Part shown: positions 1 to 64,000 of the stretch, in pieces
Layout: every line of letters begins with the position of its first letter
How positions within the stretch are numbered: the first letter of the stretch is position 1
Assembly: GCA_902630945.1 (NCBI GenBank)
Contig: CACOWV010000001.1
Location: 1-64,000 of the forward strand
Reading direction: 5' to 3'
Length of the DNA stretch: 64,000 bases
Source: an uncultured Pelagibacteraceae bacterium
GTDB lineage: Bacteria; Pseudomonadota; Alphaproteobacteria; Pelagibacterales; Pelagibacteraceae
The notes under the pieces: generated by a model
The model's database searches: none
What the model saw: the letters and a program-made list of their open reading frames with translations, nothing else
Told to the model about the DNA's origin: nothing
Translations under genes and position numbers: made by a program

Positions 1-403
1 ATTCGATCGCAATCAAACCATCAACGTCAGATAAAATAATTTTGTAAGGACTATTAAATTTCTTAAGAAATTTTTTTGCTTTATCATTATCATCTTTATA
101 ATTTAATCCTATAATTTCTATGTTATTTTGATTAGTTAATTTTAACAAATGAGGATGTTCCTCTTTACATGGAACACACCATGATGCCCATATATTCATA
201 AGGTAAAATTTATCTTTTTCGAAGAGTTCACTTGAACTAATTAAATCATCTGAGTCAAATAATCTGGCCTCAAAAAAAGGGATGCTTTTGTTTACCTTAA
301 CGTTAGGAGTATAGATATTTGAATTTTCTAGACTTCTATAAAACATTAAAAATACTATTACGAATAAAAAAAATATGAGTACTGGAAAAATCTTAATTTT
401 CAT
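1..403 (-). CDS. ccmG: Thiol:disulfide interchange protein CcmG/DsbE (3' end outside window)
   Basis: Reverse-strand translation from ATG at 403 (MKIKIFPVLIFFLFVIVFLMFYRSLENS...) with thioredoxin motif NIWASWCVPCKEEHP; adjacent to ccmF. Not in the ORF track. Confidence 0.9.
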   Translation of the reverse strand, partial: MKIKIFPVLIFFLFVIVFLMFYRSLENSNIYTPNVKVNKSIPFFEARLFDSDDLISSSELFEKDKFYLMNIWASWCVPCKEEHPHLLKLTNQNNIEIIGLNYKDDNDKAKKFLKKFNSPYKIILSDVDGLIAIE

Positions 404-2267
404 GTCTCTTAAATACACTTATTATTCCTCCAAAAGTAATTAGCAAAACTGATATCCAAATCCAAATCATAAAAGGTTTAATTTGATATCTAACATTAAA
501 GTAATCTTGATTTTGAACTAAATTAATAGTTATAAATTTATCTGTGAATAAATTTGTTTTAATATATGCCTCACTGGTAACAATATTTGGTTGATTATAT
601 ATTCTTAACTCAGGTTTAAAAATATCCATATCACCCTCTATATTTTCAATTTTAAAATTTCCTGTAATTGCGTTGTAATTCTTAATATTATTTTTATCTA
701 TACTAACAAAATTTATTTCTATTTTTTCTGATTTATAAGTTTCTCCAACTCTTAAATTAGTAATGACCTCAGTCGAAAAAATATTATTTAAAAGAATACT
801 TAACATTAAAAGACTAAAACCAAAATGAGCTAAATTTTGAGATAAGTTATTAAATTTCTTTATAAAAAAATCTCTTGAAGTTATAAAAAACAAATAAAAA
901 GCAGCTGTCACCAAAATAGTATTAATGAGAAAATCGATATTGAAATTTTTTATTATAAATATGGATATTAAAAGAGAAATAATTAAAAAAATAATTAAAT
1001 ATAATTTATCTTTTAAATCAGATTTTACCCATTTTAATTTTGGACCTATTGCCATTGCAAATAAAAAAGGAACTAAAAAAGGTATTAATAATTTATTATA
1101 AAAAGGAGGGCCCACAGATATTTTTTCTGATGTGATAACTTCTAAAAAAATTGGGTAAATGGTTCCAATTAAAATTACAGTAAGAAAATACATCATGAAC
1201 CAATTGTTTAAAATTATCGATGATTCTTTGCTTAACCAAAAAAAATTATACTCTCTTTTATCTTCCGCTTTATGAAAAAAGAAAAAGATGAAAAGAGATA
1301 AAAATATTAAACAAAATAGAAAAATTAGAATGAATAGTCCTCTTTGTGGATCGTTAGCAAAAGTATGAACTGAGTTCAAAACTCCTGACCTTACCAAAAA
1401 AGTTCCACTCATGCTCAATGTAAAAGTTGCAATCGATAAAATTATTACCCAAGATTTAAATAATAATTTTCTTTCTAAAATTAATATACAATGAAGAAGC
1501 GTTGTTAGAGCTAACCATGGCATTAAAGAAACATTTTCAACAGGATCCCAAAACCAAAATCCACCCCATCCCAATTCATAATAAGCCCAAATAGAGCCAA
1601 GCAAAATTCCCAATGTTAAAAAGATCCAAGATAATAAAATCCAAATTTTGATGTGCTTTGCCCATTCCTTTGAAATATAATTTAATGAGGTTGCTGCAAG
1701 TGTTGAAGAAAAAATTACAGATGATCCGACATATCCTAAATACAAAATTGGAGGGTGGATTGCTAGAGCCGGATCTTGTAGAATTGGATTTAAACCTAGT
1801 CCCTCTTTAGGAGTAGGAAAAATGTAATTAAATGGACTTGAAGTTTTAATTATAAAAATGAAAAATCCAATAATAATAACCTGCTGGAATAACAAAGTTA
1901 AAATTCTATAATTCTTGTCTTGTTTTTTTGATTTTATTAAAAATAAAAATATAAATAATGTTAATACTAATAACCAGAGTAACAAACTCCCTTCATGGTT
2001 TCCCCAAGTCCCAGAAATTTTATAAAAGATAGGTTTGGTAGTATGTGAATGATTAAATACTGTTTCATTACTAAAATCTGAATTTATAAAAGATATTATT
2101 AATCCTATAAAACTAATAACGACAAGAAGGAGTTGTAAAAATGTAAATGTAGTGATTCTTGCATCAAAATTATTGGAACTTTTAAAATTTTTATAAGAAA
2201 AAAAAATAATAAATAAAGACAGACCAAGTCCAAATATTAAAGAATAGAATCCAATTAAACTCGCCAA
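393..2267 (-). CDS. ccmF: Heme lyase CcmF/NrfE family
   Basis: Multi-TM protein with WGG(F)WFWDPVENVSLMPWL tryptophan-rich motif; ccm operon context. Confidence 0.97.
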   Translation of the reverse strand: MASLIGFYSLIFGLGLSLFIIFFSYKNFKSSNNFDARITTFTFLQLLLVVISFIGLIISFINSDFSNETVFNHSHTTKPIFYKISGTWGNHEGSLLLWLLVLTLFIFLFLIKSKKQDKNYRILTLLFQQVIIIGFFIFIIKTSSPFNYIFPTPKEGLGLNPILQDPALAIHPPILYLGYVGSSVIFSSTLAATSLNYISKEWAKHIKIWILLSWIFLTLGILLGSIWAYYELGWGGFWFWDPVENVSLMPWLALTTLLHCILILERKLLFKSWVIILSIATFTLSMSGTFLVRSGVLNSVHTFANDPQRGLFILIFLFCLIFLSLFIFFFFHKAEDKREYNFFWLSKESSIILNNWFMMYFLTVILIGTIYPIFLEVITSEKISVGPPFYNKLLIPFLVPFLFAMAIGPKLKWVKSDLKDKLYLIIFLIISLLISIFIIKNFNIDFLINTILVTAAFYLFFITSRDFFIKKFNNLSQNLAHFGFSLLMLSILLNNIFSTEVITNLRVGETYKSEKIEINFVSIDKNNIKNYNAITGNFKIENIEGDMDIFKPELRIYNQPNIVTSEAYIKTNLFTDKFITINLVQNQDYFNVRYQIKPFMIWIWISVLLITFGGIISVFKRHEN

Positions 2268-2269
2268 AA

Positions 2270-2689
2270 CTATTTCTCCTCTAAAGCTTTTTTAATTTCT
2301 GGCGGCATATAATTTTCATCATGTTTAGCTAAAATTTTTGTAGCTAGGAACAAATTTCTATCTTTTAAAAATCCCTCAGCGACAACACCTTTGCCTTCAG
2401 CAAAGAGGTTTGGAATAACACCTGAATAAATCACGTTTATTTCATTCTTATAATCTGTAACAATAAACTTTACTTCTTCTTCCTTGACTAAAATTGACTC
2501 TTTTTTGACCATACCACCTATTCGAATCTTTTTTTTTTCTATCTCTGGTAACGTTTTTATTTTTGTTGGAGACTGAAAATAAACTACATTTTCTTCAAGA
2601 GATTTAATTATTAAAAATGTAGATAAAGATAAAATAATTAATGCTAAAAGTAAAAATATAAATCTTAGTTTAACTTTTCTACCATACAT
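2270..2689 (-). CDS. ccmE: Cytochrome c maturation protein CcmE
   Basis: [18 protein letters not shown]...[10 protein letters not shown]...VVAEGFL...[13 protein letters not shown]; likely start at the internal Met (2689), not the ORF-track start at 2755. Confidence 0.93.
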
Positions 2690-2699
2690 GGTTTGAAAG

Positions 2700-2927
2700 T
2701 TAGATATTTGATGTATTAGATAAAATTTCTTTATTAATACTTTGAGATTTTGCAAAAGCTGCTCTCTCTGAACTTAAAGTTCCAAATTTTGCAATAAATT
2801 TATTTTTTTCTTTATTATGTTGAATTTTAGTTACAACATAAAGTAAAGAAAAACTGATAAGAGTGAATAAAAATGCGGACCAAACATAAAGTCCATATCC
2901 ATTCATTATTAAAATTTTATCTATCAT
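2700..2927 (-). CDS. ccmD: Heme exporter protein CcmD
   Basis: Small single-TM protein [19 protein letters not shown] between ccmC and ccmE. Confidence 0.82.
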
Positions 2928-3631
2928 AATCTATCTAAACCCTTATTTTTTATTTTTATCAGTTCTGTATTATATTTCATTAAAAAAATTAACAGAGAAA
3001 ATAGAGCAAATGCCGCAGTCATAATCAATAATGGATATAACATTGAAATATGAATTGATGATTTAGATAAAATATTTATTGAGGCGGGTTGATGTAATGT
3101 ATTCCACCAATCTACAGAATATTTTATTATTGGCACGTTTATAATGCCCAATATTGTAATAATTGATGTAACTTTAAAAGCTTTGTCATCATTGTCATAA
3201 ATTCTCCATGCAATAAGATAAATAATATAAAACAATGCAAGAATTAACATAGACGTTATCCTTGCATCCCAAGCCCACCATGTGCCCCAAGTTGGTTTAC
3301 CCCAAATTGATCCAGTAACAAGTGCAATAACACTAAATACAAATCCAGAAGGTGCTAAACTTTTTGATATTAAAAAAAAATTTCTTATTTTAAATGTATA
3401 TCCAACTAAAGACAAAAATGTGATAACAGAAAAAGTTCCAAGGCAAATCCAAGCGGCGGGCACATGAACATACATAATTCTAACTGAATGACTTTGCTTA
3501 TAATCTTCAGGAGATAAAATTAATGCTTCAGTTAACCCAATAGAGAGAATTATAATAAATAATAATAGGACATATTTTGGTGCCCTAGATGTGATGGAAA
3601 AAATTTTATTTGGTTCAAAATATTTAAACAT
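2924..3631 (-). CDS. ccmC: Heme ABC transporter permease CcmC
   Basis: WGTWWAWDARITSMLIL motif; YVHVPAAW; operon context. Confidence 0.96.
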   Translation of the reverse strand: MFKYFEPNKIFSITSRAPKYVLLLFIIILSIGLTEALILSPEDYKQSHSVRIMYVHVPAAWICLGTFSVITFLSLVGYTFKIRNFFLISKSLAPSGFVFSVIALVTGSIWGKPTWGTWWAWDARITSMLILALFYIIYLIAWRIYDNDDKAFKVTSIITILGIINVPIIKYSVDWWNTLHQPASINILSKSSIHISMLYPLLIMTAAFALFSLLIFLMKYNTELIKIKNKGLDRL

Positions 3632-3684
3632 TTATATTTGCTATTTTAAATGAATTTAATAATTTTATTAGGAAATAATTGTCT

Positions 3685-3741
3685 GATCAAGAATGTCAGA
3701 GGGAGATAATAACGAAGGGTAAATATTTAACATCCTTGACC
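3685..3741 (-). ncRNA. Candidate structured leader or intergenic RNA hairpin between hspQ and ccmC
   Basis: Minus-strand GGTCAAGGATGT (3741-3730) pairs with ACATTCTTGATC (3696-3685): 12 bp with two G-U pairs, 33-nt loop; flanked by two TAAATATTTAAC repeats (3720-3731, 3749-3760). Confidence 0.4.
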
Positions 3742-3810
3742 AGAATTATAAATATTTAACAAACTGCTGTGTCAAAGTTTTGAGCTAAATGTGTTGAAAA
3801 GATGTTTTTT

Positions 3811-4137
3811 TTAGTTTGAAAGCTTGAAATAACTTGATCCCTTTTTGCCTGAGAAAATTTCCTCGATTAATGGATGTTTTATTGGCTCGTCAGAATCATC
3901 GGTTAATAAGTTTTGTTCAGACACATATGCTTCATATGTAATTTCATCATTCTCAGCTAACAGATGGTAAAAAGGTTGATCTTTTCTAGGTCTCACATTT
4001 TTTGGGATTGATTGATACCATTCTTCAGAGTTATTAAATTCAAAATCTACATCATATATCACACCTCGAAACTCAAAGTGCTTATGTTTTACAATGTCAC
4101 CGATTGAAAATTTTGCTTTTTGAATTGGCATTAACAT
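3811..4137 (-). CDS. hspQ: Heat shock protein HspQ / hemimethylated DNA-binding (YccV) family
   Basis: FSIGDIVKHKHFEFRGVIYDVDFEF...RPRKDQPFYHLLAEN...AYVSEQNL. Confidence 0.9.
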   Translation of the reverse strand: MLMPIQKAKFSIGDIVKHKHFEFRGVIYDVDFEFNNSEEWYQSIPKNVRPRKDQPFYHLLAENDEITYEAYVSEQNLLTDDSDEPIKHPLIEEIFSGKKGSSYFKLSN

Positions 4138-4219
4138 TAGTATGGGTATTTAAAAATAAAAATCAATAAGAAAAATTTTAAATTTTTGTATAAATATTAT
4201 TTATGTTAATATCTTTTCA

Positions 4220-4771
4220 GTGAACAAATCATTTTTAAAGTTTCTTACGGATTTTGGGCCATTAGTAATTTTTTTTTACTACTACTACGATAGTGATAAA
4301 GATCTAAAAATTGCTATACCACCATTCATAATTGCGACAATAATAGCATTGGGTTTAATGTGGTTTCTAGAAAAAAAATTACCAAAAGTTCCACTGGTAA
4401 GCGGAATATTAATTACTTTTTTTGGAGGATTAACAATTTATTTTAACAACCCCGTTTTTATTTACATCAAACCTACAATTATAAATATACTATTTGGTCT
4501 TGCTTTAATATTTGGAAGATACTTTACAAATGAGCCAGTTTTAAAAAAATTAATGGGAAAATCAGTTTCATTAACTAATGAAGGATGGGAAATTCTTAAC
4601 AAAAGATGGATATATTTTTTCTTTGGACTCGCTATACTAAATGAAATCGTTTGGAGAACACAATCAGAAGAATTTTGGGTAAATTTTAAAGTTTGGGGTT
4701 TATTACCCATAACTTTTATTTTTACTGCTTTCCAAATAGGACTAATTAATAGATATAAGATAAATGAATAA
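4220..4771 (+). CDS. yciB: Inner membrane septation protein YciB/IspA family
   Basis: KFLTDFGPLVIFFYYY...W..LNKRWIYFFFGLAILNEIVWR family motifs; GTG start. Confidence 0.92.
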   Translation: MNKSFLKFLTDFGPLVIFFYYYYDSDKDLKIAIPPFIIATIIALGLMWFLEKKLPKVPLVSGILITFFGGLTIYFNNPVFIYIKPTIINILFGLALIFGRYFTNEPVLKKLMGKSVSLTNEGWEILNKRWIYFFFGLAILNEIVWRTQSEEFWVNFKVWGLLPITFIFTAFQIGLINRYKINE

Positions 4772-5102
4772 TAATTTAAGATTAGTAATTAATAATGTTA
4801 ATAAACAAATAGAGGACAAACATTTCTTTGAAAAAGATGAATTAAAAATTATTTTAGATCTTTATGCTAAAATGGTATCTGAAGGTTCCTGGAGAGATTA
4901 TGGTCTAAGTATATCTAGTAAGCAAGTTGGTTTTAGTGTATTTAAAAACGCTGCTGACAACGCTCTCTATAAAATTTGCAAAAATTTTAAACCCAAAAAT
5001 AAAAACCTTAAATATTTAATAACTGATACTAATGGAAAAATTCTTAAAAATTCTTATGATCTAAATATATTGTTAAAAAATACTATTTGGAAAAAACTTT
5101 AA
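4764..5102 (+). CDS. DUF2794-like protein
   Basis: FEKDELKIILDLYAKMVSEGSWRDYGLS...A.YKICKNFK. Confidence 0.75.
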   Translation: MNNNLRLVINNVNKQIEDKHFFEKDELKIILDLYAKMVSEGSWRDYGLSISSKQVGFSVFKNAADNALYKICKNFKPKNKNLKYLITDTNGKILKNSYDLNILLKNTIWKKL

Positions 5103-5109
5103 AAATAAA

Positions 5110-5862
5110 TTATCTTCTCTGACCAAAAAGTCTTAAAAGCATTATAAACAAGTTAATAAAGTCGAGATATAAAGTTAAAGCTCCCATCACAGCTTTTTTT
5201 CCCATCAATTCACCTGTGTCGCTTACGGAATACATATTTTTAATTTTCTGCGTATCATATGCTGTAAGACCTACAAAAATTAATACACCTAAAATTGATA
5301 TTACAAAATACATCATAGAAGACTTCATGAATATATTTACTAATGAAGCAATAATAATTCCAATTAATCCCATCATTAAAAAAGATCCAAGTTTTGTAAG
5401 ATCTCTTTTAGTTGTGTAACCATACAAACTCATTGCTCCAAAAGTACCTGCAGTTATAAAAAAAACTCTTGTGATTGAAGTTTCTGTATAAACAACAAAT
5501 ATTGATGACAATGATAACCCCATTAGGGCTGCAAATATCCAAAAAACTGTCTGAGCCTTTGCTGCGCTCATTTTATTGATCCCGAAACTCATGTAAAACA
5601 CAACCCCTAAAGGAGCCAACATTACAACCCAAGCTAAACCAGAAGCATAAATTGAATTACCAAAGGACGTAAAAACCAGAGGAGATAAAGATTGAACAGC
5701 TAACTTGAAAGTTATCAATGCAACTATTCCTGTAACTAAAAGGGCTGATCCCATGTAATTATAAACTCTAAGCATGTAAGCTCTTAAGCCTTCATCCATT
5801 ACAGCTGTGTCTTGTGCTGCTGTTTTTGCTCTTGCTAGTATTCCTTTTTTATCAAATTCCAT
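5110..5862 (-). CDS. Bax inhibitor-1/YccA family membrane protein
   Basis: 7-TM protein; LRAYMLRVYNYMGSALLVTG...FVGLTAYDTQKIK; C-terminal ALTLYLDFINLFIMLLRLFGQRR. Confidence 0.95.
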   Translation of the reverse strand: MEFDKKGILARAKTAAQDTAVMDEGLRAYMLRVYNYMGSALLVTGIVALITFKLAVQSLSPLVFTSFGNSIYASGLAWVVMLAPLGVVFYMSFGINKMSAAKAQTVFWIFAALMGLSLSSIFVVYTETSITRVFFITAGTFGAMSLYGYTTKRDLTKLGSFLMMGLIGIIIASLVNIFMKSSMMYFVISILGVLIFVGLTAYDTQKIKNMYSVSDTGELMGKKAVMGALTLYLDFINLFIMLLRLFGQRR

Positions 5863-5945
5863 AATGATTGAAATATATAGTCTTTTACTAATTATTCAAG
5901 ATACCTTAAAAGGTTATAAAGATAATAAATTCTAAAAAAACCTTA

Positions 5946-6986
5946 ATGAATTACAAAAAATTAGGAAATACAGATCTAAAAGTTAGTACAATTTGTCTCG
6001 GAACAATGACTTGGGGTGAACAAAACACTCAAACAGAAGGTTTTGAACAAATGGATTATGCTTTAGATCAAGGTGTAAATTTTTGGGATACCGCAGAAAT
6101 TTATTCAATTCCAATGAGAGAGGAAACCTATGGAGAGACAGAAAGAATAATTGGAAATTGGTTTAAGAAGACTGGCAAAAGAGACAAGGTAATTGTTGCG
6201 TCTAAAGTATGTGGAAATACTTCAAACAAATACATAAGAGGTGGTGGCTATAACTTTGGAAAAAAAAAAATTACTCAAGCTTTAGATGAAAGTTTAATCA
6301 GATTAAAAACAGATTACATTGATTTATACCAGTTGCACTGGCCTGAAAGAAATACAAATTTTTTTGGAATGCATGGATATGAACATAATGAAAATGATAA
6401 CAGCTGGACTCCTTTTGAGGAAATACTTGAAAGTTTAGAAAAATTTATCAAACAAGGAAAAATTAGATATGTGGGCTTATCAAATGAAACTGCGTGGGGT
6501 TTATCAAAGTTTCTTGAAATCTCTAAAATAAAGAATCTACCCAAAATGATGTCAGTTCAAAATCCTTATAATTTGCTTAACAGAACCTATGAAGTTGGAC
6601 TGGCGGAAATTTCTATTAGAGAAAAAAGTGGATTATTAGCTTACTCACCATTAGCTTTTGGTTATCTTACAGGAAAATATAGAAACAATAATTTGCCTGC
6701 CAAATCAAGAATGAGACTATTTAAAGATTTTACGAGATATAAAAATGAAAATGGCCAGAAAGCTATAGAGGAATATTATAAGATTGCAAAAAAGTTTAAT
6801 ATTGATTTTACCCAAATGTCCTTAAAATTTTGTGAAATTCAACCTTTTATGACAAGTGTTATTATTGGTGCAACGACAATGGAACAGTTGAAAACAAATA
6901 TAGAAAGTGTAAATGTAACTCTTACAAAAGATGCAATAAATGAAATTAATAAAATTCAAAAAAAATATCCAAATCCATGTCCATAA
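5946..6986 (+). CDS. Aldo/keto reductase (Tas-like)
   Basis: MNYKKLGNTDLKVSTICLGTMTWGEQN...FWDTAEIY...YIDLYQLHWP...VIIGATTMEQL. Confidence 0.95.
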   Translation: MNYKKLGNTDLKVSTICLGTMTWGEQNTQTEGFEQMDYALDQGVNFWDTAEIYSIPMREETYGETERIIGNWFKKTGKRDKVIVASKVCGNTSNKYIRGGGYNFGKKKITQALDESLIRLKTDYIDLYQLHWPERNTNFFGMHGYEHNENDNSWTPFEEILESLEKFIKQGKIRYVGLSNETAWGLSKFLEISKIKNLPKMMSVQNPYNLLNRTYEVGLAEISIREKSGLLAYSPLAFGYLTGKYRNNNLPAKSRMRLFKDFTRYKNENGQKAIEEYYKIAKKFNIDFTQMSLKFCEIQPFMTSVIIGATTMEQLKTNIESVNVTLTKDAINEINKIQKKYPNPCP

Positions 6987-7489
6987 TTAAAAAAATTTTG
7001 ATATTAACAATTATTTTTTATTTTGCTAATTTGTCTAAAACTTTTAGTGATGACTTAAAAAAAGTTGGTAAATTTAAAGATTGGGAAGTTATGATAATGT
7101 CAGAAACTTCAGGTAAGGTTTGTTTTGCTCAGTCAACACCTGTTTTACAAGCGCCAAAAAAGACTAAAAGAGAAGCAAGATTATTTGTTACATTTAGACC
7201 AAATGAAAAAATTTCAAATGAAATTAGTGCTACAGCAGGGTATGAATTTAATAAAAATAATTCTGTTTTAGCAACCTCTGGAAATAATAAATTCAAATTT
7301 GATATCAAACAACAAGGCTTTGCTTGGATGACTAGTAATAAAAAAGAAAAAATTATGGTGAAAGTAATGAAAAAAGGCTCAAGAATAATGGTTACTGGTT
7401 ATAATGAAAAAGGATCACAAACAATAGATCATTATTCACTTCTTGGATTTACAAAAGCATATAATACTGCAAAAAAAGCTTGCAGTTAA
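6977..7489 (+). CDS. Invasion-associated locus B (IalB)-like secreted protein
   Basis: Signal peptide, FKDWEVMIMSETSGKVCFAQS...RLFVTFRP. Confidence 0.75.
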   Translation: MSIIKKILILTIIFYFANLSKTFSDDLKKVGKFKDWEVMIMSETSGKVCFAQSTPVLQAPKKTKREARLFVTFRPNEKISNEISATAGYEFNKNNSVLATSGNNKFKFDIKQQGFAWMTSNKKEKIMVKVMKKGSRIMVTGYNEKGSQTIDHYSLLGFTKAYNTAKKACS

Positions 7490-7492
7490 TTA

Positions 7493-8680
7493 ATGAAATC
7501 AAAAAAAAGAATTGTATTAGCTTACTCTGGTGGTCTTGACACATCTATAATATTAAAGTGGCTTCAAGAAAATTATAATGCAGAAGTAATTTGTTATACT
7601 GCTGATATAGGTCAAGAAATTGATCGAAAAAAAATAATCAAAAATGCTAAAAAACTAGGTGTTAAAAAAATTTTAATAAAAAATTTAAAAAATGTTTTTG
7701 TGAAAGATTATGTTTTTCCGATGATTAGAGGTCACGCAATTTACGAAGGTGTTTACTTATTAGGAACATCAATCGCAAGACCCCTAATAGCAAAAGATCA
7801 AATAGCTACAGCAAAGAAATTTAAAGCATACGCTGTATCACATGGTGCAACTGGCAAAGGTAATGATCAGATAAGATTTGAGCTAGGTTATCATTACTTT
7901 AATAAAAAAATAAAAGTTATTGCTCCTTGGAGAGTTTGGAAGTTGAGATCAAGGACAGATTTAATAAATTATGCCAAAAAACATCATATAGCTATTCCTA
8001 AAGATAAAAGAGGGGCGCCACCTTTTTCTGTGGATGATAATTTATTTCATACATCAACTGAGGGAAAAATTTTAGAAAATCCAAAAAATTCAGCTCCAGA
8101 ATTTATTTTTCAAAGGACCACCTCTCCTGAAAAAGCACCAAGCAAAGCAATGTTTATAACTATTAATTTTAAAAATGGTGATCCCATAGGTATAAATGGA
8201 AAAAAAATGAGTCCTGAAAAAATTCTTAATAAATTAAATTTTGTAGCTGGAAGAAATGGTATTGGAAGAGTTGATTTAGTTGAAAACAGATTTCTTGGAA
8301 TAAAATCAAGAGGAGTTTATGAAACTCCAGGTGGAACACTTTTAATACAAGCTCATAGAGCGATTGAGTCAGTAACATTAGATAAAAAAACTATGCACAA
8401 GAAAGATTCAATTATGCCTAGATATGCAGAACTGATCTATAATGGCTATTGGTTCTCAAAAGAAAGATTTAAACTTCAAAAAATTGTAGATTTAAAAAGA
8501 AACAAAGTTAATGGGTCTGTAAAATTAAAGCTATATAAAGGTAACATAACTATTCAATCTAGAGACACTAAAAGCTCTGCATACTCAATGAAAAAAGTTT
8601 CTTTTGAGGAAAATAAATCATTCAACAAATCAAACGTGGAGAAATTTATTAATTTTCACAAAAAAAAGTTAGAAAAGTAG
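7493..8680 (+). CDS. argG: Argininosuccinate synthase
   Basis: KRIVLAYSGGLDTSIILKWLQE; YAVSHGATGKGNDQIRFELG; GIGRVDLVENRFLGIKSRGVYETPGGT. Confidence 0.99.
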   Translation: MKSKKRIVLAYSGGLDTSIILKWLQENYNAEVICYTADIGQEIDRKKIIKNAKKLGVKKILIKNLKNVFVKDYVFPMIRGHAIYEGVYLLGTSIARPLIAKDQIATAKKFKAYAVSHGATGKGNDQIRFELGYHYFNKKIKVIAPWRVWKLRSRTDLINYAKKHHIAIPKDKRGAPPFSVDDNLFHTSTEGKILENPKNSAPEFIFQRTTSPEKAPSKAMFITINFKNGDPIGINGKKMSPEKILNKLNFVAGRNGIGRVDLVENRFLGIKSRGVYETPGGTLLIQAHRAIESVTLDKKTMHKKDSIMPRYAELIYNGYWFSKERFKLQKIVDLKRNKVNGSVKLKLYKGNITIQSRDTKSSAYSMKKVSFEENKSFNKSNVEKFINFHKKKLEK

Positions 8681-8740
8681 CCGATTATATGGGAGAAATT
8701 TGGGGATTGTTTATTTTTGAAAAAAACATAATTTAAATTA

Positions 8741-9199
8741 ATGGAATCATTAAAAAATTGGATGAGAGATACAGCAAATATTCTATTTGACGATAGTAAA
8801 AATGATTTACGCTCTCTTCCTAAAACTGTAAGATTACAAATTCTATTAGTTTTAAGTTTTATTTGGACAACTGTTTTTAGTTTATACGTATTTTCATACA
8901 CAACTTTTGTATTTGGTTGGACTGGACTTTTTTTAGCTCACATTGGATTAATTTTTGCGGTTTACATGACATTTAAACATTTTCATAGAGCAGAAGAAAA
9001 TTCATCTAGTGTTTTTAAAACAAAAAATTTTGACCCCTTTAAAATAATGGTTCTTGTTTTTGTAATTGTATTTATATTTGTCTTTTCTAAAGGAATAGAG
9101 GTATTAACTAGTCCAAACCCATACTCTTATTCAATACCTTATGAAGGTTCATCAAAATCAGTGTTTGAAAAATGGTTACCATTTAGTAAGGATAAATAA
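8741..9199 (+). CDS. Hypothetical membrane protein
   Basis: Intact ORF with three predicted TM segments; stop overlaps start of next gene. Confidence 0.7.
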   Translation: MESLKNWMRDTANILFDDSKNDLRSLPKTVRLQILLVLSFIWTTVFSLYVFSYTTFVFGWTGLFLAHIGLIFAVYMTFKHFHRAEENSSSVFKTKNFDPFKIMVLVFVIVFIFVFSKGIEVLTSPNPYSYSIPYEGSSKSVFEKWLPFSKDK

Positions 9200-9579
9200 T
9201 GCAGAATATAGCAAAAAATTTACAACTAGTTTTAATGTGCATAATTTTAGTAAGCACAGTTATAGCTGTCGGAATTGAAATAAAAAAAATGTTTTTAAAT
9301 CAATCCGTTACTTTAGCAGACTTGCTTTTAATGTTTCTATACTTAGAGGTATTAGCAATGGTAAGAGTTTTTTGGGATCAACAATCAATTAGTATCACAT
9401 TACCCCTCTTAATAGCAATTACGGCTCTAGCCCGATTTATTATTCTACAAGGAAAAGAAATGGATCCTGCGGCGCTTGTTTACGAAGCGGTTGCAATAGT
9501 ACTTATTGCTGGAGCAATAGTAATATTAAGATTAAGACATAGCGACAAGCTAGGATTAAAGAAAAAAAAATCAAAGTAA
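9199..9579 (+). CDS. PsiE-like (phosphate-starvation-inducible) membrane protein
   Basis: Multi-TM; YLEVLAMVRVFWDQQSISITLPLLIAITALARFIIL. Confidence 0.75.
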   Translation: MQNIAKNLQLVLMCIILVSTVIAVGIEIKKMFLNQSVTLADLLLMFLYLEVLAMVRVFWDQQSISITLPLLIAITALARFIILQGKEMDPAALVYEAVAIVLIAGAIVILRLRHSDKLGLKKKKSK

Positions 9580-9585
9580 TTACAA

Positions 9586-10725
9586 ATGAATTTTGAAGCA
9601 TCGAGGGCTAAGGCCATTGAGAAATTGAATAACTTTATTGAAAATAATCTTTCAGATTATTCAAAATTAAGAAATTTTGATTTTGGTCCTGAAAATAGAT
9701 CTAATATTTCTTGTTTATCCCCTTATATAACTCATGGAATAATCAATGAAAAAGAAGTAATTGAAAAATCACTTAGTAAGTTTTCCTTTTCAAAAAATGA
9801 GAAATTTATTCAAGAAGTTTTATGGCGTACATATTGGAAAGGATGGTTAGAATTAAGACCAAGTGTTTGGACAGATTATTTAATTGAATTAAGTAAAATC
9901 AGAAATAAATTTAAAAATAGTGAAAGCTATCTAAATGCAATTAATGGCAAAACTAATATTGGATGCTTTAATGAATGGGTCAATGAACTTAAAGAAAATA
10001 ATTATTTACATAATCACACTAGGATGTGGTTTGCTAGTATCTGGATTTTTACTTTAGAACTGCCTTGGCAATTAGGGGCAGAATTTTTTATGAAAAACCT
10101 ATATGATGGAGATGCTGCTTCAAATACTCTCGGATGGAGATGGGTTGCTGGAATTCAGACAAAAGGAAAACATTATTTAGCAAGTGAGTGGAATATCAAA
10201 AAATTCACTAATAATAGATTTAGTAATATTGAATTAAATGAGAATGCACCTCCAAAGATATCTGAAAAAATATACTCAATAATTAAACAAGATTTTAATA
10301 ATCCTCAAAAAATTGAAGATAAAAATTTATTAATTTTTGAAAATAATCTCTCTTTTGAAATCACTGATTTTTATAATTATAAATTTAAAAAGATTTATTT
10401 AATTTCGAATAAAAATGAAAATAAGTCTATCAAATTGAGTGAAAAAGTAATGAAATTTAAATCACTACTTATTAGTGACCAGGAGCAAAGATTAAAAGAT
10501 AATTCTATTGATTGTGAGATTATCGATATAAGTGAAATAAAGAATATTGAAAATAGCTATGCTTTGTACCCAACAGTTGGTGAAAACTTAGATTATTTGC
10601 ATTCAAATGATATTAAAATAGATTTTTTATATAGAAAACTTGATAACTATTCATGGCAATATTGTAATAAAGGTTTCTTCAATTTTAAAAATTATATTCC
10701 TAAAATAATTTCAACTTTTAATTAA
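9586..10725 (+). CDS. Photolyase/cryptochrome FAD-binding-domain protein lacking an N-terminal alpha/beta domain
   Basis: SCLSPYITHGII..., FIQEVLWRTYWKGWL, LHNHTRMWFASIWIFTL, DGDAASNTLGWRWVAGIQTKGKHYLA. Confidence 0.9.
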   Translation: MNFEASRAKAIEKLNNFIENNLSDYSKLRNFDFGPENRSNISCLSPYITHGIINEKEVIEKSLSKFSFSKNEKFIQEVLWRTYWKGWLELRPSVWTDYLIELSKIRNKFKNSESYLNAINGKTNIGCFNEWVNELKENNYLHNHTRMWFASIWIFTLELPWQLGAEFFMKNLYDGDAASNTLGWRWVAGIQTKGKHYLASEWNIKKFTNNRFSNIELNENAPPKISEKIYSIIKQDFNNPQKIEDKNLLIFENNLSFEITDFYNYKFKKIYLISNKNENKSIKLSEKVMKFKSLLISDQEQRLKDNSIDCEIIDISEIKNIENSYALYPTVGENLDYLHSNDIKIDFLYRKLDNYSWQYCNKGFFNFKNYIPKIISTFN

Positions 10726-10943
10726 AACCACCTAAACATTCCAATAATTCCAGCCGTCGCGTAAAAGAATTGTAAAAATAATATTCCTCTATGGCCACCT
10801 CTATAAGCCCAAATTCCAATTAAGATTGCAGATATTAATAATAAGCAAAAACCAAAAAACTCTATGCCAATATTCATAGCTACAAATAAAGAATACAATA
10901 TTGCAGTAATAACTCCCGCCCATTCAAAAATTTTATTATTCAT
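10722..10943 (-). CDS. Small hypothetical membrane protein
   Basis: 73-aa two- to three-TM ORF, overlaps upstream gene by 4 bp. Confidence 0.65.
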   Translation of the reverse strand: MNNKIFEWAGVITAILYSLFVAMNIGIEFFGFCLLLISAILIGIWAYRGGHRGILFLQFFYATAGIIGMFRWF

Positions 10944-11659
10944 AAAAGTTTTTTAAAATTATTATAAAGAATCTTAGAATAATTATTCATATCTGTCATA
11001 TTTTCTTTTGCCGATTGATCAAACTTTTCTAGTGCACCATCACCTAATTGATCTTCTAATGCTTTTTTATACTCTGGCACACATCCCCACTCATTAACCG
11101 TTGTATCTTTAATTTCGATATGAAACTGGATCCCATAAGCATGATTTTGATATTTAAAAATTTGAAATTTAGTAACAGGAGATGAGGCTAATAAAATAAC
11201 ATCTTTATTATGTTCTATTCCTTGAACCTCATATGAATGCCATTGCAAACTTTTAATTTTATCTGGAAATTTAGAAAATAAATTATCTTGATTTTTTGCT
11301 TTGGTAAAATTTATATCCATCATGCCAATTTCAGCTGGACTGGACTTTACAACTTTACCTCCAACTACTTCACCTAATAACTGGCAACCTAAGCAGAAAC
11401 CTAAATAAGGTTTTTTTAGATTAACAACAAACTCTTTAATTTTTTTTTTTTCTTCAATTAACCAAGGATATTCTTTTTCCATAAAAGTATCCATTGGGCC
11501 ACCCATGCAAAACATTCCATCAAATTTATTTAAATCATTTGGAATTTGTTCACCTTCATCTAGCTCAATTGTAGTTAGATTTAATCCATCAGCCAACATT
11601 AAATCTTTAATGTAACCAGGATCTTCAATTTTAATGTGTTGTAATACAATTATGTTCAC
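10940..11659 (-). CDS. Type 1 glutamine amidotransferase (GMP synthase-like)
   Basis: MFCMGGPMDTFMEKEYPWL...KPYLGFCLGCQLLGEVVGG...LQWHSYEV...YGIQFHIEI. Confidence 0.93.
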   Translation of the reverse strand: MNIIVLQHIKIEDPGYIKDLMLADGLNLTTIELDEGEQIPNDLNKFDGMFCMGGPMDTFMEKEYPWLIEEKKKIKEFVVNLKKPYLGFCLGCQLLGEVVGGKVVKSSPAEIGMMDINFTKAKNQDNLFSKFPDKIKSLQWHSYEVQGIEHNKDVILLASSPVTKFQIFKYQNHAYGIQFHIEIKDTTVNEWGCVPEYKKALEDQLGDGALEKFDQSAKENMTDMNNYSKILYNNFKKLL

Positions 11660-11663
11660 GAAA

Positions 11664-11792
11664 TTAGCTTAGCTTAGAACACTTCTTAGAACAATATTTT
11701 ACTCTATCCCAATTAAGCTTCCATTTTTTTCTCCAAACAAAAGGTCTTTTACAAACGGGACAAATTTTCGATGGCAGGTTGTTTTTTTTCAT
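11664..11792 (-). CDS. DUF2256-like small zinc-finger protein (42 aa, not in ORF track)
   Basis: My translation: MKKNNLPSKICPVCKRPFVWRKKWKLNWDRVKYCSKKCSKLS*; CxxC...CxxxC with PFVWRKKW core. Confidence 0.88.
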   Translation of the reverse strand: MKKNNLPSKICPVCKRPFVWRKKWKLNWDRVKYCSKKCSKLS

Positions 11793-11829
11793 TAATTAGA
11801 GGCCTTGAATCTTTAAATTTTATTTTTAT

Positions 11830-12780
11830 ATGAAACTTATGAGTTTAAACAAATTCAGTTTTATAATTAACAAGTTTGATACGATTGATCAATCTGAAAT
11901 CGCTAATACCATAATTAATAATATAAAGATTAAAAAGAAAAAGATAATTGATTACTTTCCAGATACAGAAAGTAATTCTGACTATAGGGCTGTAAAAGGA
12001 ATGCAAAATGATCCCAGGTTTTATCAAAGAAGTGATACTTTACATAATTTTATTTTAAAATTTTTGGGGAATGAGAATTATAATGGATTAATAACAGAAC
12101 AAGATATCCAAAACTCAATCAAAGATGATGTAGTAGATCCTAATGCAAAAGATTATAAAGATTTTGAAGAATTTTGGTTTGAATTGAATAATGATCGAGC
12201 CGGTTTAGAATCCTGTGTTTCAACAAGTAAAGACATACAAAAATCAATAATTGAGAGATGTGAAGAAGCGGGTGATTTTATAAAAGATCAAATGGCAAAG
12301 CATTGGATTAGAGATGCAAAGAGAGAACATCACAGAAGAGTAACTATGGATTTAGATACCAATTTTTCACCTGCCCTTAAAAATTCTGATGATATTGCAA
12401 ATCTTGTTGAAATTATATCTAAGCATATGCGTATAAGTAATGTTGGTTTTAAAGATACAAAAGAACTAATTATACAGAAATCTATAGCTGCTAAAATCTT
12501 CAGAAAACTCATAAAAGAAAAAATAAATATAAGTATTAAAAAAAAGGTAGAAGATTATAGTTTTAGTCATAAATTTGATGGAAATCCATCATATCTTGAT
12601 TTTGATGTGACTGTGTTCTCAGACTACTTAATTTATTTTGGAGATAAAGTTATACAAAAAAGAGAGGCAAAAAAATTAATTACCTATGAAGAGGCAAAAA
12701 AAACGTTCTTGGATAAGCTTTATAATGACGTTACTGGAAAGTTAATGTTTGATAATAATTCTAAAACTGATCAAGTCTAA
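11830..12780 (+). CDS. Hypothetical protein, no family recognised
   Basis: Intact 316-aa ORF rich in Lys/Ile/Asp; contains DAKREHHRRVTMDLDTNFSPALKNSDD. Confidence 0.75.
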   Translation: MKLMSLNKFSFIINKFDTIDQSEIANTIINNIKIKKKKIIDYFPDTESNSDYRAVKGMQNDPRFYQRSDTLHNFILKFLGNENYNGLITEQDIQNSIKDDVVDPNAKDYKDFEEFWFELNNDRAGLESCVSTSKDIQKSIIERCEEAGDFIKDQMAKHWIRDAKREHHRRVTMDLDTNFSPALKNSDDIANLVEIISKHMRISNVGFKDTKELIIQKSIAAKIFRKLIKEKINISIKKKVEDYSFSHKFDGNPSYLDFDVTVFSDYLIYFGDKVIQKREAKKLITYEEAKKTFLDKLYNDVTGKLMFDNNSKTDQV

Positions 12781-12880
12781 TCAAATCCTTTTAAATTTTC
12801 ACAAGTTTTTCGCAAGTTAAAAAAAGAATTAACCCATAACTATCAATATTCGCAAATACTTATTTTTAAAAAAATAACTA

Positions 12881-12909
12881 TTTTATCCTCATGACCACAG
12901 AGGATAAAA
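12881..12909. repeat. Perfect inverted repeat/hairpin H1
   Basis: TTTTATCCTC (12881-12890) - ATGACCACA - GAGGATAAAA (12900-12909). Confidence 0.85.
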
Positions 12910-12916
12910 CAACCAA

Positions 12917-12971
12917 TGGTAAGCTCGGACCTCTGTCCCGTCTATCTTTCTTTCATTATCCGAGCTTACCA
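12917..12971 (+). promoter_or_regulatory. Perfect inverted repeat/hairpin H2 in the leader of the nuclease operon
   Basis: TGGTAAGCTCGGA (12917-12929) and TCCGAGCTTACCA (12959-12971), 13/13 bp, 29-nt pyrimidine-rich loop; directly upstream of an SD and ATG at 12985. Confidence 0.8.
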
Positions 12972-12984
12972 AAAGGAGATCTAA

Positions 12985-13326
12985 ATGATCAATATAAAAA
13001 AGCTACCTGCAGTTATTCCATTACCTGCAGATATTAGTGAAGAAATCAAAAATGGTAAACAAGAGGAAACGCTAGATGTTAATATACAAACAGTAGCAGT
13101 TCCAAAAGCAATCATGTCAGAACCAGATATGTGGATGCCTCAGCTTTTTAATAAGATTGAAAAAGCTTTTGCACCAAAGCTGGGTTATGAAAATCAAAAT
13201 AAACTGGCTATCACTTTACCTCTTATAAGAGAAATAAGGGGAGATTATAAATCTGAAAAAGTGATGGTATCAATTATTGCAGTTGATGTTTCACCTGTCA
13301 TCAAAGAGGAGGCTATATATGAATAA
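12985..13326 (+). CDS. Hypothetical protein, first gene of accessory nuclease operon
   Basis: 113-aa ORF with AAAAGGAG SD 6 bp upstream of ATG; overlaps next gene by 8 bp. Confidence 0.75.
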   Translation: MINIKKLPAVIPLPADISEEIKNGKQEETLDVNIQTVAVPKAIMSEPDMWMPQLFNKIEKAFAPKLGYENQNKLAITLPLIREIRGDYKSEKVMVSIIAVDVSPVIKEEAIYE

Positions 13327-14017
13327 AGATATATGGACTTGTTGGAAAAGAGACAGTCATTTCAGACTAACTGAACCAAGTATAACTATTTCTAAGGATG
13401 GCATTACTTTTAATGCCTCCTTAAATAAAATAGTTGATGTTACGAGGTTCTTAAATGTCATGATTGAGCTTAATCATCCTGATAATGAACAAGCTAGTAA
13501 AGTACGTTTCGTTCTTAATAATTATGAAGAGAGTGAAAAAAACTTCAAAATTACTAGAGCGAGAACAAATGAAGATAACCGAAGAGGTTTTGTTGCTTGT
13601 AGAAATTTAATTCAGTTTCAGCCAAAATTGAAACGATTAAGTGAAAATAAAAGATCAGGAAGGAGACTTGAAGTTAAGAGATTTGGTAAAGATGCTAATT
13701 CTTTTTATTTTGATTTAAATCCTTGTTTTGAAAGCTCGGTAACATCTACAGCTGATCTACCAACTTTAGGTGGTGTCTATAGGTATTTTGATAAAGCTGA
13801 AGTTGTTTATATAGGTAGAGGAAAAAATATCAAAAGTAGATCTAAAGATGTACAAAGAAATAATTGGGTATTCGATAAAATAGAATATTCTTTGATTTCT
13901 GAGGAAGCAGATCAGGTTCTGTGGGAAAGCAACTTTATTGAGGCTTTTAAAAAAGAATTTGGTCGTCTACCAAGATACAATGAACAATCTGGTGCACAAA
14001 TACTTCAACTTAATTAG
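13319..14017 (+). CDS. Protein with C-terminal GIY-YIG-like nuclease domain
   Basis: GGVYRYFDKAEVVYIGRGKNIKSRSKD...WESNFIEAFKKEFGRLPRYNEQSG; start assigned to ATG at 13319 after AGAGGAGG rather than the ORF-track start at 13277. Confidence 0.78.
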   Translation: MNKDIWTCWKRDSHFRLTEPSITISKDGITFNASLNKIVDVTRFLNVMIELNHPDNEQASKVRFVLNNYEESEKNFKITRARTNEDNRRGFVACRNLIQFQPKLKRLSENKRSGRRLEVKRFGKDANSFYFDLNPCFESSVTSTADLPTLGGVYRYFDKAEVVYIGRGKNIKSRSKDVQRNNWVFDKIEYSLISEEADQVLWESNFIEAFKKEFGRLPRYNEQSGAQILQLN

Positions 14018-14025
14018 GAGGTTAG

Positions 14026-14733
14026 ATGAGTAAATTATTTAAATTAAGCCCTTCTGATTTTGGTTTTTTGTACGATGAATGCAAGAGGTGTTTTTATCTT
14101 AAAGTGAAACATAACTTCAACAGACCTAGAGGTATAATGCCAAGTATATTTATCAAAATAGATGGTATTATGAAGGATTACTTTGAAGGAAAATCACCTA
14201 AAGATATTACAGCCGCTTTACCTGATGGAAAAGTTGAGTTTGGTGATAGATGGATACAATCGAAACCTTTTCTAGATAAGAAAACTGGCAATAGATGTTT
14301 TATAAAAGGAAAGACTGATACGGTACTTGGTTTCAATGACAACACATATGGTGTTGTTGATTTCAAGACCTCAAATGTAAAAGATGGTAATGTAGAAAAA
14401 TATTCAAGACAGCTGCATGCCTATTCTCTTGCTCTTGAGAATGCTGAACCAGGCAAACCTTCACTTAAACCAATATCAAGAATTGGATTATTTGTAGTCG
14501 AGCCAAACTTATTTTTAAAGAATGAGAACAACGAGTATCTCTTTAAAAATATTGTTAAGTGGCAAGAGATCCCAAGAAACGATATTGGTTTCTTTGACTT
14601 CTTAAGGGAGGTTATGTCACTTCTATCACAAGATAAAATACCTGAAGCAGGTCCTTACTGTTCTCATTGTGAATATATCAAAAAAAATAAGCTAAATAAT
14701 TTTGATAATTTCAATAATAAATTAGCAAGCTAA
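14026..14733 (+). CDS. PD-(D/E)XK superfamily (RecB/Cas4-like) nuclease with CxxC pairs near both termini
   Basis: LSPSDFGFLYDECKRCFYLKVKH; KGKTDTVLGF...YGVVDFKTSN (motif D...DxK); YSRQLHAYSLAL (QxxxY motif); YCSHCEYIKK; AGGAGGT SD upstream. Confidence 0.85.
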   Translation: MSKLFKLSPSDFGFLYDECKRCFYLKVKHNFNRPRGIMPSIFIKIDGIMKDYFEGKSPKDITAALPDGKVEFGDRWIQSKPFLDKKTGNRCFIKGKTDTVLGFNDNTYGVVDFKTSNVKDGNVEKYSRQLHAYSLALENAEPGKPSLKPISRIGLFVVEPNLFLKNENNEYLFKNIVKWQEIPRNDIGFFDFLREVMSLLSQDKIPEAGPYCSHCEYIKKNKLNNFDNFNNKLAS

Positions 14734-14740
14734 ATTTTTG

Positions 14741-14760
14741 GCGCCCTGTAAAATGGGCGC
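14741..14760. terminator. GC-rich hairpin at the operon end (possible bidirectional terminator)
   Basis: GCGCCC-TGTAAAAT-GGGCGC perfect 6-bp stem between convergent stops; weak U-tract. Confidence 0.6.
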
Positions 14761-16250
14761 TAAATTGTATTTTGTTTTATGAATTTATCTGCAGCTGACA
14801 AAATTAATTTTTTTCTTTCAGTTTTCATCTTATCAAAAATTCTTACCATCATAGAAAGTCTAGGATTTTTTAAAAAAAATTTTCTATTACGATCAATAAA
14901 TCTCCAATACAATCCATCCATGATGTTACACCAATCACCTTTTTTAAAATCCATCATTTTCATAAAGTAGCTAGAGCCACATATGTAAGGTTTGGTTGCA
15001 AATATTCCTCCATCACTAAACAATCCCATTCCATAAACATTAGGCACCATTACCCAATCTGAGGAATCTACAAACATCTCCATAAACCATTTGTAGACAA
15101 TAACAGGTTTTATTTCACAAAGATTCATTATGTTAGATAAGATCATTAATCTTTCAATGTGATGCGACCATCCGTGGTTTAAAGCATTCTTAATTGCATA
15201 ATCAAGTGGGGGTAATCCAGTTGTACCCTCGTACCAAGATTTTTTCATTTTTCTATTTTGTTTGAAGAAATTTCCAGTTTCCATTTCATTTGAATAACTT
15301 TGATAAATTCCTCTCATAAATTCTCTCCACCCAATTACCTGACGTATGTAACCTTCTAGTGAATTTAACCTTATCTTTTTACTTTTATGAAACTCTAAAA
15401 CCTTTTTGATAATTAATTCTGGAGTAATCAAACCTAAGTTAATATATGGACTTAATGCACTATGAAATAAAACATTATCTTTTTGATCAACAGCATCTTC
15501 ATAATCACCAAATAGATTTGATTTTTCTTTGATAAAAAAATTTAAAAGCTTGATGACATCATTATATTCAGTAGCGAACCAAAAATTTTCAGTTTTACCC
15601 GGATGATCTTTGAATAATTTTTCAATAATTGGTTTTAGTTTTTTAGTATGATTAGTTTCAGTTATTTTTGGAAATTTTGGAATTGAAATATTTTTTGGTA
15701 ATTTATTTCTATTATCTTCATCAAAGCTCCATTTGCCTCCAATTGGGTTTCCATCCGAACCCATTAATATTCCGGATTTTTTTCTGACATCTTTGTAAAA
15801 GGTTGCCATGAAAGGTTTTTTTGATTTGGATAAATATTGTTTAAATTCCTCTCTTGAATTTAAAAACATTGGAGTTTGTATAACATTCCATTTTATTTTT
15901 TCTTTTTTGAGAAATTGATCTATTTTTTTTTCAAAAAATTTATCTTCAACTTCAAAGCTTGAAATCTCTTTTATCTTTTTTGAATTAATTACTTTTTTTA
16001 ATTTTTTTATATAATCATCCTTAAATTCTTTATCCTCAATTTTAATGTACTCTAATTTAAATTTATCTCTTTTGAGATTGTCGGCATGTGAACGCATCGA
16101 TGATAAGAAAAGAAGTATTTTTTGTTTATGGTGTTTTTCATAAGTGCATAATTGGTAATCTTCAGCCATAAAAAATAGGTGATCCTTTTTGAAGCGGTTC
16201 AAGTATTTTGATGGAAATAATTGATTACCCAGTATAAAAAATAACTTCAT
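14760..16250 (-). CDS. Cryptochrome/photolyase-related protein (DPRP / CryPro / (6-4) photolyase type)
   Basis: MKLFFILGNQLFP...FFMAEDYQLCTYEKHHKQKILLFLSSMRSHAD...YIRQVIGWREFMRGIYQ...WSHHIERLMILSNIMNLC...VYGMGLFSDGG. Confidence 0.95.
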   Translation of the reverse strand: MKLFFILGNQLFPSKYLNRFKKDHLFFMAEDYQLCTYEKHHKQKILLFLSSMRSHADNLKRDKFKLEYIKIEDKEFKDDYIKKLKKVINSKKIKEISSFEVEDKFFEKKIDQFLKKEKIKWNVIQTPMFLNSREEFKQYLSKSKKPFMATFYKDVRKKSGILMGSDGNPIGGKWSFDEDNRNKLPKNISIPKFPKITETNHTKKLKPIIEKLFKDHPGKTENFWFATEYNDVIKLLNFFIKEKSNLFGDYEDAVDQKDNVLFHSALSPYINLGLITPELIIKKVLEFHKSKKIRLNSLEGYIRQVIGWREFMRGIYQSYSNEMETGNFFKQNRKMKKSWYEGTTGLPPLDYAIKNALNHGWSHHIERLMILSNIMNLCEIKPVIVYKWFMEMFVDSSDWVMVPNVYGMGLFSDGGIFATKPYICGSSYFMKMMDFKKGDWCNIMDGLYWRFIDRNRKFFLKNPRLSMMVRIFDKMKTERKKLILSAADKFIKQNTI

Positions 16251-16277
16251 AGTTAAATATAACGAATAAAATTTTTT

Positions 16278-16988
16278 ATGTCAGAAAAATATCTTATTTT
16301 TGGTGCGACAGGTTCAATCGGATCTAGTTTAGCTGAACAATTGGTAAACTCAGGAAATTCTGTTCATTTAGTTGGAAGAAATGAAAATGAAACAAAAAGT
16401 ATTTCAGAAAAACTTGGTTGTACTTTTACTATTGCCGATGTTTTAGAAGATGGATTTATTGAAAAGGTTAAAAATGACATTTCAGATATAAAAGGTGTTG
16501 CTTATTGTGTTGGTTCAATAGATTTAAAACCATTGAGAATGGTGAGTGAAAATGATTTTAATAAATGTATGAAATTAAATCTCTATTCGGCAGTTGAAGT
16601 TATTAAAGGTTATCAAGAAAGTTTAAAAAAAAATAAAGGTTCGGTAGTTTTATTCTCTACAGTAGCAGCACAAAGAGGATTTACTAATCATGCGATAATC
16701 GCTTCGGCTAAAGCCGCTGTTGAGGGATTAACTGTTTCATTAGCAGCTGAATTTGCTCCAAATATTAGAGTTAATTGTATTGCACCAAGTTTAACTAATT
16801 CAAAGATTGCGGAACCAATGTTGAAAAATAAAGCATTAGCAGATGGAATAGCAAAAGCTCATCCTTTAAAAAGATTGGGTGAAGGAAAAGACTCAGCCTC
16901 TCTTGCAAAATTTCTTATTACTGATGACAGCTCTTGGGTTACTGGTCAAATTATTGCTGTAGATGGAGGAAGATCAAAATTATCTTAA
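16278..16988 (+). CDS. SDR family oxidoreductase
   Basis: YLIFGATGSIGSSLAEQL; IASAKAAVEGLTVSLAAEFAPNIRVNCIAP; VDGG. Confidence 0.94.
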   Translation: MSEKYLIFGATGSIGSSLAEQLVNSGNSVHLVGRNENETKSISEKLGCTFTIADVLEDGFIEKVKNDISDIKGVAYCVGSIDLKPLRMVSENDFNKCMKLNLYSAVEVIKGYQESLKKNKGSVVLFSTVAAQRGFTNHAIIASAKAAVEGLTVSLAAEFAPNIRVNCIAPSLTNSKIAEPMLKNKALADGIAKAHPLKRLGEGKDSASLAKFLITDDSSWVTGQIIAVDGGRSKLS

Positions 16989-16994
16989 AAAATT

Positions 16995-17297
16995 ATGTAT
17001 ATTGCAATGAATAGATTTAAAATTGTTCTTGGTAAAGAAAAAGAGTTTGAAGATGTTTGGAAAAATAGAGATACGCATCTTGATGGTGTAAAGGGATTTA
17101 AGAATTTTAATTTGATTAAAGGTGACACTAATAAAGAATATTCTCTTTATTCATCTCATAGCACATGGGAGTCTAAGGAAGATTTTATAAATTGGACCAA
17201 ATCAGAAGCATTTAGACTAGCTCATAAAAACGCAGCACAGCATAGAGATTTATATTTAGGACCACCAGACTTTGAAGGCTTTGACGTAGTTTTCTAG
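16995..17297 (+). CDS. Antibiotic biosynthesis monooxygenase (ABM)-domain protein
   Basis: MYIAMNRFKIVLGKEKEFEDVWKNR...FNLIKG...YSSHSTWESKEDFINWTKSEAFRLAH. Confidence 0.88.
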   Translation: MYIAMNRFKIVLGKEKEFEDVWKNRDTHLDGVKGFKNFNLIKGDTNKEYSLYSSHSTWESKEDFINWTKSEAFRLAHKNAAQHRDLYLGPPDFEGFDVVF

Positions 17298-17302
17298 TTA
17301 AT

Positions 17303-18361
17303 ATGAAAATTCTTTTCATATTATTGATCTTCGTTTTTCCAAATTTGGCAAATGCAAAAAATTTTGATTTTAAAAAAATTGTAGATCTAAAAGATCCATG
17401 GGGATCAACTTTCATTGATGAAAATAATATACTCATCACTGAAAAAAGTGGGTTTATAAAATTAGTAAATATAAATAATAAAAATATAGATCTAATCAAC
17501 CATAACTTAAACTTTCTTGAACACGGTCAAGGTGGTCTCCTAGATATTCTTTTTAAAGATAATTTTGTTTATATATCTTACTCAGAGAATAGAGGTGACT
17601 GGAAAACTAGCACTTCGATTGCGAAAGCAACATTTAATAATAAAAATTTAACTTTTAAAAATATTTTTCAAGCAAATCCACCAATAGATTCTGGTTATCA
17701 TTTTGGGTCTAGATTGGCGATCAAAGACAATTATCTTTTTGCATCAGCTGGTGAGAGAGGCCAAGGAATGATTGCGCAAGATCCAACAAAACATCCTGGA
17801 AGTATTATTAGAATTAATCTAGATGGTAGCATTCCTAAAGATAATCCAAAATTTAATGATAAACCTGATTGGTTACCAGAAATTTTCCAAATAGGAATTA
17901 GAAATCCTCAGGGCCTTGTACTTTCACCATTCGATGGCAAAATTTATATGAGTAATCATGGGGCAAGAGGTGGTGATTGGTTTGGTGAAGCAAAAAAAGG
18001 TGAAAATTATGGTTGGAAAATTTTAGGATGGGGAGGAACCAATTATTCTGGTATACCTATTGGTCCTAAATGGAAACCAGGTTTTACTAAAGCTATACAT
18101 TATTGGGTTCCTTCAATCGCCACGAGCGCAATTACTATTTATAAAGGGGAGGAATTTAGTGAGTGGAATGGACACGCTTTAGTAACTTCACTTAAAGATA
18201 AATCTCTCAGGAAATTGATTTTTGACGATTTAACTAATGTTAAAGAAGATATTATTTTCAAAAATGAAATTGGAAGAATAAGGGATATACAAGTACACCC
18301 AAATAGTGGAAAAATATTTTTTTTAGCGGGAGATAGTTTGTGGTTAATGGAAAAAAATTAA
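17303..18361 (+). CDS. PQQ-dependent sugar (aldose/sorbosone) dehydrogenase family protein
   Basis: Signal peptide; HFGSRLAIKDNYLFASAGERG...IFQIGIRNPQGLVLSPFDGKIYMSNHGARGGDW. Confidence 0.92.
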   Translation: MKILFILLIFVFPNLANAKNFDFKKIVDLKDPWGSTFIDENNILITEKSGFIKLVNINNKNIDLINHNLNFLEHGQGGLLDILFKDNFVYISYSENRGDWKTSTSIAKATFNNKNLTFKNIFQANPPIDSGYHFGSRLAIKDNYLFASAGERGQGMIAQDPTKHPGSIIRINLDGSIPKDNPKFNDKPDWLPEIFQIGIRNPQGLVLSPFDGKIYMSNHGARGGDWFGEAKKGENYGWKILGWGGTNYSGIPIGPKWKPGFTKAIHYWVPSIATSAITIYKGEEFSEWNGHALVTSLKDKSLRKLIFDDLTNVKEDIIFKNEIGRIRDIQVHPNSGKIFFLAGDSLWLMEKN

Positions 18362-19413
18362 TCTATAGTTTATTTATTTTAATTGGAATTATTTTTTATA
18401 ATTGTTTAAGTATTGCAATGGAAAAAACTTATCATCATTTACCAGATGGAACATTTAGAAATCCAGAGGGTTCACCAAAAAGAGACCCTAATGTGAAATG
18501 GTCTTACAAAATATTTAATCAAGAAAAAAAGAAACTTGATATGACTGTGCCAAAAGAACATGTCGTAGAGAAAGGGAAAGTTTTAGAAAACCTAAAAAAA
18601 TATCAAGAGGATGATTATGTGGCTTGGATAGGACATGCTACATTTTTGATTAAGCTAGGTGAAACCACAATAATTACAGATCCTGTTTTTTCTAAAAATG
18701 CTGGACCTTTAATATTTGGTCCAAAAAGGTTTACAGAACCAGCATTAACACTTAAAGAAATTCCAAACATAGATTTATTTTTACTTACTCATAATCATTA
18801 TGATCACCAAGATATGTCTACAATTAGAAATTTTCCTTACAAAAATGCTAAAGTTTTACTTCCCTTAAAGCTAGGAAAATATTTTACAAGATATAAAGAT
18901 GTAAATGAAATGGATTGGTACGATGAAATTAAAATAAAAGATAATCTCAAGGTTACTTTTTTACCTGCAGTCCACTGGTCTAAAAGAAGTCTAACAGATA
19001 CTAATAAAACTTTGTGGGGAAATTTTTTAATTGAATATAATGGAAAAAAAATTTTTTTTAGTTGTGATACAGGAGTTGGAAATATCTATAAAAATATAGG
19101 AAACAAATATGGTCCGATTGATCTGACATTTATTAACATTGGTGCTTATAATTTTTATCCAATAATGCCTTACAAAGATAAATCAGTTTATCATACAAAT
19201 CCAGAGGAAGCATTACAAGTTGCTAGAGATTTAAAAAGTAAAAAGGTAATCGGAATGCATTGGGGAACTTTTGTTCTTTCATTAGAACCTATAATGGAAC
19301 CACCAATAAGATTTAAGGCTAATGCTGATAAATATGGATATAAAAAAGAAGATGTAATTATCTATCGCATAGGAGAGTTTGACTCTTTGAAAAAATTATT
19401 GAATTATAATTAA
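18340..19413 (+). CDS. MBL-fold metallohydrolase (UlaG/NAPE-PLD-like)
   Basis: WIGHATFLIKLGETTIITDPVFS...LLTHNHYDHQD...FSCDTGVG...KKVIGMHWGTF. Confidence 0.93.
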   Translation: MVNGKKLIYSLFILIGIIFYNCLSIAMEKTYHHLPDGTFRNPEGSPKRDPNVKWSYKIFNQEKKKLDMTVPKEHVVEKGKVLENLKKYQEDDYVAWIGHATFLIKLGETTIITDPVFSKNAGPLIFGPKRFTEPALTLKEIPNIDLFLLTHNHYDHQDMSTIRNFPYKNAKVLLPLKLGKYFTRYKDVNEMDWYDEIKIKDNLKVTFLPAVHWSKRSLTDTNKTLWGNFLIEYNGKKIFFSCDTGVGNIYKNIGNKYGPIDLTFINIGAYNFYPIMPYKDKSVYHTNPEEALQVARDLKSKKVIGMHWGTFVLSLEPIMEPPIRFKANADKYGYKKEDVIIYRIGEFDSLKKLLNYN

Positions 19414-19676
19414 TCCTCTAAAATTTTCTTTTTTGCTTTTTCGAATTCCTCTTGTGTAAGAATACCTTCGTTGAGAAGTTTATTTAGTTTTTCTATCTCA
19501 TCACTTAAATCTTTTTTTTCATCTAAGGAATAATCGACTTGATCTGTATCAGTTTCTAAGTCTGAGTTCTTATTTTCTTTTTTTGCACTCATACCATTCA
19601 TTATAGCGTTGCCACCTAAGTATAAAACAAATGCTAATATAGGTACTACTAATCCAAAAAAAATTATTTTTTCCAT
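19410..19676 (-). CDS. SHOCT-domain small membrane protein
   Basis: C-terminal EIEKLNKLLNEGILTQEEFEKAKKKIL. Confidence 0.82.
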   Translation of the reverse strand: MEKIIFFGLVVPILAFVLYLGGNAIMNGMSAKKENKNSDLETDTDQVDYSLDEKKDLSDEIEKLNKLLNEGILTQEEFEKAKKKILED

Positions 19677-19679
19677 AAA

Positions 19680-19883
19680 TTATTCCTCATCTTCCTCTCT
19701 CCAATTTTTCTCATACATTAACCAAGCTGCAAATATGACAGAAAACGTTCCAACTATCATACCATAATCAAATCCAGTTTGCTGGTCATATAGATACCAG
19801 CCTAATTGTGTTGCCCCGATAGGAGGCACCGTTAGTATAAGCATAAGAATAGCTATTCTATAAGGATATTTTGGTTTTTTCAT
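19680..19883 (-). CDS. Small hypothetical membrane protein
   Basis: 67-aa ORF with two predicted TM segments. Confidence 0.6.
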   Translation of the reverse strand: MKKPKYPYRIAILMLILTVPPIGATQLGWYLYDQQTGFDYGMIVGTFSVIFAAWLMYEKNWREEDEE

Positions 19884-19913
19884 ATTAATACCTTATCAAT
19901 ATTAATATTTAGT

Positions 19914-20591
19914 TTAAGCCCTAGAACTAAAGATGTGACTAAATACACCTGACCAAACTAAATCGTATTTGTAATTCGTTAAATATTTAAAAATCTCGCT
20001 TTTAGAAATTTCTTTTTCGTGTATTTCAACACAAATTAATTTTGGCTTAAATTTTTCTATTGAAAATCCTTCGAGTACTTTTAAGTCTGCTCCCTCGACA
20101 TCTATATCTAATAAATCTATATTAGTATTATCTAATTTCGTTTTTTTTAAAACAGTATCAAGTGTGAAAGAGTTAATTTTTGACTTTTGAATATTGCCTT
20201 GAAACACTTTTTCAGCCTGAGATTTTTCTATAGTGCTAATCTGACTTAATTTTTTTTGAAAATACATGTCTATAACTTCATCTTTATTTGATACAGCAAA
20301 GTTATAGTTGAAATCATTTGGTCTTAAATGGTTAAATAAATCTATCGAAAATTCATGTATGTCTATATTAATTCCTTCCCACCCTTTTTTATGAAGTAAA
20401 TAAGTATTATTTCTATGAATTGGATGGTAACAGCCAACATCAACATAAAATCCGTATTTCTTATTTTTAAAAAAATTTTTTATAAATAAATCTTCTCCAT
20501 CCATTGAGTAAGATTTTCTACTCAAAAAAAATTTATGCTTAAAATATATATTATGAATTATATGAATTTTTTTTTTAATTTTTTTGATCAT
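19914..20591 (-). CDS. FkbM family methyltransferase
   Basis: GFYVDVGCYHPIHRNNTYLLHKKGWEGINIDIH...NIDLLDIDVEGADLKVLEGF. Confidence 0.92.
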   Translation of the reverse strand: MIKKIKKKIHIIHNIYFKHKFFLSRKSYSMDGEDLFIKNFFKNKKYGFYVDVGCYHPIHRNNTYLLHKKGWEGINIDIHEFSIDLFNHLRPNDFNYNFAVSNKDEVIDMYFQKKLSQISTIEKSQAEKVFQGNIQKSKINSFTLDTVLKKTKLDNTNIDLLDIDVEGADLKVLEGFSIEKFKPKLICVEIHEKEISKSEIFKYLTNYKYDLVWSGVFSHIFSSRA

Positions 20592-20605
20592 AAAAGTATG
20601 GACTT

Positions 20606-21451
20606 TTATTTTTGTGATCTTTTAAAACATTCTATTGTATTTTTTAATAAACATGCAATTGTCATAGGGCCCACTCCTCCGGGAACAGGAGTCAAAGCTT
20701 TTGCATTTTTTGAAACTTCTTTAAAATCTACATCACCAACTATCCCTTTTTCTGTTTTATTAATTCCAACATCAATTACTATTGCGTCTTTTTTAACCCA
20801 GTCACCTTTAACTAGTTCGGGAATACCAACTGCCGCAACAATAATATCTGCCTCTAAACATTCTGATTTTAGATCTTTAGTTTTGGAATGTGTTATTGTT
20901 ACAGTGCAGTTTTCTTTTAGAAGAAGTTGTGTCATTGGCTTACCATTTAAATTTGACCTTCCAACCACAACAGCATTTTTACCACTTAAATTTGGTTCAA
21001 TTTTTTTTATTAGTAAATAGCATCCTAATGGTGTACATGGCACAGAACTTTCATATCCAGAAGATAAATTGCCGACATTCATTGGATGAAAACCATCAAC
21101 ATCTTTTGATGGATCAATGGTTTCAATTACTCTTTTTTTATCAATGTGTTTAGGTAATGGTAACTGAACTAATATTCCAGATACTGAATTGTCAGTATTG
21201 AGCTCCATAATTTTATTAAGAACCTCTTTTTCATCAACTGTCTCCGGATATCTTATTACTTCTGATTTTAATCCTACCTCATTTGCTGATTTTTCCTTGT
21301 TACGTACATAAATTTGACTAGGTGTAAGGTCTCCTATTAAAATAACTGTAAGACCTGGAACTTTATTATATTTTGCTTTTAAATCTGAAACTTCTTTCTT
21401 TAAACCTTCTCTTAATAATGCCGCTTCTTTTTTACCGTCAATTAGTATCAT
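20606..21451 (-). CDS. folD: Methylenetetrahydrofolate dehydrogenase/cyclohydrolase
   Basis: GLTVILIGDLTPSQIYVRNKEK; GILVQLPLPKHID; DVDGFHPMNVG; TPVPGGVGPMTIACLL. Confidence 0.98.
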   Translation of the reverse strand: MILIDGKKEAALLREGLKKEVSDLKAKYNKVPGLTVILIGDLTPSQIYVRNKEKSANEVGLKSEVIRYPETVDEKEVLNKIMELNTDNSVSGILVQLPLPKHIDKKRVIETIDPSKDVDGFHPMNVGNLSSGYESSVPCTPLGCYLLIKKIEPNLSGKNAVVVGRSNLNGKPMTQLLLKENCTVTITHSKTKDLKSECLEADIIVAAVGIPELVKGDWVKKDAIVIDVGINKTEKGIVGDVDFKEVSKNAKALTPVPGGVGPMTIACLLKNTIECFKRSQK

Positions 21452-21457
21452 AAAATT

Positions 21458-21748
21458 TTAGAATATTATTGGTGCAATGTAGAGTTTCATACACATTTCT
21501 ATAAACCAAATCAATAGAAGTAAAATTATTGGTGATATGTCTAAAGAACCCAAATTTGGTAAAAAACGTCTAATTCTATTTAAAAAAGGATCAGTCAATC
21601 GATAAGTCAATTCTAATATTGAATAAACAAATCTATTTTGAGTATTTAACACGTTAAATGCTATTAACCAACTAATTAATACATTGGCTATAACGACATA
21701 CGAGTAGAGTTTTAAAATCTGTAATACTAGATAGAAAATAGCAATCAT
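21458..21748 (-). CDS. YggT family protein
   Basis: VLISWLIAF...LTDPFLNRIRRFLPNLGSLDISPIILLLLIW. Confidence 0.93.
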   Translation of the reverse strand: MIAIFYLVLQILKLYSYVVIANVLISWLIAFNVLNTQNRFVYSILELTYRLTDPFLNRIRRFLPNLGSLDISPIILLLLIWFIEMCMKLYIAPIIF

Positions 21749-22836
21749 TTTTTTTCAATGTAAATAGACTGGCTTGGAAAAGCAAATGAGGCATCATTCT
21801 TTTCAACTATTTGTTTAATTTCTATTGCCAAACGTTCTTTTACTGATAACCATTCATTCCAACTATCAGTTTTAGTAAAACAGCGAACATACATATCTAT
21901 TGAACTATCAGAAAATTTATCAACTCTAACTGCCAATCCTATAGTTGTATTAAAATCCTCACTTTTATTTATGTGACTTTCAATTTCATTTCTTATAGTT
22001 TTTAATTGTTCTACTGTAGTATCGTATTGAAGAGTTATAATCCAACTTATCAACCAATTAGATGTTTCACTTATATTTATGACAGCATTTTCTGCAAATT
22101 GAAAATTTGGAATAATTGCTAATGATTTATCAAATTTTCTAATTGTTGTAGATCTGAAACCAATTTTTTCAACTATACCTTCAATTATACCATCAACTAA
22201 TATCCAGTCTCCAATTTTAAATCTTTTTTCAACAAGCACTAAAATTCCTGAAATTAAATTTTTAAATAAATCTTGAGCACCTAATGCAACAGCTACTCCA
22301 AATAATCCAAGACCAGCAATAATAGGCCCAATTTTTATCCCCCATAATTCTAACACAGCTGCTAATCCCAAAATGAATATAAGAATCTTTAAAGATTTAA
22401 TTATCCAACCAATTAATTCCCGCGTTAAAAGTTTATCTAGGCCACTCAAAATATATGAAACTGGTTCAATGACTTGATGAATTACCCAAAAAATTAAGAT
22501 TGTAATTAAAGTTCTATTGATTGTATCTACAACCTCACGCCCATCAGTAGAAAAAGTCATATAATAACTTGCTATAAAAAAACCTAACACGATTGGCAAA
22601 AATCTTGCAGGCCCTATAAGAGCATTTACAAAAGTATCATCTAATTTATTTGTTGTTCTCTTAGAGATAATTTCTAATTTTTTTATAATTAATTTACTAA
22701 TCAAGCCTCTAAAAATTAAAAAAATTAAAAATATTCCTATACCAATCAATATTTGAAAAATATCTACACCGAGAATTCCTTTATTCCATACAGACAAAAA
22801 TATATCTGAAAAATTATTTATTAATTCCATAATCAA
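21745..22836 (-). CDS. Mechanosensitive ion channel (MscS family)
   Basis: GLGLFGVAVALGAQDLFKNLISGILVLVEKRFKIGDWI...KIGFRSTTIRKFD. Confidence 0.95.
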   Translation of the reverse strand: MIMELINNFSDIFLSVWNKGILGVDIFQILIGIGIFLIFLIFRGLISKLIIKKLEIISKRTTNKLDDTFVNALIGPARFLPIVLGFFIASYYMTFSTDGREVVDTINRTLITILIFWVIHQVIEPVSYILSGLDKLLTRELIGWIIKSLKILIFILGLAAVLELWGIKIGPIIAGLGLFGVAVALGAQDLFKNLISGILVLVEKRFKIGDWILVDGIIEGIVEKIGFRSTTIRKFDKSLAIIPNFQFAENAVINISETSNWLISWIITLQYDTTVEQLKTIRNEIESHINKSEDFNTTIGLAVRVDKFSDSSIDMYVRCFTKTDSWNEWLSVKERLAIEIKQIVEKNDASFAFPSQSIYIEKK

Positions 22837-23531
22837 ATTTTATATAACAAAAACTCCTCTTCTCCAGGATTAAAAAGGAATATTTTTTTCCATTTAATTT
22901 CATTCAATATAGACGAAGTTTTTTCACCTATACACATTAAATTTGTGTTCATCCATATATTTTCTGTTTGATGAATTTTTATAAAATTCAAAAAACTAGA
23001 AGCACTGTTTTGAGAATAAACATAAACTATATCCGGAATGTTCATTTTTAATTCCTTAACAAATTTTTCATTAGATATGTTATTATGACTTACTCTATAA
23101 TTAATAATCCTTTTTACACTGAAACCCTCATTTAACAGCTGTTGGTCTAAATCAGAAGAAATTATTTCACCGCTTATATACAGCAATGTTTTATTTTCAG
23201 ACACATAATTCTGTAAAATTAATTCTTTTAAATTTAAAACATTTCCTTCAGCAGCAATAGTATTATGAAAACCAACACTTCTAGCTTTTTGTTCAGTTAT
23301 TTCACCAACACAAAAACACATAATATCTTTATCAACTTTATTTAAATCTAGATTTTTTACTGCATTTGCGCTTGTAAAAATAATTCCACCATAATTAGAA
23401 AAGTTAATTTCCTCATAATTAATTTTTTCTATATTTAGTAATGGAAGATGAGAAACTTGATGACCTAATGATTTAAATCTTAAAATTGTTTCCAAACAAT
23501 CATCCAACTGTCTAGTTAATAAAATATGCAT
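22833..23531 (-). CDS. hemD: Uroporphyrinogen-III synthase
   Basis: MHILLTRQLDDCLETILRFKSLGH...GGIIFTSANAVKNL; adjacent to hemC. Confidence 0.88.
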   Translation of the reverse strand: MHILLTRQLDDCLETILRFKSLGHQVSHLPLLNIEKINYEEINFSNYGGIIFTSANAVKNLDLNKVDKDIMCFCVGEITEQKARSVGFHNTIAAEGNVLNLKELILQNYVSENKTLLYISGEIISSDLDQQLLNEGFSVKRIINYRVSHNNISNEKFVKELKMNIPDIVYVYSQNSASSFLNFIKIHQTENIWMNTNLMCIGEKTSSILNEIKWKKIFLFNPGEEEFLLYKI

Positions 23532-23532
23532 A

Positions 23533-24450
23533 TTATCTTTTATATGAATTGTTTGATTTAGTTTTTAAAATTTGACCAATTTCTTTCCCAATTTCTCTAA
23601 ATTTTTCAATTCTTACATTTTTTTTTTCATAAAACCTTTTTGAACCGTCTAAAGAAAAAAGCTCAGCTTCAACAATAATATTATCTCCATCAATTATAGA
23701 ATGTGCACCTATTGCAGTTTCGCAATCTCCTTCTAAAACTTTTAAGATATTTCTCTCAGCATGTGCTCTTTTATAAGTTTCATCATGATTTATTTTTTTT
23801 AAAAGAGAAATTATCTCTAAATCATTTTCCCTACATTGGAGTGCAATTATACCTTGACCTGCACTTGGAATTATTTCTTCAGTTGAAAATATTTCAGTTA
23901 TTTCATTTTCAAGTTGTAAATATTTTACTCCAGCTAAGGACAATATTATTGCATCATAATGGCCTTCATTTAATTTCTTTATTCTAGTGTCAACATTGCC
24001 TCTTATAATTTTGCAATCAAGATCAGGTCTTAATTTTTTTATTTGAAATTCTCTTCTATATGAAGATGTTCCTACTATAGATTTTATATTCAATTCCTTT
24101 AATTTTTTTTTCTCTCTAGAAATCAAAATTTCTTTTGAATCATTTCTTTTTAAAAAACTATCAGTCATTAAGCCATTCGTCTCAATGGTTGGTAAATCTT
24201 TTAGAGCATGAACTGCTATATCAATACTTTTCTCTTGAAGTTCTTTTTCTATGTTACTAGAGAATAAGCCTTTGCCACCAATTTCAGATATTCTTTCATC
24301 TTTCACTTGATCACCTATTGTGGTGATTGATTTAATAACTATTTCTTCATTGCTTAAAGATGTATTTTGCATAATAGCCTCTTTAGCTTTTTTTGCATAG
24401 AGTAATGCGAGTTTACTTCCTCTAGATCCTATTATTATTTTTTTTCTCAT
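23533..24450 (-). CDS. hemC: Porphobilinogen deaminase (hydroxymethylbilane synthase)
   Basis: IIIGSRGSKLALLYA; DIAVHALKDLPT; IRGNVDTRIKKL; LEGDCETAIGAHS. Confidence 0.97.
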   Translation of the reverse strand: MRKKIIIGSRGSKLALLYAKKAKEAIMQNTSLSNEEIVIKSITTIGDQVKDERISEIGGKGLFSSNIEKELQEKSIDIAVHALKDLPTIETNGLMTDSFLKRNDSKEILISREKKKLKELNIKSIVGTSSYRREFQIKKLRPDLDCKIIRGNVDTRIKKLNEGHYDAIILSLAGVKYLQLENEITEIFSTEEIIPSAGQGIIALQCRENDLEIISLLKKINHDETYKRAHAERNILKVLEGDCETAIGAHSIIDGDNIIVEAELFSLDGSKRFYEKKNVRIEKFREIGKEIGQILKTKSNNSYKR

Positions 24451-24506
24451 TAATAAATTTATTTCTTTTTTGTTATGAGATTGTACAATTATTAAAAACT
24501 ATTTGA

Positions 24507-25580
24507 ATGAATAAAAAACCTTTAATTCTTGGAATAGAATCAAGTTGTGACGAAACAGCTGCATCGATTATTACAGAAAATAGTCAAGGAAATCCTATTG
24601 TCTTATCTAATATTGTCTCAAGCCAGGTAGATGTCCATAAGAAATTTGGTGGGGTTGTGCCTGAACTTGCTGCCCGATCCCATCTAGAAAAAATTGACTG
24701 GATAGTTCAGAAGGCAATTGAAGATAGTGGGGTAAAAATTGAGGAAATAGACGCTGTAGCATCAACAGCAGGACCTGGTTTAATTGTTTGTCTATCAGTT
24801 GGATTGAGCTTTGGAAAAGCTGTTGCTCTTTCTTTGAATAAACCATTCATAGCAGTAAATCATCTTGAGGGTCATGCTTTAAGTCCAAAATTAAATTCAG
24901 AATTAAATTATCCATATTTATTTTTACTTATTTCAGGAGGTCACTCCCAGTATTTAAGTGTAAAGAATTTGAGTGAATATAAGAGGCTTGGAACAACTAT
25001 TGATGATGCTATTGGAGAAGCATTTGATAAAACTGCGAAACTCTTAGGCATAGAATTTCCTGGTGGTCCACAAATAGAAATTTTGGCAAAAAAAGGCGAT
25101 CCAAATAAATATAATTTACCAAAACCAATAATTAATAAAGGGGGATGTAATTTATCATTTGCAGGTCTTAAAACAGCAATTTTAAAAATAACAAAAAAAA
25201 TTAAAACCGACCAAGAAAAATTTGATCTTGCTGCGTCTTTTCAGAGAACAATAATAGAAATTCTATATAAAAAAACTAAAATTGCTTTCGTTGATTTCGA
25301 AAAACAAATTAAACCAAAAGAAAAAAATTTTGTTGTTGCAGGTGGGGTTGCAGCCAATAAAGAAATAAGAAAAATGTTAATTAATGTTTGTAAGGAAGAA
25401 AACTATCAACCTATCTTTCCACCTATTGAACTTTGTGGAGATAATGCAGCGATGATAGCAATGGTAGGGTTAGAAAAATTTAAATTAAAACAATTTGATA
25501 AATTAGATCATCCAGCAAAACCAAGGTGGCCTTTGGATGAAGGAGCTATTTTTTTAAAAGGTGCTGGGGTGAAATTATAA
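24507..25580 (+). CDS. tsaD: tRNA N6-adenosine threonylcarbamoyltransferase
   Basis: ILGIESSCDETAASII; GGVVPELAARSHLEKI; NHLEGHALSPKL; SGGHSQYLSVK; GGVAANKEIRK. Confidence 0.98.
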   Translation: MNKKPLILGIESSCDETAASIITENSQGNPIVLSNIVSSQVDVHKKFGGVVPELAARSHLEKIDWIVQKAIEDSGVKIEEIDAVASTAGPGLIVCLSVGLSFGKAVALSLNKPFIAVNHLEGHALSPKLNSELNYPYLFLLISGGHSQYLSVKNLSEYKRLGTTIDDAIGEAFDKTAKLLGIEFPGGPQIEILAKKGDPNKYNLPKPIINKGGCNLSFAGLKTAILKITKKIKTDQEKFDLAASFQRTIIEILYKKTKIAFVDFEKQIKPKEKNFVVAGGVAANKEIRKMLINVCKEENYQPIFPPIELCGDNAAMIAMVGLEKFKLKQFDKLDHPAKPRWPLDEGAIFLKGAGVKL

Positions 25581-25582
25581 TT

Positions 25583-26002
25583 ATGGGAAAAAATTACTGG
25601 TTAATGAAATCTGAGCCAGATGTTTGGTCTATTGACCAACAGAAAAAAGCTGGAAGTAAAGGAGCGGCATGGGATGGTGTCAGAAATTATCAAGCAGCGA
25701 AAAATTTAAAAGCTATGAGAAAAGGTGATCAATGTTTTTTTTATCATTCAAACATTGGTAAAGAGATAGTTGGGATTATTGAGGTTATAGAGGAAGCTTA
25801 CTTGGATAAAACTGACCAATCTGGTCGGTTTGTAGCCGTCACAGTTAAATTCATTAGAAAACTTGAAAGACCTATTTCGCTTGAAAATATTAAGAAAATT
25901 GAGGAATTGAGCCATTTATCTTTAGTTAAACAAAGTAGATTGTCTGTAATGCCTATAGATTCTAAAAGCTGGAAAATTATAAATAACATGGGTAAGATTT
26001 AA
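25583..26002 (+). CDS. EVE domain-containing protein
   Basis: YWLMKSEPDVWSIDQQ...WDGVRNYQAAKNLKAMRKGDQCFFYHSN. Confidence 0.96.
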   Translation: MGKNYWLMKSEPDVWSIDQQKKAGSKGAAWDGVRNYQAAKNLKAMRKGDQCFFYHSNIGKEIVGIIEVIEEAYLDKTDQSGRFVAVTVKFIRKLERPISLENIKKIEELSHLSLVKQSRLSVMPIDSKSWKIINNMGKI

Positions 26003-26014
26003 CTGAAAATATTT

Positions 26015-28123
26015 ATGCCAAAAAAAAAAAGAAAATCAAAGAATAAAAAAAAATCTTCAAAGAGAAAAGTAATAAAAAAAAGAAGAAAAATTTCTAAAAA
26101 AAGAAGGAAAGTCAAAACTAAATCTTTAAAAAAAAGAAAGATTAAAAAAGTAAGCACTAATTCTGTAAAAAAATCTAAAAATGCATCATCAGAATTGATT
26201 TTTAAGACTAAAAAAGAGTGGATCAAAAATAGTTTAGCTAACAAAGTTCAGTATCAAAACAAGTATAATGAATCGATTAAAAACAATAATTCATTTTGGA
26301 AAAAAGAAGGAAAAAGAATTACTTGGATTAAACCCTATAAAAAAATAAAAGATGTAAAATACAGCAAAGACGAAGTTAGAATTAAATGGTATGAAGATGG
26401 AACTTTAAATGCATCTGCCAACTGTATAGACAGACATTTAAAGGATAAAAAAGATAAAACAGCGATAATTTGGGTTGGAGATGATCCTAAAGATACACAA
26501 AAAATTTCTTACAAACAATTACATCAAAAAGTATCAAAAGCAGCTAATGGTTTAAAAAAACTTGGTATAAAAAAAGGTGATAGAGTAACAATATACCTAA
26601 CTATGATACCAGAATTAGCTATACTAATGTTGGCATGTGCGAGAATTGGGGCTGTTCACTCAATTATCTTTGGAGGATTTTCTGCAGAATCTATTTCGGG
26701 AAGAGTAAATGATTGTGAGTCAGAATATATTATCACAGCGGATGAGGGGGTTAGGGGTGGAAAAACTATTCCTCTTAAAGCAACAACTGATGAGGCACTT
26801 ACAAATTGTCCTAATGTAAAAAAATGCATTGTTGTGAAAAGAACTGGAAACTATGTTTACTGGAATAGTGAAAGAGATGTTTGGTATCACGATTTAATCA
26901 AAGATGTTTCAAATCAATGTGAGCCTGAAGAAATGAACGCAGAAGATCCACTTTTCATACTCTATACATCTGGTTCAACAGGAAAACCCAAAGGAGTTTT
27001 ACACACTACTGGTGGATATATGGTCTACGCATCAATGACACATCAATATATTTTTAATTATAAACCAAAAGATATTTATTGGTGTACGGCAGATATTGGA
27101 TGGGTAACTGGACATAGTTACATTATCTATGGTCCTCTATCCAATGGCGCAACAACTATAATGTTTGAAGGTGTACCAAACTACCCCGATAGTTCTAGAT
27201 GGTGGCAAATAGTTGATAAATTTAAAGTAAACACTTTTTATACTGCTCCTACTGCTATAAGAGCTTTAATGAGAGAGGGCGATGAACCTCTAAAAAAAAC
27301 TTCAAGGAAATCTCTTAAATTGCTAGGCACTGTAGGAGAACCTATTAATCCAGAGGCATGGATGTGGTATTATAAAACTGTAGGTAATTCAAAATGTCCT
27401 ATAGTAGACACTTGGTGGCAGACAGAGACAGGAGGTATATTAATCGCTCCTCAAACTGGTGCAATTCCTTTAAAGCCAGGTTCCGCAACAAAACCTTTTT
27501 ATGGTATAAAACCATGTCTTGTTAATAAAGATGGCCTAGAAATAAAAGGAGCCGGTGAAGGAAGATTGTGCATTTCACAGTCCTGGCCGGGTCAAATGAG
27601 AACCGTTTATGGTGATCATCAAAGATTTATTGATACCTATTTTTCTCAGTTTGATGGAAAATATTTTACCGGTGATGGTTGCAGGAGAGATAAGGATGGA
27701 TACTATTGGATTACTGGAAGAGTTGATGACGTGATAATAGTTTCTGGTCATAACCTTGGTACTGCTGAAATAGAAAGTGCATTTGTTGCACATCCAAAAG
27801 TTGCTGAAGCTGCTGTTGTTGGTTATCCACATGATATTAAAGGCAATGGTCTATATTGTTATGTTACCCTAAATGCTGGAGAAATAGAAACCGGCGATCT
27901 TGAAAGAGAATTGAAACTTTGGGTAAGAAAACAAATTGGCCCACTAGCAACTCCAGATTTAATACATTTTACTCCAGGTCTACCTAAAACAAGATCAGGA
28001 AAAATAATGAGACGAATTTTAAGAAAGATTGCAGCTAATGAACACGAACAATTGGGAGACACGACCACTTTGGCTGATTCAAGCGTTGTATCAAGTTTAG
28101 TTGAAAATAGAAAAAATATTTAA
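26015..28123 (+). CDS. acs: Acetyl-CoA synthetase (AMP-forming) with basic N-terminal extension
   Basis: [57 protein letters not shown]; first ~60 aa Lys/Arg/Ser-rich. Confidence 0.97.
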
Positions 28124-28743
28124 AATTTAATTCTCTCATTAAATTCTTTTTGAACAACACCCCATTTTAAAATTACCGAGTTAAGAACTATTTTACGATC
28201 TAAACTTTTTAAATCTTCTGCAATAGGTGCCCATTTATATAGTGACAAAGCACTGGGATTAAATGGTAAATCATTATGATAGTTGTCCCAATTAATATTT
28301 TGTAATCTTTCATCAAAACTTTTTTTAGCATTTTCTATAATATCAATCGGCATTTTATTTGAAGTTTCATCATCTAAAATTTTTAAAAAAATTTCCTTTG
28401 CCTTTTCAGTATCCTGATAATTAAAATTTGCTTTCAATTTTGAAAATGTAAAAAAAGTTAGATCTTGAAGAGCAACAGCATAAATATTCCACTTAGCTAA
28501 GTTTACTGATTCCATAAATGTGTCATTTTCAAAATGAAGTACATATCTTGTCCCCATCCTCGTTTTTAGGTAGCCATAGAGGGTTACTTGACTTACCCAG
28601 GCAGATTTTGTTTGAATAAAATTTTCAAGTTCATCTAAATTACTAATTTTCCCCTTAGGGATGAAAGCTTTAAACATAGCAAATAAATAAGTCTTAAAAT
28701 CATGCCAAGTCAGATCTTTCCAAGTAAGTTTATATTTTCCCAT
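28120..28743 (-). CDS. Hypothetical protein
   Basis: Intact 207-aa ORF; no family recognised. Confidence 0.65.
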
Positions 28744-28868
28744 AAAAATAGCTTAATTTGCAACTTATACCCTAAAAAGCCTACTAATATGACTAATTTT
28801 AACACTTTAAATCTCTTTCATTATGGGTATGGTTTTGGCCAGTTATAACTAAAAAGAGAGAGGTATAA

Positions 28869-29129
28869 ATGTCAAAACAACAACAACACTGGGAAAAATC
28901 CAGAGGTTTGCTATTCATGACACTAGCAATCTGGTTTGTATTCTCAATTGGCATCTTCCTATTCGGAGCTGAAATGAACGAAGTTACGGGACCATTTGGT
29001 TATCCGTTAACTTATTGGTTTACTTGTCAGGGTTCTCTTGGAATTTTCGTAATCCTAATTTTCTGGTTTGCGAACAGACAAGAAAAAATTGATGAAGAGT
29101 TCGGCTTTTCAGAGAGAGGAGATGACTAA
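28869..29129 (+). CDS. DUF4212 protein, putative symporter small subunit
   Basis: WEKSRGLLFMTLAIWFVFSIGIFLFGAEMNEV...FGYPLTYWFTCQGSLGIFVILIFWFANRQEKID; immediately upstream of SSS symporter. Confidence 0.93.
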   Translation: MSKQQQHWEKSRGLLFMTLAIWFVFSIGIFLFGAEMNEVTGPFGYPLTYWFTCQGSLGIFVILIFWFANRQEKIDEEFGFSERGDD

Positions 29130-30943
29130 TGATAAAAGGTAATTTTATAGACAATTTACCTAAGGTTTATGGAATCTATACAGGTGGTTTTTTAGCTTTC
29201 ATAATCATTATGTCAATTGCCGAGCAGATGGGTATGACAGCGAAAACAATTGGTATTTGTTTCGTTGCCTTCACAGTAGCCATCTATGCTATAATTGGTT
29301 ATCTATCACGTACAGCACAAGCTGATGCGTATTACGTAGCTGGAAGACAGGTACCAACCGTATTCAATGGAATGGCGACTGCAGCAGACTGGATGTCTGG
29401 TGCATCATTTGTTGCAATGGCTGGTGGTATTTACTTTAAAGGTTACGGATATATGGCACTACTTGTAGGTTGGACTGGTGGATATGTATTAGTTGCATCT
29501 TTATTAGCACCATACTTAAGAAAATTTGGCTGTTACACAGTCCCAGATTTTATAGGTACAAGATACGGTGGTAATTTAACAAGGTTTCTTGCAGTAGTAG
29601 TTTTAACTGTTGCTTCATTTACCTATGTGACTGCTCAAATTAACGCTACAGGTACAATTGCATCTGTTGCACTTGATATTCCATTTCAATACGCTGTCTA
29701 TGTTGGACTAATAAGTATTTTATTATGTTCAATGTTAGGGGGTATGAGAGGAGTAACTTGGACACAGGTTGCACAATACATTGTACTTATCATAGCTTAC
29801 TTATTACCAGTATTCTGGATCAGTAATAAAATGGGTGCGGGTTTCTTCCCTCACTTTATGTTAGCTGATGAAGTAGCTAGAATTGGTGAACTTGAACAGC
29901 AATTTGGTTTTATTGCAAACTCAAAAGAAAATCTTGCAATGGTACCAAAAGGATTAGCTGGAATAACTAAAGCTCACTCGGCTGTAAACGCTACGCCATG
30001 GGCATTTATTTCATTAGCATTAGCGATGATGATGGGAACAGCATCGTTGCCACACGTGATGATGAGATATTTCACTACTCCAAGTGTTAAAGCAGCTAGA
30101 AAATCAGTAGGTTGGTCATTATTCTTTATCTTCCTACTTTATTCTTCTGCTCCAATGTTAGCAACTTTATCTAAATTGTCATTGATTGATCCGTCATTAC
30201 CAACTGGTATTATCGGTAAATCAATTGCAGAAGTTCAAGCGATAGATTGGTATCAAAACTGGAACCAAGCAAACTTAATGTTTGTAAGCGACTTTAACGG
30301 AAATGGAACTCTTGAGTTAAATGAGTTTTTCATGGGTGGTAAAGCCGTTGTGTTAGCAACTCCGGAAATAGCTGGATTACCATATGTAATCTCAGGTCTA
30401 GTTGCTGCTGGAGGTATGGCTGCTGCCATGTCAACAGCTGATGGTTTGATTCTAGCAATTGCAAACGCAATCTCACATGATGTTTACTATAAAATCATCG
30501 ATCCAAAAGCTGAGACTGCTAAGAGACTAGTTGTTGCAAGGGTATTACTTGTAGTGATTGGTTTTGCTGGAGCAACTATTGCGGCAATGGAGATCCAAGG
30601 TATCTTAGGTTCAGTAATCTGGGCTTTTGACTTTGCGATGTCTGGATTGTTCTTCCCACTTGTACTTGGTGTATGGTGGAAGAGAGCTAACAGAGAAGGT
30701 GCTATAGCTGGTATGGCTTTAGGATTAATTTCTGGTGCTGGTTACCTAATTTGGGTAAGAAACGGCGGAAGTGGATTCTTAGGTATTACACAGTTAACGT
30801 TTGGTATCTTTGGTTCAGCTGTCAGCTTAGTAGCTATGGTTGTTGTAAGTTTAATAACTTCAGAACCAAGTGCTGCAACACAAAAAATGGTTGATGAGGT
30901 TCGTGTACCTTCAGGTAAATCGATCCTTGGCAAACAACACTAA
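29129..30943 (+). CDS. Sodium:solute symporter family protein (ActP/VC_2705-like)
   Basis: YYVAGRQVPTVFNGMATAADWMSGASFVAMAG; LPHVMMRYFTTPSVKAARKSVGWSL; GGMAAAMSTADGLILAIANAISHD. Confidence 0.96.
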   Translation: MIKGNFIDNLPKVYGIYTGGFLAFIIIMSIAEQMGMTAKTIGICFVAFTVAIYAIIGYLSRTAQADAYYVAGRQVPTVFNGMATAADWMSGASFVAMAGGIYFKGYGYMALLVGWTGGYVLVASLLAPYLRKFGCYTVPDFIGTRYGGNLTRFLAVVVLTVASFTYVTAQINATGTIASVALDIPFQYAVYVGLISILLCSMLGGMRGVTWTQVAQYIVLIIAYLLPVFWISNKMGAGFFPHFMLADEVARIGELEQQFGFIANSKENLAMVPKGLAGITKAHSAVNATPWAFISLALAMMMGTASLPHVMMRYFTTPSVKAARKSVGWSLFFIFLLYSSAPMLATLSKLSLIDPSLPTGIIGKSIAEVQAIDWYQNWNQANLMFVSDFNGNGTLELNEFFMGGKAVVLATPEIAGLPYVISGLVAAGGMAAAMSTADGLILAIANAISHDVYYKIIDPKAETAKRLVVARVLLVVIGFAGATIAAMEIQGILGSVIWAFDFAMSGLFFPLVLGVWWKRANREGAIAGMALGLISGAGYLIWVRNGGSGFLGITQLTFGIFGSAVSLVAMVVVSLITSEPSAATQKMVDEVRVPSGKSILGKQH

Positions 30944-30953
30944 ATAATTTTTT

Positions 30954-30979
30954 AAAGGGGCGATTAATTTCGCCCCTTT
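30954..30979 (+). terminator. Intrinsic terminator downstream of the symporter
   Basis: AAAGGGGCGA-TTAATT-TCGCCCCTTT, perfect 10-bp stem followed by TAATTT. Confidence 0.88.
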
Positions 30980-31012
30980 TAATTTCCACACTTATCAAAT
31001 ATAAATTCATAA

Positions 31013-31369
31013 ATGTCTGCTAACTTTCATCCTTTGGTTTATATAATTGATTATATACTGGGTGTAATTATGTGGACCTTGATTGGAAGAGTAGCAATGA
31101 ATATTTTTCAAAGAGAAGATTCTCAATTTTTCTTTATGAAAGTATTTGTAAAATTTACAAATCCTTTGCTTAAAATATTTAAACCAATAACTCCTGCATT
31201 TATAATTCAACCCATAGTACCTTTGTATGTAGCTTGGTTTTTCTTTATGATAAGGTTTTATTTAATGCCATGGGTTTTAGGTTATTCTGTGATGGGCATG
31301 TTATCTTTTCCTTTGGAAAGCGAAATTTCGAGACAAATTTACCAATTTTTTAATTCAATTAAATTTTAA
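31013..31369 (+). CDS. YggT-like membrane protein (second copy type)
   Basis: IDYILGVIMWTLIGRVAMNIFQRED...KFTNPLLKIFKPITPAFI. Confidence 0.75.
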   Translation: MSANFHPLVYIIDYILGVIMWTLIGRVAMNIFQREDSQFFFMKVFVKFTNPLLKIFKPITPAFIIQPIVPLYVAWFFFMIRFYLMPWVLGYSVMGMLSFPLESEISRQIYQFFNSIKF

Positions 31370-31397
31370 AAATTGATACTAGTATGACTAGTTATCA

Positions 31398-32057
31398 ATG
31401 AAAAAAATAAAAATCTCACCATCAATTTTATCAGCTGATTTTAGTCAGTTGGGGGAAGAAATAAAAAGACTGGAAAAATGTGGAGCTGATATGATTCATG
31501 TTGATGTGATGGATGGTCACTTCGTGCCAAACTTAACTATTGGGCCACCAGTAATAAAAGCATTAAAGAAAAGTACCTCAATGTTATTTGATGTACATTT
31601 GATGATTTCACCAGTTCATAAATATATTGATGATTATTCAGATGCAGGTGCTGATATAATCACAATCCATCCAGAGGCAACTGATGATTTAGATTTATCT
31701 ATCTCAAAAATAAAAAGATTAAAAAAAAAAGTTGGTGTATCTTTAAATCCAGAAACCAAGATAGATGTTATAATAAAATATTTAGATAAAATTGATTTAG
31801 TTTTGATAATGAGCGTAAATCCAGGTTTTGGAGGTCAAAAATTTATGCCCGAAGTTTTATCAAAAATAAAAGATTTAAAAAAAATTCAAGAAGAAAAAAA
31901 ATTAGATTTTGACATTGAAATTGACGGTGGAATTAATTTTGAAAATTGCAAAACAGCGATAGAAGCTGGAGCAAATATATTAGTTTCTGGAACAACAATT
32001 TTTAAAAGTAATAATGGAGATATTAAAAAAAATATTGAGCTACTAAAATCAAAATAA
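31398..32057 (+). CDS. rpe: Ribulose-phosphate 3-epimerase
   Basis: ISPSILSADFSQLGEEIKRLE; HVDVMDGHFVPNLTIGP; MSVNPGFGGQKF; EIDGGIN. Confidence 0.98.
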   Translation: MKKIKISPSILSADFSQLGEEIKRLEKCGADMIHVDVMDGHFVPNLTIGPPVIKALKKSTSMLFDVHLMISPVHKYIDDYSDAGADIITIHPEATDDLDLSISKIKRLKKKVGVSLNPETKIDVIIKYLDKIDLVLIMSVNPGFGGQKFMPEVLSKIKDLKKIQEEKKLDFDIEIDGGINFENCKTAIEAGANILVSGTTIFKSNNGDIKKNIELLKSK

Positions 32058-32061
32058 TTTC

Positions 32062-33672
32062 ATGATTTACATAAATCGTTTTTTTTTTAGTATTTTAAAT
32101 CAATTAAGAAAATTTTATCTAAATTCAAATCTGTACGAAAGAAAAATTTCTAAGATTTATAGTAATGAGTTGATTTACAAACCAAGTCCTTATCTATTAT
32201 CATCTTTAATTAAATATCAAAAAAAAAAATTCAAAATTGATGATTTTTCTTTAGATAAAATTTGGAATTATAATGAAATAAGTAATAAAAAATTTAAAAA
32301 CTTAAATAATTTTTACTGGTTTTTTAGTTTAGATTTAAAATCATCTAAACAAACTGCACAATCGGTGATTTCTAATTGGATTAATTACAATCAAAAATAT
32401 AACGATAGAACTTGGGAATTTGATTTAACTGCAAAAAGAATTATTGCTTGGTTGTCTTGTCATAATCTCACATACGATGGAAGTAACCAAAATTATAAAA
32501 ATATTTTCAATATGATGATTCAAAAACAAACAAACCATCTCATCAATGAAGTAAGTAAATCCAAAATTCTAGATGATAAGCTAGTTGGTTGTGCTTCAAT
32601 AATCTTAGTAGGACTTTGTTATCAAAATGAAAAAAGATATTTATCTTATGGATCAAATCTTTTAAAGAAAATTTCAAAATTAGCTTTAGATAATAATGGC
32701 TTTACAAAATCAAGAAATATTAAGCAATTAATTATTTTTCTTAAATATTTTGTTCTTATAAGAGAATGGTTTAAAGAATCTCAAATTAATATTCCTGAAC
32801 ACATTGATGAAACAATTTATTACCTTGGGCAAAGTTATGCTTTTATTTGGCAAAATATAGGTTCTGATCTTTTATTCAATGGTAATAATATTTCAAACAA
32901 TTTTGATTTTGATAATTATTTAAAAAGATTGGGATATAAATTTAAAAATGAAAATAAGGAACATGCTGGTTATTTAATATTCAAAAATAAAAAAATTTGT
33001 TTTGCTATGGATGTTGGTTCGACACCTAATTCAAATCATACAAAAGATTATCAATCTGGGGCTCTTTCATTTGAAATAATATCAAATGGAAAAAAATTAA
33101 TTAGTAATTGTGGATATCATAAGAAAATTAATAATGAACTTAATCAGATCTCAAAATCATCGGCTGCTCAAAGTACCTTGATAATTGATGATAATTCTTC
33201 GTGTAAATTTTCTAAAATAGATAATCACTTAATTATAAAAAAAGGATTAAAAATATTTAAGAAGAGTAGTATTTTTGAAAAGAATTATTGGAAAATTAAT
33301 GCTTCTCACGATGGATACTTAAAAAAATATAATTCAATTCATGAAAGAGAAATTGAATTTTATCCTGAAAATATGATTTTTATTGGAACTGATAGAATAA
33401 TAAAAAAAAAGGCGAACAAAAATTACAAATTTGATATTAGATTTCATGTTGAACCAAATATCAAGTTAATGAGAACACAAGATAAAAAAACAATCCTCAT
33501 AGAATTAATTGATGAAGGTTGGAAATTTACGTGTAATAATTATGATATTGATATTGATAATGGTTTATATTTCGGTAATAAAAATTCATATATAGAAAAT
33601 CAAAACATTTTCATATCAGGAGTTTCCAATAATCAAATTGAAGATATAAAATGGGAAATAAAAAAAATATGA
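32062..33672 (+). CDS. Heparinase II/III family protein
   Basis: NFYWFFSLDLK...; AGYLIFKNKKICFAMDVGSTPNSNHTKDYQSGALSFEIISNGKKLISNCGYHK; located before purH. Confidence 0.9.
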   Translation: MIYINRFFFSILNQLRKFYLNSNLYERKISKIYSNELIYKPSPYLLSSLIKYQKKKFKIDDFSLDKIWNYNEISNKKFKNLNNFYWFFSLDLKSSKQTAQSVISNWINYNQKYNDRTWEFDLTAKRIIAWLSCHNLTYDGSNQNYKNIFNMMIQKQTNHLINEVSKSKILDDKLVGCASIILVGLCYQNEKRYLSYGSNLLKKISKLALDNNGFTKSRNIKQLIIFLKYFVLIREWFKESQINIPEHIDETIYYLGQSYAFIWQNIGSDLLFNGNNISNNFDFDNYLKRLGYKFKNENKEHAGYLIFKNKKICFAMDVGSTPNSNHTKDYQSGALSFEIISNGKKLISNCGYHKKINNELNQISKSSAAQSTLIIDDNSSCKFSKIDNHLIIKKGLKIFKKSSIFEKNYWKINASHDGYLKKYNSIHEREIEFYPENMIFIGTDRIIKKKANKNYKFDIRFHVEPNIKLMRTQDKKTILIELIDEGWKFTCNNYDIDIDNGLYFGNKNSYIENQNIFISGVSNNQIEDIKWEIKKI

Positions 33673-35207
33673 AGAAAAAAATTCGCACTGCTTTAATATC
33701 ATTGTCAGATAAATCAAATCTTAAACCACTCTTAAAAGTCCTCAAAAAATTTAATATAAAAATAATAAGCTCTGGTGGTACTTATAAAAAAATAAAAAAA
33801 CTAAGATTTGAATGTGTGGAAATATCAGATTTTACCGGTTTCAATCAAATTCTTGGTGGAAGAGTAAAAACTTTACATCCAAAAATTCATTCAGGAATTT
33901 TAAATATTAGAAATAATAAAAAACATCAAAAAGACATAAAAAAAAATAACTTTGAAAATATTGATCTTGTTATTGTAAATTTTTATCCATTTGAAAAAGC
34001 ACTAGCTCAAAAAAAAAATCATAAAAAAATTTTGGAAAACATAGATATTGGTGGACCTACTATGGTGAGGGCTGCTGCAAAAAATTATGAAGATGTAACA
34101 GTAATAACCTCTAATGATCATTATTTAGAATTATTGAATGAACTTAAAATTCATAAGGGCGCAACATCTCTTGAATTTAGAGAAAAAATGTCACGAATTG
34201 CCTTTGCACAAACAGCTTATTATGACTCTCTAATATCGAATTATTTTAGTGAAAAATCAAAAAGTCCTTTTTCAGAAAAGAAAATTTTTTTTGGAAACTT
34301 AGTAGAAAAATTAAGATATGGAGAAAATCCTCATCAACAAAGCGCAATATATTCACAAAATCAAAACTTTAATTTAAAAAAAATTCATGGCAATCAATTA
34401 AGTTATAATAATTACAATGACATATTTTCAGCTTTAAGCATTTCAAAAACTTTACCAAAAAATAGAGGTACTGCAATAATAAAACATGCAAATCCTTGTG
34501 GAGTATCAATCACTAAAAATAAATTAGATAGTTTTAAATATGCTTTAGCTTGTGATCCAATTAGCGCATTTGGTGGTATTGTATCTTGTAATTTTAAAAT
34601 TAATCATAAATTAGCAATAGAGTTAAACAAAATTTTTCTCGAGGTAATTATTGCCAATGGCTTTAATTTGAAAGCATTAAAATTATTAAAATCAAAAAAG
34701 AATTTAAGATTAATTGATGCATCTAATTTTAACTTTAATCAGTCTCATAAATTCAGCTCAATTGGTAATTCAATTCTATTGCAATCAGAGGATAATAAAA
34801 TCTTTTCAAAAAGGGATTTTAAGGTCGTTTCAAAAAGAAAACCAAATAAACAACAATTTGATAATCTGATTTTTGCATTTAATGTTTGCCGTTATGTAAA
34901 ATCTAATGCAATAGTGCTTGCAAGTAATTATACTACAATTGGAATCGGTTCTGGACAACCAAGTAGAATTGATAGTTGTAAAATTGCAATCGATAAAATG
35001 AATGAATTTACAAATACAAAAAATGATATAGTGGCAGCATCAGATGCCTTTTTTCCTTTTGTAGATGGTATTGAAAAACTTGTTCAATCAGGAGTGACCG
35101 CTGTAGTACAACCGGCTGGATCAATTCGCGATAAGGAGATCATTAAATTTGCTAATGCAACAAATACTGTTCTAATTTTTTCTAAAACAAGACATTTTAG
35201 GCATTAA
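33669..35207 (+). CDS. purH: Bifunctional AICAR transformylase/IMP cyclohydrolase
   Basis: ALISLSDKSNLKPLLKVLKKFNIKIISSGGTYK; VKTLHPKIHSGIL; LRYGENPHQQSAIY; IKHANPCGVSI; start set at ATG 33669. Confidence 0.97.
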   Translation: MKKKIRTALISLSDKSNLKPLLKVLKKFNIKIISSGGTYKKIKKLRFECVEISDFTGFNQILGGRVKTLHPKIHSGILNIRNNKKHQKDIKKNNFENIDLVIVNFYPFEKALAQKKNHKKILENIDIGGPTMVRAAAKNYEDVTVITSNDHYLELLNELKIHKGATSLEFREKMSRIAFAQTAYYDSLISNYFSEKSKSPFSEKKIFFGNLVEKLRYGENPHQQSAIYSQNQNFNLKKIHGNQLSYNNYNDIFSALSISKTLPKNRGTAIIKHANPCGVSITKNKLDSFKYALACDPISAFGGIVSCNFKINHKLAIELNKIFLEVIIANGFNLKALKLLKSKKNLRLIDASNFNFNQSHKFSSIGNSILLQSEDNKIFSKRDFKVVSKRKPNKQQFDNLIFAFNVCRYVKSNAIVLASNYTTIGIGSGQPSRIDSCKIAIDKMNEFTNTKNDIVAASDAFFPFVDGIEKLVQSGVTAVVQPAGSIRDKEIIKFANATNTVLIFSKTRHFRH

Positions 35208-35539
35208 ATTTGATCTATTTTAGCAGCCAAAATAAAATCGTTCTCAGATAAACCTTCAATAGCATGTGTGGTAATACTTATTACGGCATACCCCCATCCA
35301 AAATTTATATCAGGATGATGCCCCTCCTCTTCAGAAATTTTTCCAACTGCATTTACAAAATTTTGACTATCCAAAAAATTTTTAAATTTAAATTTTTTTT
35401 CCAATAAATAATTATTTTTTTCATTTTTAATTATACCCCATCCATCTACTTTTTTTTGATACTTATGAATTTCTGAGATATCAAAAGGAATTACTCCTCC
35501 TTCACATGGAACACATTTTTTATTTAATAAATCACTCAT
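35204..35539 (-). CDS. 4a-hydroxytetrahydrobiopterin dehydratase
   Basis: CVPCEGGVIPFDISEIHKYQKKVDGWGI...EEEGHHPDINFGWGYAVISITTHAIEGLSENDFILAAKID; start moved to 35539 because the longer ORF runs into the tRNA. Confidence 0.93.
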   Translation of the reverse strand: MSDLLNKKCVPCEGGVIPFDISEIHKYQKKVDGWGIIKNEKNNYLLEKKFKFKNFLDSQNFVNAVGKISEEEGHHPDINFGWGYAVISITTHAIEGLSENDFILAAKIDQI

Positions 35540-35544
35540 AAAAT

Positions 35545-35619
35545 TGGAGCGGGCAAAGGGGGTCGAACCCTCGACCTTCTCGTTGGCAACGAGACGCTCT
35601 ACCACTGAGCTATGCCCGC
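35545..35619 (-). tRNA. tRNA-Gly (anticodon GCC), CCA encoded
   Basis: Minus strand GCGGGCATAGCTCAGTGGTAGAGCGTCTCGTTGCCAACGAGAAGGTCGAGGGTTCGACCCCCTTTGCCCGCTCCA; complete cloverleaf arms. Confidence 0.97.
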
Positions 35620-35677
35620 TTATAAAAGATAATATAAATAAAGCTAATTTTTAAAGCAAGCAATAATAAAGATCTTA

Positions 35678-37129
35678 TCAGTTTAGCCACTTGTACTTAT
35701 CTATATAATGTCTAATTAGTCCTCGATAAGGATCATATTTTTTTCTATCATATTTATCTATACTGCCTCTTATTTGGATATTGCTAGCAGTTGATATTAG
35801 AAGATCCTTTCTTTTGTGAAAGTTCAATATACTTTCAGACCATTCTAAATTACAAAATGAATAAATCTTTTTTGAAATATCACTTATATTATTAGTCAAT
35901 TCGTCAAGTTCAATATTAAGAATTTTTTTAGGATATTTTTTTTTATAATATTCGATTATTCTTAAATAATTGTCTGTATAGGTAATAATATCCTTAATTG
36001 AATGGGTCCAAGAAAGTTTAGATAATGACTGTTTGTAAATTGCAATTATATTATCATTTATATTTCTAGTTGTATTGATAAAGACTGCTTGTGGAAAAAT
36101 TTTTAGGATTACTTCAATATAAAAAAAATTTTCTAGTGATTTGTCAACAAATGAGTCATTATTTTTATGTAAGTTTTTGCTTTCAAATATCTTTAAAATT
36201 TTATGTTCGATAGATTTTAAATCTATAATAAAATTATTTTGATCTGAAAAACCTTTGGCAATAATACCATTAAAAATATTTGACTCACCTAGTGATACAA
36301 TTTTTTTTTTTCCAGATGTTAATAATGCTTCAGTAACAGTCGATCCAGATCTCGGTAATCCAATAATAAAAATTGGTTTGAAATTTTTCAATTTACTACT
36401 ATCAATGAAATTAGAAAATTTAAAATTATCATGTTTTTTTGTTATAACTTCATTCCAATAATTTAAAGTTTTTTTATTAATATTTTTCATAGATTCAAAA
36501 GAGAGCTCGTTTGCTTTTTTTAAAAATTCTATTTCACGAGAAAAATTATTTTTTTTTTTTTCATATTCAGCAAGTAAAAAATATCCGTACGCTATTTCTA
36601 ATGTTTCATTTTTTTTATTACTCATTAGTCTTAATAGATATTCTATTTTTTTATCATCAATAAAATTTTTATCTATTCGACTTAAATTAAAATAAATAGA
36701 TATTCTTTCTGGTGATAATTCTATTGCTTTTAAGTAAAACTTTTTTGAATTTTTTAAATCACCTATATTTTGATAAAATATAGCTAAATTTACTATTACT
36801 AATAAGTAATCTTTTTTTAAATTAAAAGATTTTAAATAAAATTTTTCTGCTTTAATTAGATTTCCTTCTTTCAAAAAAATATTAGCTAGATTATTTAAAA
36901 CAATATAATTTTTATCATTTATTTTAAAACATTTTTCCAAATATTTTTTTGCATCTTGAAAATTTTTAAGTCCATCATAAGCAAGATATAAAGAATAATA
37001 AAGTTTAATGTCTATTTTAATATTTTTTGAAACTTTTAGAAAATTCAATAAAAGATCTTTTGCCTCAGAGTAGCTCTTATTTTCCAATAAAGAGGATGCT
37101 TTTCTGATAATCTCCAATTGATTACTCAT
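35678..37129 (-). CDS. TPR-repeat sulfotransferase family protein
   Basis: TPR array (YLEKCFKINDKNYIVLNNLANIFLKEGNLIKAEKFYLKSF...) followed by PIFIIGLPRSGSTVTEALL...VFINTTRNINDNIIAIYKQ. Confidence 0.92.
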   Translation of the reverse strand: MSNQLEIIRKASSLLENKSYSEAKDLLLNFLKVSKNIKIDIKLYYSLYLAYDGLKNFQDAKKYLEKCFKINDKNYIVLNNLANIFLKEGNLIKAEKFYLKSFNLKKDYLLVIVNLAIFYQNIGDLKNSKKFYLKAIELSPERISIYFNLSRIDKNFIDDKKIEYLLRLMSNKKNETLEIAYGYFLLAEYEKKKNNFSREIEFLKKANELSFESMKNINKKTLNYWNEVITKKHDNFKFSNFIDSSKLKNFKPIFIIGLPRSGSTVTEALLTSGKKKIVSLGESNIFNGIIAKGFSDQNNFIIDLKSIEHKILKIFESKNLHKNNDSFVDKSLENFFYIEVILKIFPQAVFINTTRNINDNIIAIYKQSLSKLSWTHSIKDIITYTDNYLRIIEYYKKKYPKKILNIELDELTNNISDISKKIYSFCNLEWSESILNFHKRKDLLISTASNIQIRGSIDKYDRKKYDPYRGLIRHYIDKYKWLN

Positions 37130-37172
37130 TTTAAACTAATTATTTTTAGACATTATTAGACAATTATATATA

Positions 37173-37823
37173 TTGATAGAAAAAATGAAGCTTCCAAATA
37201 AGATCCCTGTTTTTCCATTAAGTAATTTTATAATTTTTCCCAAAACTACAGTCCCTCTAAATATTTTTGAACCGAGGTACATTGATATGATTAATGATAG
37301 TATGAAAACAAATAAGTTTATAGGTATGATACAACCAAAAAATTCAAAAAATGACTTTCAATCAAAAATTCAATTATATGATATTGGTTGTTTGGGAAAA
37401 ATAATAAGCTTTAAAGAAGCTGAAGACGGTAGATTTTTGATCGAACTAAAAGGTTTGATTAGATTTCAAATTTTAAAAGAGATTCAAACACAAAAAAAAT
37501 ACCGTGAATTTGAGGTATCTTTTGATGATTATCATGAAGATATGGTTGAAAAAAAAATAAATCTTAAATTTTCTGATTTAGAATTAATCTTTAAAGATTT
37601 AAAAAATTTATTTGAAAAAAGAGGTTTTATTATTAATTGGAAAGAACTAGAAAAACAAAGTTTAGATGAAACGATAAATGCACTTGCCATGGCCTCACCT
37701 TTTACATTGGAGGAAAAACAAGTTCTTCTTGAAGCAAAGAACCTAGATATTCGAAAAACTAAAATTTCAGAAATATTAACAACATATACATTTGATCAAT
37801 TCAACAATAATACTATTCAGTAA
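37173..37823 (+). CDS. LON peptidase substrate-binding domain protein
   Basis: KIPVFPLSNFIIFPKTTVPLNIFEPRYIDMINDSM...IGMIQP...LYDIGCLGKIISFKEAEDGRFLIELKGLIRF. Confidence 0.93.
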   Translation: MIEKMKLPNKIPVFPLSNFIIFPKTTVPLNIFEPRYIDMINDSMKTNKFIGMIQPKNSKNDFQSKIQLYDIGCLGKIISFKEAEDGRFLIELKGLIRFQILKEIQTQKKYREFEVSFDDYHEDMVEKKINLKFSDLELIFKDLKNLFEKRGFIINWKELEKQSLDETINALAMASPFTLEEKQVLLEAKNLDIRKTKISEILTTYTFDQFNNNTIQ

Positions 37824-37825
37824 TT

Positions 37826-38890
37826 TTAAATTGATATTCCACTATCTGCTAATTTAGTAAAAAAATTGTTAGCAGATTTATTTTTTCCAAAAAACTGCAA
37901 TGATTTACTTAAAATTTTATTATTCATTCTACTTTCCAAATTAAAAAATTCATACACAAAATCTACACCTGTAGAAAAAAGATAATTTTTATGTTTAGTT
38001 TTTCTTTCAAAATCCTCACAAATTGAAGAGTTTAATTCTAGACCGTGATTTAATTTAAATTCAATTAAATCCATTAAACATTTAATATCTCTAATAGTCA
38101 TATTAAAACCTTGTCCAGCTAGAGGATGAAGCTTATGCAGTAAATCACCAAAAGCCATAATATTTTTGTAGTGATAATTTCTTAAATTAAGCGAATTTAA
38201 TTCAAAATTTGATATTTGATTAATTTTGAGAATTGAATATTTCTTATTATATCTTTTTATTAAAGATTTTATTTCTAAATCTTTTGTTCCTCTCGCTGAA
38301 TAAACTACTGATGTTTTATAATCTGAAATTGGTAAAAATGCTAATGGTCCTTTTTTTGTGAAGATTTGTACAGCTGTTTTATTTTCTGAAATTTTTTTAT
38401 GATCTATTATAGCAGTATGTGCATAACTGCTGTATTTTTTCTCTAACCTTTTATAGAAATATTTTTTGCTTAATAGGTTATTTCGTTCACAATTTATAAT
38501 CAACTTATAATCATTTATAGATTTTAATTGACCCTTTTTTTTGTAAAAAAATTTGTCTTTTTCAAGTGATGACTTTAAACTCTTATATAAATCAAAATTT
38601 TTGACAATTGAAAAAAGATTTTCATTTTTTTTTTCAAAATTTAAAATTTTTTCATTTTTTAAATTATCTGAATAGATTTCAATCTTGTTTATATTCCACA
38701 ATAATTTTTTTAAATTGAGAATATTTTTATTAAAGAAATCAATATTAGCTTGTGAAATACCAATTGTCCTTGATTTGTTTATTTTGAGTTTTCCTTGATT
38801 AGAATAAAAATCTACATATATACCTTTATTAACTAAAGCTTTTGCTAACGTTATACTTACCAAACCACCACCAACTATACATACGTTCAT
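37826..38890 (-). CDS. FAD-dependent UbiH/UbiF-type hydroxylase
   Basis: MNVCIVGGGLVSITLAKALVNKGI...MAFGDLLHKLHPLAGQGFNMTIRDIKCL; start at 38890. Confidence 0.92.
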   Translation of the reverse strand: MNVCIVGGGLVSITLAKALVNKGIYVDFYSNQGKLKINKSRTIGISQANIDFFNKNILNLKKLLWNINKIEIYSDNLKNEKILNFEKKNENLFSIVKNFDLYKSLKSSLEKDKFFYKKKGQLKSINDYKLIINCERNNLLSKKYFYKRLEKKYSSYAHTAIIDHKKISENKTAVQIFTKKGPLAFLPISDYKTSVVYSARGTKDLEIKSLIKRYNKKYSILKINQISNFELNSLNLRNYHYKNIMAFGDLLHKLHPLAGQGFNMTIRDIKCLMDLIEFKLNHGLELNSSICEDFERKTKHKNYLFSTGVDFVYEFFNLESRMNNKILSKSLQFFGKNKSANNFFTKLADSGISI

Positions 38891-38920
38891 AATAATTTTA
38901 ATTTTAACAATAAAAATTAG

Positions 38921-41044
38921 ATGATACAAAGTGATAAATTTGATTCATCAAATATGGATATAAAAAAAATAGCCAATTCTGTTATTACTTTTACAATTAA
39001 ACGATTAATTGAGATTGCAGGTGTTATTATTTCTTTATTAGGTGTGTTGCTATTAGTTTCTTTAATCACTTATTCACCAGATGATCCAAATTTTATTTTT
39101 CCTGACAACACAGAAATTAAGAATTTACTAGGTATTAGGGGAAGCTATATATCTGATTTATTTTTACAATCGGTTGGCCTTATTTCTTATTTAATCTCAA
39201 TAACATTTGTATTAACTGGAATTTCTATTTTTAAAAGAAAAAACTTTTTTTTAATTATTGAAAATATCTTTTACACAATACCTTATTGTCTTTTAGGATC
39301 TTTATTTTTGGATTATTTTTATAAAAATGCTTTTGAATTATATATCAATGGTAATGGAGGATTTATTGGTGGTTATCTAAATAAAACAATTTTAACTAAT
39401 ATTATCAACTCAAATGAAACTGTATTCTATTACATTCTAACAATTTTTATTACTATTTTCTTTTTACTTAGTATTAATTTTCATCCAAAAAATTTTTATT
39501 TATCTTTAAAAAAGATATTATTATCCCTTTTCAAAAAAAATGAAAAAAACTACACAGATAAAAATGAAATAATAAATGAATATATCCCCCAAGAAGAAAT
39601 TAAAAATTTAATTCAAGAAGATTTGCCATTTATAAAAGCAGAAAGGTCACAAAATTTAAACAAAAAAATTTTTGAATTGCCATCTGTTTCCTTGTTAAAT
39701 ATTCCAGCAAAAAAAGAAAAGAGCAATTTAAAGAATAATGAAAACAGCGATCCTACCTTTTTAGAAAAAATTCTTTTAGATTTTGGAGTGGATGGGAAGA
39801 TCAAAAAAGTAAGCCAAGGTCCTGTTGTTACATTAAATGAGTTCGAACCAGCTGCTGGTGTTAAAATTTCAAAAATAGTAAATCTATCTGATGACATAGC
39901 AAGAAATACCAGCTCAGAGTCCGCTCGTATTTCAACTATACCAGGACGAAACACAGTTGGAATTGAGCTACCCAATCTTTCAAGAGAAAATGTTTGCTTA
40001 AGTGAAATTCTTAATGAAAAGAATTTCAAAAACAAAGATATAAAATTACCAATTGCTCTTGGAAAAAATATATCTGGATCCCCTGTGATTGGAGATTTAG
40101 GATCTATGCCTCACTTACTTATAGCGGGTACAACTGGCTCTGGAAAATCAGTTTGTATTAATACAATTATTTTATCACTCTTATACAGACACACTCCTGA
40201 AAAATGTAAATTTATTTTAATTGACCCAAAGATGCTTGAATTATCAACGTACGAAGGAATACCACATTTGCTCTGCCCTGTAATAACCGAAGCAAAAAAA
40301 GCTGCTTCAGTTTTAGGGTGGGTAGTAAAAGAAATGGAGAGTAGATATAGATTAATGACAAAAGAGGGAGTGAGAAATATTGATGGTTATAACAATAAAC
40401 ACAAACTTCCAATGCCATTTATAGTAGTTGTTGTTGATGAAATGTCTGACTTGATGCTAGTTGCTGGAAAAGAAATTGAAAATTATATTCAAAAGTTATC
40501 ACAAATGGCTCGTGCAGCAGGTATACATATAATTATGGCTACTCAACGTCCCAGTGTTGATGTAATAACTGGAACTATCAAAGCAAATTTTCCAACCCGT
40601 ATTTCTTTTCAAGTTACATCAAAAATCGATAGCAGAACAATTTTAGGTGAACAAGGTGCAGAGCAATTATTAGGTAAGGGGGATATGTTGTATATGTCTT
40701 CTGCAAATCGAATAGTCAGAATTCATGCACCATTTGTCTCTGATGTTGAAATAGAGAAAATAAATAATTTCTTAAGATCTCAAGCAGAGCCAGATTACGT
40801 TGATGAGATATTAAACTTTGTTGATGAGAAAGAAATTAATGAAACTTCAAAAAATCAAGAGGATAAAGATGATCTTTATCAAACAGCAGTAGAAATAATT
40901 AAATCTGAAGGTAAAGCATCAACATCATTTCTCCAAAGAAAACTTCAGATTGGTTACAATCGTGCTGCAAGAATAATTGATATGATGGAAGCAGAAGGAA
41001 TAGTAAGTAAAGCTAATCATGTTGGAAAACGTGATGTTCTTTAA
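38921..41044 (+). CDS. ftsK: DNA translocase FtsK
   Basis: N-terminal TM segments; PHLLIAGTTGSGKSVCINTII; FILIDPKMLELSTYEGIPHLLCPVI; C-terminal gamma domain. Confidence 0.98.
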   Translation: MIQSDKFDSSNMDIKKIANSVITFTIKRLIEIAGVIISLLGVLLLVSLITYSPDDPNFIFPDNTEIKNLLGIRGSYISDLFLQSVGLISYLISITFVLTGISIFKRKNFFLIIENIFYTIPYCLLGSLFLDYFYKNAFELYINGNGGFIGGYLNKTILTNIINSNETVFYYILTIFITIFFLLSINFHPKNFYLSLKKILLSLFKKNEKNYTDKNEIINEYIPQEEIKNLIQEDLPFIKAERSQNLNKKIFELPSVSLLNIPAKKEKSNLKNNENSDPTFLEKILLDFGVDGKIKKVSQGPVVTLNEFEPAAGVKISKIVNLSDDIARNTSSESARISTIPGRNTVGIELPNLSRENVCLSEILNEKNFKNKDIKLPIALGKNISGSPVIGDLGSMPHLLIAGTTGSGKSVCINTIILSLLYRHTPEKCKFILIDPKMLELSTYEGIPHLLCPVITEAKKAASVLGWVVKEMESRYRLMTKEGVRNIDGYNNKHKLPMPFIVVVVDEMSDLMLVAGKEIENYIQKLSQMARAAGIHIIMATQRPSVDVITGTIKANFPTRISFQVTSKIDSRTILGEQGAEQLLGKGDMLYMSSANRIVRIHAPFVSDVEIEKINNFLRSQAEPDYVDEILNFVDEKEINETSKNQEDKDDLYQTAVEIIKSEGKASTSFLQRKLQIGYNRAARIIDMMEAEGIVSKANHVGKRDVL

Positions 41045-41591
41045 TCTAAAAATCTTTTATTTTCTTATATTTTTAATTTTATCTTCTAAAGTAATTGCAA
41101 ATGAAAAAGATGGTATAATTCAAAATTTAGAAAATATTCAAAATATCACTTTTGATTTTGAGCAAAATATAAATGGAAAAATTGAAAATGGTAAATGTAC
41201 TATTGAATATCCAAAAAAAATAAACTGTAAATATAATCTTCAAAATAACAAAGTTTTAATTTCAAATGGGAGATCTATTGTAATAAAAACGTCCAATAGT
41301 TTTTATATTTATCCAATAGAAAAAACTCCTTTAAATCTTATTTTAGATAAAAAATTTATATTAAAAAAAATATCGAATTTAAGTGCGAGGATCATAGAAA
41401 ATAAATATGTTAATTTTAAATTTTCTGAAAACGACAACGAAATAAATCTTTTTTTCGATAAAAAAACATTTAATCTAATAGGCTGGCAAACACTCGATAT
41501 ATATCAAAATTTAAGTATAACATATTTGAATTCAATAATAAAAAACCAAAAACTTGAAAAAAATTTATTTAAATTACCAAACCAAAATTAA
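41019..41591 (+). CDS. Outer membrane lipoprotein carrier protein LolA-like
   Basis: Signal peptide; NITFDFEQNINGKIENGKCTIEYPKKINCKY...; downstream of ftsK. Confidence 0.85.
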   Translation: MLENVMFFNLKIFYFLIFLILSSKVIANEKDGIIQNLENIQNITFDFEQNINGKIENGKCTIEYPKKINCKYNLQNNKVLISNGRSIVIKTSNSFYIYPIEKTPLNLILDKKFILKKISNLSARIIENKYVNFKFSENDNEINLFFDKKTFNLIGWQTLDIYQNLSITYLNSIIKNQKLEKNLFKLPNQN

Positions 41592-41592
41592 A

Positions 41593-42096
41593 TTAAATAG
41601 TCACTGTTTCTTTTTTAAAAATTTTCATTCCTCTTGAAATGTAATTGTCTAATGCATTTTTATGATCTAATGAGCATGTATGAACGCATACTCTTTTGGC
41701 TTCCTCTAAAAAAGAGTTCTTGATTGCTGAAGATAAAAGATATGATCCTAATTTTTGATTTTGATATTCTTCTAACAAGCCTAGATAAGCTATTTCAATT
41801 TCATTTTTATCAGAATGTAAAATTAATTCGAAATAACCTGCTAAATCATTCTTTGCAGTTAATACATATGTTTTTACGTTTTTATTAGACACATATTCAA
41901 TCCAACTTCTATCGCTCCATTCTAATCTATCGATCCAATTGTGTTTTTTGCCAACTTCTTTATAAAAAAATTTATTTAATTGAAAGTTTGCTGGTTGTAT
42001 AAATTTTATTTTATAATCTTCTGAAGGAGAATGAGACTCTCTTAATTCCTCAAGAGAATTAATTTCTAGATAATTTCTTTCAATTTGTTTATTCAC
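41593..42096 (-). CDS. GNAT family N-acetyltransferase
   Basis: LAGYFELILHSDKNEIEIAYLGLLEEYQNQKLGSYLLSSAIKNSF...VHTCSLDHKNALDNYISRGM. Confidence 0.92.
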   Translation of the reverse strand: MNKQIERNYLEINSLEELRESHSPSEDYKIKFIQPANFQLNKFFYKEVGKKHNWIDRLEWSDRSWIEYVSNKNVKTYVLTAKNDLAGYFELILHSDKNEIEIAYLGLLEEYQNQKLGSYLLSSAIKNSFLEEAKRVCVHTCSLDHKNALDNYISRGMKIFKKETVTI

Positions 42097-42458
42097 TCAA
42101 CCATTCTTCCGACTTTTTCACCGCCAAATAAATGAAAATGTAAATGAGGTACTTCTTGACCTCCATTGTCACTAATGTTAGCCAAAGCTCTATAGCCTTT
42201 GCCATTTTCAACTGAAATACCTAATTTTTTTGCAACAATGTTAATTCCTCTAATTAATCCCACTATCTCATCTGGGTTAGCATTTAAGCTAAAATCATCT
42301 AAATCAATATACCTACCCTTTGGTATAACTAATGCATGAATTTTTTTTTGAGGGTTAATATCATGAAAAGATAAAACAAAACTATCTTCGTAAATTTTTT
42401 TACAAGGTATTTCACCTCTAAGAATTTTTGCAAAAATATTATTATCATCATATTCCAT
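42093..42458 (-). CDS. HIT family (HINT-like) protein
   Basis: NIFAKILRGEIPCKKIYED...HALVIPK...GGQEVPHLHFHLFGG. Confidence 0.96.
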   Translation of the reverse strand: MEYDDNNIFAKILRGEIPCKKIYEDSFVLSFHDINPQKKIHALVIPKGRYIDLDDFSLNANPDEIVGLIRGINIVAKKLGISVENGKGYRALANISDNGGQEVPHLHFHLFGGEKVGRMVE

Positions 42459-42480
42459 AGAATTATTATATATTTATTAG

Positions 42481-43338
42481 CTAATTTTTCTCAATAAAAA
42501 TTATCTCGGAAATATTGATTTTATTTTCGATATAATTTCCTTTTTCAATATATATATTTTTTATCATTTTATTCATTATTTCTGCTTCTCTATCAGAGAT
42601 ATATTGTATTTTTTTAATATTATTATCTTTTATTGAAATTATTATTTCTTTTGCCCCAAACTTTAAATTATCTGGATTTAAATGCAAAGCTGATAAATAT
42701 TGAGAGCTATCTTCAATAATATAGATACCGCTTTTTTTAAGTTTTTTAAAAAAATTATTAAAAGTAATTATTTGATCTTTTATATTATGACTTCCGTCAT
42801 CTATTATTATATCAAATTCCTCATTCAAAAAAACACTCAGTCTTTCCAGAATGTCATTAGATTGTGTATCTACATAAATTGGTCTTATATTTTTTGAATA
42901 TACTTTTAATTGAAATGGATTTATATCTGCACAAATAATCTTTGGTGTATCAAAATAATTAAAAAAGCTCGCTGTAGCTGCACCTCTTAAACTGCCAATC
43001 TCTAAAATATTTAAATCTCTTAAATTCTTATATTTCGAGAGATACTTTTCATAAAAAGGAGAATAATTATGCCCATTAATTTTTTCATTATTTATTACAA
43101 ATTTTGAAGCTTTATCTGAATTAAATTTAATAAACAAATCATCAAAACTTGTTTTCCTATCAATCTTTTCTTTCTGATCTAAATTATTTTTGCCCAAAGA
43201 AAAAAGTTCACGACATTTATTTAAAATAAACTTATATGGGTAATTAAATAATTTCCTAAAAGCTTTAAAATATTTTTTTTTGGCCAGGTCTACTTTGATC
43301 GATTGAATATAAGAAAAAAAAAAATCTTTTAGTTTCAT
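42481..43338 (-). CDS. Class I SAM-dependent methyltransferase
   Basis: NILEIGSLRGAATASFFNYFDTPKIICADINPFQL...FDIIIDDGSH...SGIYIIEDSS. Confidence 0.88.
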   Translation of the reverse strand: MKLKDFFFSYIQSIKVDLAKKKYFKAFRKLFNYPYKFILNKCRELFSLGKNNLDQKEKIDRKTSFDDLFIKFNSDKASKFVINNEKINGHNYSPFYEKYLSKYKNLRDLNILEIGSLRGAATASFFNYFDTPKIICADINPFQLKVYSKNIRPIYVDTQSNDILERLSVFLNEEFDIIIDDGSHNIKDQIITFNNFFKKLKKSGIYIIEDSSQYLSALHLNPDNLKFGAKEIIISIKDNNIKKIQYISDREAEIMNKMIKNIYIEKGNYIENKINISEIIFIEKN

Positions 43339-43349
43339 TGATCCATAAA

Positions 43350-43565
43350 TTATTTTTGTTCAAGCCCAAACTTAATGTATTTATACCAAGCTCTTTCATG
43401 AAAATAGTATAAGAACATTTTTGTAATTACTTCCATTCCTGCTATAGCCCCAGCCCAATTCCATTCACCAGTTATAAACCAGGCTATTATAAACGTATCG
43501 GTGGTTGCAAGAACTCTCCATGTTAAAGTTTTTGCAATATGCCTTTTCTTGGTTACATGTTTCAT
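43350..43565 (-). CDS. DUF2061 membrane protein
   Basis: RHIAKTLTWRVLATTDTFIIAWFITGEWNWAGAIAGMEVITKMFLYYFHERAWYKI-like. Confidence 0.93.
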   Translation of the reverse strand: MKHVTKKRHIAKTLTWRVLATTDTFIIAWFITGEWNWAGAIAGMEVITKMFLYYFHERAWYKYIKFGLEQK

Positions 43566-43577
43566 GCGTCATCCTTT

Positions 43578-43850
43578 CTATTTTCTCCTTTTTTTAAGTT
43601 CATCCATTACATCTTCAATTCTTATATCGTTTGCTTCTAAATAAACGATTAGATGATAAAGAACGTCCGCACTTTCATGTATCTTATTGGTATCTTTTTC
43701 TACAGCCTCAATAAGTTCATTAATTTCCTCTAGTACTTTTGCTTTACTTAAAGAATTATCCTTAAGTAACTTGTTTGTATATGAACCATCAATTGGTTTT
43801 TCTTTTCTTTCCCTAATAATTTGAATTAAATTGTTTAGAGTATCAAACAT
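43578..43850 (-). CDS. hisE: Phosphoribosyl-ATP pyrophosphatase
   Basis: SYTNKLLKDNSLSKAKVLEEINELIEAV...SADVLYHLIVYLEAN. Confidence 0.93.
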   Translation of the reverse strand: MFDTLNNLIQIIRERKEKPIDGSYTNKLLKDNSLSKAKVLEEINELIEAVEKDTNKIHESADVLYHLIVYLEANDIRIEDVMDELKKRRK

Positions 43851-43851
43851 A

Positions 43852-44607
43852 CTAAATTCTAACAGGTATTCCTTTTGAGTCCAAATAATCCTTGGCTTCT
43901 TTTACAGAGTGTTTTCCATAATGAAATATAGAAGCTGCTAAAACTGCACTAGCTTTTCCCAATTTAATTCCATCAACAAGGTGATCTAAATTGCCCACGC
44001 CACCTGATGCAATAATAGGAATATTTACCTTGGATGAAATTTTAGACATTAATTCAATATCATAACCAGCTTGTGTTCCATCTCGGTCCATTGAAGTAAC
44101 TAACAGCTCTCCTGCACCATTTTTTTCCATTTGCTTTGCATACTCCAATGCATCAATGCCGCTGTTATTTCTTCCACCATGAGTAAATACTTCCCACTTA
44201 TCTCCATTTTTTTTTGCATCAATTGCAACTACAATACATTGGGATCCAAATTTTTTTGAACTATCAATAACTACTTTTGAATTTTCAACTGCAGCAGTAT
44301 TAATTGAAACTTTATCTGCACCACAATTTAGTAACTTGTTGATATCTTCAACACTCCTTATACCGCCACCGACAGTTAAAGGCACAAAACATTCCTTTGA
44401 AGTTTTTTTTACAACTTCATAAATAGTATCTCTATTTTCATGTGAGGCTGTAATATCAAGAAAGCAAATCTCATCTGCCCCGCCATCACTATAAATTTTT
44501 GCTTGCTCTACAGGGTCTCCTGCATCTTTTAAATCAATAAAGTTAATACCCTTAACAACACGACCATTTTTAACGTCTAAACAAGGAATTATTCTATATT
44601 TAAGCAT
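43852..44607 (-). CDS. hisF: Imidazole glycerol phosphate synthase subunit HisF
   Basis: [61 protein letters not shown]. Confidence 0.99.
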
Positions 44608-45316
44608 CTTCTTTTACCATTTCTTCTAATTTAATATCACCATCATAGATAGCTTTACCAACTATTATACCTTCAACATTTTTTAAATTCTTTGCCTTTT
44701 TAATATCTTCTATTGAAGAAACACCACCAGATATTATCACAGGGCAATTTGAAATCTCGGCAACTTTTGATGTCTCATCGAAATTTGGACTTTGTTTCAT
44801 ACCATCTCGATTGATATCGGTATAAATCAATCTACTAACACCATAATTGTTAACTTCCTTTAAATAATCTAGAGCTAATTGGTTAGAATTTTCTTTCCAT
44901 CCAGATATTGACAAATACCCATCTTTAGCATCCAAGCCTAGAGCAATTTTATTTGGAAATTTTTCACATGCTTCTTTTAAAAATTTTTTATCTCTTATAG
45001 CAGCACTTCCTAAGATTACTTTCTCAACTCCAGCATCGATATATTTTTGAATACTACTAGAATTTCTGATACCACCGCCCACCTCAATCTCTAAATTAAA
45101 TTTACCAACTATATCTTTAATAATATCTAAATTTACTGTTTCACCAGTTAAAGCACCATCTAAATCAACAATGTGTAAATTTTTAAATCCGTAATCTTTA
45201 TATTTCCCAGCTTGTTCAACTGGAGACATTTCGTACTCAGTTTTATTATTAAAATCTCCTTTAACTAATCTTACACACTTTTTATCTTTAATATCTATTG
45301 CAGGAAATATTTTCAT
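44600..45316 (-). CDS. hisA: HisA isomerase
   Basis: [53 protein letters not shown]; start at 45316. Confidence 0.97.
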
Positions 45317-45507
45317 TTTTCTTTGTTCTTTCTTTTTTCTTTTCTCCAAAGAATAAAAAATAATAAGATTAAAGCTGGTTGTAGAATAACAAATATGACA
45401 ATGTTAGCTAGATAATAACCAAATCCAAATTCCCCAGGAGCGCCTCCTATCACTTGAAGAATATAAACGCAGAACATAAAAAAATCTGTAATAATTTTTT
45501 CAAACAT
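45313..45507 (-). CDS. Small membrane protein inside the his operon
   Basis: 64-aa ORF overlapping the hisA start by 4 bp; two predicted TM segments. Confidence 0.65.
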   Translation of the reverse strand: MFEKIITDFFMFCVYILQVIGGAPGEFGFGYYLANIVIFVILQPALILLFFILWRKEKRKNKEK

Positions 45508-45508
45508 T

Positions 45509-46135
45509 TTAAATTTTTATAAAGTTTTCAATAATTTTTAATCCCAATTTATCACTCTTTTCAGGGTGAAATTGGGTTCCAAAAATATTTTCTTTTTCAA
45601 CAGAGCAAACAATATTTGATGAATAATCTGTTGTTGCTGAAACTACTTTTTTATCAACTGGTACAAATTCATAACTATGAACAAAATACATATGAGAATT
45701 ATTTTCTATATCTTTAAAAATTTTACTATCTTTAACAATATTGATTTGGTTCCAGCCAATATGAGGAAGTTTAAATTTTCCACCTTGATTATCTATTTTC
45801 GAAACTTTACCTGAAATCCATCCTAACCCCTTAGTCTCAGTTTCTTCATAGCCAACATCAGCAAACATCTGCAAACCAACACAAATTCCAAGAAGAGGTT
45901 TTTTATTGGTCATTACAAATTCGTTAAGTGTTTCTTTTAGACCATCAATATTGTTTAAAGCTTCTACACAGCTTTTAAATGAGCCCTGCCCAGGTAAAAC
46001 CACTTTATCACTTAATTTGATCTTATTTAAATCTGAGGTAACTTCGATATTTACTTTGTCTTTAGCAACTTCTTTAAAAGAGTTTATTACCGAGCTTATA
46101 TTGCCCGAGTTGTAATCAACGATTGTAACTTTCAT
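45509..46135 (-). CDS. hisH: Imidazole glycerol phosphate synthase subunit HisH
   Basis: VTIVDYNSGNISSV; VLPGQGSFKSC; LLGICVGLQMFAD; GTQFHPEKS. Confidence 0.98.
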   Translation of the reverse strand: MKVTIVDYNSGNISSVINSFKEVAKDKVNIEVTSDLNKIKLSDKVVLPGQGSFKSCVEALNNIDGLKETLNEFVMTNKKPLLGICVGLQMFADVGYEETETKGLGWISGKVSKIDNQGGKFKLPHIGWNQINIVKDSKIFKDIENNSHMYFVHSYEFVPVDKKVVSATTDYSSNIVCSVEKENIFGTQFHPEKSDKLGLKIIENFIKI

Positions 46136-46140
46136 TAATT

Positions 46141-46731
46141 TTATAATGAGCCTTTAGTAGAAGGAATTGATTTACTATTCCTGGGGTCTATCTCTAATGC
46201 AGTTCTTAATGATCTTGCAAGTCCTTTAAAACAAGACTCAATAATATGGTGACTGTTATCACCATAAATATTTTCAACGTGTAAAGTAATTCCAGCGGCT
46301 TGGGAAAAAGCTTGAAACCATTCTTTAAATAATTCTGTATCCATTTCTCCAAGCTTTTCGACTTTAAGATTAACTTTCCAAATTAAATAGGGTCTATTCG
46401 AAATATCAATTGCAACACGTGATAAAGTTTCATCCATTGGGATCATTGCGTGAGCATATCTTCTAATTCCAACAGATTTTTTCAAGGCTTTTTTTAAAGC
46501 CTCACCGATTGCAATCCCAGTGTCTTCAGTTGTGTGGTGAAGATCGATATGCGTATCTCCTTTAGCTTTTAGGTTCATGTCGATTGAAGAATGTTTAGAT
46601 AATTGTTCAAGCATGTGGTTAAGGAAACCTATGCCTGTGTCAATTTTGTATTTACCTTTGCCATCAATGTTCAAATCAACACTAATACTTGTCTCTTTGG
46701 TTTTTCTGCTAATTTTGCCTTTACGTTTCAT
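46141..46731 (-). CDS. hisB: Imidazoleglycerol-phosphate dehydratase
   Basis: [64 protein letters not shown]. Confidence 0.98.
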
Positions 46732-46822
46732 ATTTAAAAATAGGTATACATATATTATCCAATTATGGCAATAATACTAAACTTGGACTTGAACTATTTA
46801 ATTTAATATCCACTTATAACCT

Positions 46823-47338
46823 ATGACAACAATTGTATTAGTAAGAAAAAATAGCAATGTAGTAGTTGCAGGTGACGGTCAAGTCAGTATGGGAAATACT
46901 GTTGTCAAAAGCACTGCTTCAAAAGTTAGAAAAATTGAAAAAAGAAATGTTGTAGCTGGTTTTGCAGGCTCTACAGCTGATGCGCTAACTTTATTCGAAA
47001 GATTAGAAGCAAAATTGGAAAAACATGCTGGTAACTTGTCTAGAGCTGCTGTTGAATTAGCAAAGGACTGGCGGACAGATAAATACTTAAGAAGACTTGA
47101 GGCGCTAATGGCTATTGGAGATAAAGAAAATAGTTATATAATCTCTGGAACTGGTGATGTGCTAGAGCCTGAAGGAGATGTTATTGGAATAGGGTCTGGT
47201 GGCAATTATGCTTTGGCTGCTGGTAAAGTTTTAATGGAGACTGACATGAGCGCTGAAGATGTTGCTAAAAAAGCGATTGAAGTTGCCTCTGAAATTTGTG
47301 TTTTTACAAATAATAATATTAAGGTTGAAAAAATTTAA
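46823..47338 (+). CDS. hslV: ATP-dependent protease subunit HslV
   Basis: [47 protein letters not shown]. Confidence 0.98.
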
Positions 47339-48711
47339 TGGAAAAATCTAACGTTACTCCACTGGTACCCAAAGATAAAAATTCAAAAGATAACGAATCC
47401 TTAGTCAGTTCATTGTCTCCAAGGGAAATTGTTTCTGAATTAGATAGATTTGTTGTTGGACAAAACAAAGCTAAGAAAGCTGTTGCTGTAGCTCTAAGGA
47501 ATAGGTGGAGAAGACAAGCTTTAAAAGGAGAAATGAAAAATGAGGTTTTGCCGAAAAATATACTAATGATTGGTCCCACTGGAGTTGGAAAAACAGAAAT
47601 ATCAAGAAGACTCTCAAAACTTGCTGAAGCACCTTTTGTTAAAGTTGAAGCAACAAGATTTACTGAAGTTGGTTATGTGGGAAGAGATGTGGAACAAATT
47701 GTGAGAGATTTAATTGAAATAGCTATTTCAATGGAAAAAGTTAAAAAAAGAAAAGAAGTTCATGCTCAAGCACAAAAGCTTGCTGAAGAAAAAGTTTTAG
47801 ATGCATTAGTAGGAAAAAAAGCAAGCCTTGCAACTAGGGAAAGTTTCAGAAAGAGATTAAGAAATGGAGACCTGGATGACAATGAAATTGAAATAGCAGT
47901 AAGTGACTCAGGTAGTAATAATACGTCCTTTGAAATACCCGGTATGCCAGGAGCAAATGTTGGAATGATCAATATTGGAGAAATGTTAGGTAAATCGATG
48001 GGTGCCAAAGAAAAGAAAAAGAAAATGACAGTAAAAGAATCACATGAAATTTTAATTAATGATGAATCTGATAAATTAATTGAACAGGATAAAATTGTTA
48101 AAGCTGCGAAAATATCAACTGAAAATAACGGAATAGTTTTTTTAGATGAAATAGACAAAATATCTGGCAGAACAGATAGAGTGGGCGGTGATGTATCAAG
48201 AGAAGGTGTACAGAGAGATTTATTGCCATTGATTGAGGGCACAACTGTAAATACAAAATATGGACCTATCAAAACAGACCATATTTTATTTATTGCATCT
48301 GGAGCTTTTCAACTTGCAAAGCCATCTGATTTGTTGCCTGAATTACAAGGAAGATTACCAATTAGAGTAGAGTTAGAAGCTTTGACAAGCGAGGATTTTA
48401 AAAGAATTTTAAAAGAACCTGACTTTAGTTTAATCAAACAATATATTGCTTTACTGAAAACAGAAAATGTTGAACTTGAATTTTCTGAGGATGGAATTAA
48501 TACAATTGCAAATATAGCTTCTGAAGTAAACTCGACTGTTGAGAATATTGGTGCTAGAAGATTGCATACTATTATTGAAAAAATTCTTGATGACATTAGT
48601 TTTACAGCAACCGATCGATCTGGAGAAAAAATAATAATTAACAAAGAATATATAAATAAAAATTTAGATAATTTAGTAAAAGATACCGACTTATCTAAGT
48701 TTATTTTATAA
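47338..48711 (+). CDS. hslU: ATP-dependent protease ATPase subunit HslU
   Basis: [70 protein letters not shown]. Confidence 0.99.
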
Positions 48712-49119
48712 TTTTTTTTTTAAAAAAATATAAAAAGCTCCATCGCCACCATCACTAATGTCTGCATCTTCAATGCTATTTATTAAATTCATCAATTCAT
48801 GTTTGCTTTTAATGAAATCTGGTACTGAGTATCTTAATATCCCAAGGTCTTTTGAAACATAAGGATCTTTCTCATTTTGTGAGTGCAAACCTTTGCCGGT
48901 AACTATTAGTAATTTATTAACTCTTTTTTCGTAAGAATCTAAAATTAACTCTGTAACTTTTTTATTAGCATCGCTAAGTGAAAATCCGTGTAAATCAAAA
49001 GTTTTTATTTTCTTTGCGATTTTTTCTTTTGAATTGAGATCTTTATTGGGCAGACTTTCACTATTAGATAAAAAATTTTCCCAGTCTTTTTTATCTTTAT
49101 CTGAAATTTTTTTGTTCAA
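48706..49119 (-). CDS. Smr domain protein
   Basis: [20 protein letters not shown]...[19 protein letters not shown]. Confidence 0.93.
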
Positions 49120-49716
49120 TTATGTTAAGATATCTACTAGTTGCCAATTAGGGTTATTTGATCTTGTGTCTCTAGAAAATACCCAAGTGTCATAGATTTT
49201 CTTTATTTTTTCTGGATCCCCAGAAATTATTTTCTTATCTTTGTCTTTTATACAGGTTATTACCTCTGCTACAAAATTAACTGTTACTCTTAATATATCA
49301 TTTATTTTTTTATGTTCTTTTATGTTTGCAGTATTTACTCCAATAAATGTGATTTCTGCAAAATGACCTCTTTTGCTTCTTTCTCTAAGCGCATCATTAA
49401 ACTGATCTTGAATTTTTTTGCTTAAAAGAGGTCTGCTTTTGATTAGTTTATTATCATCATCACTAAAATCTGTGATTATTGTTTCGTATGCAATTTTTGC
49501 TCCTTTAATAAATTCTTTTTGAGCTTCTTCATCAAAGGTTTTGTTTTGATTACTTTTTATTTGTGGATCTATATTTTTTAAAATCTCCTCAAATTGTGGC
49601 GGAGCTTTTCCCTCGAAACCTGTTCTTTTTCCTAAAATACCCCTCAATCTGAGAAATATGAATCCAGCTATCATTGCAAGTAGAATGATATCAATATATT
49701 CGAAACTATAATTCAT
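49120..49716 (-). CDS. Tim44/TimA-like domain protein
   Basis: N-terminal TM; FIKGAKIAYETIITDFSDDDNKLIKSRPLLSKKIQDQFNDAL...DTWVFSRDTRSNNPNWQLVDI. Confidence 0.94.
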   Translation of the reverse strand: MNYSFEYIDIILLAMIAGFIFLRLRGILGKRTGFEGKAPPQFEEILKNIDPQIKSNQNKTFDEEAQKEFIKGAKIAYETIITDFSDDDNKLIKSRPLLSKKIQDQFNDALRERSKRGHFAEITFIGVNTANIKEHKKINDILRVTVNFVAEVITCIKDKDKKIISGDPEKIKKIYDTWVFSRDTRSNNPNWQLVDILT

Positions 49717-49773
49717 ATTAATAATTTAATTACTATGTTGATTAATTTCAACTAGCAATTACATTAAAGACAA

Positions 49774-50199
49774 ATGAACACAGTGTTATTAACCGTTATT
49801 TTGGTTCCTATAATTGAAATCTACTTATTTATTAAAATTGGGTCTCAAATAGGAGCATTAAATACTATTTCACTAATTTTTATAACCGCAATTATTGGAA
49901 TAATTTATGCAAGATATGAGGGTTTAAACACTTTAAAATCGGGAATTTCACAAATGATTAAAAGTGAGATGCCTGCATATGAAATTATTTCGGGTGCCGC
50001 GATAGCGTTTGCAGCATTTTTATTAATCATTCCAGGCTTTGCAACAGACCTGGTTGGATTTTTGTTAATCTTTCCTTTAACTAGAAAATTGATTTTTGGA
50101 AAACTCACAAAAAAGTTTAAGAAAGAGACACCACCAACAAAAACTTATATAGATGGAGAATTTGAAGACATAGACGATAATGATGAGCGAAAATTATAA
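49774..50199 (+). CDS. fxsA: FxsA family membrane protein
   Basis: PIIEIYLFIKIGSQIGALNTI...LLIIPGFATDLVGFLLIFPLTRKLI. Confidence 0.93.
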   Translation: MNTVLLTVILVPIIEIYLFIKIGSQIGALNTISLIFITAIIGIIYARYEGLNTLKSGISQMIKSEMPAYEIISGAAIAFAAFLLIIPGFATDLVGFLLIFPLTRKLIFGKLTKKFKKETPPTKTYIDGEFEDIDDNDERKL

Positions 50200-50605
50200 A
50201 ATACTTGGTAAGTATATAAAAGATATGTCTAGTGAAACCCCAGACGTAGAAACTTATTTGTTTGTAAAAGATCATATTTCAAAATATCAGCTAAATATAG
50301 ATATCAACTCTAAAGCTCTTAAAAATAAACTTATCGAGATAAATACTACGTTAAAATTTGAGGATAAAAACGAGAATGATAAAAAATCATATTTTGAAAT
50401 GATATACGCAACAATAATAAGAGTTGATGAAAAAATTAAAGAAAAAAAAGACTTAGAAAAAATAATCCTATGTGATGTTCAAAAAGATATTTACCCAAAT
50501 CTTGAAACAGCTTTTCTGAATCTTTTACATAATTCTGGATATCCTGGAATTAATTTTGAAAAAAAAATCGACTTTGAAGAGCTTTATAATCAAAGATTCA
50601 ATTAA
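50180..50605 (+). CDS. secB: Protein-export chaperone SecB
   Basis: YIKDMSSETPDVETYL; YATIIRVDE; ILCDVQKDIYPNLETAFLNLLHNSGYPGINFE..DFEELY. Confidence 0.92.
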   Translation: MMSENYKILGKYIKDMSSETPDVETYLFVKDHISKYQLNIDINSKALKNKLIEINTTLKFEDKNENDKKSYFEMIYATIIRVDEKIKEKKDLEKIILCDVQKDIYPNLETAFLNLLHNSGYPGINFEKKIDFEELYNQRFN

Positions 50606-51266
50606 AAAAGTTTTTTTTTAAATTTGTTTTTAAATATCGTGAATGATTTTCTATTTCTTTAGGAGTTAATTTTACGATTTTTTTAAAATAAAGAATTTTT
50701 TTTGAAATAAAATCTTTATTTTCTACTATTTCTTGTTTGTTAAAATCAAGCTTGGGCTCTTTTTGATCTATTAGATTTATATATACTTTTGAAAGTAAAT
50801 CACAATCGATTAAAGCAGTGTGTTGAGTCCTTGTTGAATTATCAATACCATATTTTTTACAAAGAGCATCTAAACTTACCGAAGAACCAGGAAATTTATT
50901 ACGAGCCAATATTAAAGTATCTATAACTTCATTTTTAAGTGAATTTTTTCCCAATATTTTTAATTCATTATTTAAGTGTGACAAATCAAATTCGGCATTA
51001 TGAATTATCAATCTCTTTCCCTCAATAAAATTAAGAAATTCATCAACAACTTGACTAAATTTTTTTTTATCTGATAGGAATTCGTCTGTATAGCCGTGAA
51101 CCTCAAGGGCTTTTTCTGACACTTTTCTCTCTGGATTTAAATAACAATGAAATTTTCTTTTTGTGAATATTTGGTTTTCCAATTCTATACATCCGATTTC
51201 AACAATTCTATGTCCATCTTTTATAGAAAGGCCTGTTGTTTCAGTATCTAAAACTACTTCTTTCAT
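50598..51266 (-). CDS. dnaQ: DNA polymerase III epsilon subunit (3'-5' exonuclease)
   Basis: EVVLDTETTGLSIKDGHRIVEIGCIELEN; IIHNAEFDLSHLN; HTALIDCDLLSKVYINL. Confidence 0.97.
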   Translation of the reverse strand: MKEVVLDTETTGLSIKDGHRIVEIGCIELENQIFTKRKFHCYLNPERKVSEKALEVHGYTDEFLSDKKKFSQVVDEFLNFIEGKRLIIHNAEFDLSHLNNELKILGKNSLKNEVIDTLILARNKFPGSSVSLDALCKKYGIDNSTRTQHTALIDCDLLSKVYINLIDQKEPKLDFNKQEIVENKDFISKKILYFKKIVKLTPKEIENHSRYLKTNLKKNFFN

Positions 51267-51835
51267 GATTTAATTATTTTTAAGATATTTTTTATGTTTT
51301 TTCTAACAAATTTTTCAGAGAAATTATTTTTAATTATAAAGTTAGATCTTTTTTTTTTGAGATTTGAGGAAAATTGAATTTTTCTAAACCGATAAAGTAA
51401 TCTTGGGTTGTAATTTTTTCTTTTTTTAAGTCTTCTTTGAATATCTTTTTTTTTTGCTTGTACAAATATTAAAATATCTTTTTTTGTGTTTATTTTATTT
51501 TCCAGCAATAATGGAATATCTAAAATGACAATTTTTCTTCTTTTGTTTTTTTTTAAAAAAATATTAAATTTTTTTCTTACCTCAAGGTGCACAACTTTAG
51601 TAATTTTTTTTAAATTTGTCTTTTTATCTAAAATTGCAAAGGAAATATCATCTTTTTTTAATGGAAAAGAATTAAAATATTTAGGTAATATTTTTTTTAA
51701 TTTTTTATAAATTAATCTATTTTTTTGATATAATTTTGCTACTTCATAATCTGCATTAAAAACTGGATATCCAAAGTTATTTGCTACATAACTTTTGCCA
51801 GATCCAATATCCCCTAAAATTCCAATTCTAATCAT
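51263..51835 (-). CDS. coaE: Dephospho-CoA kinase
   Basis: MIRIGILGDIGSGKSYVANNFGYPVFNADYEVAKLY; ILDIPLLLE. Confidence 0.95.
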   Translation of the reverse strand: MIRIGILGDIGSGKSYVANNFGYPVFNADYEVAKLYQKNRLIYKKLKKILPKYFNSFPLKKDDISFAILDKKTNLKKITKVVHLEVRKKFNIFLKKNKRRKIVILDIPLLLENKINTKKDILIFVQAKKKDIQRRLKKRKNYNPRLLYRFRKIQFSSNLKKKRSNFIIKNNFSEKFVRKNIKNILKIIKS

Positions 51836-52679
51836 TTAATAAACTTATTACCTCTTGATTAATTTCTGGCTTAATCCCATGCCAGATAGTAAAAGATTTT
51901 TGAGCTTGATATAAAAACATCATCTTTCCGTTAATTGCTTGTTGACCAATTTTCTTTGCATTTAATAAAAAATTTGTTTCTTCGGGATTATAGATCAGAT
52001 CATAAAAAATAACTTTCTTAGTAAAAAATCTTTTTTTATATTTAGAAAAATTTAATGGTACTCTATCTTCCTCATTGAGACCCAAGCTTGTACAATTTAC
52101 TACAATATCAGGTTTGCCCATATTTCCTTCATCTTTGCACCATTCATATATGAAGTGTCCACTAAAAGACTCTGGTGTAACTATTTGATCCATTAAAATT
52201 TCTGCTTTTTCTCTTGTTCTGTTGGTTATTGCTAATCGCCTAACATTGAGATTGCACAAACCAAGTATTATAGCTTTGCTTGCACCTCCTGCTCCTATAA
52301 TCAATGCTGATGCTCCCTGTTTAGAATAATTTTTTAATGGGCATGATTGTTCAAAACCATAAACGTCAGTATTGTCTCCCATTGCAATGTATTCGCCATT
52401 CTCGTATTTCCTAAAAACTGTATTTACTGCTTTTACAGCTAATGCTGTATCAGTATAGCCATCTAAATATTTTATAATTTTTTCTTTGAAAGGAACAGTA
52501 ACGTTGAAACCTTCAATTTTACCATCACGCACATCATCACATAATTTTTTTAAATCTTCTTCTACAACTAATTTTTTCTCATAAATTGCATTAAGATTAT
52601 TTTTCTTTATCCAATAATTATGTAATTTAGGAGATAAAGAATGTTCAATTGGATTGCCAATTACCAAATATTTATTCAT
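51828..52679 (-). CDS. aroE: Shikimate dehydrogenase
   Basis: YLVIGNPIEHSLSPKLHNYWI; GFNVTVPFKEKI; ALIIGAGGASKAII; YDLIYNPEETNFL. Confidence 0.98.
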   Translation of the reverse strand: MNKYLVIGNPIEHSLSPKLHNYWIKKNNLNAIYEKKLVVEEDLKKLCDDVRDGKIEGFNVTVPFKEKIIKYLDGYTDTALAVKAVNTVFRKYENGEYIAMGDNTDVYGFEQSCPLKNYSKQGASALIIGAGGASKAIILGLCNLNVRRLAITNRTREKAEILMDQIVTPESFSGHFIYEWCKDEGNMGKPDIVVNCTSLGLNEEDRVPLNFSKYKKRFFTKKVIFYDLIYNPEETNFLLNAKKIGQQAINGKMMFLYQAQKSFTIWHGIKPEINQEVISLLND

Positions 52680-53256
52680 AGTTTTTTAGATAATCCTTAA
52701 TTTTGTCAATTGGAAGGCCCATTATAGTATTTTCATCTCCTTTTATATCTGAAAATAATTTTCTACCCTCCCCTTCAATCTGGTAAACATTATAGGCAAA
52801 TAATTTATCATCTGAAATTTTTGCTAGATAATCTTTAAGATCATTTTCAGTCATATCTTTCATTTTCAAGGTGGCTTTATCAGTATGTTTCCAAATCATA
52901 GATCCATTTTTAGAAATACATACTGAGCTAATTAAATTGTGGCTTTTTCCGTTTAATTTTCTTAAAATTTTCATAGCTTCTTCCCTATTTTCTGGTTTTG
53001 AAATTAGCTCACCATCTAAATCGATGACACTATCTGCTCCGAGAACTAAAACATCATTTTTTCTTTGACTTACTTTGTTCGCTTTTAATTCTGCTAAACT
53101 TATTGAAATTAATTCTGGTGAAGCTTTTTCTTTCAATAAACTTTCTTTCACAACATCCTCATCCAAATTTGAGGGTTCAACACTAGAAGCAATATTATTA
53201 TTATCTAGTATTTCTTTACGAACTTTACTCTTTGAAGCAAGAATAAGCTTAGTCAT
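52672..53256 (-). CDS. Maf family nucleotide pyrophosphatase
   Basis: LILASKSKVRKEILDNNNI; VLGADSVIDLDG; AYNVYQIEGEGRKLFSDIKGDENTIMGLP. Confidence 0.95.
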   Translation of the reverse strand: MTKLILASKSKVRKEILDNNNIASSVEPSNLDEDVVKESLLKEKASPELISISLAELKANKVSQRKNDVLVLGADSVIDLDGELISKPENREEAMKILRKLNGKSHNLISSVCISKNGSMIWKHTDKATLKMKDMTENDLKDYLAKISDDKLFAYNVYQIEGEGRKLFSDIKGDENTIMGLPIDKIKDYLKNYE

Positions 53257-54073
53257 TACTTTTATATATTTCGTAAATTTTTATAACAGAGGCAGCTGTT
53301 TCTTCTACGGATTTCCTAGTAACATCAATAACTGGCCAATTATATTTTTTAAAAGTATTTTTTGCATGATCAACTTCTTTTCTAATGTTCTCAATATCTG
53401 TGTAAGATTTATTTTCAGACTCTTTTAGTGAATTCATTCTGTTTTTTCTTATATCTACCAACCTCTCAGGTTCGGTATTCAACCCAATAACACAAGTAAT
53501 TTTGGGATTTTCTTTAAGAACTTTTGGAATAGATTTTTCATTTACTAATGGAATGTTAGATGTCTTAAATCCCTTGTTTGCTAAATAAATAGATGTTGGG
53601 GTTTTACTGGTTCTGCTTACTCCCAATAAAATTATATCTGATTTCTTAATTTCTTTAACTAAATTTCCATCATCATGGTTCATAGTAAATTGAATTGCTT
53701 CAATCCTTTTGTAATACTCTTCATTAAGTGCGTGTTGCCCACTTGGTACATGTGATGCTTTTTGGTTTAATAATTTTGAAAAACTTAATATCAGGTCTCC
53801 CAAAACACCAAAACAAGGTATATTTTTATCATTACTAGAATTTGCTAAATATTTAGCAAGGCTACTATCAACTATTGAATATAAAATTACTGAATTAGTA
53901 AATTTTTCTGCCTCTGACAATATTTTTAAAATTTGATTTTCTGTTCTTGTAAAAGAAAACGTATGAATTTTATAATCTATATTTTTAAATTGAGCCTTTA
54001 TAGCTAAAAAAATTCTATCTAGAGTTTCTCCAGTGGAGTCAGAAATTAAATAAATTTGATATGTATTGTTCAT
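53249..54073 (-). CDS. PpsR-type (DUF299) pyruvate,phosphate dikinase regulatory protein
   Basis: IYLISDSTGETLDRIFLAIKAQF; DIILLGVSRTSKTPTSIYLANKG; IGLNTEPERLVDIRKNRM. Confidence 0.95.
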   Translation of the reverse strand: MNNTYQIYLISDSTGETLDRIFLAIKAQFKNIDYKIHTFSFTRTENQILKILSEAEKFTNSVILYSIVDSSLAKYLANSSNDKNIPCFGVLGDLILSFSKLLNQKASHVPSGQHALNEEYYKRIEAIQFTMNHDDGNLVKEIKKSDIILLGVSRTSKTPTSIYLANKGFKTSNIPLVNEKSIPKVLKENPKITCVIGLNTEPERLVDIRKNRMNSLKESENKSYTDIENIRKEVDHAKNTFKKYNWPVIDVTRKSVEETAASVIKIYEIYKSND

Positions 54074-54352
54074 GTATTAAGTGTTAGTAACTTTTTATTA
54101 TTTAAATCAAATTGGACAATAATAAAATTTTAATTTTTTTGTTGTAAAACAAGGGTTTTATTAACATTATTAAACAAGTGTATAAAGTTTTTAACTATTT
54201 TTAATAATTTACTAATAAGCTTCAATTTTTCTTATATAATTAATTAAATTAAGCATCTAAATGTTAATAAAATGTTTATAAAATGTATACTAAATTTAAT
54301 CACCAATATTCACAGGCTATATTACTAATACAATAAACTATACTTATTTATT
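54074..54352. other. Candidate chromosomal replication origin (oriC)
   Basis: 279-bp very AT-rich divergent gap between ppsR and hemE, with four 8/9 matches to TTATNCACA/TGTGNATAA at 54177-54185, 54262-54270, 54273-54281 and 54306-54314; strand switch. Confidence 0.6.
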
Positions 54353-55354
54353 ATGACAATGCTCAAAGATGTAATTATTAACAAAAAGACAGATATAAAT
54401 CCTATCTGGATAATGAGGCAAGCTGGAAGGTATTTACCTGAATTCAGAGAAATAAGGAAAAAAAATTCTGATTTTATTAAATTATGTTTAAATCAAAATT
54501 TAGCCACCGAAATAACTTTACAACCACTCAAGAGGTTTGATTTAGATGCTGCTATTATATTTTCTGACATTCTAATGGTTCCCTATGGCCTTAATCAAAA
54601 AGTGGAATTTAAAAAAAATTTTGGCCCATTATTAGGGGATATTAATATAGAAGAGATTTCTGAGATTAATGAAGACGATTTCGTTAAAAAAATCAATCCA
54701 ATTTATGAAGCAATTAATTCTGTAAGAAACGATGAAATACTAAAGAATAAAAGCACCATTGGTTTCGTGGGTGCACCCTGGACTTTGTTGGTTTATATGA
54801 TCAATAAACAATCTCCAAAAATTAAATTAAAGGATAATTTTTTTGATGATGATATTTTAATAAGAAAAATTTTAATCATTTTAGAAAAATTTTTAAAAAT
54901 TCATATTAAGAATCAAATAAAAAGTGGTGCTCAAATAATTCAAATTTTTGATAGTTGGGCTGGTTTATTAGAAAAAAAAGATTTATTAAATTATATTTAT
55001 TCGCCAACTTTAAATCTAGTAGAGTACACAAAATCTTTAAATATTCCTGTTATATGTTTTCCAAGAGGAATTAATGATTATAAAACTTATTGTGAAACTG
55101 TAAAACCTGATGCCATATGTATAGATTATGAAGTAGATCCAATAAAAATTTCAAAAAATATTAAAATACCTGTACAAGGCGGCATGGACCCCAAGGTTCT
55201 ATTAACTGATAAAGAAAATTTAAAAAAAGAGGCAAAAAAATATCTAGATATATTTAAAGATCACCCTTATATTTTTAATTTAGGTCATGGAGTTTTGCCA
55301 GAAACGGACCCCAATATGATGGATTGTTTAGTGAAAATAGTTAAGGATTATTAG
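54353..55354 (+). CDS. hemE: Uroporphyrinogen decarboxylase
   Basis: PIWIMRQAGRYLPEFREIRKK; GFVGAPWTLLVYM; FNLGHGVLPETDP. Confidence 0.98.
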   Translation: MTMLKDVIINKKTDINPIWIMRQAGRYLPEFREIRKKNSDFIKLCLNQNLATEITLQPLKRFDLDAAIIFSDILMVPYGLNQKVEFKKNFGPLLGDINIEEISEINEDDFVKKINPIYEAINSVRNDEILKNKSTIGFVGAPWTLLVYMINKQSPKIKLKDNFFDDDILIRKILIILEKFLKIHIKNQIKSGAQIIQIFDSWAGLLEKKDLLNYIYSPTLNLVEYTKSLNIPVICFPRGINDYKTYCETVKPDAICIDYEVDPIKISKNIKIPVQGGMDPKVLLTDKENLKKEAKKYLDIFKDHPYIFNLGHGVLPETDPNMMDCLVKIVKDY

Positions 55355-55357
55355 ATT

Positions 55358-56470
55358 ATGAATTACGAGCACCCCAAAAGAAAAACAAAAGTAGTATTTG
55401 TTCAACTTGGATCACCTGAAAAACCGACACCAAAGGCTTTGAGAAAATATCTCCGTTCATTTTTGGGAGACCCAAGGGTTGTTGATATAAATCCCTGGAT
55501 ATGGAAAATAATTTTAAATTTTTTCGTATTACCTTTTAGACCACAAAAGTCCGCAAAGCTTTATGCAAGAATTTGGGATGGCAAGAGTTTTCCACTTATA
55601 ACAAATACTAGAGATTTTACAAAAAATGTTAGTGAGGAATTAAAAAAGATAGACCCCAAAGGTTATGTTGAGGTAAATCATGCTTTTCTTTTGTCTCCTC
55701 CTTATGTAAATGAGGTTTATGATAGTTGGGAAGAAGATTTAAAAAAGGGAATAGGCGCAACCAAATTACTTGTTATACCAATGTTTCCACAATATTCAGA
55801 AAGCACAATTGCATCTGGAATAGATGCTCTTGCTAAAGAATTATCAAAAAGAGTAAAGATACCAACTTTTGAAGTGATAACAAATTTTCATAGAACTCAC
55901 GCTTTTATTGATAATTCTGTTAATCAAATTGATCTAAAACTAGATGAATTAATTAAACAAGGAAAAAAAATTGATAATTTAGTAATCACCTTTCATGGAA
56001 TGCAAAAAAGGCGAGTTGTAAACAAAGGAGATGATTATTATAGACATTGTTATGAAACGTTTTGCCTAATCTCAAATAATCTTAAAAATATTAAACCTGA
56101 TCAGTGTATAATGAGTTTTCAGAGTCGATTTGGATCTGAAGAATGGATTACACCTTATACCGAGGATGTTGTAAAAGATTTAATTTCTAATGGTAAAAAA
56201 GAGATTGCAATATACTCTCCAAGCTTTGTAGCAGACTGTTTAGAAACCACCGATGAATTAGGACACGAGCTGGTAAATGAGGCAAAAGAACTGGGCGGCA
56301 ATATTTATCCAGTTAAATGTCTAAATACTAATAAAGATTGGTGCAAAGATTTTGCAAAGTATACATTTGTGCAGGCCGAGGGTTCGGCGCAAGATAAAGA
56401 AGATATAGAATATAAAGTTGATAAAAAATATTATCAAAAGATGCCACAACAAATAATGAATACAAAGTAA
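55358..56470 (+). CDS. hemH: Ferrochelatase
   Basis: KVVFVQLGSPEKPTPKALRKYLRSFLGDPRVVD; VITFHGMQKR; FQSRFGSEEWITPYTE; YSPSFVADCLETTDELG. Confidence 0.97.
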   Translation: MNYEHPKRKTKVVFVQLGSPEKPTPKALRKYLRSFLGDPRVVDINPWIWKIILNFFVLPFRPQKSAKLYARIWDGKSFPLITNTRDFTKNVSEELKKIDPKGYVEVNHAFLLSPPYVNEVYDSWEEDLKKGIGATKLLVIPMFPQYSESTIASGIDALAKELSKRVKIPTFEVITNFHRTHAFIDNSVNQIDLKLDELIKQGKKIDNLVITFHGMQKRRVVNKGDDYYRHCYETFCLISNNLKNIKPDQCIMSFQSRFGSEEWITPYTEDVVKDLISNGKKEIAIYSPSFVADCLETTDELGHELVNEAKELGGNIYPVKCLNTNKDWCKDFAKYTFVQAEGSAQDKEDIEYKVDKKYYQKMPQQIMNTK

Positions 56471-56480
56471 TATTTGTAAA

Positions 56481-57008
56481 ATGCCGGTTTCATTAATAAT
56501 TTATTCAAGTACAGACGGTCATACCAAAACTATTTGTGAGCGAATAATTAAATTTTCAAATGATATAAATAAAACCAAAGTTGTATCTATAGATGAGGCG
56601 GCCAAACTAGATTTATCTAAATTTAATAAGATTATAATAGGGGCAAGTATAAGATATGGCCGACATTCTAAAAAACTTTACAAATTCATAAAATTACATA
56701 AAGATTTATTAGAGAAAAAAGAAGGTATTTTTTTTTCAGTTAATGTGGTTGCAAGAAAATTAGAAAAAAATTCTCCCAACACAAATCCTTATATAAAAAA
56801 GTTTTTGAAAATTTCTAAGTGGATTCCAAAAAAAATTGCTGTATTTGCTGGTAAAGTTGATTATCCTAATTACGGTTTTTTTGATAAATATATTATTCAA
56901 TTGATAATGTTTATTACCAAAGGGCCAACAGATACTTCCAAATCTTATGAATTTACTGATTGGTCTAAAGTAGACGATTTTGCTAAGGAATTGTGGTCAA
57001 ATAACTAG
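56481..57008 (+). CDS. hemG: Flavodoxin-type protoporphyrinogen oxidase (HemG-like)
   Basis: LIIYSSTDGHTKTICERI; IIIGASIRYGRHSKKLYKFI; FFSVNVVARK; NPYIKKFL; WIPKKIAVFAGKVDYPNYGFFDKYIIQLIMFITKGPTD. Confidence 0.88.
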   Translation: MPVSLIIYSSTDGHTKTICERIIKFSNDINKTKVVSIDEAAKLDLSKFNKIIIGASIRYGRHSKKLYKFIKLHKDLLEKKEGIFFSVNVVARKLEKNSPNTNPYIKKFLKISKWIPKKIAVFAGKVDYPNYGFFDKYIIQLIMFITKGPTDTSKSYEFTDWSKVDDFAKELWSNN

Positions 57009-57114
57009 AAAACCAAGAAATATCGGCACTTTTTTATAGTTACGATCTCTCTTGAAAAAGTTGAGAGAGTATATATATTAACTTTATCTATTAAGTCCTT
57101 AATAACTTCAAATC

Positions 57115-58383
57115 ATGAACATTCAAGAACTAAAACTTAAATCATCAGAACAGCTTATTACACAGGCAGAAGAACTTGGCATCGAGAACGCTAGCACTCT
57201 AAGAAAACAAGAAATTCTTTTTGCAATATTAAAAAAAGTTGCCGAAAAAGAAGAAATTACTGGCGCAGGGGTGCTGCAGTTATTACAAGACGGCTTTGGA
57301 TTTTTGAGAGCAATGGAGTCAAACTATTTACCTGGTCCAGATGATATTTATGTGAGTCCTAGCCAAATTAGAAAATTTGGTTTAAGGACTGGTGATACCG
57401 TTGAAGGACCTGTAAGAGCTCCTAAGGAAGGTGAAAGATACTTTGCACTTTTACAAGTAAGCAAAATAAATTTTGAAGAGCCAGAAAAATCACGACATAA
57501 AATAGCATTTGATAACTTAACCCCTCTATATCCCGACAAACAACTTGTTATGGAAGTTGAAGCTGTTAAACCTGACAAGAAACAAGACCTAACACCAAGG
57601 TTAATTGATCTTGTAAGCCCCATAGGTAAAGGTCAAAGATCAATTATAATTTCACCACCTAAAGCTGGTAAAACAATGATTTTACAAAGTATCGCAAATT
57701 CAATTGCTAAAAATTATCCAGAATGTTATCTAATTGTGTTGTTAATTGACGAGCGACCTGAAGAAGTTACAGATATGCAACGAACAGTTAAAGGCGAGGT
57801 TATTAGTTCAACATTTGATGAGCCTGCCCAAAGACATGTTGCTGTTGCTGAAATGGTGATAGAGAAAGCCAAAAGATTAACAGAGCATAAAAAAGATGTT
57901 GTTATTTTGTTAGATTCTATTACTAGATTGGGAAGAGCATATAATGCTGTGATACCAAGTTCTGGGAAAGTTTTAACCGGTGGTGTAGATGCTAACGCCC
58001 TTCAAAGACCCAAAAGATTTTTTGGTGCTGCTAGAAATATTGAAGAGGGTGGTTCATTAACAATTATATCCACAGCCTTAATCGATACTGGAAGTAGGAT
58101 GGATGAAGTAATTTTTGAGGAATTCAAAGGGACAGGAAATAGCGAGACCGTACTTGATAGAAAAATAGCCGATAAAAGAATATATCCAGCAATGGATATA
58201 ACTAAATCTGGAACTAGGCGAGAAGAACTATTATTCGACAAAAATGATTTACAAAAAATGAATGTTCTACGAAGAATTATTGCCCCAATGGGCACAATGG
58301 ATGCAATAGAGTTTATCAGCTCTAAGTTAAAAGATACTAAAAATAATGCAGAGTTCTTTAATTCAATGAATAAACCTTCTTAA
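57115..58383 (+). CDS. rho: Transcription termination factor Rho
   Basis: [65 protein letters not shown]. Confidence 0.99.
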
Positions 58384-58394
58384 GGTTTTATCAA

Positions 58395-60074
58395 ATGGTC
58401 TTGTCTCAGGATCTAAAATTAAAATTAAAAAAGTTATTTGAAGAAAAAAAATTTGATGAAGTTGAATTTTTAATTGAAAATCAAATAAAAGATGAGGATA
58501 AATCTGCGGGAATATTAAATCTTCTTGGTGCATCAAAAATAAATAAAAACAAAAGCGATAAAATTAATTTAATTTCTGGATTAAGTGACTTTGAGAGAGG
58601 ATTCCTTAAAGAAAAAGAGACAAAGAATGGGTTAATTTGTTTACAAAATTTCATTAAAACAGCCGTAGATCTTTATGATATTGATAAATCTGACTTAATT
58701 CTAAATAAAGTTTTTGAACATTTTAATAAAGCTAAAATTTTTTGGAAATACGATAAAAGGCTTTTTATAGAAATGATCAGAGTTTTTAGACGCTTAAATA
58801 GCGTAGATCAAATAGTTCTTTTATATGAGGATATTATAAGGAACAAAGATTTTTCAATTGGAAATCTTTGTTCATATATATACTTCAAAAATTTTCAAAA
58901 AGATTGGTCACAGGAAAAATTTCTTGAGTATGGCAGATTTTTAAACACCCAAATACGCAATGTGGGTGTCGACCTTTTACCAAAAATTAGAAAATCGAAT
59001 GGTGAAAAAATAAAAATTGGGTTCTTATCTGCTGATTTAAGAGGAGAACATTCAATTACATACTTTTTAAAAGATATTTTAGTTAATTATGATAAAGAAA
59101 TTTTTTCAGTAGTCCTGATAAGTAATCAAGAAATAGATGATGACACTTTTGCAAAACTGTCTGAAAAAGTAGATGAAAACATCAACATTAGCAGTTTAAG
59201 TGATATTGAAGCTCTTAAATTATTAAGAAATTTAAAAATCGACATCCTAATAGACTTAATGGGCGTAACTTCAGAGCAAAGAATTGAATTATTAAATCTT
59301 AGAATTGCTCCAGTTCAAATATTATGGTTGGGTTATTGTAATACTTTGGGAATAAAAAACATGGATTATATTATTGCTGATAAAAATTTAATATATGAGA
59401 ATGAGAAAAAACACTATTCAGAAAAAGTACTTTTTTTACCTGAAATTTGGAATGCTCACTCTGGTCTCACAATTAAAAGAAAAGAAAAAATTTTTCCACA
59501 TACTAAAAATGGTTTTATAACATTTGGGTCTTTTAACAATTTTAATAAGATCAATGAAACGGTAGTAAAGACTTGGTCAAATGTCATAAAAAAAATTCAC
59601 AATTCTAAACTAGTATTAAAAACATCAACAAGAATTCAAACAAAAAAAAGATTATATGAATTATTTAAAAAATATGGTGTCGATAAATCAATTATATTTT
59701 TGGATCATAAAGATACATATAAAGATCATTTAGAACTTTATAATAACATAGATATAGCTTTGGATACATTCCCTTATAACGGCGTAACAACCTCTTTCGA
59801 AGCTATATGGATGAGTGTGCCTGTTTTGACTATGAGGGGATTTAATTTTAAATCAAGGTGTGGTGAGTCCATAAATAAAAATTTAAATTTAGACGAATTA
59901 ATTGCAGAAAATGAAAATGATTATATTTTAAAGGCAAGTAATCTTGCAAAAGATAAGATTTTATTATCAAAAATAAGCAATAAAATTTATTCTTCTTGTT
60001 TATCTTCTCCCCTTTTTGATACAAAAAAATTTTCAAAAAATTTTTTTAAATTACTGAAAGAAGTGTATAATTAA
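58395..60074 (+). CDS. O-GlcNAc-transferase-like (GT41) glycosyltransferase
   Basis: KIKIGFLSADLRGEHSITYFL; IDILIDLMGVTSEQRIELLNLRIAPVQILWLGYCNTLGIKNMDYIIAD; DIALDTFPYNGVTTSFEAIWMSVPVLTMRG. Confidence 0.93.
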   Translation: MVLSQDLKLKLKKLFEEKKFDEVEFLIENQIKDEDKSAGILNLLGASKINKNKSDKINLISGLSDFERGFLKEKETKNGLICLQNFIKTAVDLYDIDKSDLILNKVFEHFNKAKIFWKYDKRLFIEMIRVFRRLNSVDQIVLLYEDIIRNKDFSIGNLCSYIYFKNFQKDWSQEKFLEYGRFLNTQIRNVGVDLLPKIRKSNGEKIKIGFLSADLRGEHSITYFLKDILVNYDKEIFSVVLISNQEIDDDTFAKLSEKVDENINISSLSDIEALKLLRNLKIDILIDLMGVTSEQRIELLNLRIAPVQILWLGYCNTLGIKNMDYIIADKNLIYENEKKHYSEKVLFLPEIWNAHSGLTIKRKEKIFPHTKNGFITFGSFNNFNKINETVVKTWSNVIKKIHNSKLVLKTSTRIQTKKRLYELFKKYGVDKSIIFLDHKDTYKDHLELYNNIDIALDTFPYNGVTTSFEAIWMSVPVLTMRGFNFKSRCGESINKNLNLDELIAENENDYILKASNLAKDKILLSKISNKIYSSCLSSPLFDTKKFSKNFFKLLKEVYN

Positions 60075-60085
60075 TCAAATTTTAG

Positions 60086-61417
60086 ATGACAATATATGCA
60101 TTATCTACCGGGCCTGGAGTTTCTGGGGTAGCAATAATTAGAATCTCTGGTCCAGAAGCATCAGAGGTTATTAAATCCCTTACAAAAGGTGGATTACCAA
60201 CGCCTAGACTAGCTACGCTTCGAAAAATAAACAATATCAACACTTTTAGACTTATCGATGAAGGGATAATTATTTGGTTTCCTGGCCCAGAGAGCTACAC
60301 AGGAGAGGATATGGCTGAAATTCATGTCCATGGAGGGAAAACTGTTGTATTGGCGGTACAAAATGAAATTTCAAAGGTAAAAAATTGCAGATTAGCAGAA
60401 CCAGGGGAATTTACTAAACTTGCTTTTCAGAATGGGAAGATAAATTTGTTAAAAGCTGAGGGTATTGCTGATTTGATCTCAGCGGAAACTGAAATTCAGC
60501 GACAGCAGGCTATAAAAATTATGAAAGGAAAGTCTTCTGAAAAATTTAACGAGCTAAGAGAAAAACTATTAAAAATTTTATCTTTTATAGAGGCCAAGAT
60601 AGATTTTCCAGAGGAAGACTTGCCTGAAGATAATCTAAAAAAAATTAAAAAAGATTCTTATGATGTTTTAACTGAGATAAAAAAAATTCTAAACGATCAA
60701 AAGGTGGGGGAAATAATTCGAGAAGGATTCAAAATTGCAATTGTAGGTCCAACAAATGTTGGTAAATCAAGTTTATTAAACAATCTAGCAAATAGAGAAG
60801 TTGCTATAGTGTCCGAGATTGCAGGAACTACACGAGATGTTGTTGAAACACACTTAAATATAGATGGATATCCTGTAATAATTTCAGATACGGCAGGTAT
60901 AAGAGACTCAGAAGATGAAATTGAAAAAAAGGGGATTAAATTATCACTCAAAAAAGCTGAAAATGCTGATCTAAAACTAGTTGTTATTGACGCAAAAAGG
61001 GTTGATTTTAGTAGTTTTATGAACGATCTGATTAAAAATGATGCAATTCTAGTAGTCAATAAGTCTGACTTATTAAAGGAAGAATTAAGCTCAGAAATTT
61101 CTAAGCTGGATCATGTCCTTATATCATTAAAGAATAATCTAAATATAGATAAACTAATTTCAAAAATAAAAAATAAATTAAAAAAAAAATTTATTTCTGA
61201 GGAGGATATTTTAATCACCAGAGAGAGACACAGACAACATTTGATTCAGTGCGCGGATTTTTTAAAAAACTTTATAGACAAAAATGATAAAAAAGATTTT
61301 GATAAAGCAGCTGAAGATTTAAGACTAGCAACTAGACATTTGGGTATGATTGTTGGCAAAGTTGATGTAGAGGAGATATTAGGTAGTATTTTCAACGATT
61401 TTTGTATTGGAAAATAA
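60086..61417 (+). CDS. mnmE: tRNA modification GTPase MnmE
   Basis: TIYALSTGPGVSGVAIIRISGP; IVGPTNVGKSSLLNNLANREVAIVSEIAGTTRDVVE; C-terminal FCIGK. Confidence 0.99.
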   Translation: MTIYALSTGPGVSGVAIIRISGPEASEVIKSLTKGGLPTPRLATLRKINNINTFRLIDEGIIIWFPGPESYTGEDMAEIHVHGGKTVVLAVQNEISKVKNCRLAEPGEFTKLAFQNGKINLLKAEGIADLISAETEIQRQQAIKIMKGKSSEKFNELREKLLKILSFIEAKIDFPEEDLPEDNLKKIKKDSYDVLTEIKKILNDQKVGEIIREGFKIAIVGPTNVGKSSLLNNLANREVAIVSEIAGTTRDVVETHLNIDGYPVIISDTAGIRDSEDEIEKKGIKLSLKKAENADLKLVVIDAKRVDFSSFMNDLIKNDAILVVNKSDLLKEELSSEISKLDHVLISLKNNLNIDKLISKIKNKLKKKFISEEDILITRERHRQHLIQCADFLKNFIDKNDKKDFDKAAEDLRLATRHLGMIVGKVDVEEILGSIFNDFCIGK

Positions 61418-61533
61418 TAGCATTTTTGCTGTATTTTAAGGCATATTTTTACCATTTTCGTTGATAAATGTAGCTTATTTAAGAAAAAAAACTCAAATCT
61501 TGTAAATATTTAAATCAAATATAAATTTATATC

Positions 61534-63405
61534 ATGAAAAAAGATCTATCTTTTGATGTAGTTGTGATCGGAGGAGGCCATGCAGGTTGTGAGGCGGCAG
61601 CGGCATCTGCACGGCTTGGAATTAACACTGCGCTTTTCACCCACAATAAAAATACCATTGGTGAAATGTCATGTAATCCTGCTATTGGTGGTCTAGGTAA
61701 AGGTCATCTAGTAAGAGAAATTGATGCTTTAGATGGGGTTATGGGAGTAGTAGCTGACAAGTCTGGAATACAATTCAGATTGCTAAATAGAAGTAGGGGT
61801 CCAGCAGTAAGGGGACCTAGAACTCAATCTGATAGATCATTATATCGTAAATTTATGCAAGAAAAACTTCTAAACTACTGTAATTTAAGCATTTTTTCTG
61901 ATCCTGTAATTAAGTTTATTTTCACAAAAAAAGAAATAAGTGGCTTTTTTACTGCTAAAGGCAATAAAATAAGTTGTAGCAAGTTAATCTTAACAACTGG
62001 TACATTTTTAAATGGTTTAATACATATTGGTGATGACCAAACGCCCGCAGGTCGATTTGACGAAAAACCAAGCACTGGTTTGAGCGAACAGCTTGAGAAA
62101 TACAATTTTAAAATAGGTAGGCTTAAAACTGGTACACCTCCAAGGTTAGACTCTAGAACAATTAATTTTCAAAATTTAGAAAAACAATTTGCAGATGATG
62201 ATCCTTATTTTTTTTCTTTCTTAACAAAAAAAAATGAAAATAAACAAGTGTCATGTTCAATGACATACACCAATGAAAAGGTACATAAGATCATTAAAAA
62301 AAATTTAACAAGAAGTGCAATGTACTCAGGTAGTATACAGGGTGTAGGTCCAAGATATTGTCCTTCAATAGAAGACAAAGTAATAAAATTTGCTGATAAG
62401 ATAAGACATCAGATATTTTTAGAGCCAGAAGGCCTTTATGATCATACAGTTTACCCTAATGGTATATCTACTTCTCTACCAGAGGTTGTGCAACACGAAA
62501 TACTCAACAATATCAATGGTTTAGAAAATGTTAAAGTAATTAGACCAGGATACGCTATAGAATATGACTATATTGACCCTAGAGAACTTTTTTTAACTCT
62601 TGAAACAAAAAAAATAAAGAATTTATATCTTGCAGGTCAAATTAATGGAACAACAGGGTATGAGGAAGCAGCAGCTCAGGGGCTTGTAGCGGGAACTAAT
62701 GCAGCTCTGTCTTTAAAAAATATGGAGCCATTTATATTAGATCGTTCAGACGCTTATATTGGAGTAATGATTGATGATTTAGTTACAAAGGGTGTTGCTG
62801 AGCCTTACAGAATGTTTACTTCTCGAGCTGAATATAGATTAAGTCTTAGATCTGATAATGCTGATTTGAGACTAACAAATAAAGGGATAAAAATAGGACT
62901 AATCTCAGATAAAAGAAAAGCAATCTTCGAGGATAAATTCGAAAAGTTAGGTAAAATATCAATGCAAATGGCTACTTTAAATATCTCGCCTTCCAAAGCA
63001 GACAAATTCGGTATAAAAATTGCTAAAGATGGAGTTTTTAGAACAGCTGAAGAAATTTTAACTCAAAAAGAAGTTAATATGACTAAAATTAGAGAGATTT
63101 GGCCTGAAATTTTAGATAATGGTTCAGAGATCGACGAGCAAATTGAAATTAACTCGCATTATAGGGGTTACTTAAAAAAGCAAAAGGCAGATATCTTAGC
63201 GTTCAAAAGAGATGAAAATTTAACAATACCCGATAATATTGATTATGATCAATTTTCAGGCCTTTCTAACGAGGTTAAAGCTAAATTTAAGGAAATAAGG
63301 CCTAAAACTATGGGTCAGGCACTGAGAATAGACGGAATTACACCTGCAGCAGTATATATTTTGTTGTCACATGTTAAAAGAAAGTCTATTAAGCATATAG
63401 CTTAA
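61534..63405 (+). CDS. mnmG: tRNA uridine-5-carboxymethylaminomethyl modification enzyme MnmG/GidA
   Basis: [67 protein letters not shown]-like. Confidence 0.99.
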
Positions 63406-64000
63406 TGGATAATGTAATTTTAAATTCTTACTCTAAAATTTTAAATCTAAATGTTTCACGTGAAACTTGTAATGAATTTGAAAGCCTAATCTCAATGATC
63501 TTAGCTAAAAATCAGGAAATAAATATAATAAGCAAAAAAATGCTTGAAAAAGAGGCAATAAGAGAGCGTCATATAATAGATTCAGCGCAAATTATTGATT
63601 TTGTTGATTTAAATTATAATACAACCTGTGATTTAGGAACAGGTGGTGGTATGCCAGGCTTAATCGTAGCTATAGCTATGAAAAAGATAAAAAATGAGAT
63701 GAAAATAAATCTCTATGAAAAAAGTTATCATAAGTGCGTATTTTTAAAAGAAGTTTCAAAAAAGTTAAATTTGAACACAGAGGTAATTCAAAAAGATATT
63801 TTTACAGTTAAAAATGTTGAGACGGGTACGATAATGTCTAGAGCTTTTAAACCAATGCCAATAATTCTCAACTTAGTAAATAAAAATTTTAAAAAATTTA
63901 AAAACATAATTTTTTTTATGGGTAATACTGGTAGAGAAATTTTGAATGAAGCACTCAGAGAATGGGAAATAGATTATGAAGAGAAAAGTAGCCTTACAAG
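63405..64000 (+). CDS. rsmG: 16S rRNA (guanine(527)-N7)-methyltransferase RsmG (3' truncated by window)
   Basis: ATG overlaps the mnmG stop; my translation [26 protein letters not shown]...NIISKKMLEKEAIRERHIIDSAQI...CDLGTGGGMPGLIVAIA...SRAFKPM; open to the window end. Confidence 0.95.
   Translation, partial: MDNVILNSYSKILNLNVSRETCNEFESLISMILAKNQEINIISKKMLEKEAIRERHIIDSAQIIDFVDLNYNTTCDLGTGGGMPGLIVAIAMKKIKNEMKINLYEKSYHKCVFLKEVSKKLNLNTEVIQKDIFTVKNVETGTIMSRAFKPMPIILNLVNKNFKKFKNIIFFMGNTGREILNEALREWEIDYEEKSSLT
63452..63467. promoter_or_regulatory. parS: parS centromere site (ParB binding)
   Basis: TGTTTCACGTGAAACT, 15/16 match to consensus TGTTTCACGTGAAACA, including the 14-bp palindrome GTTTCACGTGAAAC. 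Confidence 0.92.

Follow-up and report, generated by a model that had tools for sequence, protein, structure and literature searches.

Organization of the nuclease cassette

The window (the whole 64-kb stretch of DNA that was analysed, which comes from a SAR11 genome of the Pelagibacteraceae) carries gene 1, a leader and an operon coding for the small protein p113, a GIY-YIG nuclease and a PD-(D/E)XK nuclease (Table 1). The start of the GIY-YIG gene overlaps the end of the p113 gene by 8 nt. Related cassettes are present in SAR11 contigs L012–L020 and in further Pelagibacteraceae genomes, with the order gene 1, leader of 100–200 nt, ~110-aa protein (p110), GIY-YIG nuclease and, optionally, PD-(D/E)XK nuclease. 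The AlphaFold model of p113 has a pLDDT of 77, and no PDB fold matched it at E ≤ 0.001. PADLOC found no defence-system signature in the cassette; it returned generic Cas4-like matches for the PD-(D/E)XK protein and weak ones for one GIY-YIG protein. A phage origin was considered and rejected, the PD-(D/E)XK protein and two GIY-YIG proteins matching no phage record. With its constant nucleases and hypervariable first gene, the cassette looks like a conflict system.

Table 1. Coordinates of the cassette genes and leader elements in the window
Feature	Position	Strand	Remarks
Gene 1, 316 aa	11830–12780	+	no confident family
Hairpin H1	12881–12890/12900–12909	+	10/10 paired, 9-nt loop; overlaps and competes with S1
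S1 5' strand, ACAGAGG	12897–12903	+	pseudoknot
Loop L1, ATAAAACAACCAA	12904–12916	+	A-rich; similar to ATATTAACCC/ATAAATTAACCC of L013/L018
S2 5' strand, TGGTAAGCTCGGA	12917–12929	+	5' arm of H2
S1 3' strand, CCTCTGT	12930–12936	+	opens the H2 loop
Loop L3, CCCGTC..CTTTCTTTCATTA	12937–12958	+	pyrimidine-rich; kept in type-A leaders
S2 3' strand, TCCGAGCTTACCA	12959–12971	+	3' arm of H2; terminates against the SD
SD, AAAAGGAG	12971–12978	+	first A shared with the last base of H2
SD core, GGAG	12975–12978	+	6 nt ahead of the ATG at 12985
p113	12985–13326	+	small protein, no known family; a ~103–124-aa family at that place in every cassette
GIY-YIG nuclease, 232 aa	13319–14017	+	fold match to the UvrC GIY-YIG domain
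PD-(D/E)XK nuclease, 235 aa	14026–14733	+	Cas4-like; only in argG/photolyase-region cassettes

A pseudoknot adjoining the SD

A preliminary description of the leader had reported two hairpins, H1 and H2, the second ending directly against the SD, and an exact complementarity between the H2 loop and a segment spanning the loop and 3' arm of H1. Each of these elements was verified, coordinates and letters alike: H1 is fully paired, H2 is paired at 13/13 positions around a 29-nt loop, CCTCTGT is the exact complement of ACAGAGG, and H2 meets the SD at 12971. No terminator-like site was found, and none separates the RNA from the operon. The 7-bp ACAGAGG/CCTCTGT helix (S1) and the 13-bp stem (S2) form the core of an H-type pseudoknot. 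In the S1+S2 fold the SD core is unpaired and the pseudoknot leaves the SD unburied; pairing of the SD with a complementary TTTCTTT within loop L3 is optional.

A promoter scan of positions 12700–13100 gave a single promoter-like site, which lies on the minus strand and does not exceed chance expectation. Two other candidate features of the leader were rejected. A leader peptide might be encoded by the 48-codon frame that begins with the ATG at 12891; this frame has no SD and is lost in L013 and L018. The longest guide-like match of the leader elsewhere in the 64-kb window is 11 nt, equal to that obtained with shuffled sequences.

The folding strength of the leader was compared with chance in several ways. 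The minimum free energy of 12861–13000 is −36.6, against −17.4 ± 3.3 for dinucleotide shuffles (z = −5.8; 0 of 200 as good). H2 is the sole perfect hairpin of at least 13 bp with a loop of at most 40 nt in the 64-kb window, and shuffling the 140-nt leader produces a hairpin of this kind in ~0.1% of cases. A mechanical search for crossing stems returned exactly S1+S2 as the best pair (−41.9 versus −18.6 ± 3.4 for shuffles, z = −6.8), and 58 control regions, each lying upstream of an ORF of 150 aa or more in the window, gave a mean z of −0.3 (sd 1.3) in this search. One control was an outlier (z = −5.8; 3632–3771, minus strand, upstream of ORF 2924–3631). It consists of repeated TTAAATATTTA palindromes ahead of a ccmC-like gene and probably represents AT-rich repeats, not a pseudoknot.

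H1 is a different matter. Perfect hairpins of at least 10 bp with a loop of at most 20 nt occur at 11 positions in the window, so that H1 alone is weak, hairpins of 10 bp being not rare in its AT-rich DNA. Among the leaders compared, H1 was found only in that of the window and in the near-identical L012; it is absent from L013, L018 and L017.

Compensatory changes in type-A leaders

Four independent leaders of the same layout (type A) were available, namely those of the window, L013, L018 and L017, the leader of L012 being nearly identical to that of the window. S1 (7–8 bp) and S2 are kept in all four with different sequences, S2 being reduced to just 6 bp in L017. L013 and L018 have other sequences in both stems, which are nevertheless fully paired. 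The compensatory changes that one would look for in the 13-bp stem and in the 7-nt pairing are therefore present in both S1 and S2. When strands were swapped between leaders, the native pairing was the best of all 24 permutations for each stem. The crossing-stem search gave −43.2 for L013 (z = −6.4) and −38.9 for L018 (z = −5.9), and RNAalifold applied to the four leaders chose S1 unaided, together with the TTTCTTT/SD pairing.

This last result bears on a bistable switch, in which closed S2 with a free SD would alternate with formed S1 and TTTCTTT paired to the SD, H1 competing with S1 in the window and in L012. The RNAalifold pairing in four type-A leaders fits such a device, as do the overlap of H1 with S1 and the presence in L018 of another competitor, GGAAGC/GCTTCC. 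However, S2 alone amounts to about −20 to −23 kcal/mol in the window, L013 and L018, so that the alternative state would require assistance; an SD can pair with any pyrimidine tract, and no such tract was seen in the type-B leaders described below; and H1 is not conserved. We consider a switch of this kind unlikely, and an H1/pseudoknot switch was rejected as a conserved feature because L013, L018 and L017 keep the pseudoknot without H1. The preliminary description had proposed a cis-regulatory RNA with either mutually exclusive or pseudoknotted folds. The pseudoknotted form is strongly supported by the compensatory changes in S1 and S2, the existence of an RNA family and the fixed position relative to the SD; the case for mutually exclusive folds rests on H1, which is not the conserved feature, and is weak.

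Loss of the stems in homologous leaders, which would speak against the preliminary interpretation, is seen in part. The same search detected no clear pseudoknot ahead of the homologous operons of L014 (z = 0.0), L015 (−2.4), L016 (−0.5) and L020 (−0.6), whereas others keep it; in L019, L047 and L101 any pseudoknot at the right place is weak at best. The operon can thus exist without the pseudoknot, or it bears a structure that escapes this search.

Type-B leaders and covariance model searches

Thirteen further cassettes have a leader of another layout (type B), made up of an outer hairpin (P1), a pseudoknot and an inserted hairpin (P2). P1 carries one strand of the pseudoknot, the partner strand lies just 5' of the SD, and P2 stands between them. 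Types A and B are alike in their H-type order (5' strand 1, 5' strand 2, 3' strand 1, 3' strand 2, SD), which does not imply homology. RNAalifold found no structure in the 13 sequence-aligned type-B leaders because their stems share little sequence, and an alignment-free swap test was therefore used instead. The native pseudoknot pairings reached −16.7, against −10.3 ± 0.96 for permuted ones, and 0 of 100 000 permutations attained the native energy for the pseudoknot, for P1 or for P2; since the 13 sequences are partly dependent (e.g. L053/L054 and L049/L050), this count is no exact probability, and the effect is large.

The segments for the swap test were set by eye, a bias that does not affect the search against shuffled sequences or the covariance model in the same way. 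In the former, L053 (z = −5.7), L054 (−4.2), L087 (−3.9) and L099 (−3.5) stood out, and in the clear cases the best crossing stem ended, on its 3' side, 12–26 nt ahead of the ATG. A covariance model trained on seven type-B leaders (R1) matched six held-out ones (L048, L049, L050, L051, L054 and L099) exactly at the leader position, with E-values from 3.6e-5 to 0.014, and nothing convincing turned up elsewhere in 349 kb. Across 18 entire genomes that bear the cassette, R1 produced 13 matches at E ≤ 0.05, one per genome, all 13 in the cassette leader and none before metabolic genes. With the type-A model, a search of the window's genome yielded the known leader alone, and 110 further genomes yielded a single leader, also one already known. 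The leader pseudoknot is almost certainly a real, selected RNA structure, its fold being retained in relatives in which nearly all paired bases differ.

These results also bear on a DNA-level element, which could be an operator for a regulator encoded by gene 1 or a hairpin serving recombination or replication. Several gene-1 proteins of other cassettes begin with an XRE-like helix-turn-helix, the element is flanked by gene 1 and the operon, and inverted repeats are common operators. Against this, the complementary strands cross (S1 with S2, P1 with the pseudoknot) while their sequence changes freely, which is the signature of an RNA; wobble pairs occur and the loops are conserved. Moreover, the distance to the SD is near-fixed, arms 29 nt apart are atypical of a helix-turn-helix operator, and the element is not at the cassette ends. 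The suggestion, made at the outset, that the repeats act as an operator or as recombination or replication sites consequently finds no support, and we regard a DNA-level role as very improbable.

Insertion sites and exchange of modules

Cassettes occupy a few intergenic hotspots, namely the argG/photolyase region, the mnmE–mnmG spacer, a recA/tolC-like interval and the fabI–pnp interval. The mnmE–mnmG spacer holds a ~2.5-kb cassette in L064 and is empty (~50 nt) in ten relatives of the same genus (L109–L118), so the cassette at that site is an insertion.

Gene 1 is hypervariable (15–35% identity in most pairs), and in L012/L013, L019/L020 and L048/L049 it is nearly unrelated even though the GIY-YIG proteins are 98–100% identical. 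It has the look of a swapped module for specificity or immunity. The window and L012 share 96% identity in gene 1, 97% in the leader and just 77% in the GIY-YIG protein; L012 and L013 share 99% in the GIY-YIG protein, 68% in the leader and 24% in gene 1. In the mnmG group the leader is 72–91% identical, versus 20–40% for p110 and 29–66% for most GIY-YIG pairs, protein identities there being mostly under 55%. Given these mismatches in identity, the leader behaves as a discrete exchanged module, which makes the simplest model, with p110 as the sole reader of the operator, less likely.

The sequence type of the GIY-YIG protein tracks the insertion site, with p110, leader and gene 1 exchanged. Such a site-linked pattern would be as expected for a homing-type nuclease or for recombination through the right flank.

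Proposed role of the leader

We favour, as the more probable reading, that 12897–12978 is an H-type pseudoknot acting as a cis translational operator of the p113/GIY-YIG/PD-(D/E)XK operon. Once folded, with or without a bound ligand, the pseudoknot would limit or gate loading of the 30S subunit, so that a potentially dangerous nuclease might be made only at a low level or under some condition. Because the p113 and GIY-YIG genes overlap by 8 nt, regulation at the first SD can extend to the nuclease. The ligand would more likely be a product of the cassette, such as the GIY-YIG or gene-1 protein, than a host metabolite, since the RNA was never found outside the cassette. Several observations sit uneasily with such an operator: no clear pseudoknot precedes the operon in L014, L015, L016 and L020, S2 has just 6 bp in L017, the SD is left unburied by the pseudoknot itself, and type A comprises four independent sequences. 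An operator specific for p110 is further disfavoured by the better conservation of the mnmG-group leader relative to p110 and most GIY-YIG pairs.

That same conservation would be accommodated if the RNA acted in trans, binding the nuclease or p113 in the manner of a type III antitoxin or of a scaffold. The RNA could then be a subunit of the cassette, a trans-acting pseudoknot restraining or directing the GIY-YIG nuclease within an undescribed modular SAR11 conflict system whose gene 1 is rapidly swapped. An H-type pseudoknot beside a nuclease gene, in single copy and exclusive to the cassette, is in line with this. However, ToxIN-like type III toxin–antitoxin systems differ from the SAR11 arrangement, where the leader holds no tandem pseudoknot repeat and no terminator separates the RNA from the operon. 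The nuclease has a GIY-YIG fold, unlike the ToxN/AbiQ toxins, p113 has no fold match, and abutment on the SD in the clear-pseudoknot cassettes would be needless for a trans-acting RNA. We hold trans action to be unlikely, and the same goes for its elaboration into a cassette subunit.

Comparison with known RNAs

The SAM-II, SAM-V and preQ1 riboswitches of alphaproteobacteria are small pseudoknots adjoining the SD. The SAR11 leader differs from them in that no Rfam 15 family, these and others included, matched it in E-value or gathering mode, and in that it never stood before metabolic genes in the searched genomes.

Pseudoknots serve as translational operators in T4 gene 32 and in rpsO (PMC3014915). 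In T4/T2 gene 32, the pseudoknot is placed 67 nt ahead of the start codon, where it nucleates the cooperative binding of gp32 over an AU-rich tract (PMC3014915). It resembles the SAR11 leader as an H-type pseudoknot in the 5' leader of a DNA-metabolism gene, upstream of the RBS, and repression of translation by a bound protein, as in gene 32, is one form that our model can take. In contrast, S2 of the SAR11 leader lies directly against the SD, and no homology of p113 to ssDNA-binding proteins is established. Escherichia coli rpsO (S15) likewise has a pseudoknot in its translational operator, but its ligand is a ribosomal protein and its sequence and gene context are unrelated.

RNA structure ahead of a nuclease gene is shown or suspected to limit translation of I-TevI, Aeh1 mobE, segB and seg43(25), the last having, as a candidate limiter, a very stable hairpin just upstream of the RBS and not over it (PMC2988022). 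The SAR11 leader shares with these homing-endonuclease hairpins the position of a structured RNA ahead of a nuclease gene, which is of the GIY-YIG type in the cassette and of the GIY-YIG or HNH type among homing endonucleases. Those, however, are simple phage hairpins that mostly sequester the SD, whereas the SAR11 element is a covarying pseudoknot in bacterial cassettes with an additional gene 1 and p110, and its S1 and S2 helices do not cover the SD or the start codon.

We found no description of the cassette or of the RNA among the literature sources searched, and the parts consulted of a survey of structured RNAs in P. ubique (PMC2704228) describe no such RNA. Pseudoknot leaders are a known kind, while this RNA family and its cassette appear to be undescribed in searchable sources. 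Very probably, the leader represents a regulatory RNA family that is new and linked to a single mobile nuclease cassette. It would add to the most abundant marine bacteria a family with clear covariation and an exclusive link to that cassette, and the RNA is small enough to be testable in a laboratory host.

Other arrangements of related nuclease genes

Among 399 genomes of the genus, 19 carry distant relatives of the PD-(D/E)XK nuclease (L024–L042; ~27–32% identity), without the p113 and GIY-YIG genes of the cassette. In L072 (2576–6242) a GIY-YIG relative lies between genes for proteins of 436 and 563 aa, a pair that is NurA–HerA-like by eye only. At the fabI–pnp site of L071 (3535–3921), and also in L055, a partial second copy of the 3' half of fabI (128 codons) directly precedes a lone GIY-YIG gene, beside a complete fabI; this partial copy may be the trace of an insertion accompanied by repair of the target gene.
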